The notes below the pieces were generated by a model that searched no databases, had not been told where the DNA came from, and was given only the letters and a program-made list of their open reading frames with translations. Below are positions 1-47,775 of a stretch of DNA of 47,775 bases, piece after piece. The stretch comes from an uncultured bacterium (lineage in GTDB: Bacteria > Auribacterota > Erginobacteria > Erginobacterales > Erginobacteraceae), in assembly GCA_937885075.1 (NCBI GenBank), contig CAKZYZ010000354.1, positions 1-47,775 of the forward strand. The letters are read 5' to 3'. The translations under genes and the position numbers were made by a program. Each line of letters opens with the position of its first letter. The stretch's first letter is position 1.

Positions 1-2
1 AG

Positions 3-845
3 ATGGAAGAAGCGCTCCAAAAGAGCGAGGTCCGTTACCGGGCGGTGGTGGAGGACCAGACTGAACTGATCTCCCGGTATTTACCGGATTTTACCTGCAC
101 CTTTGCCAATGAGGCTTACTGCCGCTATTTTGGATATGAGTGTGATAATCTGATAGGGCAGAGTCTGCGTGCCCTCTTCCCGGAAAAAGAACTCCCTCAT
201 CTGGAGAAGCAGTTGGCCGCGATGACTCCGGAATCTCCGGCCATGATTCATGAGCAGAAGATTATCGGCGCGCGGGGTGATCTCCGCTGGCAGCTCTGGA
301 GCAACCGGGCGATCTTTGATAAGAGAGGAAAGGTCATTGAATATCAGTCGGTAGCCCGGGATATCACTGAACGGCGAAAGGCGGAGGTGGCCTTAAAGAA
401 ATCCCGCCGAATCCTTAAGGAACAGAAGAAGGTTCTGGAACAGAAGAATGTGGCCCTCCGGGAGATTCTGGAGCAGATCGGTTTTGAGAAGAAACAGATC
501 AAGGACAATGTGATAAAAAATGTGGATGAACTGCTCATCCCCATCATCCGGAAGATGAAGACCAGAGCCACCGGCCAGATGACCGTATATGTCGAACTGC
601 TGGAGAAAAACCTGGAAGAACTGGCCTCAGCCTTCGGAAAGAAAATATCCCGGGCCGAATTAAAATTAACCCCGCGGGAGATTGAGGTCTGCTCCCTGAT
701 CAAGAACGGGCTTGCCAGCAAGGAGTTGGCGGAGATTCTTCACATCTCGGTCAAAACGATAGAGCGCCACCGGGAGAGTATCCGGAAGAAGTTCGACATT
801 CAGCATAAGCAGATTAATCTATTTACTTTTCTACAACAGTTATAA
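3..845 (+). CDS. PAS-domain LuxR-type transcriptional regulator (5' truncated)
   Basis: A sensory PAS domain spans about residues 8-125 and ends in the usual RDITERRKAE linker. A helical, coiled-coil-prone segment (about 128-215) follows, then a LuxR/GerE helix-turn-helix at about 221-278, with LTPREIEVC at its start and SVKTIERHRESIRKKF as the recognition region. The architecture is that of one-component sensors in which the PAS domain binds a ligand or cofactor and the HTH acts on nearby promoters. The visible start lies two bases from the contig edge, and the opening residues resemble an inter-PAS linker, so the real protein probably begins upstream with more sensor domains. Its position just before the methyltransferase and hydroxylase locus makes it a candidate local regulator, which is inference. 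The domain call is secure; the ligand is unknown. Confidence 0.85.
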   Translation: MEEALQKSEVRYRAVVEDQTELISRYLPDFTCTFANEAYCRYFGYECDNLIGQSLRALFPEKELPHLEKQLAAMTPESPAMIHEQKIIGARGDLRWQLWSNRAIFDKRGKVIEYQSVARDITERRKAEVALKKSRRILKEQKKVLEQKNVALREILEQIGFEKKQIKDNVIKNVDELLIPIIRKMKTRATGQMTVYVELLEKNLEELASAFGKKISRAELKLTPREIEVCSLIKNGLASKELAEILHISVKTIERHRESIRKKFDIQHKQINLFTFLQQL

Positions 846-880
846 CCCAATTTATTCATAAATTGGGTTATTTTAAAAAA
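843..880 (+). terminator. Rho-independent terminator after the regulator
   Basis: A 12-bp stem (AACCCAATTTAT with its complement) has an almost closed loop and overlaps the stop codon. A TTTT run and A-rich sequence follow. It probably ends the regulator transcript. Confidence 0.7.
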
Positions 881-1179
881 ATGCCGGAGGTGTCATCGCC
901 GGCAACAATATAATGTGTTGATAATGAGTTATTTTTTCCTATGAGTTATTGCCCGATAATTCGAGAGAGCGTTCCACTCTGCCGGATCTTTTCTAAATGG
1001 CGGCTTCCGAAACGTCCTCCGCCAAGCATAACTGCTAAATGAGCAGTTGAAAGGCAGCGCGGACTTTTGGAACTTTTCTGTTGATTCGCAAGTATTTATT
1101 ACTCAAGTTCTATCCAGTTTCGAAAGTCAGGGGAGTATTTAATTAAATAGAATCGTGGCAAAAATTGGAGAAGAAAGTT
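881..1179. other. Intergenic leader upstream of the methyltransferase
   Basis: About 300 bases hold no gene. Two small hairpins are visible: a GCCGG/CCGGC stem at 883-903, and AACTGCT with its complement at about 1029-1047. I looked for a cobalamin riboswitch because the downstream gene belongs to a corrinoid-dependent family, but I could not find a convincing B12 box. A promoter must lie here because the preceding gene ends in a terminator, but no clear -35/-10 pair stands out. Confidence 0.4.
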
Positions 1180-2559
1180 ATGGCTTCATTGGAAAAATTA
1201 GCGTTAATGCTTCAGCGGGCTAAAGACGGTAAACCCTGTACTCTTAGAGAATGGGAGATAGTGGTTTTACCTCAATCGGTAAAAAAGATCCTTAAAAAGT
1301 TTGATTTAGAGCAGACCTTTAATAAAGACGAACCGGTCAACCAGGATATGGAACTGGCCGACCGGTTTTTTCAGGCCGGACTGGAATTAGCAACAGAGAT
1401 CGGTCTGATGTGTCCCGATACCGAATCCACCATCCAGCTCAGCCGGGAGGAGATCCTGGAAGGGGTGGAAGCCGCCCCCGATCACCTGACCCTCGGGGAA
1501 GGCAACGATCGGATCACCATCCATGCTCGCCGGATCGAGGATCCGATCCCGCCGGTTCTGGGAGGGCCTCTGGCCATCCAGGTTTCGGAAGAACTCTATG
1601 TCCCGATTGCCGCCGGTATTTTGAAGAGCCGGAAGGTCCGGGTCCAGCAAGGTCCGTCGATTGACCGGGTCTTTGATCTCCCCGTTTATTCCGGCACTCC
1701 CTTTGAGACCATCGTCGCCTTCCGGGAGAACCGTCTCCGGGAAGAAGCCCAGTGGCGGGCCGGTCGTCCCGGGATCCCCAACATCACGATCGCTTCCAGC
1801 ACCACCGAGTTCGGCAATCTGGGCGGTTTCGCCGGATCGACCCGGCCTGACAATCCGGCCATAGCGGTTATCCTCCACCCGGCCGAGCTGAAGATCTGTT
1901 ACGCCAGTTTTCACAAGGCCGCCGCGGCGATCGGATACGGGGGCTACATCTTCTCCGGCACTAACTCGATGATCGGCGGTTACACCGGAGGAGCTGAAGG
2001 CGCGACCGTGGGAAATATCGCGACCGTGTTGCTCCAGTTCCCGGTCATGCAGGCGGATATGTCGAACTCGTCACTCTATGATGTTCGGATGGACTCGGTC
2101 TGCGGGAGGCATGGCCTCTGGGCGCTGAGCATGGCCAATCAGGCGATCAGCAACAATACTCACCTCCTTGACCACAAAGTCATCAATCAGTCCGCCGGTC
2201 CCTGCACCGAGGAGATCCTCTATACCACCGCGGCCGGCCTGATCGCGTCCGGGGTATCCGGGATGGAATTCAACCTCGGTCCCCGCTCCGCCGGGGGACG
2301 GTTCAAGAATTACCTCTCCCCGTTGGAGCACTGGTTCTCGGGTGAGGTCTTTGAAGCCAGCGCCAAACTATCCTTATCCCAGGCCAACGAATTGATCCTT
2401 TATCTGCTCAGTAAATATGAGGATACCCTGAAAGATCCTCCGAAAGGCCAGAGCTTTACCGAGTGCTTTGACATAAAAACTCTGACCCCGACCAAGGAAT
2501 GGCAGAAAATTTATGACCGGGTTAAAGATGACCTGACGGCGCACGGGATGGAGTTTTAG
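1180..2559 (+). CDS. MtmB-type methylamine:corrinoid methyltransferase homologue lacking pyrrolysine
   Basis: The 459-residue protein resembles archaeal monomethylamine methyltransferase MtmB (458 residues) along its whole length, as I recall that sequence. Matching stretches include the N-terminal RAKDGKPCTLREWE, the central GRPG, GGYTGGAEG, the SAGPCTEE motif and the C-terminal FTECFDIKTLTPT. MtmB carries pyrrolysine, encoded by an in-frame TAG, at residue 202 just after GRPG. Counting from the start chosen here, the same column is Ile202 and the frame has no amber codon. I chose ATG 1180 over the TTG at 1165 because GGAGAAG sits 7-13 bases upstream. The known family transfers a methyl group from an amine to a corrinoid protein. 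Without pyrrolysine the substrate may be a quaternary amine or another N-methyl compound, as in MtgB-type relatives of MttB. No corrinoid protein is seen in the window. Family membership is firm; substrate unknown. Confidence 0.85.
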   Translation: MASLEKLALMLQRAKDGKPCTLREWEIVVLPQSVKKILKKFDLEQTFNKDEPVNQDMELADRFFQAGLELATEIGLMCPDTESTIQLSREEILEGVEAAPDHLTLGEGNDRITIHARRIEDPIPPVLGGPLAIQVSEELYVPIAAGILKSRKVRVQQGPSIDRVFDLPVYSGTPFETIVAFRENRLREEAQWRAGRPGIPNITIASSTTEFGNLGGFAGSTRPDNPAIAVILHPAELKICYASFHKAAAAIGYGGYIFSGTNSMIGGYTGGAEGATVGNIATVLLQFPVMQADMSNSSLYDVRMDSVCGRHGLWALSMANQAISNNTHLLDHKVINQSAGPCTEEILYTTAAGLIASGVSGMEFNLGPRSAGGRFKNYLSPLEHWFSGEVFEASAKLSLSQANELILYLLSKYEDTLKDPPKGQSFTECFDIKTLTPTKEWQKIYDRVKDDLTAHGMEF

Positions 2560-2578
2560 TCCCGCCGATGGCGGGACT
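2558..2578. repeat. Perfect hairpin overlapping the methyltransferase stop codon
   Basis: AGTCCCGCC, a GAT loop and GGCGGGACT form a perfect 9-bp stem that begins inside the stop codon. No T-run follows, so it looks more like a REP-type or mRNA-stabilising hairpin than an intrinsic terminator. Confidence 0.6.
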
Positions 2579-2604
2579 AACGTTGAAAAATAAGAACGTT
2601 GAAA

Positions 2605-2841
2605 AGGGAGGGATCGGTAATCAGTAATCAGTGATCGGTGATCAGTCAACCGGGTGGCCGAGTGTTCTTTTCCTGACAACCGATTACCGCTTACCGATTA
2701 CTATCCTTTTAAAGGGGCCGAGGTAGGGGGATCAATCGGTGTTAATCCGTGTAATCCGTGGACAGAAAAGGGGGGGAGGTAGAGGGAAGCAATTAGTGCA
2801 AATTGGTGTAATTAGTGGACAGCAAAGCCGCCAAGCCAAGG
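2605..2841. repeat. Intergenic repeat block (TAATCAGT palindrome, GGGGCCGAGG word, ATTAGTG module)
   Basis: Three modules follow one another. At 2605-2713 a palindromic run of GGTAATCAGT-like words folds back on GATTACCGCTTACC-like words around a GTGTTCTTTT loop. The word GGGGCCGAGGTAGGGGG lies at 2714-2730. At 2791-2841 there are ATTAGTG/TGTAATTAGTGGAC words ending in GCAAAGCCGCCAAGCC. The same three modules, in the same order, recur in the transporter operon gaps (for example 14718-14953). The block is open in the frame of the next gene and could mislead start prediction. Confidence 0.8.
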
Positions 2842-2858
2842 TTGAAGGAGCAGGACCA

Positions 2859-5150
2859 ATGAACAAAACCAGCGGATACAAGTATGTCGGAAAACCTGTT
2901 CTCCGGATTGATGTTCGGGAGAAGGTGACCGGCCAGACCAAATATTCTACCGATCTTTACTTTAAAGATATGCTTCGGGCGAAAGTTCTCAGAAGCCGCT
3001 ACCCCCACGCGAAGATTCTTAAGCTGGACGTGGAGAAAGCGAGGCGCCTTCCCGGGGTAGAGGCGGTTCTCACCCATGAAGACGTTCCCGGTCATAACGG
3101 CTTTGGAATTATCGAACCCAACTGGCCGGTCCTCTGTTCCGACCGGGTCCGTTACCGGGGGGACGCGATCGCTCTGGTGGCGGCGGTAGATGAGCGGACC
3201 GCCGAAGAAGCTCTCTCCCTGATCGAGGTGGAGTATGAACCGCTGGAAATTATCGATACCCCGGAGGAGGCTCTCCGTGAGAATGCTCCCCTGATTCATG
3301 AGGATGGGAATATCCTCCATACCATGGAGTTGAGCAAGGGAGACGCGGAGACGGGATTCGAAGAATCGGAGATTATCCATGAGAAGACTTATAATACCCA
3401 GTTCATGGAACACGCCTATATTGAGACCGAGGGTGGGGTAGCAATCTATAATGAAGATGACGGCGTTATCACCATCTGGTGCGGCAGCCAGTATGTTTTT
3501 CGCGATCAGCTCCAGGTAGCCCGCAGCCTTGACTGGGACCCCGAGAAGATCAGGGTTATTGGTTCTCCGGTCGGGGGTGCCTTCGGGGGGAAGGATGAGA
3601 TCAGCACCCAGATTCATACCGCGCTGCTGGCGCTCCATACAAAAAAACCGGTCCGTCTTCACTGGACCCGGGAAGAATCGATCGTGGTTGGTCCCAAGCG
3701 CCACGCGTTTAAGACTGATTTCAAGATTGGAATGAACAAAGCCGGCCATTTCCAAGTCATTGATCTATCTCTGGAAGCCAATGGTGGGCCCTACGATACC
3801 ATCAGTGGTCCGGTTCTCAATGTAGCGGTGGAAGTAGGGTCAGGTCCCTATCGGTATTCAAATTCACATATCAAGGGGGTGACAGTCTATACCAACAATA
3901 CGGTAGGAGGTGAATTTCGTGGATTTGGCGGTCCTCAGACTTCATTCGGTATGGAGCAGGAGATTGACCGGCTGGCCGAAGAGATCAAGATGGATCCGAT
4001 CGAATTTCGGCTCCATAACGCGGTGGAGAAAGGAGATATCTCTGTTATCGATCATGAATTAAAGACCAGTACCGGCACCAAAGCGACCCTGCGGGCCGCC
4101 CGGGATACCGACCTCTGGCGGAACCGGGAGAAGATCAAGCGTGATCTCGGGGAAAAGTATCCGGACTGCCAATTTGGTGTCGGGGTAGCGACGATCATGG
4201 TTCCGGTTGGACTGGGGGTTGGTATCCCCGACTTCGCCAATGTGGTAATTGAAATCGGTGAAGAAGGGAGCGTAACTCTACGGACCGGAGCGATTGAGAT
4301 CGGCCAAGGAAACCTGACCGCCTACGCCCAGATGCTGGCTGAATCGCTGGAGTGCGATATCGAAAAGATTGAAGTGATTCATGGAGATACATTTCTTACT
4401 CCTGATTCGGGGTCGGTCACCGCTTCTCGTTCAATTATGATGGTTGGGAACGCTATCCTTAACGGGGTGAAACAATTGATCCCCCGGTTGATATCCCTTG
4501 GCGCGGATCTCCTGGAAGTCCCGGAGGAAGAAGCGGAGTATGGCGGTGGCCGGGTCTCTCTGAAGAAAGATCCCGGCCGGGCGGTCACTATCGCCCAACT
4601 GGCTGATGCCGCGCTCCGGCGAAAAGATCCCTTGAAGGTTACCGGGACCTCTAATATGCCGGAATCGGATAAGGATTTTGGCGATGGCCTTCCCCATATC
4701 TGTTATACCTATAATACTCAGTTGGCCCTGGTAGGGGTTGATATGGGGACCGGTGAAGTTGAAGTTAGAAATACCATCTCACTCCCGCAGTTGGGAAGGG
4801 CGATAAACTCGGCCGGGGTGGAAGGGCAGTGTGAAGGTGCTACAGTAATGGGACAGGGGTACGCTCTTTACGAAGACGTAATAGTTAAAGAAGGGGAATT
4901 TAAAAATACCGGATTCTCCACCTATATTATCCCCACCTCTCTCGATGCTACCGATCATGAGACAGTGGTCGTTGACCTACCGGAGCTCGAAGGACCCTTC
5001 GGTGCCAAGGGGATCGGAGAAGCCTCCACCTGCACCATCGCCCCGGCCATCGCCAACGCCATCTATGACGCGGTAGGGATCCGATTCGATTCCCTGCCGA
5101 TTACCCCGGAGAAGGTTTGGAAAAAGATTAGGTTGGGCAGTGGGGAGTAG
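2859..5150 (+). CDS. Molybdenum hydroxylase large subunit (xanthine dehydrogenase/aldehyde oxidase type)
   Basis: The 763-residue protein has the family's usual large-subunit length and motifs. The pterin loop GGAFGGK is at 239-245, RGFGGPQ at 354-360, a GQGNLTAYAQ segment follows, and GIGE near the C-terminus gives the probable base Glu721. These enzymes hydroxylate N-heterocycles or aldehydes at a Mo-cytosine or Mo-molybdopterin centre. The residue after GGAFGGK, Glu802 in bovine xanthine oxidase, is Asp here, while the substrate arginine of RGFGGPQ is kept, so a purine-like substrate is plausible but altered. No 2Fe-2S or FAD subunit is encoded in the window. ATG 2859 is chosen because GGAG lies at 2847-2850; the frame stays open upstream only through repeat DNA. 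The last residues and the stop lie in a GCAGTGGG-type repeat. Confidence 0.9.
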   Translation: MNKTSGYKYVGKPVLRIDVREKVTGQTKYSTDLYFKDMLRAKVLRSRYPHAKILKLDVEKARRLPGVEAVLTHEDVPGHNGFGIIEPNWPVLCSDRVRYRGDAIALVAAVDERTAEEALSLIEVEYEPLEIIDTPEEALRENAPLIHEDGNILHTMELSKGDAETGFEESEIIHEKTYNTQFMEHAYIETEGGVAIYNEDDGVITIWCGSQYVFRDQLQVARSLDWDPEKIRVIGSPVGGAFGGKDEISTQIHTALLALHTKKPVRLHWTREESIVVGPKRHAFKTDFKIGMNKAGHFQVIDLSLEANGGPYDTISGPVLNVAVEVGSGPYRYSNSHIKGVTVYTNNTVGGEFRGFGGPQTSFGMEQEIDRLAEEIKMDPIEFRLHNAVEKGDISVIDHELKTSTGTKATLRAARDTDLWRNREKIKRDLGEKYPDCQFGVGVATIMVPVGLGVGIPDFANVVIEIGEEGSVTLRTGAIEIGQGNLTAYAQMLAESLECDIEKIEVIHGDTFLTPDSGSVTASRSIMMVGNAILNGVKQLIPRLISLGADLLEVPEEEAEYGGGRVSLKKDPGRAVTIAQLADAALRRKDPLKVTGTSNMPESDKDFGDGLPHICYTYNTQLALVGVDMGTGEVEVRNTISLPQLGRAINSAGVEGQCEGATVMGQGYALYEDVIVKEGEFKNTGFSTYIIPTSLDATDHETVVVDLPELEGPFGAKGIGEASTCTIAPAIANAIYDAVGIRFDSLPITPEKVWKKIRLGSGE

Positions 5151-5464
5151 GCAGTGGGCAGTGGACCGGCCCTGTAGCCGCGGTCGCTGACCGCGGATGG
5201 GGGAATGGGGAGTGGGCAGAGGTAGAAGCAGGGATGAGGAGGTAGGAGCAGGGAATGGCAGGGACTGAACGTCGAACTTCGAATGCCGAACTTCGAACGT
5301 CGCATAGCTTGCAGCGCCTCGCAAAATGTCTTCGGCACCGCAGGGTAAACCCCGTAAAATGATTTCGTCACCTCGTGGTAAAAATTCGTAGTTCTTTTTT
5401 ATTTAGCGAAGATTCGCGGTTTAATCACTTACAAAACTAAGTTATGGGAGGAGTATAATAACTC
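5151..5464. repeat. Intergenic region with short palindromic repeats
   Basis: The gap holds no gene. It contains a GGGCAGTGGGGAGTAGGCAG repeat overlapping the upstream stop codon, a perfect CCGCGGTC-GCT-GACCGCGG hairpin at 5178-5196, GAACGTCGAACTTCGAA words at about 5268-5302, and a partial GCGAAGATTCGCGGTTTAAT repeat at 5405-5424 that recurs near 33075 and 41470. Confidence 0.65.
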
Positions 5465-5779
5465 ATGGCTAAAGCGGAGATCAAACCAGGGATCTGTGGT
5501 TTTACCACCACGGTAGAGGTGTGTAAGACCGGGGTTCGTTCCTGTTCACTGACGGTTAAAAGCGACTGTTCCCACATCCGGGAACTGGCCTCGAAACTGA
5601 CCGAACTTGACCCCTTCCGGGAGATTGCATTTCGCGGGGAAGGGCCACTGGTCTTCCGGGAGGCAGCAAGAACTCTTCCTCATCCCGCCTGTCCGGTTCC
5701 GATCGGGATCATCAAAGCGATCGAGGTGGAAGCCGGTCTGGCCCTCCCCCGGGATGTGGAGATAAGGTTGAGCAAGTAA
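5465..5779 (+). CDS. Small cysteine-containing protein of unknown function
   Basis: The protein is 104 residues, soluble, and has five cysteines (11, 20, 27, 35, 76). Notable segments are GICGFTT, SDCSHIRELASKL, the DPF motif at 49-51 and HPACPVPIGIIKAIEVEAGLALP at 73-95. I recall ~100-residue proteins with a CGF...DPF...CPVP...GLALP pattern, possibly catalogued as DUF6951, beside corrinoid methyltransferase genes; this is memory and unverified. The spacing of cysteines could suit a metal or Fe-S site. A GGGAGGAG Shine-Dalgarno lies 5445-5452. It sits between two molybdenum hydroxylase genes in the same direction, so a role in the same pathway is likely. No function is claimed. Confidence 0.75.
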   Translation: MAKAEIKPGICGFTTTVEVCKTGVRSCSLTVKSDCSHIRELASKLTELDPFREIAFRGEGPLVFREAARTLPHPACPVPIGIIKAIEVEAGLALPRDVEIRLSK

Positions 5780-5841
5780 AGAATGAATAAATACTCTTAC
5801 GATTGCTTGGCGGCGGTTGAAAAAGAAAACGCGCTTGAATA

Positions 5842-5873
5842 AAAAGCGGTACTACCCCGGTAGTGCCGCTTTT
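5842..5873 (+). terminator. Rho-independent terminator
   Basis: A 15-bp stem, AAAAGCGGTACTACC paired with GGTAGTGCCGCTTTT with one mismatch, closes on a two-base loop and ends in T residues. The A-rich 5' side makes it usable from both strands. It separates the small protein gene from the second hydroxylase gene. Confidence 0.75.
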
Positions 5874-5939
5874 CTGATACTCCCCCATATTGTTCTATTA
5901 TCCCCGCCTCTTCCCATGTTATAATTCGCTCCAGAGGAT

Positions 5940-6074
5940 AAAAATTTAGCGCCTTCGGCGCTAACGTTAAAAAATAAAGCCGTTGAAGAATAAGAACGTT
6001 GAAGAAAAAAAACGTTAAACGCCCAGCAAAATGCGGAGCGGCTACCATCATCACGAAATTTATGGAGATAATAA
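5940..6074. repeat. Leader with short repeats before the second hydroxylase gene
   Basis: A perfect AGCGCC-TTC-GGCGCT hairpin lies at 5948-5962. Three ACGTTGAA/CGTTAAA words follow, related to those at 2580-2605. GGAGA at 6064-6068 is the ribosome binding site for the ATG at 6075. Confidence 0.55.
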
Positions 6075-7748
6075 ATGACTCTTCAGTACCTTGGACAAAA
6101 TCTTTCCCGGCCTGACGCGTTTGACAAAATAACCGGGGCGGCCACTTATCTTGATGATATCCGCCTTCCCGGTCTTCTTCATATGGCGGTTCTCCTCCCT
6201 GAAGACGCGCACGCGATAATCCGTTCAATCGATGTAACCGAGGCTGAAAGGTCTCCGGGGGTAGTACAGGTGGTTATCGGACGTGATTGCCCATCCCGTC
6301 ATGGGATCGATTTTCGGGACCGGCGGCCGCTGGCGGTCGATCGGGTTCGCCACGTCGGTGAACCGGTGGCGGCGGTTATCGCTGAAGATGTCCGTCAGGC
6401 CCGTCTCGCCGTCCATAAGATCCGGGTTGAGTATGAGCAGTTACCGGTTTACACCGATGGACGCGCGGCCATGGCGGGTGGAGCTATCTTGATTCATCCG
6501 GAGACCGACCCGGAAGAGTATCCCGCCAGCTGGAATCATCTTCCCGGGACCAATATTGTCAATCATCAGGTACTGAAGAAGGGGAACCTCGATCAGGGGG
6601 TTGCCGATTCCGATATTACTGTCGAAGGTGAATTTAATTATCCGTTTTCCGTCCCCGGAGCGATTGAACCGCATGGAGCGATTGTCTGGTTTAAAGGGAA
6701 TGGGATAATTGAGGCGTGGCTCTCCTGTATCCGTCCCTTCATGGTAAGAAAAATGCTGGCTGAGATTTACCATCGGCCGGTAAGCTCCGTCCGGGTACAC
6801 GTCCCGGAGGTGGGAGGATGTTTCGGGGATAAATCCGGAACTCACTTTGTCTTTACGGTGGCCGCGGCGGCCAGCCGTATCCCCGGCCGGCCGGTTAAAT
6901 GGTTTGCTACCCGCAAAGAATCTTTTCTCTGCGGTTCGATCGGAAATGGGATCAGAACTCGTCTGAAGATCGGCGCTGATTCCAGAGGAAATCTCACCTT
7001 CTTTAAAGGAGTCGTCCATCACTCGGTAGGGGCATATTCTGACATAGGGAGCGGTGTGATGACAGCCGCCCTGGCGAATATCACGGGCCCGTATGAGGTT
7101 CCCAATTACCAACTGGAAGGATCTTGTGTCTATACCAATACGCCCCCGGTCGGGGCACTCCGCGGCTTCGGCAACCAGTCGGCCTTTTTCGCCACGGAAA
7201 GGCTGATGGATATGCTGGCAAAAAAATTGAAGATGAATCCGGTCCGCTTGCGGGAGATAAATCTTCCGCGAGCCGGTCAGGGGAATCATCCCGGTGACCT
7301 GGGGGATGTTGGTGGATGTGTAAGTATCGTTGCCGAGAAACTTTATCCCCGACCCAAGCCGGTTGAGGATGAATTGTATTTTTACGGGCGCGGTTTTTCC
7401 GTTCTTAGAAAAACCCCCGGTCCGACCGGATTCTACGGCCGGAGCTGTTATCTGAAATTCAATGGAGATGGATCCGTAACTTTAAATTTCGGAACAGTGG
7501 ATATGGGAGGGGGGCATCGCAATGCCATGCGCCAGATCGCGGCGGAAACGCTGCGGATCTCTCCGGAGAGGATTACGGTCTCCTCCGATATCGATACCCA
7601 GACATCTCCCTGGGAGTGGCAGACAGTGGGCTCGCTTTCGGTTTTACTCTGCGGGCAGGCGGTGGTCGAGGCCGCCGGGAAGGCGATTGAACTATTGAAA
7701 GAGACCGCCGCCCGGGTTCTTGGATGTCCATCGGGCCAGCTTAGCTAG
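6075..7748 (+). pseudogene. Second molybdenum hydroxylase large subunit, N-terminal part of an interrupted gene
   Basis: The 557 residues form the first three quarters of a xanthine dehydrogenase-type large subunit. GGCFGDK (247-253) replaces the usual GGxFGGK and is followed by Ser where bovine xanthine oxidase has Glu802. RGFGNQ replaces RGFGGPQ, so the substrate should differ from that of the gene at 2859. The frame ends at a TAG made by the junction of the target duplication and an inserted palindromic element. Joining ...GQLS to YDGEQVFKTSDP in the downstream fragment gives an uninterrupted 769-residue protein, a normal family length. The truncated product lacks the C-terminal region with the catalytic glutamate and should be inactive by itself. 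Confidence 0.85.
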
Positions 7749-7929
7749 ACCTTACTCGAAAAGCCTTTTAAACCACGAAGAACACGAAGTTCACGAAGGA
7801 ATTTGAAGAAACAAAGGAAAATTCCATAGTTTTCTTTGTTTTTCTTCGTGTTCTTCGTGACCTTCGTGGTGAATATTTAGTTTTTTAGCACAGAATGTTA
7901 AAAATACCTTTTCGAGTACGGCCTAGCTA
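7742..7929. mobile_element. MITE-like palindromic insertion with 6-bp target duplication
   Basis: TAGCTA occurs at 7742-7747 and again at 7924-7929. Between the copies lie 176 bp with imperfect terminal inverted repeats sharing CC-N-TACTCGAAAAG (left end at 7748, right end at 7923). The interior is a long hairpin: three CACGAAG words at 7772-7799 pair with three CTTCGTG words at 7843-7870, and an inner AAACAAAG/CTTTGTTT stem closes it. No transposase is encoded, so this is a non-autonomous element. Excising the element and one TAGCTA restores codons CTT AGC TAC GAT GGT in frame. Confidence 0.9.
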
Positions 7930-8566
7930 CGATGGTGAACAGGTCTTCAAAACGTCCGATCCCGCGGTTCGGGTTCCAGTCGCCGGTCTGGCGCACGGTT
8001 TTCGCGATGAGTCGGGAAGGACGATCGGTGGTGAGATCCAGACCACATCAAATGTACATCTGGATAACCGGTTCCTCCCCGGTCGGGACGGAGGAGGACA
8101 GTTTGAATCAGTCTTTATCTATGGCGCCCAGGGGTGTGAACTGCGGATCCATAAGGAGACCGGGCGCGTAATCATCGATCACTTTATCTCGTCTTTTGAT
8201 GTGGGCCGGGTTATCAATCCCCAACAGATCCGGGGGCAGGTAACCGGCGGCGTGATGATGGCGCTTGGCGCGGCGTTGAACGAAGAACTGAAATTTGATC
8301 GACTGGGAAGACCCCTCAATCCATCCTTCGGCCGGTATCGCTTGCCGACTATCTCCGACGCGCCGCTCAGGCAGACGATTGAGTTTGTGGAGACCCCGTT
8401 AGAGATCGGCCCTTTCGGAGCCCGTCCGATCGGAGAGGGGACGGTGGTGGGAGTAACCCCGGCGATTCTGAACGCTATCGCCGACGCGACCGGAATCCAG
8501 TTCTACGATCTCCCGGTCACCCCCGACCGGATCAAGGCGGCCTTGAAAAATGCATCGGGATTTTGA
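7895..8566 (+). pseudogene. Second molybdenum hydroxylase large subunit, C-terminal part of the interrupted gene
   Basis: From about base 7930 the frame continues the hydroxylase (YDGEQVFKTSDPAVRVPVAG...). It includes GRVIIDHFISSFDVGRVINP, typical of the C-terminal Mo-binding half, and GPFGARPIGEG with the conserved active-site glutamate. The first eleven residues from ATG 7895 are encoded by the inserted element and its target duplication, and that ATG has no ribosome binding site. It could at most yield a fragment without the pterin loop. The alternative of two separate subunits is unlikely because the break falls at a target duplication and not at a domain border. Confidence 0.85.
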
Positions 8567-8857
8567 TTTAAGATGGTTTTGGATCATGGCATCGCCTTTG
8601 TTGCCCATTAAGAATAGGCAATAAATGGGCAGAATTATATGATTGTCATCAATATATTTATGTGAGAAAATATTTAATCTAGTACTACGCTCCCGCGTGG
8701 TAATGTTTAGCCGTATGTCCCTGTTTTGTAATTTTTCCGAGAACCATCCGGATCCCGATTTATTCAAAACATAATAATTTTTACAAAGTAAAAATTATTG
8801 TCCCGGTTGAATCAACCGGGGCCGGATAAAGTAGCGAACGAAGGAGCTAATTTATAA
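8567..8857. promoter_or_regulatory. Leader with two consecutive hairpins before the amidohydrolase
   Basis: The gap has no gene. Two adjacent hairpins stand out: AATAATTTTTAC-AAA-GTAAAAATTATT at 8773-8799 (perfect 12-bp stem) and CCCGGTTGA-A-TCAACCGGG at 8802-8820. They lie 38 bases before the ATG and could be an attenuator or a processing site. No known riboswitch is recognised. A GGAG at about 8842 serves as ribosome binding site. Confidence 0.5.
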
Positions 8858-10345
8858 ATGAAAGACAGACGATTCATACTGGCCCGGACCAGGCTTCTGG
8901 TCCCGTTGAGTGACGCGCTGGGAGAGGATACCCGGATTACCGACGGGTATGTCCTGACCGACGGTTCCCGGATTAAAGAGGTGGGTTGCTACTCTCCAGA
9001 ACGGGGGAGAGAGATTGTCGCGGAGTGTGGCAGCGAGCTACTGGTCCTGGGAGCGGAACCGAAGGACTCATATTCCGAGGAGGATATCCCGATGCTTGAC
9101 GGGGTGGCCCTTCCCGGATTTATCAAGTGCCACGGGCACGACCATGAGTCGCCGATCATCGGGATCTCCAAGGATGAGCCACTGGTTGACTGGCTTGATC
9201 ATACCGTAAATATGTTTACCGGCTTTATGAATACCCGGAGGGAAGAGTTGACCGAACGCTTCGGGAAGTCACCCAATCTGATCCCTTACCTTAAGGCCCG
9301 CCTTGACGATATCCACTACGGGATTACCTCCTGCCTGGTAAATCATACCAGTTTCAACAAATACCGGATTGATGATCTGGTCTCTGCCAATCTGGCGTCC
9401 GGGAGTAAGATGACGATCGCGGTAGGGAGTTCCGATCAGAACTATGACCCGCGGGTAATGGAGACAATCGATCAGGCGGTAGATCGCCTGGAGCAGGCGC
9501 AAAAATCGTTTGGCGAGACCGAAAGGGTCGAGATCATCCCCGGCCCGGATCAGATATTTTCCAACAGCCCCGAGATGCTCTCCGCCCTGAAGAATTGGGC
9601 CGACCGTTACGGCAAACTGGTCCACGTGCATAGTTCCGAGGAGCCGGATACCACCCGGTGGTTCGCTGAAGAGTACGGCAAAACCCCGATTGAGATGGCC
9701 GCGAGCGCGGGTTTTCTAAATTCATACACCCTCCTGGCCCACCAGTGCAACAGTACCGACCGAGATCTGGAGATAATCCGGGAGTCGGGCGCGACCGTGG
9801 TCCACAACCCGCTGGCCAATACCATCATCGGCGATGGGATGCCGCCGATCATCCGGATGATGGAGATGGGTATCCCGGTCGTGATCTCCACCGATGGCGC
9901 CGGGGCGGCCGACAATCAGAACATCATCAACGCCGCCCGCCTGGCCGCCCAGTATCAGAAAGCCTATCACCGGGATGCCACGCTCCTCCCCTCACTCACC
10001 CTGCTGAAGATGATCACCGTTGACGCGGCCCGGGCCCTCCGGTTAAACGCGGGACGGCTGGAAGAGGGCAAAGACGCCGATTTCATCATCCTCGATCTCA
10101 AACCTTCGAACCTGGTCCCCAGCCGGGCCGACAATATAATTGAAAATATTATTTGGGCCGCGGACGGCAATGAAGTACAATGGATGGTAGCTAACGGACT
10201 GTTGCTCCGGGATGACTATCGGGCAGTCCGCCTGGACGAGAAGATGATCAAAAAAGAAACCCAGCAGCTCTCGGAATTAATGATTGAATTCAGGGATCGC
10301 ACGGAAGAGATTGTCGCCACCGGGATAAGAGGTGAACAGAACTGA
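8858..10345 (+). CDS. Metal-dependent amidohydrolase (guanine deaminase / AtzA-TrzN / MTA deaminase class)
   Basis: The 495-residue protein is a complete amidohydrolase barrel. The N-terminal small beta domain leads to PGFIKCHGHDHE with metal ligands His92 and His94. HVHSSEE follows with His256/258, then LLAHQCNST with His295 and ISTDGAGA with Asp346, and the C-terminal DADFIILDL strand. The full metal set is kept, so it should be an active hydrolase removing an amino or similar group from a heterocycle. The family includes guanine deaminase, S-adenosylhomocysteine/methylthioadenosine deaminase and triazine hydrolases. The neighbouring hydroxylases and BMP-type importer favour a purine-like substrate. 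Its stop codon overlaps the start of the following permease, indicating co-translation. The exact substrate cannot be read from the sequence. Confidence 0.85.
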   Translation: MKDRRFILARTRLLVPLSDALGEDTRITDGYVLTDGSRIKEVGCYSPERGREIVAECGSELLVLGAEPKDSYSEEDIPMLDGVALPGFIKCHGHDHESPIIGISKDEPLVDWLDHTVNMFTGFMNTRREELTERFGKSPNLIPYLKARLDDIHYGITSCLVNHTSFNKYRIDDLVSANLASGSKMTIAVGSSDQNYDPRVMETIDQAVDRLEQAQKSFGETERVEIIPGPDQIFSNSPEMLSALKNWADRYGKLVHVHSSEEPDTTRWFAEEYGKTPIEMAASAGFLNSYTLLAHQCNSTDRDLEIIRESGATVVHNPLANTIIGDGMPPIIRMMEMGIPVVISTDGAGAADNQNIINAARLAAQYQKAYHRDATLLPSLTLLKMITVDAARALRLNAGRLEEGKDADFIILDLKPSNLVPSRADNIIENIIWAADGNEVQWMVANGLLLRDDYRAVRLDEKMIKKETQQLSELMIEFRDRTEEIVATGIRGEQN

Positions 10346-11499
10346 AAAACCGTTTCCAGCTCAGTAAGGCGATTGCCAACCTCACGCCGATAGGGGCTCT
10401 CATCCTGGCCCTGATGGTCGGGGTGGTGATGCTGGTGCTGATGGGGGTCAACCCGATTATCGCCTTCGGGGCTCTCCTTAACGGGGCCTTCGGTAATAAG
10501 TTCGCCCTGGCCAACACGGTGGTAAAAGCGACCCCGATCCTCTTTGTCGGCCTGGGGATCTGTATCTCTTTCCGGGCCGGAGCCTTGAATATCGGAGGGG
10601 AAGGGCAGTTGGTGGTTGGCGGCCTCGCGTCTATCTCGATCGCCCTGGCGATACCGGAATGGCCCGGCTGGATGGTTATCACCTTAGCCTGTCTGGGAGG
10701 GATGATCGCCGGAGCGATCTGGGGCGGAATCGCCGGGGTGCTCAAGGCCTATTTTAAAGTAAATGAGGTCCTCTCCACGATCATGCTCAACTATATCGCC
10801 GTCTATCTGATGACCTTTCTAATCCACGGCGTATTGATGGACCCGAAACAGAGAGAGAGCGGATCCTTTATCCCGGAGACGGCGCGGATCGCCCGATCCT
10901 GCGACCTGCCCCGTCTTATTCCCACCCGTGCCCATCTGGGGATTGTGATCGCGATTGTCTTAGCCTTCGCGGTCTATCTCTTTCTCTGGCGGACCACGAT
11001 CGGGTTTCGCCTCCGCATGGTGGGAAAGAGCCCACGGGCCTCTCTCAACGCCGGAGTCAATGTCAAGAGTTACACGATCCTGGCACTTCTGCTGGGCGGG
11101 GCCTTCGCCGGACTGGGAGGCGCGGTAGAGATACTGGGGACCCGCTATAATATGTTCACCGATAGTTCGATGTCCTGTTTCACCTCCAGCGCGGGCTTCA
11201 ATGGAATTGTGGCTGCCCTCTTCGGGCAGCTTCATCCGATCGGGGCTATCCCGGCCTCATTCCTGCTGGGCGCCCTCCTCTCCGGGGCTCAGAAGATGCA
11301 GCGGGTGGTCCAGGTACCCTCCGCCCTGATCGGGACATTGAACGGTTTAATAGTCCTTTTCGTGGTAGGGAGCGAGGTCATCCGCCGGCGTCTCTCATCC
11401 CGGGCCGAGCTTTCGGCGGAGAAAGAAGCCGACTTCAAAAGGCCTGATGACTCGGACTTCGAAGAGTCCGGACAGGACGGAGAAGACGGTAAGCAGTAA
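10342..11499 (+). CDS. BMP-type ABC importer permease (first subunit, YufP/PnrC class)
   Basis: This inner-membrane permease of about 385 residues has eight or more hydrophobic segments and the family signature GICISFRAGALNIGGEGQ, followed by ALNAGVNVKSY-type cytoplasmic loop residues. Relatives pair with a second permease and a double ATPase to import nucleosides or simple sugars. The first ATG (10414) would cut the first membrane helix in half. I therefore place the start at CTG 10342, preceded by AGAGGTGA (10328-10335) and by an in-frame stop at 10333. The codon overlaps the upstream TGA as CTGA, which implies translational coupling with the amidohydrolase. The C-terminal 30 residues are charged and end in a repeat. 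Confidence 0.85.
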   Translation: MKNRFQLSKAIANLTPIGALILALMVGVVMLVLMGVNPIIAFGALLNGAFGNKFALANTVVKATPILFVGLGICISFRAGALNIGGEGQLVVGGLASISIALAIPEWPGWMVITLACLGGMIAGAIWGGIAGVLKAYFKVNEVLSTIMLNYIAVYLMTFLIHGVLMDPKQRESGSFIPETARIARSCDLPRLIPTRAHLGIVIAIVLAFAVYLFLWRTTIGFRLRMVGKSPRASLNAGVNVKSYTILALLLGGAFAGLGGAVEILGTRYNMFTDSSMSCFTSSAGFNGIVAALFGQLHPIGAIPASFLLGALLSGAQKMQRVVQVPSALIGTLNGLIVLFVVGSEVIRRRLSSRAELSAEKEADFKRPDDSDFEESGQDGEDGKQ

Positions 11500-12060
11500 A
11501 CAGTAAACAGTAAGCAGTAATCTGTGAGCGGTAAGCGGTTGGCCGAGCACCGTAGTGTTGATTTTACCGCTTACTGCTAACTGTTTACCGCTTACTATTT
11601 TTGACAGGACGATTAAGAAAGCAAAAAAACTTAAAGGCAGGACGATTACAGGCAGGACGATTAAAAAAGCAAAGAATTAAAGGCAGAATGATTACGGGCC
11701 CCGAATGGAATTAGGGGGGGACTTGAATGATTAAAAGATAGACTGATTAAAATTGGAATAAATATAGGCAGAATAACAATTGGGATGTTGTTTTAATATT
11801 TTTAAAAGCAGGTGCGAGGTGAGGCTAATCATTCTGCCCGTAATCATTCTGCCTTATAAGGGGCCGAGGTGGGGGGCAGTATAAAGACTGAACATCGAAC
11901 GTCGAACGCTCAACTTCGAACGTCGAACGAAAAGAGGCTGAGGCAAGGCATCAATTAGTGTGAATTAGTGTAATTAGTGGACTGCAAAGCCGCCAAGCCG
12001 AGGCGTAACAATCAGAGTAATCAGAGTAATCCGTGGACAAAAAGGGGCCGAGGTAGGGGG
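11488..12060. repeat. 585-bp gap between permeases filled with nested palindromic repeats
   Basis: There is no gene. AAGCAGTAAACAGTAA words (11488-11525) fold back on GCTTACTGCTAACTG words (11568-11597). From 11603 to 11853 direct CAGGACGATT and CAGAATGATT words on the left arm are answered by TAATCATTCTGCCC words on the right arm around CGAGGTGAGGCTAATC. Then come GGGGCCGAGGTGGGGGG (11860), GAACGTCGAAC words (11888-11928), the ATTAGTG module ending GCAAAGCCGCCAAGCC (11952-12000), and another GGGGCCGAGGTAGGGGG (12044-12060). Confidence 0.8.
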
Positions 12061-12084
12061 AAATAGTCCTGTCAGAGCAAAGCT

Positions 12085-13005
12085 ATGTTGAAAGAAACAA
12101 TAATCGGAATCGCCGGATCGGGGATCCGACTGGCTACGCCCTATCTCTATGCCGCGATCGGGGAGGCCTTCGGGCAGCTCTCCGGGGTGCTCAACTTAGG
12201 CGTTGACGGGATCATGCTGATGGGCTCCTTCGCGGCCTTCTTCGTAGCCTTCAAGACCGGGAGTCTGCTCCTGGGGCTTCTGGCGGCGGTTATCGTAGGC
12301 GGTCTGATGGGGCTCTTCATGGCCTTTATCAGCGTGACCATGCAGGCGGAGCAGGGGATCAGCGGGATTGGTCTCTACCTCTTCGGGTTGGGATTGAGCG
12401 AGTTGCTCTTCAAGAAGATGCTGGGAACGGTGCAGACCGTAAATGGCTTCGCGCCGGTGCCGATCCCGCTGCTGGCAAAGATCCCGATTCTGGGGGAGAT
12501 CTTCTTCCAGCAGAATGTCCTGGTCTACGGGGCGTTTCTTCTGGTGCCGGTGGCCTGGTTTGTTATCAACAAAACACCATTAGGGCTCAAGGTCCGGGCG
12601 GCGGGCCAGAATCCGCAGGCGGCGGACTCCCTGGGGGTGAATATCAATCGGGTCCGTTATCTGGCGGTAACGGTGGGGGGAATGCTCGCCGGGATAGCCG
12701 GAGCATCGCTCTCGATCGCTCTCCTTAATCTCTTCCAGCAGAATATCACCAACGGGATGGGATTTATCGCGGTGGCACTGGTCTATTTCGGACGCTGGCG
12801 CCCGATGGGGATACTGGTAGGGGCGCTCCTCTTCAGCATGGTCAACGCCTTTCAGATCTGGGCCCAGGTCCAGGGGATCGGAATACCGCCCGACTTCATG
12901 CTGATGATCCCCTATATTATTACCATTGTGGTCCTGGCGGCAATGGTGAAACAGCGTGTCCGGAGTCCGGCGGCGCTGAATAAGCCGTTTGAGAGAGGAG
13001 AATGA
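12085..13005 (+). CDS. BMP-type ABC importer permease (second subunit, YufQ/PnrD class)
   Basis: This 306-residue, strongly hydrophobic protein carries the family signature SGVLNLGVDGIMLMGSF near residue 35-50, the cytoplasmic loop KVRAAGQNPQAADSLGVN, and GMGFIAVALVYFGRWRP. It is the partner of the permease at 10342 and would form the heterodimeric channel of a nucleoside or purine-like importer. The gene is preceded only by a weak ribosome binding site and by 585 bp of repeats, so co-transcription with the first permease would have to read through several large hairpins. Confidence 0.9.
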   Translation: MLKETIIGIAGSGIRLATPYLYAAIGEAFGQLSGVLNLGVDGIMLMGSFAAFFVAFKTGSLLLGLLAAVIVGGLMGLFMAFISVTMQAEQGISGIGLYLFGLGLSELLFKKMLGTVQTVNGFAPVPIPLLAKIPILGEIFFQQNVLVYGAFLLVPVAWFVINKTPLGLKVRAAGQNPQAADSLGVNINRVRYLAVTVGGMLAGIAGASLSIALLNLFQQNITNGMGFIAVALVYFGRWRPMGILVGALLFSMVNAFQIWAQVQGIGIPPDFMLMIPYIITIVVLAAMVKQRVRSPAALNKPFERGE

Positions 13006-13698
13006 GTCAAGAGGTAGAAGCAGGGAAAAGCAGGGAGAAGAACAACAAGTTTAAAGTGCCTAAAGTGCGCTAAAGTGCCTAAAGTTGTTCGCTTTCGCCT
13101 AGATTTCAGGCTTCTGGCTTCAAAGAAAATAGATACGAGACAGGGGATAGCGGAATGTCCAATATCCAACGGCCAATAACCAATCTCCAAATGCGAATGG
13201 CCAACATTGCAGGTGAATTTGGAAATCAACCTTCGCTAAATCCCCGAAACAAGTTCGGGATGCAAGCACTTTGGCGGACCTGTTGGAAATTCATTATGGG
13301 GCCGAGGGAGGGATTGGTAATCAGTAATCAGTGATCGGTAATCAGTCACCGGGTGGCTGAGTGTTCTTTTACTGGTAACCGATTACTGATTACTGATTAC
13401 TATCCTTTTAAAGGGGCCGCGGCAGGGGGGATTCTTGCGTATTTTGCGTCTTTTTGCGGCTAATATAGGAGCCGGGGGGGAGTTGTTTGATTTTTGATGC
13501 TTGTAATTTCTAATTAATCCGCGGCTGCCGCGAAGATACCGGACAGGAGGTGATGATCAGGCAGCAGAGAAAAAGCTGGAATTGAATTTAACCGGCGAAA
13601 AAGTCATGCCTGTTTCTCAAAATTATTCGTCGAAAGCAAAAGTTTTAACAATTATCTTATTTTTCCGGAGGAAAAATAAGATAGGGAGGAGAGAAAGA
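13006..13698. repeat. 693-bp gap with repeat modules upstream of the first binding-protein gene
   Basis: No gene is supported, although one frame stays open from 13582. AAAGTGCCTAAAGTGCGCT words lie at 13048-13085 and recur inverted at about 21388-21430. The TAATCAGT palindrome lies at 13301-13410, followed by GGGGCCGCGGCAGGGGGG at 13413. A perfect ATCTTATTTTTCC hairpin sits at 13653-13683, and the binding-protein ribosome site GGGAGGAGAG follows directly at 13684. Confidence 0.75.
13653..13683. repeat. ATCTTATTTTT palindrome, copy 1
   Basis: A perfect 14-bp stem, TATCTTATTTTTCC with its complement, closes on GGA just before the ribosome binding site of the binding-protein gene. Related copies lie at 33360-33388 and 38233-38261. 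Reading through it gives the peptide ILFFRRKNKI, close to LFFLRKNKI at the second copy. Confidence 0.7.
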
Positions 13699-14673
13699 AT
13701 GAAATTAAGGAATTTAATAGTAGGGTTAGTCGCGCTGGCGCTGATATTGACCGGGCTCACCTCGGGCGCCGAGGCCAAACCGTTCCGGGTAGCCTGGGTC
13801 ATGCCCAGTACCATCAACGATTACGGTTGGTGCCAGTCTTTTTATGAAGCTCTGGTTGAGATTCAGAAGGAGATGGGGGGAAAAGATAAATTTGAATTCA
13901 CTTATTCCGAACTTCTCTTCATGCTGGATGACGCTGATGCCGCGATCCGAGATTATGCCAGCCAGGGATATGATCTGGTTGTAGCTCATGGCTCCCAGTA
14001 CGGCAGTCTCCTCAAGAATATCGCTCCGGATTTCCCTGAAATCAGTTTTTGCTGGGGTACCGGCGGAGATCCTTTTACCGATCTGGGGATCAAAAATGTC
14101 TTTGGATACAGCAACCTGGCTGATCAGTCCGGTTTCGCCATGGGCGCTCTGGCGGGAAAATTAACCAATAGCGGAATCATCGGCTGGGTTGGTCCGGTTG
14201 AGGCCAGTTCAACCAAGTCATTCGCCGATGGTTTCAAAAAGGGGGTTAAATATACCAATCCCACCGCCAAGGTTAATGTAACCTGGACCGGTTCCTACTC
14301 CGACCTGGCTCTGGCCTCCGAGGCGGCCCAGGCCCATATCGCCGCCGGCGCCGATGTACTGGCCGGTCACGCTCAGATCCAGGTAGCCATTATTAACGCC
14401 TGCGCGCAGAAAGGGGTATATTTTCTCGGTGCTCAATCCAATCAGATCCCCTTCAAGCCTGATACCGTAGTAGCGAGTCAGGTCAATATGTGGAAGGTAG
14501 CACTGGCGCCAATGATTAAGGCGATTCAGGGCGGCAAACTGGGCGGAGAAAAATTTGAGCTGACTTTAGAGAACGGTGGCCAGGTGATTGTGGTTAACGA
14601 TCCGCTGCTGCAGAAGGCCTTCATCGGTGATACCGTCCAGAAGATCATCGACGGCAAGATCAAGACGGACTGA
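13699..14673 (+). CDS. BMP-family ABC substrate-binding protein (first)
   Basis: The mature protein follows a signal peptide of about 26 residues ending GAEA; no lipobox cysteine is present, so it is probably a free periplasmic protein. The body has the basic membrane protein/PnrA pattern: FRVAWVMPSTINDYGWCQSFYEAL, DLVVAHGSQYG, ADQSGFAMGALAG and GAQSNQIPF. Such proteins deliver nucleosides or related compounds to the permease pair. ATG 13699 is chosen because it starts the signal peptide and follows GGGAGGAGAG; the frame extends 117 bases upstream through repeat DNA only. It belongs with the permeases at 10342 and 12085 and the ATPase at 15104. Confidence 0.9.
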   Translation: MKLRNLIVGLVALALILTGLTSGAEAKPFRVAWVMPSTINDYGWCQSFYEALVEIQKEMGGKDKFEFTYSELLFMLDDADAAIRDYASQGYDLVVAHGSQYGSLLKNIAPDFPEISFCWGTGGDPFTDLGIKNVFGYSNLADQSGFAMGALAGKLTNSGIIGWVGPVEASSTKSFADGFKKGVKYTNPTAKVNVTWTGSYSDLALASEAAQAHIAAGADVLAGHAQIQVAIINACAQKGVYFLGAQSNQIPFKPDTVVASQVNMWKVALAPMIKAIQGGKLGGEKFELTLENGGQVIVVNDPLLQKAFIGDTVQKIIDGKIKTD

Positions 14674-15103
14674 ACAAGAAGTAAGGGACGAATATCCAAT
14701 GACCAATGTCCAATATGAAGGGATCGGTAATCAGTAACCAGTGATCGGTGATCAGTCAGCCGGGTGGCCAGGTGTTCTTTTACTGATAACTGATCACCGC
14801 TTACTGATTACTATCCTTTTGAAGGGGCCGAGGTAGGGGGATCAATCAGTGCAAATCTGTGTAATCCGTGGACAAAAAAAAGGGGGGGAGGTAGGGGGGG
14901 TAAATTAGTGTACATTAGTGTAATTAGTGGACTGCAAAGCCGCCAAGCCAAGGTGAAACAATTCGCGCAATTCGTGTAATTCGTAGTTCATTTAAGCGAC
15001 CGGCCGAAGCGAAACAATCAGAGTAATCCGTGTAATCTGTGGACAAAAAGAAGGGGCCGAGGTAGGGGGAAACAAAAGAAGTAATCAGTGGACTGAACCG
15101 AAG
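14674..15103. repeat. 430-bp repeat-filled gap before the ATPase gene
   Basis: The order is the TAATCAGT palindrome (14718-14823), GGGGCCGAGGTAGGGGG (14824-14840), a TGTAATCCGTGGACAAA word, the ATTAGTG module ending GCAAAGCCGCCAAGCC (14901-14950), an AATTCGTGTAATTCGTAG word, another CAGAGTAATCCGTG word, and a second GGGGCCGAGGTAGGGGG (15053-15069). It repeats the layout at 2605-2841 nearly module for module. No gene is present. Confidence 0.8.
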
Positions 15104-16657
15104 ATGACTACCGACCAGACAGCAATCAATTTAATCAAGGTGGACTCCCTGGAGGCCCGGGGGATCGTGAAACGATTCCCCGGGGTCCTGGCCAACGACC
15201 ATATTGACTTCGAAGTCCATGCCGGTGAAGTACATTCGCTCCTGGGAGAGAACGGAGCGGGCAAGTCCACCCTGATGAAAATCCTCTACGGGATGTATCA
15301 GCCCGACGAGGGGGAGATTTTGGTCAACGGCAAGGTGGTCCGGATCCGTTCCCCTCTCGACGCCATGAGCCACGGGATCGGAATGGTCCATCAGCACTTC
15401 ATGCTGGTTCCGACCCTTACGGTGACCGAGAATATAGCTCTGGGTCTTCCTTCCTCGCGGAAAGTTCTTCTGGACCTGGACGTGGTGGCCCGGCGGATTG
15501 AGGAGTTGGCTGCTATCTATCATCTCCAGATAAACCCCAAAGCGCCGGTCTGGCAGCTCTCAGTGGGGGAGCAGCAGCGGGTGGAGATCCTGAAGGTTCT
15601 CTACCGGGGCGCTTCGGTCCTGATCCTGGATGAGCCGACCGCGGTCCTGACCCCCCAGGAGGTGGATGGTCTCTTCAAGACTCTCCACAAGATGGTGGCT
15701 CAGGGCCACGCCCTGGTCTTTATCAGCCACAAGCTCTGGGAGGTGATGGCTCTCTCCAATCGGGTGACGGTACTTCATACCGGGCGGATGGTAGGAGAGT
15801 TGCCGATTGAGGAGGCGGACGAGAGGAAGCTGGCCAGTATGATGGTGGGGCGGGATTTTCTGATGCGGGTGGATCATCCGGAGGTGGAGATGGGGGAGGT
15901 TCATCTGGAGCTGAAAGGGATCCGGGCTCTGGGGGAGAGCGGACTGGAGTCGCTCAAGGGAGTTGATCTCCGGATACGGTCCGGTGAGATCCTGGGATTG
16001 GCCGGGGTTTCGGGGAACGGACAGCGGGATCTGGCCGAGGTGATCGCCGGGTTGAGACCTCCGACGGCCGGGGAGGTCTTCATGGAGGGGGTGGACGTGA
16101 CCGGCTGGACCCCGGCGAAACTACTGGAGCACGGTCTCTCCTATATCCCGGAGGCGCGGATGGTTGATGGAACAGTGGGTGATTTTTCTGTTTCGGAGAA
16201 TCTGATTATGAAGGATCATACCTACCCACCCTATGCCGATGGAATCTTCATGAACTTCAAGAATATCGCGAAAGAAAGCAAGCGATTGGTCGAGACATTC
16301 GATATCAAGACCCCTTCCATAGCTACTCCGATCAAGAACCTCTCCGGGGGGAATATCCAGAAGCTGATTCTGGCCCGGGAGATATCGAGAGGACCGCGGG
16401 TACTGGTCGCGGCCCAGCCGACCCGGGGACTGGATATCCGGGCAACCGAGTATGTGCGGCGGCGGATCACCGAGCAGCGGGAGAAGGGAGTTACCACGCT
16501 CCTGATTTCGGAGGATCTCGATGAGATTCTCTCGCTCTCCGACCGGATCGCGGTGATCTTCGAGGGAGAGATCATGGGGGTGGTGGACCGGGATGATGCC
16601 ACGTTTGAGAATTTGGGGCTGATGATGGGGGGGAGGAAGATGGAGACTGAAGAATGA
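15104..16657 (+). CDS. BMP-type ABC importer ATPase, two nucleotide-binding domains
   Basis: At 517 residues this is the usual double ATPase of sugar/nucleoside importers. The first domain has Walker A GENGAGKST, Q-loop HQHFMLVPTLT, signature LSVGEQQR and Walker B VLILDEPTAVLTP. The second domain has a degenerate Walker A (GVSGNGQRDL), signature LSGGNIQK and a VLVAAQPTRGLD segment in place of a canonical Walker B glutamate, which is normal for this family. It would energise the permeases at 10342 and 12085. The start ATG has only a weak ribosome site (CCGAAG), and 430 bp of repeats separate it from the binding-protein gene. Confidence 0.93.
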   Translation: MTTDQTAINLIKVDSLEARGIVKRFPGVLANDHIDFEVHAGEVHSLLGENGAGKSTLMKILYGMYQPDEGEILVNGKVVRIRSPLDAMSHGIGMVHQHFMLVPTLTVTENIALGLPSSRKVLLDLDVVARRIEELAAIYHLQINPKAPVWQLSVGEQQRVEILKVLYRGASVLILDEPTAVLTPQEVDGLFKTLHKMVAQGHALVFISHKLWEVMALSNRVTVLHTGRMVGELPIEEADERKLASMMVGRDFLMRVDHPEVEMGEVHLELKGIRALGESGLESLKGVDLRIRSGEILGLAGVSGNGQRDLAEVIAGLRPPTAGEVFMEGVDVTGWTPAKLLEHGLSYIPEARMVDGTVGDFSVSENLIMKDHTYPPYADGIFMNFKNIAKESKRLVETFDIKTPSIATPIKNLSGGNIQKLILAREISRGPRVLVAAQPTRGLDIRATEYVRRRITEQREKGVTTLLISEDLDEILSLSDRIAVIFEGEIMGVVDRDDATFENLGLMMGGRKMETEE

Positions 16658-16677
16658 ACTTCGAACTAAAACAAAAA

Positions 16678-16943
16678 GACAATTAGACAAGACGATTTAG
16701 GGACAGGACGATTAAAAGCAAAAAGAATTGTGGCAGGACGATTATAGGCAGGACGATTAAAAAGCAAAAAAACTTAAAGGCAGAATGATTACGGGCAGAA
16801 TGATTAAAAAGCAAAGGAATTAAAGGCGGAATGATTAAAAGAAAAATAATATAGCCCGAGGCGAGGCTAATCATTCTGCCCCAAATTATTCTGCCTTAAA
16901 AGGCCCGAAGTGAGGCAAATCGTCCTGACTGTAATAGTCCTGC
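16678..16943. repeat. CAGGACGATT / AATCGTCCTG nested palindromic cluster
   Basis: On the left arm, CAGGACGATT-type words occur five times and CAGAATGATT-type words three times, separated by AAAAGCAAAAAA-like spacers. On the right arm the complements appear in mirror order: TAATCATTCTGCCC, AATTATTCTGCC, AATCGTCCTGA and AATAGTCCTGCC. CCGAGGCGAGGCTAATC marks the turn. The whole could fold into one long stem. The gap up to 17147 holds no gene; an ATGGAGGAGAAG ribosome site precedes the next start. Confidence 0.8.
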
Positions 16944-17147
16944 CATAAAAAAGGGGGTGAAGTGGGGGGAGAAGGATCAGAAAGTGACAACTTTAAATCA
17001 GGACAATTTTGGATATTGGGTATTGGTTGACTTCGCCAAGGATACGGCGGACAAGTTGAAAATTTAATAAGGAGGTAGTGAATGGTTTAGATGAAGTAGT
17101 ATTGTGATAAAATCGGGTTAAATGTCTAAACGAATGGAGGAGAAGTC

Positions 17148-18185
17148 ATGAGAGTACGATGGATGTCTTCTGTTGTAGCAGTGTTAATGGTTGTTGGTAC
17201 TATGATCTGCGGAAGCTGGAGTGAAGGCGCGGATGAGGCCGCGCCCAAGAGCGTACGGATAGCGGTTGTTAATTCTTTGATCAAGGAGCTGCCCTGGAAC
17301 ACCGGGCTGGTCCAGGCACTGGAGCGGGTGAGCGAAGAGAAGCCGTTCGGCCTGACGGTGAAATGGGACTTCGTGGAGAATGTCAGCAATGCCGACGCGC
17401 AGCGGGTGATGAACGAACTGGCCAAGACCGGCAAGTACGATATCATCTGGGGGCATGACCCTTATCCCGAGGCCGTGAAAGTCCTGAGCAAAAAGTATCC
17501 GGATATCCTCTGGGTGATTGCCGGAGCCGGAAACGAGGTTATCGGTCCCAATGTTTACTGGGTTGATGAATTTCTTCACGAGGCGGGATACCTCTGCGGG
17601 ATGATCGCGGGGATGATGACCAAGACCGATGTGGTCAGTGTGGTCGCTTCCTACCCCTATCCTCCCATCAATCTTCCCGTCAATGGATTTTTTGATGGAG
17701 CCAAGGCGGTCAACCCCAAGGTTAAGGGAAAGGTAACCTACATTGAAGCCTGGCTCGACCCGATGAAGGCCAAAGAGTCGGCCCTGGCTCAGATCGCGGC
17801 CGGTTCGGACTTTGTCTATGCCGAGCGCTTCGGCCCTTTTGAAGCCTGCAAGGAGAAGGGTGTCGGCGCTTTTGGTCATATGGTTGACCAGTGGGATATC
17901 ACTCCCGAAGTGGTTGTTTCCAGCACCATGTATATGTGGGATCCGGTTATTAAGTATGTCATCAAGGACTGGCTTAACTTTAAAAAGACCGGCAAACCCC
18001 TGAACGCTCCCCAGGAGCGGATCATCTTCACCATGAAGAATGGCGGAGTCGATATCGCCCCCTACCATCTCTGGGATAAAAAGATACCCCAGAAGGTCAA
18101 GGACGCGGTCGCGCAGGCGAAGAAGGATATCATCAGCGGAAAACTGGTGGTTCCCCAGCGTCCGGAGAAAGCGGTCTCCGATTGA
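17148..18185 (+). CDS. BMP-family ABC substrate-binding protein (second, divergent)
   Basis: The 345-residue protein has a signal peptide of about 28 residues and a periplasmic binding fold of the BMP family: VRIAVVNSLIKELPWNTGLVQAL, YDIIWGHDPYPEAV, HEAGYLCGMIAGMMTKT and PINLPVNGFFDGAK. It differs clearly from the binding protein at 13699 and so probably widens the substrate range of the same importer. GGAGGAGAAG lies just before the ATG. It is the last gene of the plus-strand locus and is followed by a strong terminator. Confidence 0.88.
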   Translation: MRVRWMSSVVAVLMVVGTMICGSWSEGADEAAPKSVRIAVVNSLIKELPWNTGLVQALERVSEEKPFGLTVKWDFVENVSNADAQRVMNELAKTGKYDIIWGHDPYPEAVKVLSKKYPDILWVIAGAGNEVIGPNVYWVDEFLHEAGYLCGMIAGMMTKTDVVSVVASYPYPPINLPVNGFFDGAKAVNPKVKGKVTYIEAWLDPMKAKESALAQIAAGSDFVYAERFGPFEACKEKGVGAFGHMVDQWDITPEVVVSSTMYMWDPVIKYVIKDWLNFKKTGKPLNAPQERIIFTMKNGGVDIAPYHLWDKKIPQKVKDAVAQAKKDIISGKLVVPQRPEKAVSD

Positions 18186-18213
18186 TCCTTTAAAATTTAA
18201 CCTACCATCGAAT

Positions 18214-18252
18214 AAAGCCCGTTTCTGCCCGGCGGGGCGGAAGCGGGCTTTT
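18214..18252 (+). terminator. Rho-independent terminator ending the transporter locus
   Basis: A 17-bp stem, AAAGCCCGTTTCTGCCC against GGGCGGAAGCGGGCTTT with two mismatches, closes on GGCG and is followed by TTTT. It separates convergent transcripts. Confidence 0.85.
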
Positions 18253-18326
18253 GCCCATAATAGCTTTTATTATTCCCGGCGTCGACGCGCTGAATAAATT
18301 TGCCCGAACGAAGTGAGGGGAAGTTC

Positions 18327-20354
18327 TTACTCTTTATAGTAGGCCTGGTAATAATAATAATAATTCTGCCCCCGGTGGATATCGGCGCCGTTCAGGATAA
18401 TGCCGATAAAGCGTGCGTTGGCCTGCTCCAATTTCTCCCGGCAGAAAGCAGCTATCTTTCCACTGGTTTTGCCGGCCCGCAGCACCATGATTACCCCATC
18501 GGCCAGTTGCCCCAGAATGGTAGCGTCGGTAACCGATAGAAGGGGAGGGGAATCCATGATAATCCTGTCCCAGCGGTCGCCGGCTTCAGTGAGAAATTCC
18601 CGGAATCGCCGGGAGTTAATCAGTTCCGAAGGGTTGGGGGGGATATGACCGCTGCCGATAATTTCCAAACCGGGAAATCCGGATGGTTGAACGACTTCAT
18701 CGATTGTGTTTCTCCCCGAGAGGAGTTCGCTCAATCCTTTCGCCCCCCTATCCAATCCAAAGATCTTTTCGATCCGGGGTTTACGCATATCGCTATCGAT
18801 CAATAGAACTCTCTCTTCTCCATGTGCCAGGATCAGAGACAACATGGTTGAGACTTCGGTCTTCCCCTCCTGAGGCAGCGAACTGGTTACCAGGATAATC
18901 CGGGGCGATCTATCGGGAGAGGAGAAGTAGATTCCGGTCCTTATCGTTCGATAGGCTTCCGGGATTAACCCCAGCGGGTGTTTCATAATCTCCAGAGGTG
19001 TAGTTTGGGAGCTGATATTAACCTGAGAATAGAGAGGAATGGCACCCAGGAATGGAATTTTTAGAATCTTCTTCGCTTCAAGAGAAGTCTTGATGGTGTT
19101 ATCTATATTCTCCAGCAGGAAGATGGCGCCGATGCCCCCAACGGTTCCAATAACCAGAGAGAGCATCAGGTTAAATAATTTTCTGGGTTTAAACGGTGCC
19201 CTCGGCACTTCCGCGTAATCAACTATTCTGATGTTCGTTATCTCAATATCCTTAGTCATGCTGGTCTCATTAACCCGGGAAAGCAGAGCCTGTTGTCCCT
19301 CACTCCTGATCAGCACTTTTGTTTTGAGATCCTCCAGCGCCGCCTCTTTCCTCTCCATATTGAAGGCTAATGTCTTCTGTTTCTCCAGCTGGGATAAAAG
19401 TTCCGCCTCATTGGCCTGAGCCATTTCATATTCGGTATGGAGACCCTGAATAATTTTTTCTATCTCTTCTTTTAGATTGGAGCGTACATTTTTTATCTCG
19501 GCTTGCAGTTGGAGTGTTCGGGGGTGCCTGGCCTTATACCTCTGAGAATTCTCCGCGAGATCAGCCTGAAGCTGGATCAGGCGATTTTTCAACTGCATGA
19601 TGATAGAGTGATAGCGGATCTGGGGGAAGGTCTCCAACGATAAATTCTGAGCCGAATACTTCTTCAGATATTTTAGCTGAAGTTCTTTTTCTTCTCTTTC
19701 TCGCTTGACATTAGAGTAAGATTCCGAGAGCCGATCCAGTTCATCCCGGACATCTTCCAGGGATATTATTCGCTCACGTTCCTTGTAGTCTATCAGCTCT
19801 TTCCGGGCTTTTTTTACTATTTCATTCTGAGAATCGAGTTGTTTGGTCAATTGAGAGAGAGCGGTTTGAATCGCTTTCAATTTTGACTCTATGGCCAGGC
19901 GGATGAACTGGTCTATCCATAAATTTGCCACCACCGCCGTCAGTTCAGGATTATCTCCTACTATCTTGATATCAACCAGCTGGCTCTGAGCGATCGGTTT
20001 AATAGATACCATACCGAGAAGCCTGGATATGCTCAATCCGGAGGCTGCTTCAGCAGGGAGATTTTCCAGTACTTTTTTGGCCAGAGATCGTGATTTTAAA
20101 ATTTTATATTGAGTATTGTAATAATCAAGTTGTTTGCCGGAGATGGAATAAAGCTCTTTAAATGGGACTATCCGGGGCATCCGGGGTTCAATATTTACTC
20201 TCGTGGTAGCCTGATAGAGGGGAGTCGCGGTAAAATTCGCGATGGCTACCACTGTGAAGATAATCACTACGGTAGCGATTAAGACCCATCTTCTTCGGGA
20301 GATAATATAAAGCTTCTCTCTCAGGTTGAATTCAACTGATTTAGATGGGGTCAT
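18327..20354 (-). CDS. Wzc-like polysaccharide co-polymerase with bacterial tyrosine kinase domain
   Basis: The 675-residue inner-membrane protein has a first membrane helix at about 23-43, a Wzz/GNVR periplasmic region with long coiled coils (about 165-350), a second helix near 390-410 and a cytoplasmic kinase. The kinase shows Walker A SSLPQEGKT, Walker A' VLLIDSDMRKP and Walker B RIIMDSPP. The tail GQNYYYYYQAYYKE carries a seven-tyrosine cluster, the usual autophosphorylation site. Such proteins control chain length and export of capsule or exopolysaccharide. The gene lies 12 bases downstream of the Wza-like gene, in the same operon. Confidence 0.92.
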   Translation of the reverse strand: MTPSKSVEFNLREKLYIISRRRWVLIATVVIIFTVVAIANFTATPLYQATTRVNIEPRMPRIVPFKELYSISGKQLDYYNTQYKILKSRSLAKKVLENLPAEAASGLSISRLLGMVSIKPIAQSQLVDIKIVGDNPELTAVVANLWIDQFIRLAIESKLKAIQTALSQLTKQLDSQNEIVKKARKELIDYKERERIISLEDVRDELDRLSESYSNVKREREEKELQLKYLKKYSAQNLSLETFPQIRYHSIIMQLKNRLIQLQADLAENSQRYKARHPRTLQLQAEIKNVRSNLKEEIEKIIQGLHTEYEMAQANEAELLSQLEKQKTLAFNMERKEAALEDLKTKVLIRSEGQQALLSRVNETSMTKDIEITNIRIVDYAEVPRAPFKPRKLFNLMLSLVIGTVGGIGAIFLLENIDNTIKTSLEAKKILKIPFLGAIPLYSQVNISSQTTPLEIMKHPLGLIPEAYRTIRTGIYFSSPDRSPRIILVTSSLPQEGKTEVSTMLSLILAHGEERVLLIDSDMRKPRIEKIFGLDRGAKGLSELLSGRNTIDEVVQPSGFPGLEIIGSGHIPPNPSELINSRRFREFLTEAGDRWDRIIMDSPPLLSVTDATILGQLADGVIMVLRAGKTSGKIAAFCREKLEQANARFIGIILNGADIHRGQNYYYYYQAYYKE

Positions 20355-20366
20355 CGGTGTCTCCGG

Positions 20367-21143
20367 TTAAAAGAAGCTCTCCGGGACCCAGATCAGGTCC
20401 CTTGGTTTCAGGGGGATATCCTTGGAAAGGTCTCCGTCTCCCAGGATATCTTTGAGCGGGATAGAAATAGTTTTTTCTCCCCCGTTCAATTTTCGGATCA
20501 CAGTTGTACCGTTGGGACTGGCGATCTTTGTCAGGCCACCCGCCAGGGCTATAGCCTGGGTTACGGTCAGACGCCCTTTGATCTCATAGCTTCCCGGTTT
20601 CTTTACCTGCCCCAGGATTGATATGGTACTGTATTCCTTGATCGTAATATTGACCGAGGGCGAGATCAGGTAGTCTTTCTCCAGCTGTTCTTCCAGCCTT
20701 TTCTCCAATTGAAACGGAGTGTATCCTATCGCCCTGACTTCTCCCAGCAGCGGAAAAGAGATCGATCCCTTCTCCGAAACCCGGACAATCTGGGATAGCT
20801 CATCTTCTCCCAGGACAGAGATATCGAGGACATCATTGGAGCTGATCAGGTAGTCCGAGTTTTCCACGCTCTCCCCGGCTGAATCTTCAAGTTGATCTGG
20901 AGAATTCTCTTCCGATCCTACTATTGCTTCTGGTCTACCGGTATGGTCCGAGGCGGCAGGGGTATCTTCAGCCGGAACACCCGGATGTGAATAAAAGAGC
21001 TTTACTTCAGCATCCGATTGGTCCTGGGTAATGGGTTCGGGGGTAGATCCGCACCCGGTTCCGAGGGCGATAGCGCCCAGCAGCATGATTGCCGCCGGGT
21101 ATAAAAAAAAAGAGCCGAATATTTCGGCTAAAGTTTCTTTCAT
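20367..21143 (-). CDS. Wza-like polysaccharide export lipoprotein (Poly_export + SLBB)
   Basis: The 258-residue protein begins with a hydrophobic signal and a lipobox-like LGTGC at about residues 27-31, then a Pro/Glu-rich linker. The polysaccharide export domain (LISSNDVLDISVLGEDEL...) occupies about 97-180, and an SLBB domain follows with GQVKKPGSYEIKGRLTV and ALAGGLTKIA. Proteins of this kind form the outer-membrane export channel and work with Wzc-like kinases, whose gene follows immediately. At 258 residues it is shorter than E. coli Wza and carries one SLBB unit. Confidence 0.9.
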   Translation of the reverse strand: MKETLAEIFGSFFLYPAAIMLLGAIALGTGCGSTPEPITQDQSDAEVKLFYSHPGVPAEDTPAASDHTGRPEAIVGSEENSPDQLEDSAGESVENSDYLISSNDVLDISVLGEDELSQIVRVSEKGSISFPLLGEVRAIGYTPFQLEKRLEEQLEKDYLISPSVNITIKEYSTISILGQVKKPGSYEIKGRLTVTQAIALAGGLTKIASPNGTTVIRKLNGGEKTISIPLKDILGDGDLSKDIPLKPRDLIWVPESFF

Positions 21144-21479
21144 GCGTCTATTATGCGTTATCTTCGTCTAGAAGCAATCTATTAATTGCCCGATTTGAAG
21201 TTTAGGAATATTTTTTCTGTTGCGACAATCCAATAATGCCAGTCTTCTCTCAAAAGAGCTTAGCAACCGCTATGCTCGGGCAACTTTTCCTCTAAGGAAA
21301 GCAGGAAATCAGGAGAATTAAAATCCTCTCTCCTCCTGCCTCCCTTAGGGGGTATTGAAATTATGCAATTTAATGCTCAGATTCGCTGGCGAGGCGAATC
21401 TTTTAACTTTAGGCACTTAAGCGCACTTTAGGCACTTTTAACTTAAGAACATTGCCCGAACGAAGTGAGGGCTAAGTTC
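21144..21479. other. Intergenic gap with palindromes
   Basis: No gene is seen. A long imperfect hairpin of CCTCTAAGG.../...CCTTAGGGGG occupies about 21291-21352. AGATTCGC-N7-GCGAATCT followed by TTTT lies at about 21379-21403. CACTTTAGGCACTTAAGCGC words at about 21404-21440 are the inverted form of those at 13048. TGCCCGAACGAAGTGAGGG at about 21452-21470 repeats the word at about 18300-18318; both lie just past stop codons of minus-strand genes. Confidence 0.55.
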
Positions 21480-22688
21480 TTAATATGTCGCCGAAAGTTC
21501 CAGAGTAACCCGGTTATTCTGATAATCCCCCCCGGTTCGATTGGAGTCGCGTGCTCTGTATTCATAGGCAAGCCGTGCCTGCAGCCAGGTCTGGATCTGG
21601 TATCTGATACCGATCTCCGGTCTCCAGACATCATCCCTCCGCTTGCTGCCATCGAGAGTAGAAGTTTTGGGGTACCGGTAGTTATTGTATTGTATCTGGA
21701 TATATCCGCGGATCTTATGTGCCAACTGCTGGCTATATGCCAGCCAGCCCCGGTTGAGGAGATAGTAGCTGTTCTCACCGAATGTTGATTCCCGGGTAGT
21801 TCTCTCCCAACCTCCCCTCAGGTTGCTGTTACGGGTGATAGCGTACTCCAGTGTGGCAAAGCCGACTATACCGGTATAGTCGTCCCATACCGAGTCATCA
21901 TCGTACCGGCGATCCTGATAGCCAACTTTGGTCGTCGCGGTCAGCTTACCAGTAAGTTCTCCTTTAAGGCCGGCCCGAAGCTCGTTGTAATAACCGTCCC
22001 GATTCCAATCCTGGCTATAGATGATTCGATCGTAGGTATATTCCAGCAGGACCTTGGTCTTGGGGGCGATCCGGTAGAAGCCGGTGAGAATTCCAAAGTG
22101 TTCCTGGTGGTCATAGGGCCGGTAGATATCATCCTTGTAATCCTGTAAGAAATGTTTGTATTTCCCCTGAAGTTCAAAAGCGTTGGCTGAGTAGAGCAGA
22201 GCTGCCGAGGCGGTATTTTCAATGCGTTTTACCCGGTCCTGGAAATCGGTATTTTCCCGGGAAGAAGTATCGAGAAAGAGTTCCTCTATCTTCAGGGAAA
22301 ACGAGGAGGCTCTCAGATTTAGCATTCCTTTCAGCCGGTAATCCTGATGGTTTTGAGATGGGTGGTCTTTAAAGTAATGGAGAGAAGCGAGGAAATCCAG
22401 CATGAAGACATTATCATCCCAGGGAAATTCCAGAAAGACCCCCGGCATAATAATCCCGATAAGATCATCCTCCTTGCCTTTTTCGGTCAGAAAGATGTTG
22501 TCATCGTACTGCCCCTTCAGCTTGAGAATGGGATGAATAACCAGATTGCCCTGGGTAATACCGGTCCCCGGGGCCCCAACCTCCAGCCCGGCCGCGGTAT
22601 TCATCCCCGACAGCGAGATACTGAGGAAGAATACTATCCCCCAGAACCCGAGGGTAATGAATGGAGTTGTTTTTTTAGATTTTCTCAC
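21480..22688 (-). CDS. Outer-membrane beta-barrel protein of the exopolysaccharide locus
   Basis: The 402-residue protein has a signal peptide, then many amphipathic strands rich in alternating aromatic residues (KLKGQYDDNIFLTEKGKEDDLIG, LLEYTYDRIIYS, LRGGWERTTRES, ARLAYEYRARDSN). It ends in VTLELSATY, a typical barrel C-terminus. The pattern fits the putative beta-barrel porin 2 group that accompanies exopolysaccharide clusters. It probably takes part in glycan passage across the outer membrane, since it is flanked by Wza-like and lipoprotein genes. It could also be a structural porin; the family call is by pattern only. Confidence 0.75.
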   Translation of the reverse strand: MRKSKKTTPFITLGFWGIVFFLSISLSGMNTAAGLEVGAPGTGITQGNLVIHPILKLKGQYDDNIFLTEKGKEDDLIGIIMPGVFLEFPWDDNVFMLDFLASLHYFKDHPSQNHQDYRLKGMLNLRASSFSLKIEELFLDTSSRENTDFQDRVKRIENTASAALLYSANAFELQGKYKHFLQDYKDDIYRPYDHQEHFGILTGFYRIAPKTKVLLEYTYDRIIYSQDWNRDGYYNELRAGLKGELTGKLTATTKVGYQDRRYDDDSVWDDYTGIVGFATLEYAITRNSNLRGGWERTTRESTFGENSYYLLNRGWLAYSQQLAHKIRGYIQIQYNNYRYPKTSTLDGSKRRDDVWRPEIGIRYQIQTWLQARLAYEYRARDSNRTGGDYQNNRVTLELSATY

Positions 22689-22696
22689 GGAAGGAA

Positions 22697-23308
22697 CTAT
22701 GGTTCAAACGGACTGGCGGGACTGATATCGCCCCCTTCCTCAATGGGTAGTTCCGGACCGATAGTATCTTCCATCGGTTCGAGCCAGGCCACATCCCCGG
22801 GAGTGAGGGTGATTCTTTCGTCCTCCCAGAGAACCACCAGGTCCCCTGAGATAACTTCAATCATTGTTCCCGGTGGCAGAATCGGAAGCGGTTCACCGGC
22901 TTTAACAAAGATGACAGTCCCATCGGGGAGAATAATTTTCAGCTCGCCGGTGAACTGGATAACCTTCTGGGCGGTTACCCCCGGTCTGGTAATCCGGGCT
23001 ATCTGGCCTGCCTTCAGAGTTATAATATTCCCCGAGAGAACCCCGGTACATTCTTCTGACAACACCTCGATCATGGTTTTTTCCGGCAGCTGAGGAATGT
23101 TATCTCCTACCTTTAGCTGCTGGACGTCCCCGGAGGGGAGGGTTATCTTGATGGCCCCGGTAAAATCTATGATCTTTTCAACGTCTATGACGCTGGCTTT
23201 TCCCTCCCCGGTCTTCTTGCAGCCCGTCATACTTCCGATGGTGGAGATGATCATTGCCATCACAATAAAGGCCATACCTACCGTTCTGACGGTGGTTCTT
23301 ATCTTCAT
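22697..23308 (-). CDS. Lipoprotein with two tandem FecR-like modules
   Basis: The 203-residue protein has a signal peptide with lipobox-like SMTGC at Cys30. Two copies of a module of about 60 residues follow: DFTGAIKITLPSGDVQQLKVG...TMIEVLSEE and QFTGELKIILPDGTVIFVKAG...TMIEVISGD. This DGTxxxVxxG pattern is close to FecR-like beta-helical repeats. It lies 8 bases upstream of the barrel gene in one operon and may stabilise the export complex or cap glycan chains; that role is inference. Confidence 0.65.
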   Translation of the reverse strand: MKIRTTVRTVGMAFIVMAMIISTIGSMTGCKKTGEGKASVIDVEKIIDFTGAIKITLPSGDVQQLKVGDNIPQLPEKTMIEVLSEECTGVLSGNIITLKAGQIARITRPGVTAQKVIQFTGELKIILPDGTVIFVKAGEPLPILPPGTMIEVISGDLVVLWEDERITLTPGDVAWLEPMEDTIGPELPIEEGGDISPASPFEP

Positions 23309-23510
23309 AACATCTTCTCCTATGTTTGAGCTCCGGAGAGCATATTTAAATTTTGACAGAAAAATCCCACAAAATCCTACAATGATTAATAATGATTAAT
23401 GTAACCCTATTAAAGGAGGAAGTCAATAAAAAAACAGACAACAGACAACAGAAGACAGAAGACAGAAAACAGACAATCTGGCGCCGTTAGGGTCCGACCT
23501 GATACCCTGA

Positions 23511-25562
23511 TCAATGCCAGAGAAGATTCGCGGGGATCGGGCCTTCTTCCTCTCCCGGGGGGGCCCAGCGGACTTTCATGATCGCTCCCCAGGCGCTGTC
23601 GAAGTATTTTATCTTGATCCGGTGAAACCCCTGATCCAGCTTGATGGTATTGGATTCATATTTGATCCCGTGGGTTCCCCCGTTATTAACTACCAGCTGA
23701 TCGTCAATAAAGATCCAGGATCCATCATCCGATTCGGTGGCGAAGAGATATTGTCCGGTCCGCTCGATCTCTATCAGGCCCTCCCAGATGATGCTGAAGG
23801 GAGAGGTGATATTTAGTCCGGCTTTTTTCTCGTCCTCATTGTTGTAATAGAAGTCGAATTTACTCTCAGTCTTGACGAAGTTGGGCTTACCCACCGGGTT
23901 GATCTTCTTGAAGTACTTGGCTTTCAGACCCGGTTTCAGAGAAGCCTTGTCAACCTGAACCGGTTCGGTTCCTTTTATCTCCTCTTCCGGCTGCTTCCCT
24001 TTGTGGAGCCGGGTGTAGAGATAGAGGTCCAGTCCGGGCCGGACACTGTATAGTTCGGAATAGTAGGTATCTTTCAGAGTCTTTTCCAGCTCATCCTGGT
24101 TCTTGGTCCGACCCAGGACAATCGGAGCGTCGGAATCGTCGATAATCTTTCCCCAGTAACCGACGTGCTTATATTTTCTCAGATACCACTGGAGCGGCCA
24201 GTATTCATCGGAGACAATCTTGATCTCGGTATCGTAGCCCTGGGCCTTGCTATGAGCGTAATCCTCCAGCCGTTCCATCAGATCGTTGATGTCGCGACGG
24301 GTCTGGGAGTAGACAATCTGGTGGGAGTCATCGTCATATTCAATAAAATTTACCGTCCAGCTAATACCCGAGCCCCAGGCCAGGAGGACCACCGCGCCGA
24401 CCCCGGTCATGATTGATACCATGATCGTAGAACCCCGGACCGAACGGTAAACATTTTCTACAAAGAACCCGGCCAGCAGAGCCAGGGGGAGGATGAAATT
24501 CAGGGACAGCCAGGGGGTTTTATAGGGGACGGAGGAGTAGATGAAGAAGAGAATCACCGCCCAGAAGATGGTGAATACCGCGAAAGCGTTTCTTTTGATA
24601 AAAGCGTACCATCCTCCCAGTATCCCCAGAATAAAGATGGGGAGTTCATAATCCCGGAGGAGCCACCACCAGTACCAGAATGGTTTTTCGTGCCCGGCCC
24701 CCTTGGTCCCGGTCTTTTCCCAGATCAGAAGACTGTTGATCAGGTCGCTGGTGGTGCCCTTGGCGTTGGTAAAGAGAGAGGAGAAATAGACGGTAATGAT
24801 AAAGATGAAGACCAGCACCGCCAGCCAGACAAACTGGTAATGGGATTTCATCCAGTTCCCGATAGAAACTATGAGCTTTCGAGGAGCAAGTTCATTATTT
24901 TTTCGGGTGACCGAGAACCAGAAGTAGGTGCCGACCGCGGCCCAGAACCAGGCCGCCCCGGTCATGATGTAGGTTTCCTTGTTGGTGATCACCCAGGCCC
25001 AGCAGGCAGCCATCAGGATGAAATAGATCGGCTTCTTGGATTCCCAGAAACGGATCGCTCCGACAATTGTCCCCAGGGTGAAGAAAACCAGAAAAGTCTC
25101 GTGGATATTGGTTCGGGCGAAGAAGAGATTAGTGGGGGAGATCGCCAGAAGGAATCCCGCAGTTACCACCCCCACCCTTCCGATTTTTCTCCGCAGCGGC
25201 CAGAGCAGTCCGATTGTCAGAGAGCCGAAGAGGGCTACCATGCAGCGCAGCGAGAATATGCTCTCGTGGATGGAGAGCGGGATAATATCGGTAAAGAATA
25301 GAAAAGGGCCGTGATAGTTCTCCGGGTCGTATTTCCATCCGGTGGGAAAATCGGCTTTCAGGTTGAGTAAGAACCAGGAGTTTACTCCCTCGTCATGGTG
25401 GAGCGGTTTCAGTTCCAGGTCATAGAACCGCAAAAACGCACCCAGGCAGAAAGCCACCAGGAAGAGAATGGTGATAACATTCTTCGCCCGATTCCCCAGA
25501 ATGAAGACCGATCTGGTTGGGGGAGGGGGTTGTTTCTGTATTATTCGTTTCTTTTTTGTCAT
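23511..25562 (-). CDS. Agl23-like (TIGR03663-type) membrane protein with C-terminal PA14 domain
   Basis: The first about 480 residues form a multi-pass GT-C-type membrane protein with the family hallmark KPLHHDEGVNSWF near the first periplasmic loop, YHGPFLFF, and NKETYIMTGAAWFW, as in the TIGR03663/Agl23 group linked to lipid-carried glycans. The C-terminal about 145 residues form a PA14 carbohydrate-binding domain (LKAKYFKK...FATESDDGSWIFIDDQLVVNNGG...GFHRIKIKYFD). The fusion suggests a glycan-handling enzyme or flippase partner that touches its product outside the membrane. I chose ATG 25562 over 25589 because the nine extra N-terminal residues come from the adjoining repeat array. Confidence 0.85.
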   Translation of the reverse strand: MTKKKRIIQKQPPPPTRSVFILGNRAKNVITILFLVAFCLGAFLRFYDLELKPLHHDEGVNSWFLLNLKADFPTGWKYDPENYHGPFLFFTDIIPLSIHESIFSLRCMVALFGSLTIGLLWPLRRKIGRVGVVTAGFLLAISPTNLFFARTNIHETFLVFFTLGTIVGAIRFWESKKPIYFILMAACWAWVITNKETYIMTGAAWFWAAVGTYFWFSVTRKNNELAPRKLIVSIGNWMKSHYQFVWLAVLVFIFIITVYFSSLFTNAKGTTSDLINSLLIWEKTGTKGAGHEKPFWYWWWLLRDYELPIFILGILGGWYAFIKRNAFAVFTIFWAVILFFIYSSVPYKTPWLSLNFILPLALLAGFFVENVYRSVRGSTIMVSIMTGVGAVVLLAWGSGISWTVNFIEYDDDSHQIVYSQTRRDINDLMERLEDYAHSKAQGYDTEIKIVSDEYWPLQWYLRKYKHVGYWGKIIDDSDAPIVLGRTKNQDELEKTLKDTYYSELYSVRPGLDLYLYTRLHKGKQPEEEIKGTEPVQVDKASLKPGLKAKYFKKINPVGKPNFVKTESKFDFYYNNEDEKKAGLNITSPFSIIWEGLIEIERTGQYLFATESDDGSWIFIDDQLVVNNGGTHGIKYESNTIKLDQGFHRIKIKYFDSAWGAIMKVRWAPPGEEEGPIPANLLWH

Positions 25563-25667
25563 CAGGACTATTTGCCTCGCATTGGGCATTTTGACAGGAC
25601 CATTGCAGACAGGACTATTTGCTTCGCATTGGGCTTTTTGACAAGACCATTGCAGACAGGAATATTA
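25563..25667. repeat. Left inverted arm: two CAGGACTATT units
   Basis: Two units of about 47-50 bp read CAGGACTATTTGCCTCGC, ATTGGGC, TTTTGACAGGACCATTGCAGA. They are the reverse complement of the units at 26475-26628 on the other side of the GxxExxY gene. The arm ends 9 bases from that gene's stop codon. Confidence 0.85.
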
Positions 25668-25676
25668 TTTACTTGT

Positions 25677-26474
25677 TTAAGGTCGGATTGTCCTCATTGT
25701 TAATTGTTGGCCTTTTAAGTTAATCCATTGCATAGCTTTTAGTGAAGTATTCACCAGAAAAAGTTGAAGTTGGTCTTTATATGACCTAATAGATTTTACC
25801 GAGGAGAGATGGACGGCAAGCTCTGGATTAAGGAGATTTACTTTTTGTGTTCCCAGAACAGTTCCTTTGTTTATTATCTCCACTTCTGCCGTAAATGCCT
25901 GCTCACCACCTCGAAAAAACTCGATAGCTTCACGATATAGAGCAATATCCAGGAACATACCCCAGTCGGAGATAAGACTGATTATAAATTCCCGCAACCA
26001 TATGCTATCTTGATCAATATCCTCCCAATCATCCTGATCTACTTTAAATCGCTCTCTATCCCGAGGAGTTAATGAAGTAGTTACAAATTCACTTTTCACA
26101 GAAGAAGTCCGCATACTCACCAGTTTCCCATATTGAAAATCGGTCAGGAAGAGATAATTCATAACCTGGCACCGGTGCTTAGAATTAAGAGACATCGTTG
26201 TCTTCAATTCATAAATAATGCGACGATTGATAATCAGGTCAATAAAGTATTTTTTAGAAAAATCCTGATACTTTACCTGAACCGGGACTTCCGCCTCAAC
26301 TTCCATCCCTGCTTCAATGCAGCGACTCATTATAGCTTCCTGATATATCTTTTCGTCAAAGAGTCGCCCCAGATCATTCTGAATAGAAAAAATAATCCCC
26401 ATTACATCATGATCAAGGTAATGATATTCATCCTTTGTCATTGCTTGAGGCTCAATTGAACAGTGAATAGTCAT
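25677..26474 (-). CDS. GxxExxY protein, apparently two tandem domains
   Basis: The first half matches the GxxExxY family: GRLFDEKIYQEAI at 36-48, KYFIDLIINRRIIYELKTT with putative PD-(D/E)XK residues Asp79, Glu89 and Lys91, and QVMNYLFLTDFQYGKLVS. The second half (about 161-256) repeats the layout, WGMFLDIALYREAI, then an AVHLSSVKS strand and QLQLFLVNTSLKAMQWINLKG, but lacks the acidic and lysine residues. It reads as a degenerate duplicate. GxxExxY proteins resemble nucleases and have no firmly known role. The gene is unrelated to its neighbours and is bracketed by inverted repeat arrays; the right array touches the start codon, leaving no ordinary ribosome site. Confidence 0.8.
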   Translation of the reverse strand: MTIHCSIEPQAMTKDEYHYLDHDVMGIIFSIQNDLGRLFDEKIYQEAIMSRCIEAGMEVEAEVPVQVKYQDFSKKYFIDLIINRRIIYELKTTMSLNSKHRCQVMNYLFLTDFQYGKLVSMRTSSVKSEFVTTSLTPRDRERFKVDQDDWEDIDQDSIWLREFIISLISDWGMFLDIALYREAIEFFRGGEQAFTAEVEIINKGTVLGTQKVNLLNPELAVHLSSVKSIRSYKDQLQLFLVNTSLKAMQWINLKGQQLTMRTIRP

Positions 26475-26628
26475 TTAATCGCCCTGTCTTCAAATCTTTT
26501 TGTCTTTTAATAGTCCTGTCTGCAATCGTCCTGTCTTCAAATCTTTTTGTTTTTTAATAGTCCTGTCTGCAATCGTCCTGTCTTTAAATCTTTTTGTCTT
26601 TACATAGTCCTGTCTTAAATCGTCTTGC
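26475..26628. repeat. Right inverted arm: AATAGTCCTGTCTGCAATCG array
   Basis: About three units of 46-47 bp read TTAATAGTCCTGTCTGC, AATCGTCCTGTCTTCAAATC, TTTTTGT. The array begins directly at the GxxExxY start codon and ends one base before the stop codon of the radical SAM gene. It is the inverted partner of 25563-25667 and has the same unit as the array at 35701-35965. Confidence 0.88.
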
Positions 26629-26629
26629 A

Positions 26630-28054
26630 TTAATCCCGCTTCTTCATCCCGAATACTTTCAGTCCTGCTTTCGTTTTTCGTTTAAATTCGCCCCAGGACC
26701 GGACCTTGAGCATTTTTCTGATAATATAAGAAGGGCGAGTATAGAACTTCTTATAGGCGAAGATCAACAATTCTTGCAGTTCCCGGTCGGAAAAATTTTC
26801 ATTCCAATAAGGTGGATTAAAATCCGGGGTAGGATTTTTCGCGAACTCCCGCCAGTGATCTTTAGTGAAGACCCCTTCTTTCAATCCCCGGGTGTAGATC
26901 TCGGTGGCGGGGAAAGGACAGAGAATGGTAATGTGGACAAAATCCGGCTTTAATTCCAGCGAGAAATCTATGGTCCGCATGATATCCTCCCGGGTCTCAG
27001 AGGGAGAACCGATCATGAAATATGCCAGGGTCTCGATCCCCAGTTTCTTTGTCATCGCGACCGTCTCTTTGACCTGATCCAGTGTGATCCCTTTATTCAG
27101 AACTTTAAGTATCTTCTCCGTCCCCGCTTCCACCCCGTAATGAATCCGTTCGCAGTTCGCTTCTTTCAGTCTTTGGAGCAGTTCCTCATCCACGCAGTCA
27201 ACTCGGGCCCGGATATCCCATCCGATATCCAGTTTTCTTTTGATGATCTCATCGCAGACCGCCATAGCCCTCTCCCGATTGACGGTAAAAGTATCATCGT
27301 AGATCAAGAACTCCCGAATTCCGATCTCCACGCACTCCTCCATCTCGTCGACCACATTTTTCGCCGAGCGATAGCGGAACTGTTTTCCCAGATGGGGTCG
27401 GGCGCAGAAGGAGCAGCGAAATGGGCAGCCCCGGCTGGTGAACATGGTGGTAATCGGCTGCCGTTTGGCCATTACCGAGCTATACTTCCGGTAGGGAGAA
27501 AGCCGGCGGGCGGGGAAAGAGAGACTGTCCAGGTCCCCGCATAAGGGCGGAATGGGGTTCCTCCGGATTTCGTTATTATCAAGATAGGTCAGACCGGGGA
27601 CTTTATCCAGGGGGAGATTCCCTTCCAGTTGGTCGAGCAGTATAGCAAAGCTCTCTTCTCCCTCGCCGCTGATAACATAGTCGATATCCGGGAGGTTTAT
27701 GGTCTCGACCGGATAGAGAAAGGCGTGTACACCTCCCACGACTATGGGGATATCCGGAGATATCTCTTTAGCCAGGCGTGCGGTCTTCAGTACATCGAGG
27801 ATGGTGAAGGTCATGGCGGTCAGACCGATCAGGTCGGGTTGAGTGGTCCTGATCCGTTCTTTCAGATCGGAGTAGGAGAGTTCCTCCACCTGAGCGTCAA
27901 TAACCTCGACCCGGTGAGAGGAATGATCCTGGAGAAACCCGGCCAGATAGAGGAGTCCCAGGGGAGGGTTGTAGCCCCGGGCTTCGTCGATCAGGGCCGG
28001 GTTATTCCCGACCAGTTCATTCTCCCGGGGGGGGTTGATTAAAAGGACTTTCAT
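26630..28054 (-). CDS. Cobalamin-binding-domain radical SAM enzyme
   Basis: The 474-residue protein has an N-terminal B12-binding-type Rossmann domain (KVLLINPPRE, NPPLGLLYLAGFL, GLTAMTFT, VVGGVHA, DYVISGEGEESF). The radical SAM domain has SRGCPFRCSFC, with cluster ligands Cys210, Cys214 and Cys217, then EFLIYDDTF and HYGVEAGTEKIL. The N-terminal domain lacks the DxHxxG cobalamin histidine, so cobalamin, if bound, would be base-off without a protein ligand. This is the P-methyltransferase/BchE-like class, often found in lipid or surface-glycan loci. The substrate is unknown. Its stop codon adjoins a repeat array. Confidence 0.88.
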   Translation of the reverse strand: MKVLLINPPRENELVGNNPALIDEARGYNPPLGLLYLAGFLQDHSSHRVEVIDAQVEELSYSDLKERIRTTQPDLIGLTAMTFTILDVLKTARLAKEISPDIPIVVGGVHAFLYPVETINLPDIDYVISGEGEESFAILLDQLEGNLPLDKVPGLTYLDNNEIRRNPIPPLCGDLDSLSFPARRLSPYRKYSSVMAKRQPITTMFTSRGCPFRCSFCARPHLGKQFRYRSAKNVVDEMEECVEIGIREFLIYDDTFTVNRERAMAVCDEIIKRKLDIGWDIRARVDCVDEELLQRLKEANCERIHYGVEAGTEKILKVLNKGITLDQVKETVAMTKKLGIETLAYFMIGSPSETREDIMRTIDFSLELKPDFVHITILCPFPATEIYTRGLKEGVFTKDHWREFAKNPTPDFNPPYWNENFSDRELQELLIFAYKKFYTRPSYIIRKMLKVRSWGEFKRKTKAGLKVFGMKKRD

Positions 28055-28086
28055 CGAAGGCTCGCAGTCATTTTATCTGGGTTAAA

Positions 28087-28256
28087 ATCCACCACCGACC
28101 CTGTGTCGGTGGAGATGTGATTGATTACTACCACCATCCCCGCACCACCCCCCTCACCTCCCGCGCTGGAGGCGCGGGAGGTGAGGGGGTGAGGGGGAGA
28201 GATATCGTAAATTAGTTGTTAGTCATATCTCCACCGACACAGGGTCGGTGGTGGAT
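28087..28256. mobile_element. MITE-like nested palindrome with 34-bp terminal inverted repeats
   Basis: ATCCACCACCGACCCTGTGT... (28087-28120) and its complement (28223-28256) match with one mismatch over 34 bp. Inside, CCCCCTCACCTCCCGCGC and its complement form a perfect 18-bp stem at 28149-28189. No reading frame of note is inside. The element fills most of the 312-bp gap between the radical SAM and GT2 genes. I could not define a target duplication. Confidence 0.75.
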
Positions 28257-28366
28257 AACAAAATCCAAAGAATTAAAGTGTTACGTTATCTGTTATTTCG
28301 AATTTAATCTCGACATATAAATAAAAATATAATTAGCATCTCTTCACCCAAAATGACTGAGAAACC

Positions 28367-29227
28367 CTACCGGTCAGTGCGTTTGTCGATCAGGTCGGCT
28401 ATCAGTCCCAGAGCCATGATCTGGACCGCCGTCATGGTGATCACGATGACGGTGATGTCCATCACCTGGGGGGTGAAGAATTTAGAGTAAATAAATACCA
28501 GGATTGCCAGGAGAAAGAGGATCAGGCTGAAGGGGATAAATATCTTTAAGGGGTTAAAGTAAAGACTGGTCCGCAGGATGAGATTGAGGAGGTTGAAGGT
28601 ATCCTGGATCGGCCGGAACTTGGATTTGCCGGTCCGTTTATTGTAATTGATGGGGATGTATTTAACCCGGTAATTGTTGCTTAGAAGAGCCACGGTAATC
28701 GTGGTGGTAAACGAAAAACCATTGGGGAGGATATTGAAAAACTTCAAGGCAACACTTCTCTTGAAGACCCGCAACCCCGAGTTCAGATCCGGAATCTTCA
28801 TCCCGACCAGGTAGTCCGCCATCTTCTTGAGCAGCCACTTGGGAAATCTCCGGTGGGGCGGGATAGCGACACTGCCGCCGGTCCGGGATCCGACCACCAT
28901 ATCATAATTATCAGCGGCCTTGATCAGGGCCGGGATCGCGTCCTGGGGGTAGGTCCCGTCCGCGTCCAGGATCAGAATATCATCATATTGCGCCTCTCTG
29001 ATCCCGTCTTTCAGGGAAGCGCCGTATCCCCGGTTGACCGGATGATCCAGGAGCGTCCCCCCCAGATCCTTCACGATCTCCCCGGTCCGGTCGGTAGATC
29101 CGTCGTTCACCACGATAATTTCAAATGCTATATCGAGTTTACGGAGAACCGCGGTAAGTTCTGAAATAACCCGCGCGATCCCATTCTCCTCGTTATAAGC
29201 GGGAATTATGGCTGAAATAGCTTTCAT
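28367..29227 (-). CDS. GT2 glycosyltransferase, polyprenyl-phosphate sugar synthase type
   Basis: The 286-residue protein begins ISAIIPAYNEENGIARVI and has VVNDGSTDRTGE, the nucleotide-sugar DAD motif in LILDADGTYPQD, VGSRTGGS and LNSGLRVFKRS, the pattern of DPM1/GtrB-like enzymes. Two hydrophobic C-terminal segments follow (about 215-265). Such enzymes make polyprenyl-phosphate-linked sugars, which are donors for GT-C enzymes like those encoded next door. I placed the start at the ATG directly before the fold's first strand; the 13 extra residues possible from 29266 have no family counterpart. Confidence 0.88.
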   Translation of the reverse strand: MKAISAIIPAYNEENGIARVISELTAVLRKLDIAFEIIVVNDGSTDRTGEIVKDLGGTLLDHPVNRGYGASLKDGIREAQYDDILILDADGTYPQDAIPALIKAADNYDMVVGSRTGGSVAIPPHRRFPKWLLKKMADYLVGMKIPDLNSGLRVFKRSVALKFFNILPNGFSFTTTITVALLSNNYRVKYIPINYNKRTGKSKFRPIQDTFNLLNLILRTSLYFNPLKIFIPFSLILFLLAILVFIYSKFFTPQVMDITVIVITMTAVQIMALGLIADLIDKRTDR

Positions 29228-29388
29228 ATTGCGGTCATAATAATAACAACGCGTCTCTATTGTCAACTGATACTAACAGCATTTTCATATTGGTTGTAGG
29301 GATAGTTTTTGCTATTATTCATCAATAGTGTATCTACTTTCCCAAGACATAAAAATTGCCACGCCATCGGGGCTAATTTTATATAGAT

Positions 29389-30861
29389 ATGAAAAAGCTG
29401 GCATTCCTGGTTGTCATCCTGGCGACGGTTGTCATGTTTTATCGGATTAATAGATACCCCATCTCCTTCTCCATATATGAGGGCTTATCCGGATTAACAG
29501 CCACTAAGATTATCGAAGGTGACCGTGAGATAATCCAGAGGGTGTGGGAGAAGCCGATCAGGAACCAGTCGGGAGGTGGTGCTGGCATCGGGTCTGCCGA
29601 TAATGATATCTTCTATATCTTCCCTACCGTTTTGTTCATGGAATTATTCGGGGGTCGGGACAGTTATCTGCTCCTCAGGTTGACATCGATGATATACGGG
29701 ATCCTGTCGGTATGGGTTCTCTACCTGCTGGGTTCGAAGTTGTTCAATCGTACCGTGGGGGTGATCGCGGCTTTTCTCCTGGCCACCTCCTCCTGGGCGC
29801 TGGTCTATAGCCGGATCAGCTATGATGTGAGTGCCACCATTCTCTTTGCCCTGGTCTGTTTCTACCTTTACGCCGCGAGCGATCGTCCGAACAACCCGAT
29901 TGGCTACATGATATTAGGCGGATTAATGGGCCTGGCCACCTACTTCTATGTCCCGGTGAGGATTATTTTCCCGCTGGTGGTGGTAAACATGATATTAAGA
30001 ATGGTCATGGAGAGGGGATACTTCCGAACCCATTATCAGTATTTTATCCTCATGATCGCTTGTTTCATTCTTTCCCTCCACCTGCAGGGAGGAGATCTGA
30101 GCACCTATTTTGTTAAAAATGTGCCGCTGGGATTCGGGGCCTGGGCGAAAAGTAATAATATGTGGTCACAGCTGTGGTTAAACGTAACATCAGCCTATCG
30201 AGAATTGTTCGTGGAGTGGGGTTGGGGTCACAGCATCATCGCCGAACGGGGAGGTAGCTTTGATTTTATTACCGGGTATTGCCTGCTGGCGGGATTTCTC
30301 TGGTCGGTCTTCAATTTTAACAAGCAGCAGTACCGGTTCGTAATCATCTGGGTGCTGGCGGTAATGCTTCCTGCGATTATGACCACCGGTGAAGCCCGGC
30401 GCGCTATCCTGGCGACGACACCCATTTATCTTATTGCAGCCATCGGCATCTATTACCTGTTCTATTATCTCACAAAAAGGATGGGGCGCTTTCGGGAACC
30501 GGTGATGGCTATCCTGGTCCTGGTGGTTATCCTGCCGGCGGGATACCTGAACCTGAAAAATTACTTCGGGTTATACGAAAAAGCGTATCGCGATCCGCAT
30601 AATATCTTTGTGAAATATCGCGATCAGCGGGTCAAGCTTGTTAGGCTGATGAAAGACTCAAAAGTTTACACCGATCTATTCCGGGCGGAACTGGGTTGGC
30701 CCCAGGGAATCGAGTATGAGGCCCGACGGCTCGGTTTCAAAAAAGACCGGTATGAACTTCTTCCCCCGAATCTAGCCCGGGAAAATTTTAACCGGGCTCC
30801 CCCTCCCTGTGCTTTATACCTGAGCAGTGGAGAATTGAAGGTGAAAGAAATTAAGCCGTGA
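29389..30861 (+). CDS. GT39-like membrane glycosyltransferase (GT-C fold)
   Basis: The 490-residue protein has a first helix, then a periplasmic loop with SFSIYEGLSGLTATKIIEGD, and about ten further membrane segments, ending in a short soluble tail. It matches the dolichyl-phosphate-mannose-mannosyltransferase-like family and its three minus-strand neighbours in this loop. The canonical acidic pair of the catalytic loop appears here as YE. It is transcribed divergently from the GT2 gene. It probably transfers a sugar from a polyprenyl carrier outside the membrane; acceptor unknown. Confidence 0.75.
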   Translation: MKKLAFLVVILATVVMFYRINRYPISFSIYEGLSGLTATKIIEGDREIIQRVWEKPIRNQSGGGAGIGSADNDIFYIFPTVLFMELFGGRDSYLLLRLTSMIYGILSVWVLYLLGSKLFNRTVGVIAAFLLATSSWALVYSRISYDVSATILFALVCFYLYAASDRPNNPIGYMILGGLMGLATYFYVPVRIIFPLVVVNMILRMVMERGYFRTHYQYFILMIACFILSLHLQGGDLSTYFVKNVPLGFGAWAKSNNMWSQLWLNVTSAYRELFVEWGWGHSIIAERGGSFDFITGYCLLAGFLWSVFNFNKQQYRFVIIWVLAVMLPAIMTTGEARRAILATTPIYLIAAIGIYYLFYYLTKRMGRFREPVMAILVLVVILPAGYLNLKNYFGLYEKAYRDPHNIFVKYRDQRVKLVRLMKDSKVYTDLFRAELGWPQGIEYEARRLGFKKDRYELLPPNLARENFNRAPPPCALYLSSGELKVKEIKP

Positions 30862-30889
30862 TATGCCGGGACCTCTCTTTTCCCGTATA

Positions 30890-33049
30890 TCAAGGGAGAG
30901 CGGGGGAGAGGACCGTGTAATAGATCCAAGGGGCACAATCCTGTGATTTCTCTATAACCGCCCCGGTTCCAAACTTCTCCTCGAATACCGGCACCAGTTC
31001 TTTCTGTTCGAAGATAAACCCGGCCCGGGGGATGACTGCTCCCACCTGGCTGAAAATCTCCGGGAGTTCTTGGGTCGAGATGTAACCGTAATTTTTCATT
31101 AACCCGTCTCCCGGTTTGCCCGGCCGGGGATAGTCCTCCGGGATGTGATAATGCAGCGCCCGGACTTTCGGGTAGGTGATAAAATCGATTATCCGGTTCT
31201 GGAGATAGAGCGGAAAACTCCCTCGGACGATAAAGAAATAATATTGGTCAAGATGATCCCGGATAAACTCTCCGGATTCCCTTCGCATCCGGCAGACCCG
31301 ATACTCCCAGTGGGGGGATAGGAAGGTGATATAAAAGCTCCCGGCCAGGAATAAGAGGATGAGGGGGAATATAACAATTCCGGCGGTGATCCGATCCGGC
31401 AGTCGCCCCTTTTTCAGCAATCCCCGGGCCAGGAGATAGAAGGGGAGCGCGGTAAAGTAGGAAAATGAGGGGATTATCAGCATGAGATGGCGGAGACTGG
31501 CTTTATCCTGAAAGGTGGCAAAGATAATCTGGGGGATAAAGGCGGTAAAAAAGAGAATAATAAAGAAGAAGTTCAGGTCTTTTTTCCACTTAAAGAGACT
31601 GTAAAAAAATCCCATCACGAAGAAAGGAAAGAGCAGGGGATTGATAAAAGGGAGTTTGGGGGGGAGGAGGAATTCATGATGAGAATGGAGGAAGAGATAC
31701 CGGAATGATTTTTGTATATTTTCGATCAGATATTTCCCTGTCCAATGATAATTTATCTCAGCGGTATAGGTTGATTGAGGACCTTCCCGCTGCCAGATGA
31801 AATTTTTCGCCTGTTTCCCGGTACCGAGGAGCCATTCCCCCGGTCCCAGTCCGCTTAGAACTGAGATCAACAGGATGATCAGGATGAAGAGGGTCAGACT
31901 GACCCAGTGCCGCTTGAGGAATTCTTTCGTCAGGATAATCTGATGGAGAATCAGGCCGGCGGAGACCAGCAACATGATCTTTCCCACCATATAGAAGAGC
32001 CAGTAACAGGCCAGGCCGATCCCGGCGATAAAAAAGTACCGCCACCGTCGTGATTCAAATGCCTTGAGCAGCAGCCATCCGATAATAATAGCATAAAGCG
32101 GGGTGAGAGAGAGGGCCAGTCCGGCCCGGCTGATAACAATATGCCAGGTTGAGATGGCCATGAAGAAGGCGGATAGAAGCGCGAGAAGGCGGGATCCCCG
32201 CTGACGGACCAGTCCGTAGCTGGCCGCGATGGTTATGACCCCGAAGAGAGCCGATAATGAGCGGAGGGTGATTATACTGACCCCGAAGATCCGGAAAAAG
32301 AGGGCCAGGGGGAAGGCGAAGAAGGGAACACTGTAGGTGTTCATGATCGGCCGGGCGATAAAACTCCAGAGAAGAGGATGATAAGCCCGGTTCCCCTCCA
32401 TGATCTCAATCCCGGAAAGGCCGGTAGTCCCTTCGTAATCGAGCAGCGCCGCCGGCTGGAGGTCCAGCTGGTAAAACCGGAGAATAAAGCCGAGGACCAG
32501 GATTACTCCCAGTCCGATTATGGCGCCTCGCCGACTTAACGGCGGTGCCGCGGATTGATTATTCCTTTCCCTCCATCCGGCCGCGAGGACCAGGCCCGTT
32601 CCCAGAGCGCAGAGTATCCAGTAATTTAAAGGATGGAGTTCTCCCCAGAAAGTAAGGGCCAGTAATCCGGCCCCCACCCCCAGCCAGGAAGCTATGACTC
32701 CCCCGGATAATTTTTTATCCCGGATAATCAGGAGAAGGGCCCCGATGATAAAAACTGCTGATAAAATAATCCGTATCCGGTCCGGCGGATTGACTGCGGC
32801 ATTAAGGAGATCTTCTCCCAGGGTGGAGAGAGGTTTCACTAAAGGAGAGATAAATGCAAGTGCCCCCTTACCCCCCGGGGTAGCGGTGAGATTCACCAGC
32901 AGGAGAAGTCCGAAGGTCAGCAGGGCCGTGGAGAGTGACCCGGCCAGAATAATCATCAATCTTTTCCGCCGCGGTGATCGCCGGTCCAGAAGCCGGATCC
33001 CTACCCCGGTCAGTATTACCGCGGCAATAATTAATATGGCGTGGAGCAT
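30890..33049 (-). CDS. Large GT39-like membrane glycosyltransferase (paralogue A)
   Basis: This 719-residue protein has an extra N-terminal block of about five membrane helices (residues 1-170) ahead of the GT-C core. The core starts with LGFILRFYQLDLQPAALLDYEGTTGLSG and continues with the shared SVPFFAFPLALFFRIFG and SIITLRSLSALFG segments. The C-terminal soluble part contains RIIDFITYPKVRALHYH, matched by VIDFITYPEVKKLY in the gene at 33350, so the two are paralogues. It is encoded tail-to-tail with the plus-strand GT39-like gene, 28 bases apart. Confidence 0.75.
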   Translation of the reverse strand: MLHAILIIAAVILTGVGIRLLDRRSPRRKRLMIILAGSLSTALLTFGLLLLVNLTATPGGKGALAFISPLVKPLSTLGEDLLNAAVNPPDRIRIILSAVFIIGALLLIIRDKKLSGGVIASWLGVGAGLLALTFWGELHPLNYWILCALGTGLVLAAGWRERNNQSAAPPLSRRGAIIGLGVILVLGFILRFYQLDLQPAALLDYEGTTGLSGIEIMEGNRAYHPLLWSFIARPIMNTYSVPFFAFPLALFFRIFGVSIITLRSLSALFGVITIAASYGLVRQRGSRLLALLSAFFMAISTWHIVISRAGLALSLTPLYAIIIGWLLLKAFESRRWRYFFIAGIGLACYWLFYMVGKIMLLVSAGLILHQIILTKEFLKRHWVSLTLFILIILLISVLSGLGPGEWLLGTGKQAKNFIWQREGPQSTYTAEINYHWTGKYLIENIQKSFRYLFLHSHHEFLLPPKLPFINPLLFPFFVMGFFYSLFKWKKDLNFFFIILFFTAFIPQIIFATFQDKASLRHLMLIIPSFSYFTALPFYLLARGLLKKGRLPDRITAGIVIFPLILLFLAGSFYITFLSPHWEYRVCRMRRESGEFIRDHLDQYYFFIVRGSFPLYLQNRIIDFITYPKVRALHYHIPEDYPRPGKPGDGLMKNYGYISTQELPEIFSQVGAVIPRAGFIFEQKELVPVFEEKFGTGAVIEKSQDCAPWIYYTVLSPALP

Positions 33050-33188
33050 GAGAATTTAGCTTAGCAAGTTATTAAACCGCGAATCTCGCGAATCTTCGCC
33101 GTATAGAATCGCTCAATTTAGGTTTAATATTTACTCGCGATGTTGATTTGATTTTTTAAAACTGATGAATAGAGCTATAATTTATCCT

Positions 33189-33342
33189 TAATTCGTGTCT
33201 GAACGAAAACCCCGAAAACTAAGTCATTGCGAGGAGGAACGACGAAGCAATCTGCTTTGTTTGTGAGGAGATTGCTTCGTCGCTCTGCTCCTCGCAATGA
33301 CAAATTAAATGAAAATCGGGGTTTTCGGTCAGACACTAATTA
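33189..33342. mobile_element. MITE-like element with GTCATTGCGAGGAG hairpin core
   Basis: Terminal inverted repeats of 25 bp (33189-33213 and 33318-33342) share GTGTCTGA-N-CGAAAACCCC with two mismatches. The core pairs GTCATTGCGAGGAG...GACGAAGCAATCT (33223-33253) with AGATTGCTTCGTC...CTCCTCGCAATGAC (33269-33301). This core is a word I have met in intergenic repeats of several bacteria. It sits 7 bases past the restored stop codon of the gene at 33350. The rest of the gap carries CGCGAATCTCGCGAATCTTC at about 33079-33098, the inverse of a word at about 41471-41497. Confidence 0.75.
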
Positions 33343-33349
33343 TATTTAA

Positions 33350-35502
33350 CTATTGATTGATCTTATTTTTACGGAGAAAAAACAAGATTATCCGATTTTC
33401 ATCATCTTTAAACTCTTCTATCTGTCCATCGGGATCATATTTTTTCGCCTGATCTAATATTTCGCGATTCTCCGGGGAGTTGGCGATTATCAATCCGTAA
33501 TCGGGCTGCTTCTCCTTCCAGGTCCGGATAATAGTAGCAAAATCACCCTGACTCCGGTAGCGATAGAATGGATTCGTCCCCGGGATTTGCGGCTTTTATT
33601 GGCGTCGGCGGAGTAAAAATACTTATAAAGTTTTTTCACTTCGGGATAGGTAATAAAATCGATCACCTGGGGCGCGAAGATTGGGTGGCGCTTCATAATG
33701 ATATCCAGTCGATATCCTTCCCGGATCAGTTCGCTGATCTTCTCCCCGAATTCTCTCTCTCCCGGGTAGTAGCCCGAGGCGGAACTGGGAGTCTGAAAAT
33801 AGAGGCCGAGATTTGAGATGAAGATCAGGGAGAGAACTATGCTCAGTCCTATCCTGCCGGAGACGCGTATAAATTTATTCCGGCTTGCCGCCGGAAAGGA
33901 GAAAATATATTCCAACGCGCCCGCCGCCAGGATCGCGACTACGGGGAGAAGTAGAATACCCCTGCGGGGAACCCCCTGTTCGACCCGGGGGGCATTCATG
34001 ATCATGGGGAGGATGGCAAAGGCCAGCCAGACCAGTAAAAATACGCTACCGGTTTTCTTCCGGGTTCCGCCGGCATTCCCGATCCCGATAAGGAACAGGA
34101 GGAAGACCGCCCGGTTGATCAACGGCGCCCGGGGGGCAGGAAAATAGCGCCCTTCATTTTGATAGAAAAAATGGTTGAGCAGATTCCGGAGGTTCTGCTG
34201 GAGATGATCGAGGCAGACCCCCGGCTCAAACTCTCCCGCTTTAGTCTCATAACCGACAAATCCGGCGCCGCCCCGGTGCGCGGAGAGCTGTTTCAGTGGA
34301 TCGGAGAAACCGGCCGAGAAAATAAAGTATATCAGGAGAAAAAGCAGAAATCCCGCGGCCTGCGCGCGGAAGAACTTGCGGTTGAGTACCGCCTGATAGA
34401 TCCAGGTAATGATTATGATGGGGAGGATAATCTTAACCGGGAGATAGAAGTAGTTGTTAAGGCCCAGAACCATCCCCAGAATCGGATAGAAGATCTGACT
34501 CTTCTTGAGGGCGAGAAAGAAGAGCAGGAACGCTCCGGCGGTATAAAAGACGGTCAGGCTGGAATAATTACCCAGCCGGGCGACAGTGAGATACCAGGGC
34601 GAGAAGGCCAGGAGAAAGGCGGCCAATGCGGCCCGCCGATGACCGAAGAGGAGACGGGTAAGATAGTAGATGATGATTAAACTTCCCAACGCCCAGAAGA
34701 CTCCGGCAGTCCGGAGTGTGAAGATAGAAACCCCGCCGATCTTAAAAAGACCGGCCAGAAAATAGACAAAGAAAGGGGATGTGCGTGAATCGGCATAGGA
34801 ACGCTCCCAGAAACCCCAGATAACCTGCTCATAAATCGGATCGCCTTCCGTGATCTGGATCGCGGCCAGGCCGCTTCCCGCTTCGTAGTCCGAGAACCGG
34901 GAAGGAATCTCCGCCAGCCGGTAGAGATAAGTTATCAGGGCTATTGACAGGATGAGGAGCAGCCCCCACCTGCGGATAACGGAATCGGGGTTGTTGAATT
35001 GTGTTCTTCTCTGACTATAATTTACGATCGAGATGGCCGCTCCCGTAATGGATAGCAGCAGACAGAGGAATGTCTGAATGGAGAGGTTTTTCTCCGCCAG
35101 GAGCAGCCCCCCTCTCAAAGCCAGCGCCAGGCTGAAGGTCAGCCAGAAGACTGCCCAACCCTCCTTTCTCTTCCAGACCAGGGCTGAAATTCCGATCAGG
35201 AAGAGTACCGGGAGAGATAACACCATCAGAGCGGTCCCGTATGAAGCGGCGAACTGCTTGAGCAGGTTATCGATCTGAAAGAGAGACTGAAAGAGCGGCC
35301 GAAAGAAGGAGAGCGAATTATCTCCAATCCGTATAGCCAGGAGAAATATAACCAGGAGAGAGATGGTATAAATCCCGATCAGGAGGTATTCCCGCGGGTT
35401 AATCTGGCTCCGTCTCCATTTCAGGAATATCCCTCCGCCAATCAGGAGAAGGGCGATAACGAAAAGCCAGATATGTTGAGCAAGGAGTACAGGCAAATTC
35501 AA
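33350..35502 (-). CDS. Large GT39-like membrane glycosyltransferase (paralogue B), frameshifted near the 3' end
   Basis: The architecture equals paralogue A: an N-terminal multi-helix block, then a GT-C core opening with YRLAEIPSRFSDYEAGSGLAA. The continuous frame runs from 35502 to a stop at 33490 (670 residues) and ends in an atypical Arg/Ser-rich tail. At the CCCCGGG run (33578-33584) another frame takes over and reads TNPFYRYRSQGDFATIIRT, then WKEKQPDYGLIIANSPE and EFKDDENRIILFFLRKNKINQ, stopping at 33350. This looks like genuine C-terminal coding sequence of about 75 residues, so a one-base deletion in the G/C run or an assembly error is likely. The final codons lie in an ATCTTATTTTT hairpin. 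Confidence 0.75.
33360..33388. repeat. ATCTTATTTTT palindrome, copy 2
   Basis: ATCTTATTTTT at 33360-33370 pairs with AAAAACAAGAT at 33378-33388, with one G:T. It encodes the LFFLRKNKI end of the frameshifted glycosyltransferase, just before its stop. Confidence 0.6.
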
Positions 35503-35640
35503 TCCCCCAGATCTTATCCCTCGCCTTTGGCTTGGGCAACTTTAACAGCTTAGGAAATCATGAAATCAGGAAGTGATTCTCCCCCAACCTGCCCCCACTT
35601 ATGGGGCAGAACCATTGCCCCCACCTTCTCCCTCTTCTTA

Positions 35641-35965
35641 TGACAGGACCATTGCAGTCAGGACTATTAGCCTCGCCTCGGCCTTTATTTCTCTTTGCCG
35701 TTAATAGTCCTGTCTGCAATCGTCCTGTCTTAAGTCTTTTTCCGTTAATGGTCCTGTCTGCAATCGTCCTGTCTTAAGTCTTTTTGCCGTTAATGGTCCT
35801 GTCTGCAATCGTCCTGTCTTAAGTCTTTTTCCGTTAATGGTCCTGTCTGCAATCGTCCTGTCTTAATTCTTTTTGCCTTTAATGGTCCTGTCTGCAATCG
35901 TCCTGTCTTAAGTCTTTTTGCCGTTAATAGTCCTGTCTGCAATCGTCCTGTCTCAAATTTTTTCG
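35641..35965. repeat. Six-unit 44-45 bp tandem array (AATGGTCCTGTCTGCAATCG family)
   Basis: Units start at 35701, 35745, 35790, 35834, 35879 and 35924, each reading TTAATGGTCCTGTCTGCAAT, CGTCCTGTCTTAAGTC, TTTTTGCCG with few changes. No spacers lie between the units. A short inverted counterpart, GACAGGACCATTGCAGTCAG, precedes the array at 35642 with GCCTCGCCTCGGCC at the turn. The surrounding 544-bp gap (35503-36046) holds no gene. Confidence 0.92.
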
Positions 35966-36046
35966 TCTATTGGATATTCCTTGTTGAATATTGGATATGT
36001 AGTTCCCCGTTCCCAATCCCCATTCCCCAAATTTGTGCCAAAGGCG

Positions 36047-38137
36047 CTAATTTAAAAATAATGTCACCGCCCGCCTGCGGTTGAATTTGTCCTTGTACTC
36101 CTCAAGCCTCCCCCGTCCGAATCTCTCCCGGAGTTGCTCCAGATCGGAGCGGGATACTTTCCCGGAGGCGCAGACCAGGGCGGCCGGCAGTCGGGATGAG
36201 ATATCTTCCCATTTTAAGTTCCTTATCTGTTCGGGGGTGACATACTTGAACCCCCTGCTCCCGCGTCCCCTGGTTTCGTAAAGAATGAAGCTGAGTGTTT
36301 TGCGGCTCAGATCATTGATCGGGACCAGGTAGAGATAGTAATCTTTGATCAGGTCTTTGGCGTACTCATCATAGAACCTCTCTTCTTCCCAGCGCCCAGC
36401 CGGTTCGCTACTGTTAAAATATACCCGCGAGTTATCCGCTCCCACCGTGAGGAGGACCGCGATAATCGGTACCGCCGCCAGACCGGTCCCGATCCTCCCC
36501 CCTAGTCTCCCGGATTGTCTTAAGAGTTGCGAGAGCGGAATTGCCGCCAGACAATAGATAAAAGGCCAGGAAACCATCAACCGCCGGACCATAACCGGGG
36601 GGCGGGAGAGGAGATTGGGGATTAAGAAAGCGGCGGCAAAGAAGAGGAGGAGGCGGTAGTTCGCCTTTTTGATTCGGGAGAGGCTGAAGGCAATTCCCAG
36701 AAGAAATAGCGGAGGGATGAGCGGATTGAAATAGAGATTACCCCGGGGCCAGGGGTCGTAGTTGAACTTTCGATCGACAAAGAAGCTATAGATAAGTTTC
36801 TCCAGATTCTCCTGAACCAGGGGAATCCCGCGGATATAATCGGCTTCCGGAGTGTACCGGTGTCCCTGGGTCCGGTGCCAGACCGACTCATATCCGGCAA
36901 ACTTCGGCGCCATTACGTCCCAGGCGGGGATATTGAGCGTGGTCATCAGGATGATCACCGTGAGAACCAGTATAATAATTCCTATCAGGTTCTGCCGGAA
37001 CCATCTCCGTTTAAATATGCTGTAACAGATGATCACAACCGCGGCGAGGAGAACTGGATATTTAGCCGGGGAATAAAAATATCCCGCGAAAGAGACGGAT
37101 ATTCCCAGCAGAAGATAAGAGATAAGTTTACCACGGAGGAGAGCGCGGAGCAGAAGATAGACCACCAGGAGGCTTATCGCCTGGGTGGATATCAGGAGTA
37201 GTCCGGTCCGGCTGTAGTTAATATGGAGAGGGGATACTGCCAGGAGAAAGACTGTAATCAGTGCTAATCTTCGGCTGAAGAGAGTCGATACGATTCCGTA
37301 GGTGAGAAGGAGCGCGAAGATCCCCCAGGTCACCGCGACCATCTTTAAGGTAATCAGGGTTGCCCCGAATAGCTGAAAGAATAGAGCCGTATAATAGACA
37401 TAGACCGGGGAATAGTTTAGATGTCCCAACCCTCTCCAGATGGTTGATCTCCAGAGGTTGACATTGTGATGTCCGGAGAGAACCGAGAGCGCCTCCCGTC
37501 CGTAATCGGATTCGTAGTGGTCGAAACGATAGGATATCTCTCCCAGTTGATAGCTTCTCAGAAAGAATCCCAGGAGAATAATCAGAGCGAGGATGATGGC
37601 CGCGGTCATCCAATTAAGCTGGGCAAATTTTGTCTTTCTGCCGATCAGTCCGCTACTCCAGCCATAGAGGAAGGAGATTCCCAGAAAGAAGTAGGCCTGT
37701 CCCATCACCCCATGGCTGAGGGATAACCCTCCTAATAAGGCGGTTCCCAGGGAGAAGAGGAGGAGTATCAGAGGGTAGGATTCTTTTTTCTTGAAGATGG
37801 TTGTAAAAAGGGTGGTAACCAGAATCAGGGAGAGGAAGATGATGGTTATGACCCGGGAGTGGAGCGGGAGCCATCCGGAGAGAAGGCGACCCAGGGCAAT
37901 GGCGGGAACTATTAGGGATCCCATCACTTTTTCCGCCGGGAAAGTGAAAACTCCGGTAACGGAACCCATCAGGAGCAGTATAATCAGACCGGTCAGGAGA
38001 AAAATAATGCTCCGAACCAGATTTTTTCGATACCGCTCCGCCCGGAAGAACCCCTTCAGATGCAGTCCGAGCAAGATAAATATCACCCCGCCCGCGATGA
38101 GAATATAACGGACTATGGTGGGTAGTATGCCAATCAT
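36047..38137 (-). CDS. Large GT39-like membrane glycosyltransferase (paralogue C)
   Basis: The 696-residue protein repeats the layout of paralogues A and B: N-terminal helices to about residue 170, then a GT-C core opening LGFFLRSYQLGEISYRFDHYESDYGREALSV, followed by SPVYVYYTALFFQLFG and TLITLKMVAVTWG. The C-terminal soluble part is about 110 residues and basic. All three minus-strand paralogues have YE where GT39 enzymes usually show an acidic pair. Tandem duplication within this locus is the simplest explanation. Substrate unknown. Confidence 0.75.
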   Translation of the reverse strand: MIGILPTIVRYILIAGGVIFILLGLHLKGFFRAERYRKNLVRSIIFLLTGLIILLLMGSVTGVFTFPAEKVMGSLIVPAIALGRLLSGWLPLHSRVITIIFLSLILVTTLFTTIFKKKESYPLILLLFSLGTALLGGLSLSHGVMGQAYFFLGISFLYGWSSGLIGRKTKFAQLNWMTAAIILALIILLGFFLRSYQLGEISYRFDHYESDYGREALSVLSGHHNVNLWRSTIWRGLGHLNYSPVYVYYTALFFQLFGATLITLKMVAVTWGIFALLLTYGIVSTLFSRRLALITVFLLAVSPLHINYSRTGLLLISTQAISLLVVYLLLRALLRGKLISYLLLGISVSFAGYFYSPAKYPVLLAAVVIICYSIFKRRWFRQNLIGIIILVLTVIILMTTLNIPAWDVMAPKFAGYESVWHRTQGHRYTPEADYIRGIPLVQENLEKLIYSFFVDRKFNYDPWPRGNLYFNPLIPPLFLLGIAFSLSRIKKANYRLLLFFAAAFLIPNLLSRPPVMVRRLMVSWPFIYCLAAIPLSQLLRQSGRLGGRIGTGLAAVPIIAVLLTVGADNSRVYFNSSEPAGRWEEERFYDEYAKDLIKDYYLYLVPINDLSRKTLSFILYETRGRGSRGFKYVTPEQIRNLKWEDISSRLPAALVCASGKVSRSDLEQLRERFGRGRLEEYKDKFNRRRAVTLFLN

Positions 38138-38232
38138 AATGCCCTTATCGTTGCCTGTTTAACTTTGGTCATTTTTCGGAGACACAAATCTACTTCTGAT
38201 ATTTCCCTATAATGATGGCCAATGCTTGCAAG

Positions 38233-38261
38233 ATCTTATTTTTGCGCAGCAAAAATAAGAT
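38233..38261. repeat. ATCTTATTTTT palindrome, copy 3
   Basis: A perfect 13-bp stem, ATCTTATTTTTGC with its complement and a GCA loop, overlaps the last codons and the TAA stop of the minus-strand gene at 38236. It may act as that gene's terminator or be an inserted repeat that supplied the stop codon. Confidence 0.7.
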
Positions 38262-38928
38262 TGGTGAAAGCCGGACCGGCGGAACGGGAGTTCTTTCCGT
38301 CGATGATATAGAAGAATCGCCCCTCCAGGGGGAAATTTTCCCGGGGCCATTCTCCGTTCCCCCGGAAAGTGACGGTATTGTTATCAGACGGCCAGCTACT
38401 CCCGACAAATAAACTCTTTTCACCGGTTGAAAATGTAAATGAACTCCATGCCCCGGCTTTTTCTCCGGTAAGAAATTTAGACTCAGCGATTTTTTTATCC
38501 GGTTTCCCGTCGCCATTGGTATCGGCATAAGCGATGATATTAAATCCTCCCTCATCTCCCGCCGCGCCATGAGCCATCTCCACCGTAATCTCTTCCCCGG
38601 ATAGATATTCCGGCTTTACGGCCCAGACCCAGTGCCGGTAACTTTCCCCGGGACGATAGACGGATGTGGTCAGCATCTTACCGTCATTCTGAATATTTCT
38701 AAGTTGTTTGGGAGGGTGGGATCTTTGAGGAGGCGGCATCCTTTCCGACTCTCCTTTCTTTGCCGGGGAAGATTCTCCCCGAAAGAATGACTGGATAGAA
38801 CTGATGAAAGGATAGGGGGCATTTTGAGGGAATACCGGACTGATACAGTCATAGATTACCCCCAGAAATATAAGTACCCCCAGCCAGATAAGAACCGTCC
38901 CCGCGAATTCACGATTGAAGATCTTCAT
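38236..38928 (-). CDS. Membrane-anchored protein with a shared C-terminal DxNxDGxPD domain
   Basis: The 230-residue protein has one N-terminal membrane helix (about 9-29), a Pro/Ser-rich linker (about 50-80) and a C-terminal domain at about 99-230. The domain carries HWVWAVKPEYLSGEEITVEM, DTNGDGKPD at 136-144, WSSFTFSTGEKSLFVGSSW and a FTNLIF end. The same domain ends the two plus-strand proteins at 39225 and 41524. DxNxDGxPD resembles a calcium-binding loop, and the rest looks like a beta-sandwich. It would sit outside the inner membrane. I do not recognise the domain. The gene is divergent from 39225, with a 26-bp perfect palindrome between them. Confidence 0.75.
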   Translation of the reverse strand: MKIFNREFAGTVLIWLGVLIFLGVIYDCISPVFPQNAPYPFISSIQSFFRGESSPAKKGESERMPPPQRSHPPKQLRNIQNDGKMLTTSVYRPGESYRHWVWAVKPEYLSGEEITVEMAHGAAGDEGGFNIIAYADTNGDGKPDKKIAESKFLTGEKAGAWSSFTFSTGEKSLFVGSSWPSDNNTVTFRGNGEWPRENFPLEGRFFYIIDGKNSRSAGPAFTNLIFAAQK

Positions 38929-38943
38929 TTTATATCTTCTCCC

Positions 38944-38969
38944 TTATTCCGATCTGCAGATCGGAATAA
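38944..38969. promoter_or_regulatory. 26-bp perfect palindrome in a divergent promoter region
   Basis: TTATTCCGATCTG and its exact complement form an uninterrupted 26-bp dyad 16 bases upstream of the minus-strand start codon and 12 bases upstream of a candidate plus-strand -35 box. The position suits an operator for both directions. Confidence 0.55.
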
Positions 38970-38980
38970 TTGTAAAAGAA

Positions 38981-39010
38981 TTGTGATAGATGTAATTAGT
39001 TCAGTATGAT
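38981..39010 (+). promoter_or_regulatory. Candidate sigma70-type promoter
   Basis: TTGTGA (38981-38986), an 18-base spacer and TATGAT (39005-39010) precede the gene at 39225 by about 210 bases. The match is moderate. Confidence 0.4.
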
Positions 39011-39049
39011 ATATAAGTGCTGCTTTCTCCGCAACTATTTTGCGGTCAG

Positions 39050-39190
39050 GAGCTGAAGGCACTGAAAGCTTATATAATTCTTGTAAGCTTTCAGTGAACC
39101 TGTTCCCCCGTGCTCGTAGAGGCGACCTTCAGGTCGCCACTAATGGCAGCCTAAAGGCAGCCGCTACGAGAGAATGTGGTCTACTGAAAG
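39050..39190. repeat. Leader with three palindromes
   Basis: CTGAAAGCTTA and TAAGCTTTCAG form a hairpin at about 39064-39096. CTCGTAG and CTACGAG (about 39114-39171) enclose a perfect GGCGACCTTCAGGTCGCC palindrome and a GGCAGCCTAAAGGCAGCC repeat. A further CTACTGAAAGTTTTC word follows. No gene is present. Confidence 0.6.
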
Positions 39191-39224
39191 TTTTCTAATT
39201 TTTACGGAGTAATAATTACCGCGT

Positions 39225-41300
39225 ATGATATATAATCGCAAGATAGAGATAACGCTCTTCCTGGTCTTATTTCTCAGTTTCTCCTACTTCTATCAAGGCG
39301 GCGGCGCCAATCAGAATGCCCGCCTGGGACAGATGCGGGCGGTGGTGGAGAAAGGGCAGCTTCATTATCGGGGCATTCGTGTTCCGACTCACGATGTAGT
39401 TACCCGGAACGGTAAGGTCTATCCCAATAAGGCTCCGGGGATCAGTCTGAGCGGTGTCGCTCCCTATTTTCTGATCTCTCGACTCAAAGGGATAATTATC
39501 GAACTTTCTTCGGAAGACTTCTATCACCTCTTCTCCTGTTATCTCATTACGGTTCTTCTGGTGGGTCTCCCCTGCGCCCTGGGCGGGGTAATTTTCTTCC
39601 GATTGCTGGGTCTTTTTCATCCCGCGGCTATTCCGCGTCTGATATGTACTCTGGCGCTCTTTTTAGGGACCCCCGCCTTTGCTTACTCGACCGTGCTCTA
39701 TGGCCATATGGTCAGTTCTGTCCTGACAATGGTTGGATTCTATCTCCTCTATAAGTATCTCATCCTGGGACCTGATTCCCCCCGTGCCGGCTGGTATATC
39801 TTCCTGGCCGGACTGGCCTCAGGCTGGGCGGTGGTGACCGAGTACCCGACTGCTCTGATCGTCACGGTCCTGGCTCTCTATTGTTTTATCCACGCTATCT
39901 TTCGGAACGGAATTCGTTCATTCCGGTTCGGTTATTTCATACTCGGTCTGATCATCCCGGCGGGAGTGATGATGGGGTATAACTACCTGGTCTTTGACAA
40001 TCCTCTCTATGTCGCCTATTTTGATAAGACGGCCGCGCCCCATAAAGCCTACCAGCAGGGAGGGGTGCTGGGGTTAAATATCCATGCCCGGCAGTTTCTC
40101 AAGGCTCTCTATCAGACTTCCTTCGGCCCATTTCGCGGATTTTTTCACCTCTCTCCTTTTCTGATCTTAATCGCGCCCGGGATCTTCTACTTCGCTCGAA
40201 AGAAAGGGAAGCGAGCCCTCCTTATTACTCTCTGGATTCTTGTGTCCGCGTATTTCTTTATTAACAGTATATATCCATATTGGTATGGGGGAAAAGCCCT
40301 GGGTGCCCGTCACGCGATGGAGATCCTGCCCTATCTTGTTCTGCTGGCGTTCTTCTTCATCGTCCGGTTTCCCCGGCTTTCCGCGGTGCTGGCGGCGGTA
40401 TCGATCTTCTTCATGCTGACGGCTGTCTCGGTCCGGCCGGAAGAGTACGCCGCCCATCCCTTCCGGGATCTATATTTTTATGCTTTTTTCAACGGGGATC
40501 TCTCCCTTAACCATGAGACCACATTCCAGACCAACGCGGTTATCAGCAGTTCATACAATGCCTTTAATCTGGGAGAAGTGGCCGGGATGAAGGGACAGCT
40601 CAGTCTCATACCACTATATTTAATCTGGCTGATAGGAGGTGTATTTATGTTTAATTACAGCAGAAAAGAAGATAATAACCGGGTAACCGGACCAGCCGGA
40701 GGAACTTCTCCGGGGCTGCAGAAAGTCCTGATCGGTCTTCTTATAGCGGTCCTGATCGTCGGGGTGTTGAACCTCCTTTACCAGCTTCAGCTCAAATCGT
40801 ATCTGGAGGAGATGTCCGGCGCGGGCGAGTTCCGGGTCAGCTCCGCCCAGGCGCCGCCCTCACGGGTCCAGGCCCGGACCTCACCCGGCCATCGGATACA
40901 GATCTGGGAAGTAACAAAGCCCTATTCCGCCGGGGAGGTTCTCAAGGTGAAGGTCCAGCACGCCGATTCCGGCAAAGAGGGGGGATTTTACATAGTGGCT
41001 TACGGGGATAAGAATAATGACGGAAAGCCGGATATAGAATTGGGAAAATCTCCCTTTCTCACCGCCCGGTCGGCCGGGGATTGGAGTTACTGGACGGTCA
41101 GCGCTCCGGAGGGGCGTATATTTGTCGGTGATACCTGGAATGAAGGCGCCCGGGTCTTCTTTGATCGGAAAGGCTGGTCCGGCAAGGATTTCTCTTCCAC
41201 CATGTATTATTCCACCAGCGGAGCCCCCATCCTCTCCACCGGGCCACGCTCGACCAATATGGCAGTGGAGGTTGTTGAGGAAGAAGAGGTGTCGGAATAA
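39225..41300 (+). CDS. Multi-pass GT-C-like membrane protein with C-terminal DxNxDGxPD domain
   Basis: The 691-residue protein has about ten membrane segments (to about residue 480). Its first loop carries GGGANQNARLGQMRAVVEKG and NGKVYPNKAPGISL, a pattern I associate with a group of putative membrane glycosyltransferases. A further helix at about 503-523 leads to a C-terminal domain at 558-691 with IQIWEV, EGGFYIVAYGD, DKNNDGKPD (595-603), WSYWTVSAPEGRIFVGDTW and MYYSTSG. That domain is shared with the proteins at 38236 and 41524. The sugar donor and acceptor are unknown. The start ATG follows TTTTTACGGAGTAATAA. Confidence 0.7.
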   Translation: MIYNRKIEITLFLVLFLSFSYFYQGGGANQNARLGQMRAVVEKGQLHYRGIRVPTHDVVTRNGKVYPNKAPGISLSGVAPYFLISRLKGIIIELSSEDFYHLFSCYLITVLLVGLPCALGGVIFFRLLGLFHPAAIPRLICTLALFLGTPAFAYSTVLYGHMVSSVLTMVGFYLLYKYLILGPDSPRAGWYIFLAGLASGWAVVTEYPTALIVTVLALYCFIHAIFRNGIRSFRFGYFILGLIIPAGVMMGYNYLVFDNPLYVAYFDKTAAPHKAYQQGGVLGLNIHARQFLKALYQTSFGPFRGFFHLSPFLILIAPGIFYFARKKGKRALLITLWILVSAYFFINSIYPYWYGGKALGARHAMEILPYLVLLAFFFIVRFPRLSAVLAAVSIFFMLTAVSVRPEEYAAHPFRDLYFYAFFNGDLSLNHETTFQTNAVISSSYNAFNLGEVAGMKGQLSLIPLYLIWLIGGVFMFNYSRKEDNNRVTGPAGGTSPGLQKVLIGLLIAVLIVGVLNLLYQLQLKSYLEEMSGAGEFRVSSAQAPPSRVQARTSPGHRIQIWEVTKPYSAGEVLKVKVQHADSGKEGGFYIVAYGDKNNDGKPDIELGKSPFLTARSAGDWSYWTVSAPEGRIFVGDTWNEGARVFFDRKGWSGKDFSSTMYYSTSGAPILSTGPRSTNMAVEVVEEEEVSE

Positions 41301-41344
41301 TATATTCATTTGCAAAAGGATTAAAAATTTTTTAAAGGGACTGA

Positions 41345-41510
41345 GGCGATAAAAAAAACGAATATCGAACCGCAGAATATCCAATATCGAATGTCGAAGT
41401 AAAAAAGCCAAGACAAAAGGCAACTTCGATATTCGGAGTTCGGTGTTCGATGTTCGATATTCTCTTTTTAATTCGCGAAGATTCGCGAGATTCGCGGTTT
41501 AATTAATTGC
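41345..41510. repeat. Inverted TCGAATATTC-type repeat and CGCGAGATTCGCGG word
   Basis: AACGAATATCGAACC...AATATCGAATGTCGAAGT (about 41359-41400) faces ACTTCGATATTCGGAG...GTTCGATATTC (about 41423-41462) as an imperfect long stem. TTCGCGAAGATTCGCGAGAT at 41471-41490 repeats words at 5405 and, inverted, at 33079. The gap of 223 bases has no gene. Confidence 0.65.
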
Positions 41511-41523
41511 GAAGCCAAGTTGT

Positions 41524-43719
41524 ATGAAAAAGTGGGTTTTTATAATATTTGCCGTAAACCTGATCATACGGCTATTTCTGATAAACTGGCACCCCGCCAT
41601 CTATACCGATAGCGTTCTCTATATGGGCGCGCTTGACCGGATTCGGGGGACCATTATTCTCCCGGCCTATCCCTATGCCATTGTCCTCCTCCGTAATATA
41701 TTCACTGATCCCGTTACCTCCGGGCGGCTGGTATCAATCCTGTCCGCCGCTCTCACGGTCTTCCCGATCTACGGACTGACCCGAATAATCTACCGGAAGC
41801 GTGCCGCCCTCTTTACCATCCTGCTCTATTCGGTCTCTCCCCTGATCTTCCGCTGGTCGCTCCGGATTTTTCCTCACAGCCTCTACGCTCTCTTTGTTCT
41901 TCTCTTCCTCTACGGGATATTTAAGTATATGGAGAGCGCTCGAGCCCTCTATTTAGCCGGAGGAATCTTTATGGGCGGTCTGGCCGTTCTGACCTACCCG
42001 ACCGGCCTGGTCCTGGTACCGGTCGCGGTGGTGGCCTTAGCCGGATACTTTGCCGGGATTGAATACCGGGAGAAGAGGATAAAGTTTACTCTCCTGGTCT
42101 TTATCGCCGGGTCTGTAATCCTGTCGATAGTCTGTTATATGGCAGCTCCTTTTCGGAATCTGATTGAGATATCTCTCTCGCGGGTCCTGAGCTTCTTTCC
42201 TGTTAAGATCCCTCCGGGATCACTCCTCTGGCAGCTTCTCTTTATCTGGGCCTGCTGGCTTTTTATCTCTCTGCTTATCGGGTTCTTCCTTCCGGGACCG
42301 GAACGGAAGTCAGGATGGTGGTACAAGAGGCCCTTAGTCTTCCTGCTCCTGATCTTATCATTCGGGAGTTTTGTCTTCCTCCATATCTGGCAGCATTACC
42401 TGGCTCGCAGCAACTGGTATCAGACCGGGATGCTGACATCTTACCGTTCTCTGGCCGGGCGCTGGGAGTCCTGGCTGACCCATTATATCTATTCATACCC
42501 CTATGTTCTCTTCTATCCGGTCGCGTTAGCCGCGCTTCTTGGTTTGATAGTTACTCTTATCAGATCCCGAAGATTGTTGCGGCGATGGATCTGGCTGGCA
42601 TTTTTCGGATATTTTCTGGTCGGGACCTTCTACGCCCTGGTGGTAAATAAATGGTGGACTCCAAGATATCAATATACATTGGTAGTTCTGGCCCTGGTCC
42701 CGGCCGGATATGGGTTGAGCTGGCTCTGGGGATGGAAGAAGATGAAATGGATAGGCAAGTTGGCTCTCTTTATCTGTTTAGCCGGGAGCCTCACCTTTAC
42801 CGTCTTCACCATCTACTGGTCACGGGATAGTTTTGCCGATATCAGCCGGAGTTCGCTCTACCTGAAAGATCATTATCTCGATCGGCGGATATTTACCGAT
42901 GAACTCCAGAAAGTTGGTTTTTTTGCTCAACGGCCGCTTAGAGGCTATACCCGCCGCTCAAGTTCAACAATGCGGAAGGGCGATATTCTGGTTCTCCACG
43001 GCTGGCATACCAACCTCCGGACTGAGTACGCTTACCTGAACCGGATCTATGAGATGAAAGTGCTGAAAAAGTTCCCGGTTGATATCATCCCGTTGATGGC
43101 GGATGATATCGTGGATTGGGCCGGGAAGAGACTCCGCCGCCGTGCCAACGCCCCGGTGGTCTGGGATGAGAGATTTGAGAAACAGCATATCGAGAGCTGG
43201 ATAATAGATATCAAAGAACGGCGTGATGGTGACGATGACTCTTTCCGCCCGGGAGAGCAGGTTAATCAGAGATTCGGACCAACTCTTCCCGGGACCGAGT
43301 ACGCCGACTATTACGATATCGGTATCTGGGAAGTTACCCGGAAAGTTAAAAAGGGGGAGAAAGTGGTACTGGAGATCGCCCATGCCCGGGGAGGACCCGA
43401 AGGAGCTTTCCGGATGGAAGTTTTTTCCGACAGTGACGGTGACGGGCTTCCGGATAAGAGGGTAACCCGCTCCTCCCGTTTAGAAAAAGCGAAGGAAGGA
43501 GAATGGAGCCGATGGGAGTTCGTCGCCCCCGGAGGGAAGATATTTGTCGGCAGCAGCTGGGAGTTGGGCTCCTGGGTTTATCACATCAAACCTCAGCGGT
43601 CTGGCGGCGATCTGGGTGAAGTGATGTATTACTCCCGCGGCGGCCCCCCCAGTCATAAAGCCGATCGGATCGGGAAGGTAAAGATCTCCTTCCCCGGCGG
43701 TAAAGTAAGTAGTCAGTAA
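41524..43719 (+). CDS. GT39-like membrane glycosyltransferase with C-terminal DxNxDGxPD domain
   Basis: The 731-residue protein starts with a helix, then the loop INWHPAIYTDSVLYMGALDRI with an acidic residue in the GT-C catalytic position, and about eleven membrane segments to about residue 435. A soluble linker follows. Residues 599-731 form the domain shared with 38236 and 39225: IGIWEV, EIAHARGGPEGAFRMEVF, DSDGDGLPD (636-644), WSRWEFVAPGGKIFVGSSW and VMYYSRGG. The last residues (KVSSQ) come from an AGTAAGTAGTCAGTAAG repeat that also supplies the stop codon. It lies 223 bases after the other two-part protein in the same direction. Confidence 0.78.
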   Translation: MKKWVFIIFAVNLIIRLFLINWHPAIYTDSVLYMGALDRIRGTIILPAYPYAIVLLRNIFTDPVTSGRLVSILSAALTVFPIYGLTRIIYRKRAALFTILLYSVSPLIFRWSLRIFPHSLYALFVLLFLYGIFKYMESARALYLAGGIFMGGLAVLTYPTGLVLVPVAVVALAGYFAGIEYREKRIKFTLLVFIAGSVILSIVCYMAAPFRNLIEISLSRVLSFFPVKIPPGSLLWQLLFIWACWLFISLLIGFFLPGPERKSGWWYKRPLVFLLLILSFGSFVFLHIWQHYLARSNWYQTGMLTSYRSLAGRWESWLTHYIYSYPYVLFYPVALAALLGLIVTLIRSRRLLRRWIWLAFFGYFLVGTFYALVVNKWWTPRYQYTLVVLALVPAGYGLSWLWGWKKMKWIGKLALFICLAGSLTFTVFTIYWSRDSFADISRSSLYLKDHYLDRRIFTDELQKVGFFAQRPLRGYTRRSSSTMRKGDILVLHGWHTNLRTEYAYLNRIYEMKVLKKFPVDIIPLMADDIVDWAGKRLRRRANAPVVWDERFEKQHIESWIIDIKERRDGDDDSFRPGEQVNQRFGPTLPGTEYADYYDIGIWEVTRKVKKGEKVVLEIAHARGGPEGAFRMEVFSDSDGDGLPDKRVTRSSRLEKAKEGEWSRWEFVAPGGKIFVGSSWELGSWVYHIKPQRSGGDLGEVMYYSRGGPPSHKADRIGKVKISFPGGKVSSQ

Positions 43720-43847
43720 GTAAGTGGTAATCAGTAGCCAGTTGGCTTCGATTGTCCCTGCTCCTGAATAGATTTGAAATAAATTCGGGTTATGCTAAAG
43801 TAATTTAATAGATATTGCATTATATGAAGATTTTAATTTTTCCAAAT

Positions 43848-43884
43848 GGCGTTAGCTTCAGTGTTTTTCCACTAAGTTAGCGCC
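43848..43884. repeat. Hairpin with GCGCTAAC word before the epimerase
   Basis: GGCGTTAGCTTCAGTG pairs imperfectly with CACTAAGTTAGCGCC around a T-rich loop. The adjoining AGCGCCGAAGGCGATAAC is the inverse of the word at 5948. It lies just before the ATG at 43899. Confidence 0.5.
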
Positions 43885-43898
43885 GAAGGCGATAACTT

Positions 43899-44861
43899 AT
43901 GATTAAAAGCAAAAAAATCCTTCTCACCGGCGGGGCTGGATTTATCGGTACTCATCTATGCCGTATCCTTTCGGATGAGAATGAAGTGGTGATTTATGAT
44001 AACCAGCATCGTGACGCGATTCACCTGACCGATCTCCCCGATCATCCTCATGTCTCTTTCATTAAGGGTGATGTTCTGGATGCCGCCGGTGTGGCTGAAG
44101 CAATGGCCGGATGCCAGATGGTTATTCACCTGGCCGCGATTGCCGGGATCGATACGGTCAATAAACGACCTACCGTAACGATGAAAGTGAATATGACCGG
44201 GACCCAGAATGTGCTGGAGGCGGCGGTTAAAGAGGGTGTGGAGCGCTTGATCGACTTCTCCACCAGCGAGGTTTATGGCTCCTTTGTCTACAATGCCGAT
44301 GAAGGGGACTCCACCATTCATGGCCGGGTCGGGGTCCTCCGCTGGATATACGCGGTCAGTAAGCTGGCCGCGGAACATATGACCCATTGCTATCATGTAG
44401 AGTACGGTCTTCCGGCAGTTACCATCCGACCGTTCAACATATATGGCCCTTATCAGGTAGGGGAGGGGGCAATCCAGAAATTTGTTATGGCTGCTCTCAA
44501 TAATGAACCGCTCTTTATCAATGGAGACGGATCCCAGATCCGCGCTTGGTGTTATATCGATGATTTTGTCCGGGGGGCTCTTCTCTGTCTGGAAAATGAT
44601 TCGGCGGTGGGAGAGGTATTCAATATCGGCAACCATAGCGCGGCGGTTACCATCCGCGATCTGGCGGAGAAGATCATTCGTCTCTCCGGTTCATCATCAA
44701 AACTCCAATTTCGGGATGCCCTGGGCGCCGATGTAGCCCTCCGTATCCCCAGCACGAAAAAGGCCGCCAATCTGCTGGGATTTGAAGCTTCGGTAATGCT
44801 GGAGGAAGGACTGAAGCGGAGTATTGAATGGTATGGGAGAAGAAAAGATAGTAAGCAGTAA
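43899..44861 (+). CDS. NAD-dependent epimerase/dehydratase (extended SDR)
   Basis: The 320-residue protein has the NAD-binding TGGAGFIGTH at 10-19, STSEVYG at 121-127, the catalytic pair Tyr151/Lys155 in YAVSKLAAEH, and RPFNIYGP. The family interconverts or dehydrates nucleotide sugars (UDP-glucose 4-epimerase, GDP-mannose dehydratase and relatives). It fits the neighbouring glycosyltransferases as a donor-sugar supplier. The exact reaction cannot be fixed from motifs. The ribosome site is weak. A run of AAGCAGTAAGCGGTAA words follows the stop codon. Confidence 0.88.
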   Translation: MIKSKKILLTGGAGFIGTHLCRILSDENEVVIYDNQHRDAIHLTDLPDHPHVSFIKGDVLDAAGVAEAMAGCQMVIHLAAIAGIDTVNKRPTVTMKVNMTGTQNVLEAAVKEGVERLIDFSTSEVYGSFVYNADEGDSTIHGRVGVLRWIYAVSKLAAEHMTHCYHVEYGLPAVTIRPFNIYGPYQVGEGAIQKFVMAALNNEPLFINGDGSQIRAWCYIDDFVRGALLCLENDSAVGEVFNIGNHSAAVTIRDLAEKIIRLSGSSSKLQFRDALGADVALRIPSTKKAANLLGFEASVMLEEGLKRSIEWYGRRKDSKQ

Positions 44862-45082
44862 GCGGTAACCGGTAAGCAGTAAGAGTATCCAATAACCAAG
44901 TCGATTTTTAATACCCAACATTGACTTACCATCAACAAATAAATCAGGACTATTAAAATTGGATATAGACGAAGATTAATATTGTTGTTTAATTATGTTA
45001 TAATCATGATAAGATTTATATTTAGTTAGTAAAATATTGATATTAAACGTTGATTTAAAAAAAATATCATCAATTTATTGGC
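44862..45082 (+). promoter_or_regulatory. AT-rich boundary region with candidate promoter
   Basis: After GTAAGCAGTAAGCGGTAACC words (44853-44885), composition changes abruptly to AT-rich. TATAAT at 44999-45004 is a perfect -10 box; the best -35, TTAATA 17 bases upstream, is weak. It would serve the three-gene operon that follows. A lone CAGGACTATT word lies at about 44946-44955. Confidence 0.4.
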
Positions 45083-45874
45083 ATGAGGATACCTTCTAAA
45101 TGTAAAGCTTGGGCTGGTCAGATGGATGCGGGAGAGGCTGAGGGGAAAATATTGCAGAATATTAAATCCGATGCCTGTATAGAAAAGGAAAGGGAGGAAA
45201 AATTTTTTAAATTACTTATAGAGTCAGATTCTCCAAAAGATGCTGAGGAAGCTCGAAAACAAGCTATTAATATAGTTGAGAAAGATAAGGAATATTTTAC
45301 ATGCAGTGGTGATGAAGTACCTTCAGATATTTTTAAACTATTGCTCCGTTTTCAAAGACCGTCATCAATTGGTCATTCAATGCCTGCGGATAAAAAGGAA
45401 GAATTGTTTGCAAAATTCGGTATAACTTCATACAATACTGCGAATGAAGAAGAGGAAGATTTTCCGTTAGAATATGAAGATTTGAAAATAATTACTGATG
45501 AATATGATGGAGATGTTGTTTTAGGTAATAAGAAATCGTTAGATATAGTCTGGGTTGCAGATTTTAATAATTGTGAATCACTGTTAAGCGGAGTCAGAGA
45601 TTTACTTATAATTTTAGGATTGGATACTTTGTTGAATGAAAAAAAAGATATGTGCTTGATTTTACAATATACCAGGAGTAAACTTGTTGAATCGCTACAT
45701 GTTCCTCGAGCATTTGATGGTATTGGGAGCCCCCAATTTCAAGTTCAAAGCGATTGCGACGCGTATCATGGTATAACCAAACCGTTAGAAAATGGTTATG
45801 ATGGGCTACCAGAAGCTATACATCGGGGGTGTAAGGTCAAGTTAGAGGTATTTGATGTAAGGAGAATAGAATGA
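45083..45874 (+). CDS. Unknown protein, first gene of an AT-rich operon
   Basis: I do not recognise this 263-residue soluble protein. It has an acidic, charged N-terminal half with helical segments (about 14-75), an EEEEDFPLEYEDL stretch near 121-133, and a C-terminal half with hydrophobic strands (SLDIVWVADFN, DLLIILGLDTLL, MCLILQYTRSKL) ending in KVKLEVFDVRRIE. No membrane helix or signal is seen. Codon use is far richer in A and T than in the genes to the left, suggesting acquisition. No clear ribosome site precedes the ATG, so the start is uncertain. It overlaps the next gene by 4 bases (ATGA). Confidence 0.7.
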   Translation: MRIPSKCKAWAGQMDAGEAEGKILQNIKSDACIEKEREEKFFKLLIESDSPKDAEEARKQAINIVEKDKEYFTCSGDEVPSDIFKLLLRFQRPSSIGHSMPADKKEELFAKFGITSYNTANEEEEDFPLEYEDLKIITDEYDGDVVLGNKKSLDIVWVADFNNCESLLSGVRDLLIILGLDTLLNEKKDMCLILQYTRSKLVESLHVPRAFDGIGSPQFQVQSDCDAYHGITKPLENGYDGLPEAIHRGCKVKLEVFDVRRIE

Positions 45875-46986
45875 TCTCTCAAGAAGAAGTTATTAATAAC
45901 CTTGATAGACACACTCCTGAACAGATCTACGAATTAGTAGTCTCTGGTTTCAAAGGAGAAGGGTTTTTTCCTGTTCAGGGAGGGTGGATTGAAGAACCTC
46001 CCGAAGATGCATTTATTCAAATATACCGTTGCAATGAAATTTCTGAAGAAATTCGAGACTCTATTATAAAGGGTTGTATTTATTTATACGAAAGAGTTTT
46101 CAATTTTCTGAGCTTGTCCTCTAAGGAACGGATTGAAAAAAAAGAACTTGTTCAAAAGTTAATCACACTCTGTAGATTCGTTGATATTGCCAAACCAAAT
46201 GAATTGGAAGGTCAGGCTAAATCCATACTTCGTTTTGCATTAGAAGTTCAATACTTAGAACCGAAGATACTTGGGGCAGTGATACGGGCTGCTAGAAGAT
46301 ACAGTCAAAGTGGAGCGGATATCCCGATATGGGAAGATATAATTAAACGAAAAAACTTTTCAGCGTATGCTTTTCAGGCTCTTCTAAAAATAGATCCTTA
46401 TTATGAGAGTATAGAGGATCATCTAATAGATTTATGGCGTCATCAAATTCAAGATGGTTGGCCTATTAATGTTCCATTTCTGGCCCGAAGAATGGCCCAA
46501 CAGCAGGATTCTAATGATTCTATTATAAGGGTCTTAAGGGCCATTCAATTAGAAGATAATATTCTTTGGAAAAAGATCAGAACAAATCTATTATCTAATA
46601 CTTGGACTGAAAAATGGGTTGAATCAGCAGAATCATCTGAAATAGAAAAACAAACTGTTAAATCTATAACGGATTACATAATAAATAAAAAAGAAATGTC
46701 ATATTTAGAATATGATGATGACTACAAAATAGGTCTACATAAAGTTCTTGAAAGTGAGGAGATTGATCCGTTATATTTATATATTCATGTAGTTGGAAAA
46801 ATAGACGATGAAAAAAGAATAATGGTGCATACAATTACAGCTCAATCCCCTTTAACGGATGAATTAAAAGAGCGTACTTTTAAAACCGCATTTGATGAAA
46901 ATATCGATTATCTAATGAAAAGCATACAAAAAACTTTCGAAGAAGAACCAGAGCAGCTAATATGGGGGGATACTATTAATGCCTGA
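45871..46986 (+). CDS. Unknown protein, second gene of an AT-rich operon
   Basis: This 371-residue soluble protein is mostly alpha-helical in appearance, with repeated helix-rich stretches (for example SKERIEKKELVQKLITLCRF and AKSILRFALEVQYLEPK) that could form an armadillo- or HEAT-like solenoid; that is only an impression. AAGGAGA lies 7 bases before the ATG. Its 3' end overlaps the third gene by 8 bases. No catalytic motif is evident. It is not similar to anything I can name. Confidence 0.75.
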   Translation: MISQEEVINNLDRHTPEQIYELVVSGFKGEGFFPVQGGWIEEPPEDAFIQIYRCNEISEEIRDSIIKGCIYLYERVFNFLSLSSKERIEKKELVQKLITLCRFVDIAKPNELEGQAKSILRFALEVQYLEPKILGAVIRAARRYSQSGADIPIWEDIIKRKNFSAYAFQALLKIDPYYESIEDHLIDLWRHQIQDGWPINVPFLARRMAQQQDSNDSIIRVLRAIQLEDNILWKKIRTNLLSNTWTEKWVESAESSEIEKQTVKSITDYIINKKEMSYLEYDDDYKIGLHKVLESEEIDPLYLYIHVVGKIDDEKRIMVHTITAQSPLTDELKERTFKTAFDENIDYLMKSIQKTFEEEPEQLIWGDTINA

Positions 46987-47721
46987 AAGAAAATTACAAA
47001 CTGGTTATGATAAAATGGATGAAGGCCTAAAATCCTTTTATAGCTTAATTGATGACTCCACAAGACTTGAGGCTTCAATAAAAGCATTCAAAAATTACGA
47101 TTTATCTTTAAAAGAATTAACAAAAATTGTCCCACCACCTGCTATACCATTAATAATAACATTATTGGGAGATAAGACATATAAATTCTTATTGCAAAAC
47201 TTCCCCAAGGTTGACCAGAGCATTTTTGAAGAAGCGAGGAAGTTAGCAAAACAGCATTTTCCCAGGGTCCCAGAACATCCAGCCGCACAAGAACTAATGC
47301 GTAATATTGCCGCTTCTCAAGAAAAAGCCAAAATAGACGCGGAAAAGATTTTTTCTATTAGGGAAAATAAAATTAAAAGTATTGATTATAATCGATTGTG
47401 GCAACAAGTGGATGACAAGCTTATTCCAATAATCCGTATCGGATTTAGAGGTATTGAAAATGAATCGCTATTAGATTCGACTTTAGAATGGGATAGTTTA
47501 ACTTTTCTTGCGCAAGCATTTATTGAATTATTACGAGAGGAGTTTGAACGTGCTCAAAAGATTGTAAAACCCCAGAAGATTATTAATATCGATAAAAAGA
47601 AAATAGAAGAAAACTTAAAAAGAATGATAACGGATCTTCATAAAATTAAGAAGTTAGGATCGGTTTATGGAATTGAACTTAATCCGAAAAAGAAAGAGGA
47701 CGAGAATTCTGATAAAAAAGA
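46979..47721 (+). CDS. Unknown protein, third gene of an AT-rich operon (3' truncated)
   Basis: About 247 residues remain. They are helical and charged, with a hydrophobic IVPPPAIPLIITLLGDKTYKF segment at about 50-70, a possible membrane-associated or packing helix, and a Lys/Glu-rich coiled-coil-prone C-terminus. True sequence ends at 47721. The following six codons and stop are adapter sequence, so the protein's real end is unknown. A G-rich ribosome site (GGGGGG) precedes the ATG, inside the previous gene. Confidence 0.7.
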
Positions 47722-47775
47722 AGATCGGAAGAGCGTCGTGTAGGGAAAGAGTGTAGATCTCGGTGGTCGCCGTAT
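47722..47775. other. Illumina TruSeq adapter contamination
   Basis: The 54 bases start AGATCGGAAGAGCGTCGTGT and match the reverse complement of the Illumina universal adapter, as I know it, to the last base. They are not genomic. The apparent stop of the last reading frame at 47741-47743 lies inside the adapter. Confidence 0.97.

Follow-up and report, generated by a model that had tools for sequence, protein, structure and literature searches.

A MITE with a preferred 6-bp palindromic target splits a molybdenum hydroxylase gene in an uncultured bacterium of the Erginobacteraceae

A molybdenum hydroxylase gene of an uncultured bacterium (Auribacterota, Erginobacteraceae) is split by a 176-bp non-autonomous element (MITE) flanked by direct copies of TAGCTA. 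The best explanation overall, to which we assign a probability of about 0.9, is that an element devoid of genes inserted at a 6-bp target, splitting the gene, and was most likely moved by a transposase supplied in trans. The window, i.e. the whole stretch of 47,775 nucleotides that was analysed, corresponds to contig C354 of a draft genome of 4.41 Mb in 434 contigs. The features of the locus are the following.

6075..7747, plus strand: 5' part (557 codons) of the gene for a molybdopterin-binding subunit of xanthine dehydrogenase/aldehyde oxidase type (ORF 6075-7748; Pfam)
7742..7747, no strand: target site duplication TAGCTA, left copy (same-length duplications of other sequence flank other copies)
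7748..7923, no strand: non-autonomous element (MITE), 176 bp (genome family, alignment of 15 copies, composition, frames)
7748..7763, plus strand: left terminal inverted repeat (TIR), GACCTTACTCGAAAAG, short-arm end (sequence comparison of ends)
7774..7798, plus strand: three CACGAAG units with 9-bp spacing, left arm of the inner palindrome (sequence)
7844..7868, minus strand: three CACGAAG units (as CTTCGTG), right arm of the inner palindrome (sequence and hairpin fold)
7908..7923, minus strand: right TIR, GGCCGTACTCGAAAAG on the minus strand, long-arm end (sequence comparison of ends)
7924..7929, no strand: target site duplication TAGCTA, right copy (sequence)
7930..8566, plus strand: 3' part of the molybdopterin-binding subunit gene (remainder of MoCoBD_2; collinear with uninterrupted homologues)

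The two TAGCTA copies lie exactly where an earlier note on this DNA had placed them, and precisely 176 bp separate them. The shared terminal repeat reported in the same note, TACTCGAAAAG, is indeed perfect, but it is the inner portion of a longer TIR: the ends GACCTTACTCGAAAAG and GGCCGTACTCGAAAAG, the latter on the opposite strand, span 16 bp and are identical at 14 positions. The interior is made of CACGAAG units spaced by 9 bp and arranged in inverted arrays, and the whole 188 bp can fold into one long hairpin, the DNA folding energy being -46.8 kcal/mol vs -16.8 +/- 3.3 kcal/mol for shuffled sequences (z = -9.2). The element has a GC content of 36%, vs 50% in the window; its longest open stretch amounts to 43 codons, and no transposase gene lies inside. 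Searching the window against Rfam gave no matches. Bacterial MITEs are recognized as short sequences (<500 bp) without a transposase gene, ending in TIRs and flanked by a target site duplication of constant length; here this duplication is of 6 bp around 11 copies and differs by locus. They are also multicopy, AT-rich and able to form a stem-loop, and 52 distinct ends of the window type have been identified in the genome.

The element interrupts the MoCoBD_2 domain mid-way. Pfam recognizes Ald_Xan_dh_C, MoCoBD_1 and the start of MoCoBD_2 in the 5' part (6075-7748), which ends at a stop codon created by the insertion directly after AGC. Positions 7895-7929 form with the 3' part an ORF of 223 codons, the ATG of which, at 7895, falls within the element; the 3' part could be readable from this ATG, as a frame rather than as evidence of translation. 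Removal of the element and of one TAGCTA restores, as the earlier note had predicted, an open frame of 769 residues that reads ...QLSYDGEQ... across the junction. The restored protein aligns gaplessly at the junction with nine of 11 uninterrupted homologues from the same phylum, with an identity of about 52-60% on either side (RLD-YDGD in one homologue, QLS-YDGE in the restored protein); in the remaining two (L065, L072) the choice of the longest ORF had taken the wrong frame. The relatives compared belong to other genera and are about 53% identical. No residue is missing at the join, and the gene is otherwise undamaged. An intact paralogue, 775 codons long and 52% identical, resides on C5. 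The earlier note had also allowed that relatives might carry the interrupted structure as two long-separated genes; in the same-phylum relatives checked, the gene is single and unbroken. Joining the flanks of other intact copies of the element yielded no long, convincing gene-spanning frame, the window copy being the only exception.

The same data bear on the possibility that the interruption is an assembly chimera, in which unrelated contigs were joined through a repeat and the gene is not truly interrupted. At least 26 contig ends fall in copies of the family, with overlaps near 127 bp, and some contig ends extend into Illumina adapter sequence. However, the flanks are the complementary parts of a single gene, and against nine homologues they join in frame without the loss of any residue, which makes a chimera very unlikely; they also bear a 6-bp duplication of the type seen throughout the family, not to be expected of a random join. 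Adapter sequence has been assembled beside element copies onto the ends of four contigs (C86, C124, C367 and C372; loci L038, L016, L090 and L079), and these adapter-bearing ends are an assembly artefact. The element family accounts for part of the fragmentation of this assembly.

Exact 6-bp duplications flank 11 copies in the genome, and their sequence varies from copy to copy: TAGCTA, AAGCTA, TGGCTA, TATCTA, AAGCTA, TAGGTA, TAGTTA, GAGCTA and TAACTA (the last at L010), plus TAGCTA and AAGCTA around two diverged copies. Inexact duplications, with 5/6 (L008), 4/6 (L011 and L085) and 3/6 (L086) matching positions, fit older copies, as expected. At 58 of 62 distinct ends the adjacent 6-mer departs from the palindrome TAGCTA by one mismatch at most, and the base preference observed over the 62 ends spans exactly positions -6 to -1, with none further out. 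The 6-mers vary by copy yet are always TAGCTA-like, and therefore TAGCTA is a true target duplication at a preferred palindromic site. The clean 6-bp duplication of the earlier note is thus borne out, and the preference for a palindrome is an addition of the present work. TAGCTA might instead be a fixed end of the element: it is palindromic, nearly constant over copies, and, if counted in, makes the inverted repeat 22 bp long instead of 16 bp. Its near-constancy had hinted at this, but a fixed end should not differ between copies and should appear as an inverted repeat, whereas the 6-mers (among them AAGCTA, TATCTA, TAGGTA, TAGTTA, TGGCTA, GAGCTA and TAACTA) co-vary on both sides as direct repeats; the idea was dropped, and has very little left in its favor. 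Least probable of all is a REP-like or IS200/IS605-type hairpin moved in single-stranded form by a Y1 tyrosine transposase (RAYT), a notion in line with the long palindrome, the mostly intergenic location of the copies and the 18 Y1_Tnp matches found in the genome (e.g. L203-L214), but IS200/IS605 elements have neither TIRs nor target duplications, and the 176-bp element, as many other copies here, has both. All three alternatives are at odds with the duplications and with the restored gene.

The insertion of a MITE is not a chance resemblance, because the 188-bp query matches at least 40 places of the genome (155 first-look candidates were obtained, 40 of which were scored). The search for element ends proposed in the earlier note has uncovered a multicopy family: over the loci collected, 62 distinct outer ends comprise 27 short-arm ends, 25 long-arm ends, three ends of a longer element and seven others. 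The 52 ends of the window type correspond to about 27-41 copies, 27 if all long-arm ends pair with short-arm ends, 41 if only the 11 full-length copies do. In an alignment of 15 copies, four, at four loci, are identical (100%), and three more are 98.9-99.4% alike. The remaining aligned copies are 62-94% alike, and represent older subfamilies or copies carrying inserts. The MITE-like nature and the recent movement asserted in the earlier note are supported by the four identical copies, by the exact, locus-specific duplications and by a gene otherwise undamaged; from its sequence, the window element appears to have moved recently. Searches of plasmids and phages for similar DNA found none; in viral contigs the TIR pattern gave one match, apparently within coding sequence and without a partner end. 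Palindromes of about 30-32 bp at L077, L088, L089 and L092 consist of two abutting TIRs without the core. The second TIR of L088 is degenerate, and L092 is flanked by the near-duplicate AGGCTA/AGGCTC. At L091-L095 a TIR variant ending in GCTTACTCGAAAAG was found at single ends, which suggests a related, second type of element.

Three contigs (C72, C162 and C377) carry GACCTTACTCGAAAAGGTAA, with the same TIR followed by GGTAA; next comes an ORF starting with MKACAAHHNLPPYTLVGN, which in two of the contigs stays open over 60 codons or more. The target half-sites are TAGATA, TAGCTG and CAGCTA. These are left ends only: all three run to contig ends, two of them at the identical base of the element, and the shared break point is as expected if the repeated inner part had been assembled separately and left unbinned. 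The longer element, which lies outside the window and has the same TIR and target preference, is the likely parent of the MITE, and we infer from the shared ends and preference that its ORF may encode the transposase that moves the MITE. The earlier note had suggested searching the genome for a transposase with matching terminal repeats: the same TIR precedes a truncated ORF in three contigs, and this ORF matched no transposase family. Its first 60 residues have no Pfam match above the cut-off and no NCBIfam match, nor did the collections searched contain a true relative; matches to a ComM-like protein (G062), a TetR-like regulator (a Treponema MAG) and a Mg-chelatase-like protein (a Sinorhizobium replicon) were judged false. 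DDE_Tnp_1 matches on C339, C63, C171 and C155 were considered as the parent and rejected, no TACTCGAAAA end being present in the fetched flanks.

In the mechanism proposed, the transposase would most likely be supplied in trans by the longer element having the same 16-bp ends and target preference, and would cut at the outer GACC/GGCC ends. The cut ends would be joined to a target opened with a 6-bp stagger, and the inner CACGAAG palindrome would be passenger DNA between the two ends.

The earlier note had taken the element as support for the view that CACGAAG repeats, usually seen as static and intergenic, are mobile. The genome contains 345 occurrences of the pattern CACGAAGNNCACGAAG, whereas its reversed control has 0. 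The sequence fetched from this genome (0.59 Mb) holds 38 palindromes, of which six keep both TIRs intact and 32 do not. Of these 32, 17 have a TIR-like 16-mer, matching at 10 or more of its 16 positions, at the distance typical of intact copies (8-12 or 38-42 bp); when the positions were displaced as a control, the rate was 4.5% (Fisher p = 6e-12). The proportion is inflated by contigs partly picked for TIR or hairpin matches; in the subset picked for the absence of a near-perfect TIR pair, six of 15 keep a decayed TIR, well above 4.5%. Many static palindromes of this genome hence look like decayed elements, others bearing no trace. The view is upheld in part for the genome under study, but elsewhere CACGAAG palindromes are mostly without TIRs. 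In three CACGAAG-rich genomes of the phylum (G010, G018 and G025) the exact TIR pattern was not found, and at 31 palindromes on contigs of a viral collection TIRs were not above background. In another family of the phylum, one element of genome G031 combines both TIRs with a CACGAAG core and is flanked on each side by TAATTA. TIR pairs devoid of such a core are present at L089 and L092, and at L106 in another genome (G004). Because the TIRs are also found on their own, and most CACGAAG palindromes elsewhere have no such TIRs, the TIR pair is best regarded as the mobile unit, with the CACGAAG core as its passenger in this lineage. One genome displays a gradation from intact mobile elements to worn, end-less palindromes, which makes it testable how one widespread class of intergenic repeats arose.

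A 27-bp hairpin, TACCCCTCAAGGGGGTATTGAAAAGAA, has been identified at 15 places of the genome (L187-L201), all inside CACGAAG palindromes and in about 13 contexts.

27-bp hairpin, first eight loci: C61:24881; C98:6, 3861; C126:5967; C187:9001; C205:18537; C213:1277; C246:3304
27-bp hairpin, remaining loci: C305:36295; C357:1768; C413:4694; C427:7567, 7603, 7686; C434:6

The hairpin sits between CTTCG and TG of the CTTCGTG unit (CTTCG^TG), with the exception of the variant C305 copy; at the C246 copy CTTTG replaces CTTCG. Its orientation relative to the unit is always the same, and the outermost unit is never occupied. No copy turned up in 43 further genomes of the phylum and, by the listed coordinates, none of the 18 Y1_Tnp matches (REP-associated or IS200-type) adjoins a copy. 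The hairpin has the look of a second-order insert that is specific for this site; alternatively, recombination may have spread a variant repeat unit of 36 bp. It is tempting, though rather improbable, to regard the intergenic CACGAAG palindromes present in many bacteria as a reused platform, carried by TIR elements in this lineage, decaying to static repeats, and serving as the sole landing site of the 27-bp hairpin.

MITEs of comparable type have been described. Chunjie of Geobacter uraniireducens, 178-235 bp long, has TIRs and direct repeats, and a review counts one copy within an operon, 37 intergenic copies and 57 partial ones, some lacking TIRs or repeats (PMC10969869). As described there, Chunjie and the window family are similar in size, in having TIRs and direct repeats, and in being mostly intergenic with one disrupting copy (PMC10969869). 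MITEAba12 of Acinetobacter, 113 bp long, has split hns, its parent is ISAba12, and its transposition has been seen in the laboratory (PMC6382973). It resembles the window element in being non-autonomous and gene-splitting, with ends and duplication length common to a resident insertion sequence, but differs in its 9-bp duplications without identifiable sequence preference and in its known parent (PMC6382973). BrickBuilt of Porphyromonas gingivalis likewise has an interior built from short repeat units; these are 23-nt tandem repeats, accompanied by IS5-like ends and irregular duplications (PMC4596501), whereas in the window element CACGAAG units spaced by 9 bp form inverted arrays, and the duplications are regularly of 6 bp. 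MITEs that split genes and have the ends of a resident IS (PMC6382973), MITEs made of short repeats (PMC4596501) and mostly intergenic families with one disrupting copy (PMC10969869) are therefore already known. A literature search for the repeat sequence found no related report. The window element is a MITE, apparently of a new family, and has an unusually strict 6-bp palindromic target. Less ordinary are the 27-bp hairpin, which resides only inside CACGAAG palindromes, and the decay series that connects the family with these palindromes. For a CACGAAG-based family, the window provides a fully delimited, apparently recent insertion, with its duplication, target rule and identical sister copies.

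Elsewhere in the window, positions 1165-2559 (plus strand) encode a full-length homologue of the monomethylamine methyltransferase MtmB with no in-frame stop. An ordinary residue is aligned to the X (pyrrolysine) of the MtmB structure 1l2q, and the product looks like a non-pyrrolysine MtmB-like protein.
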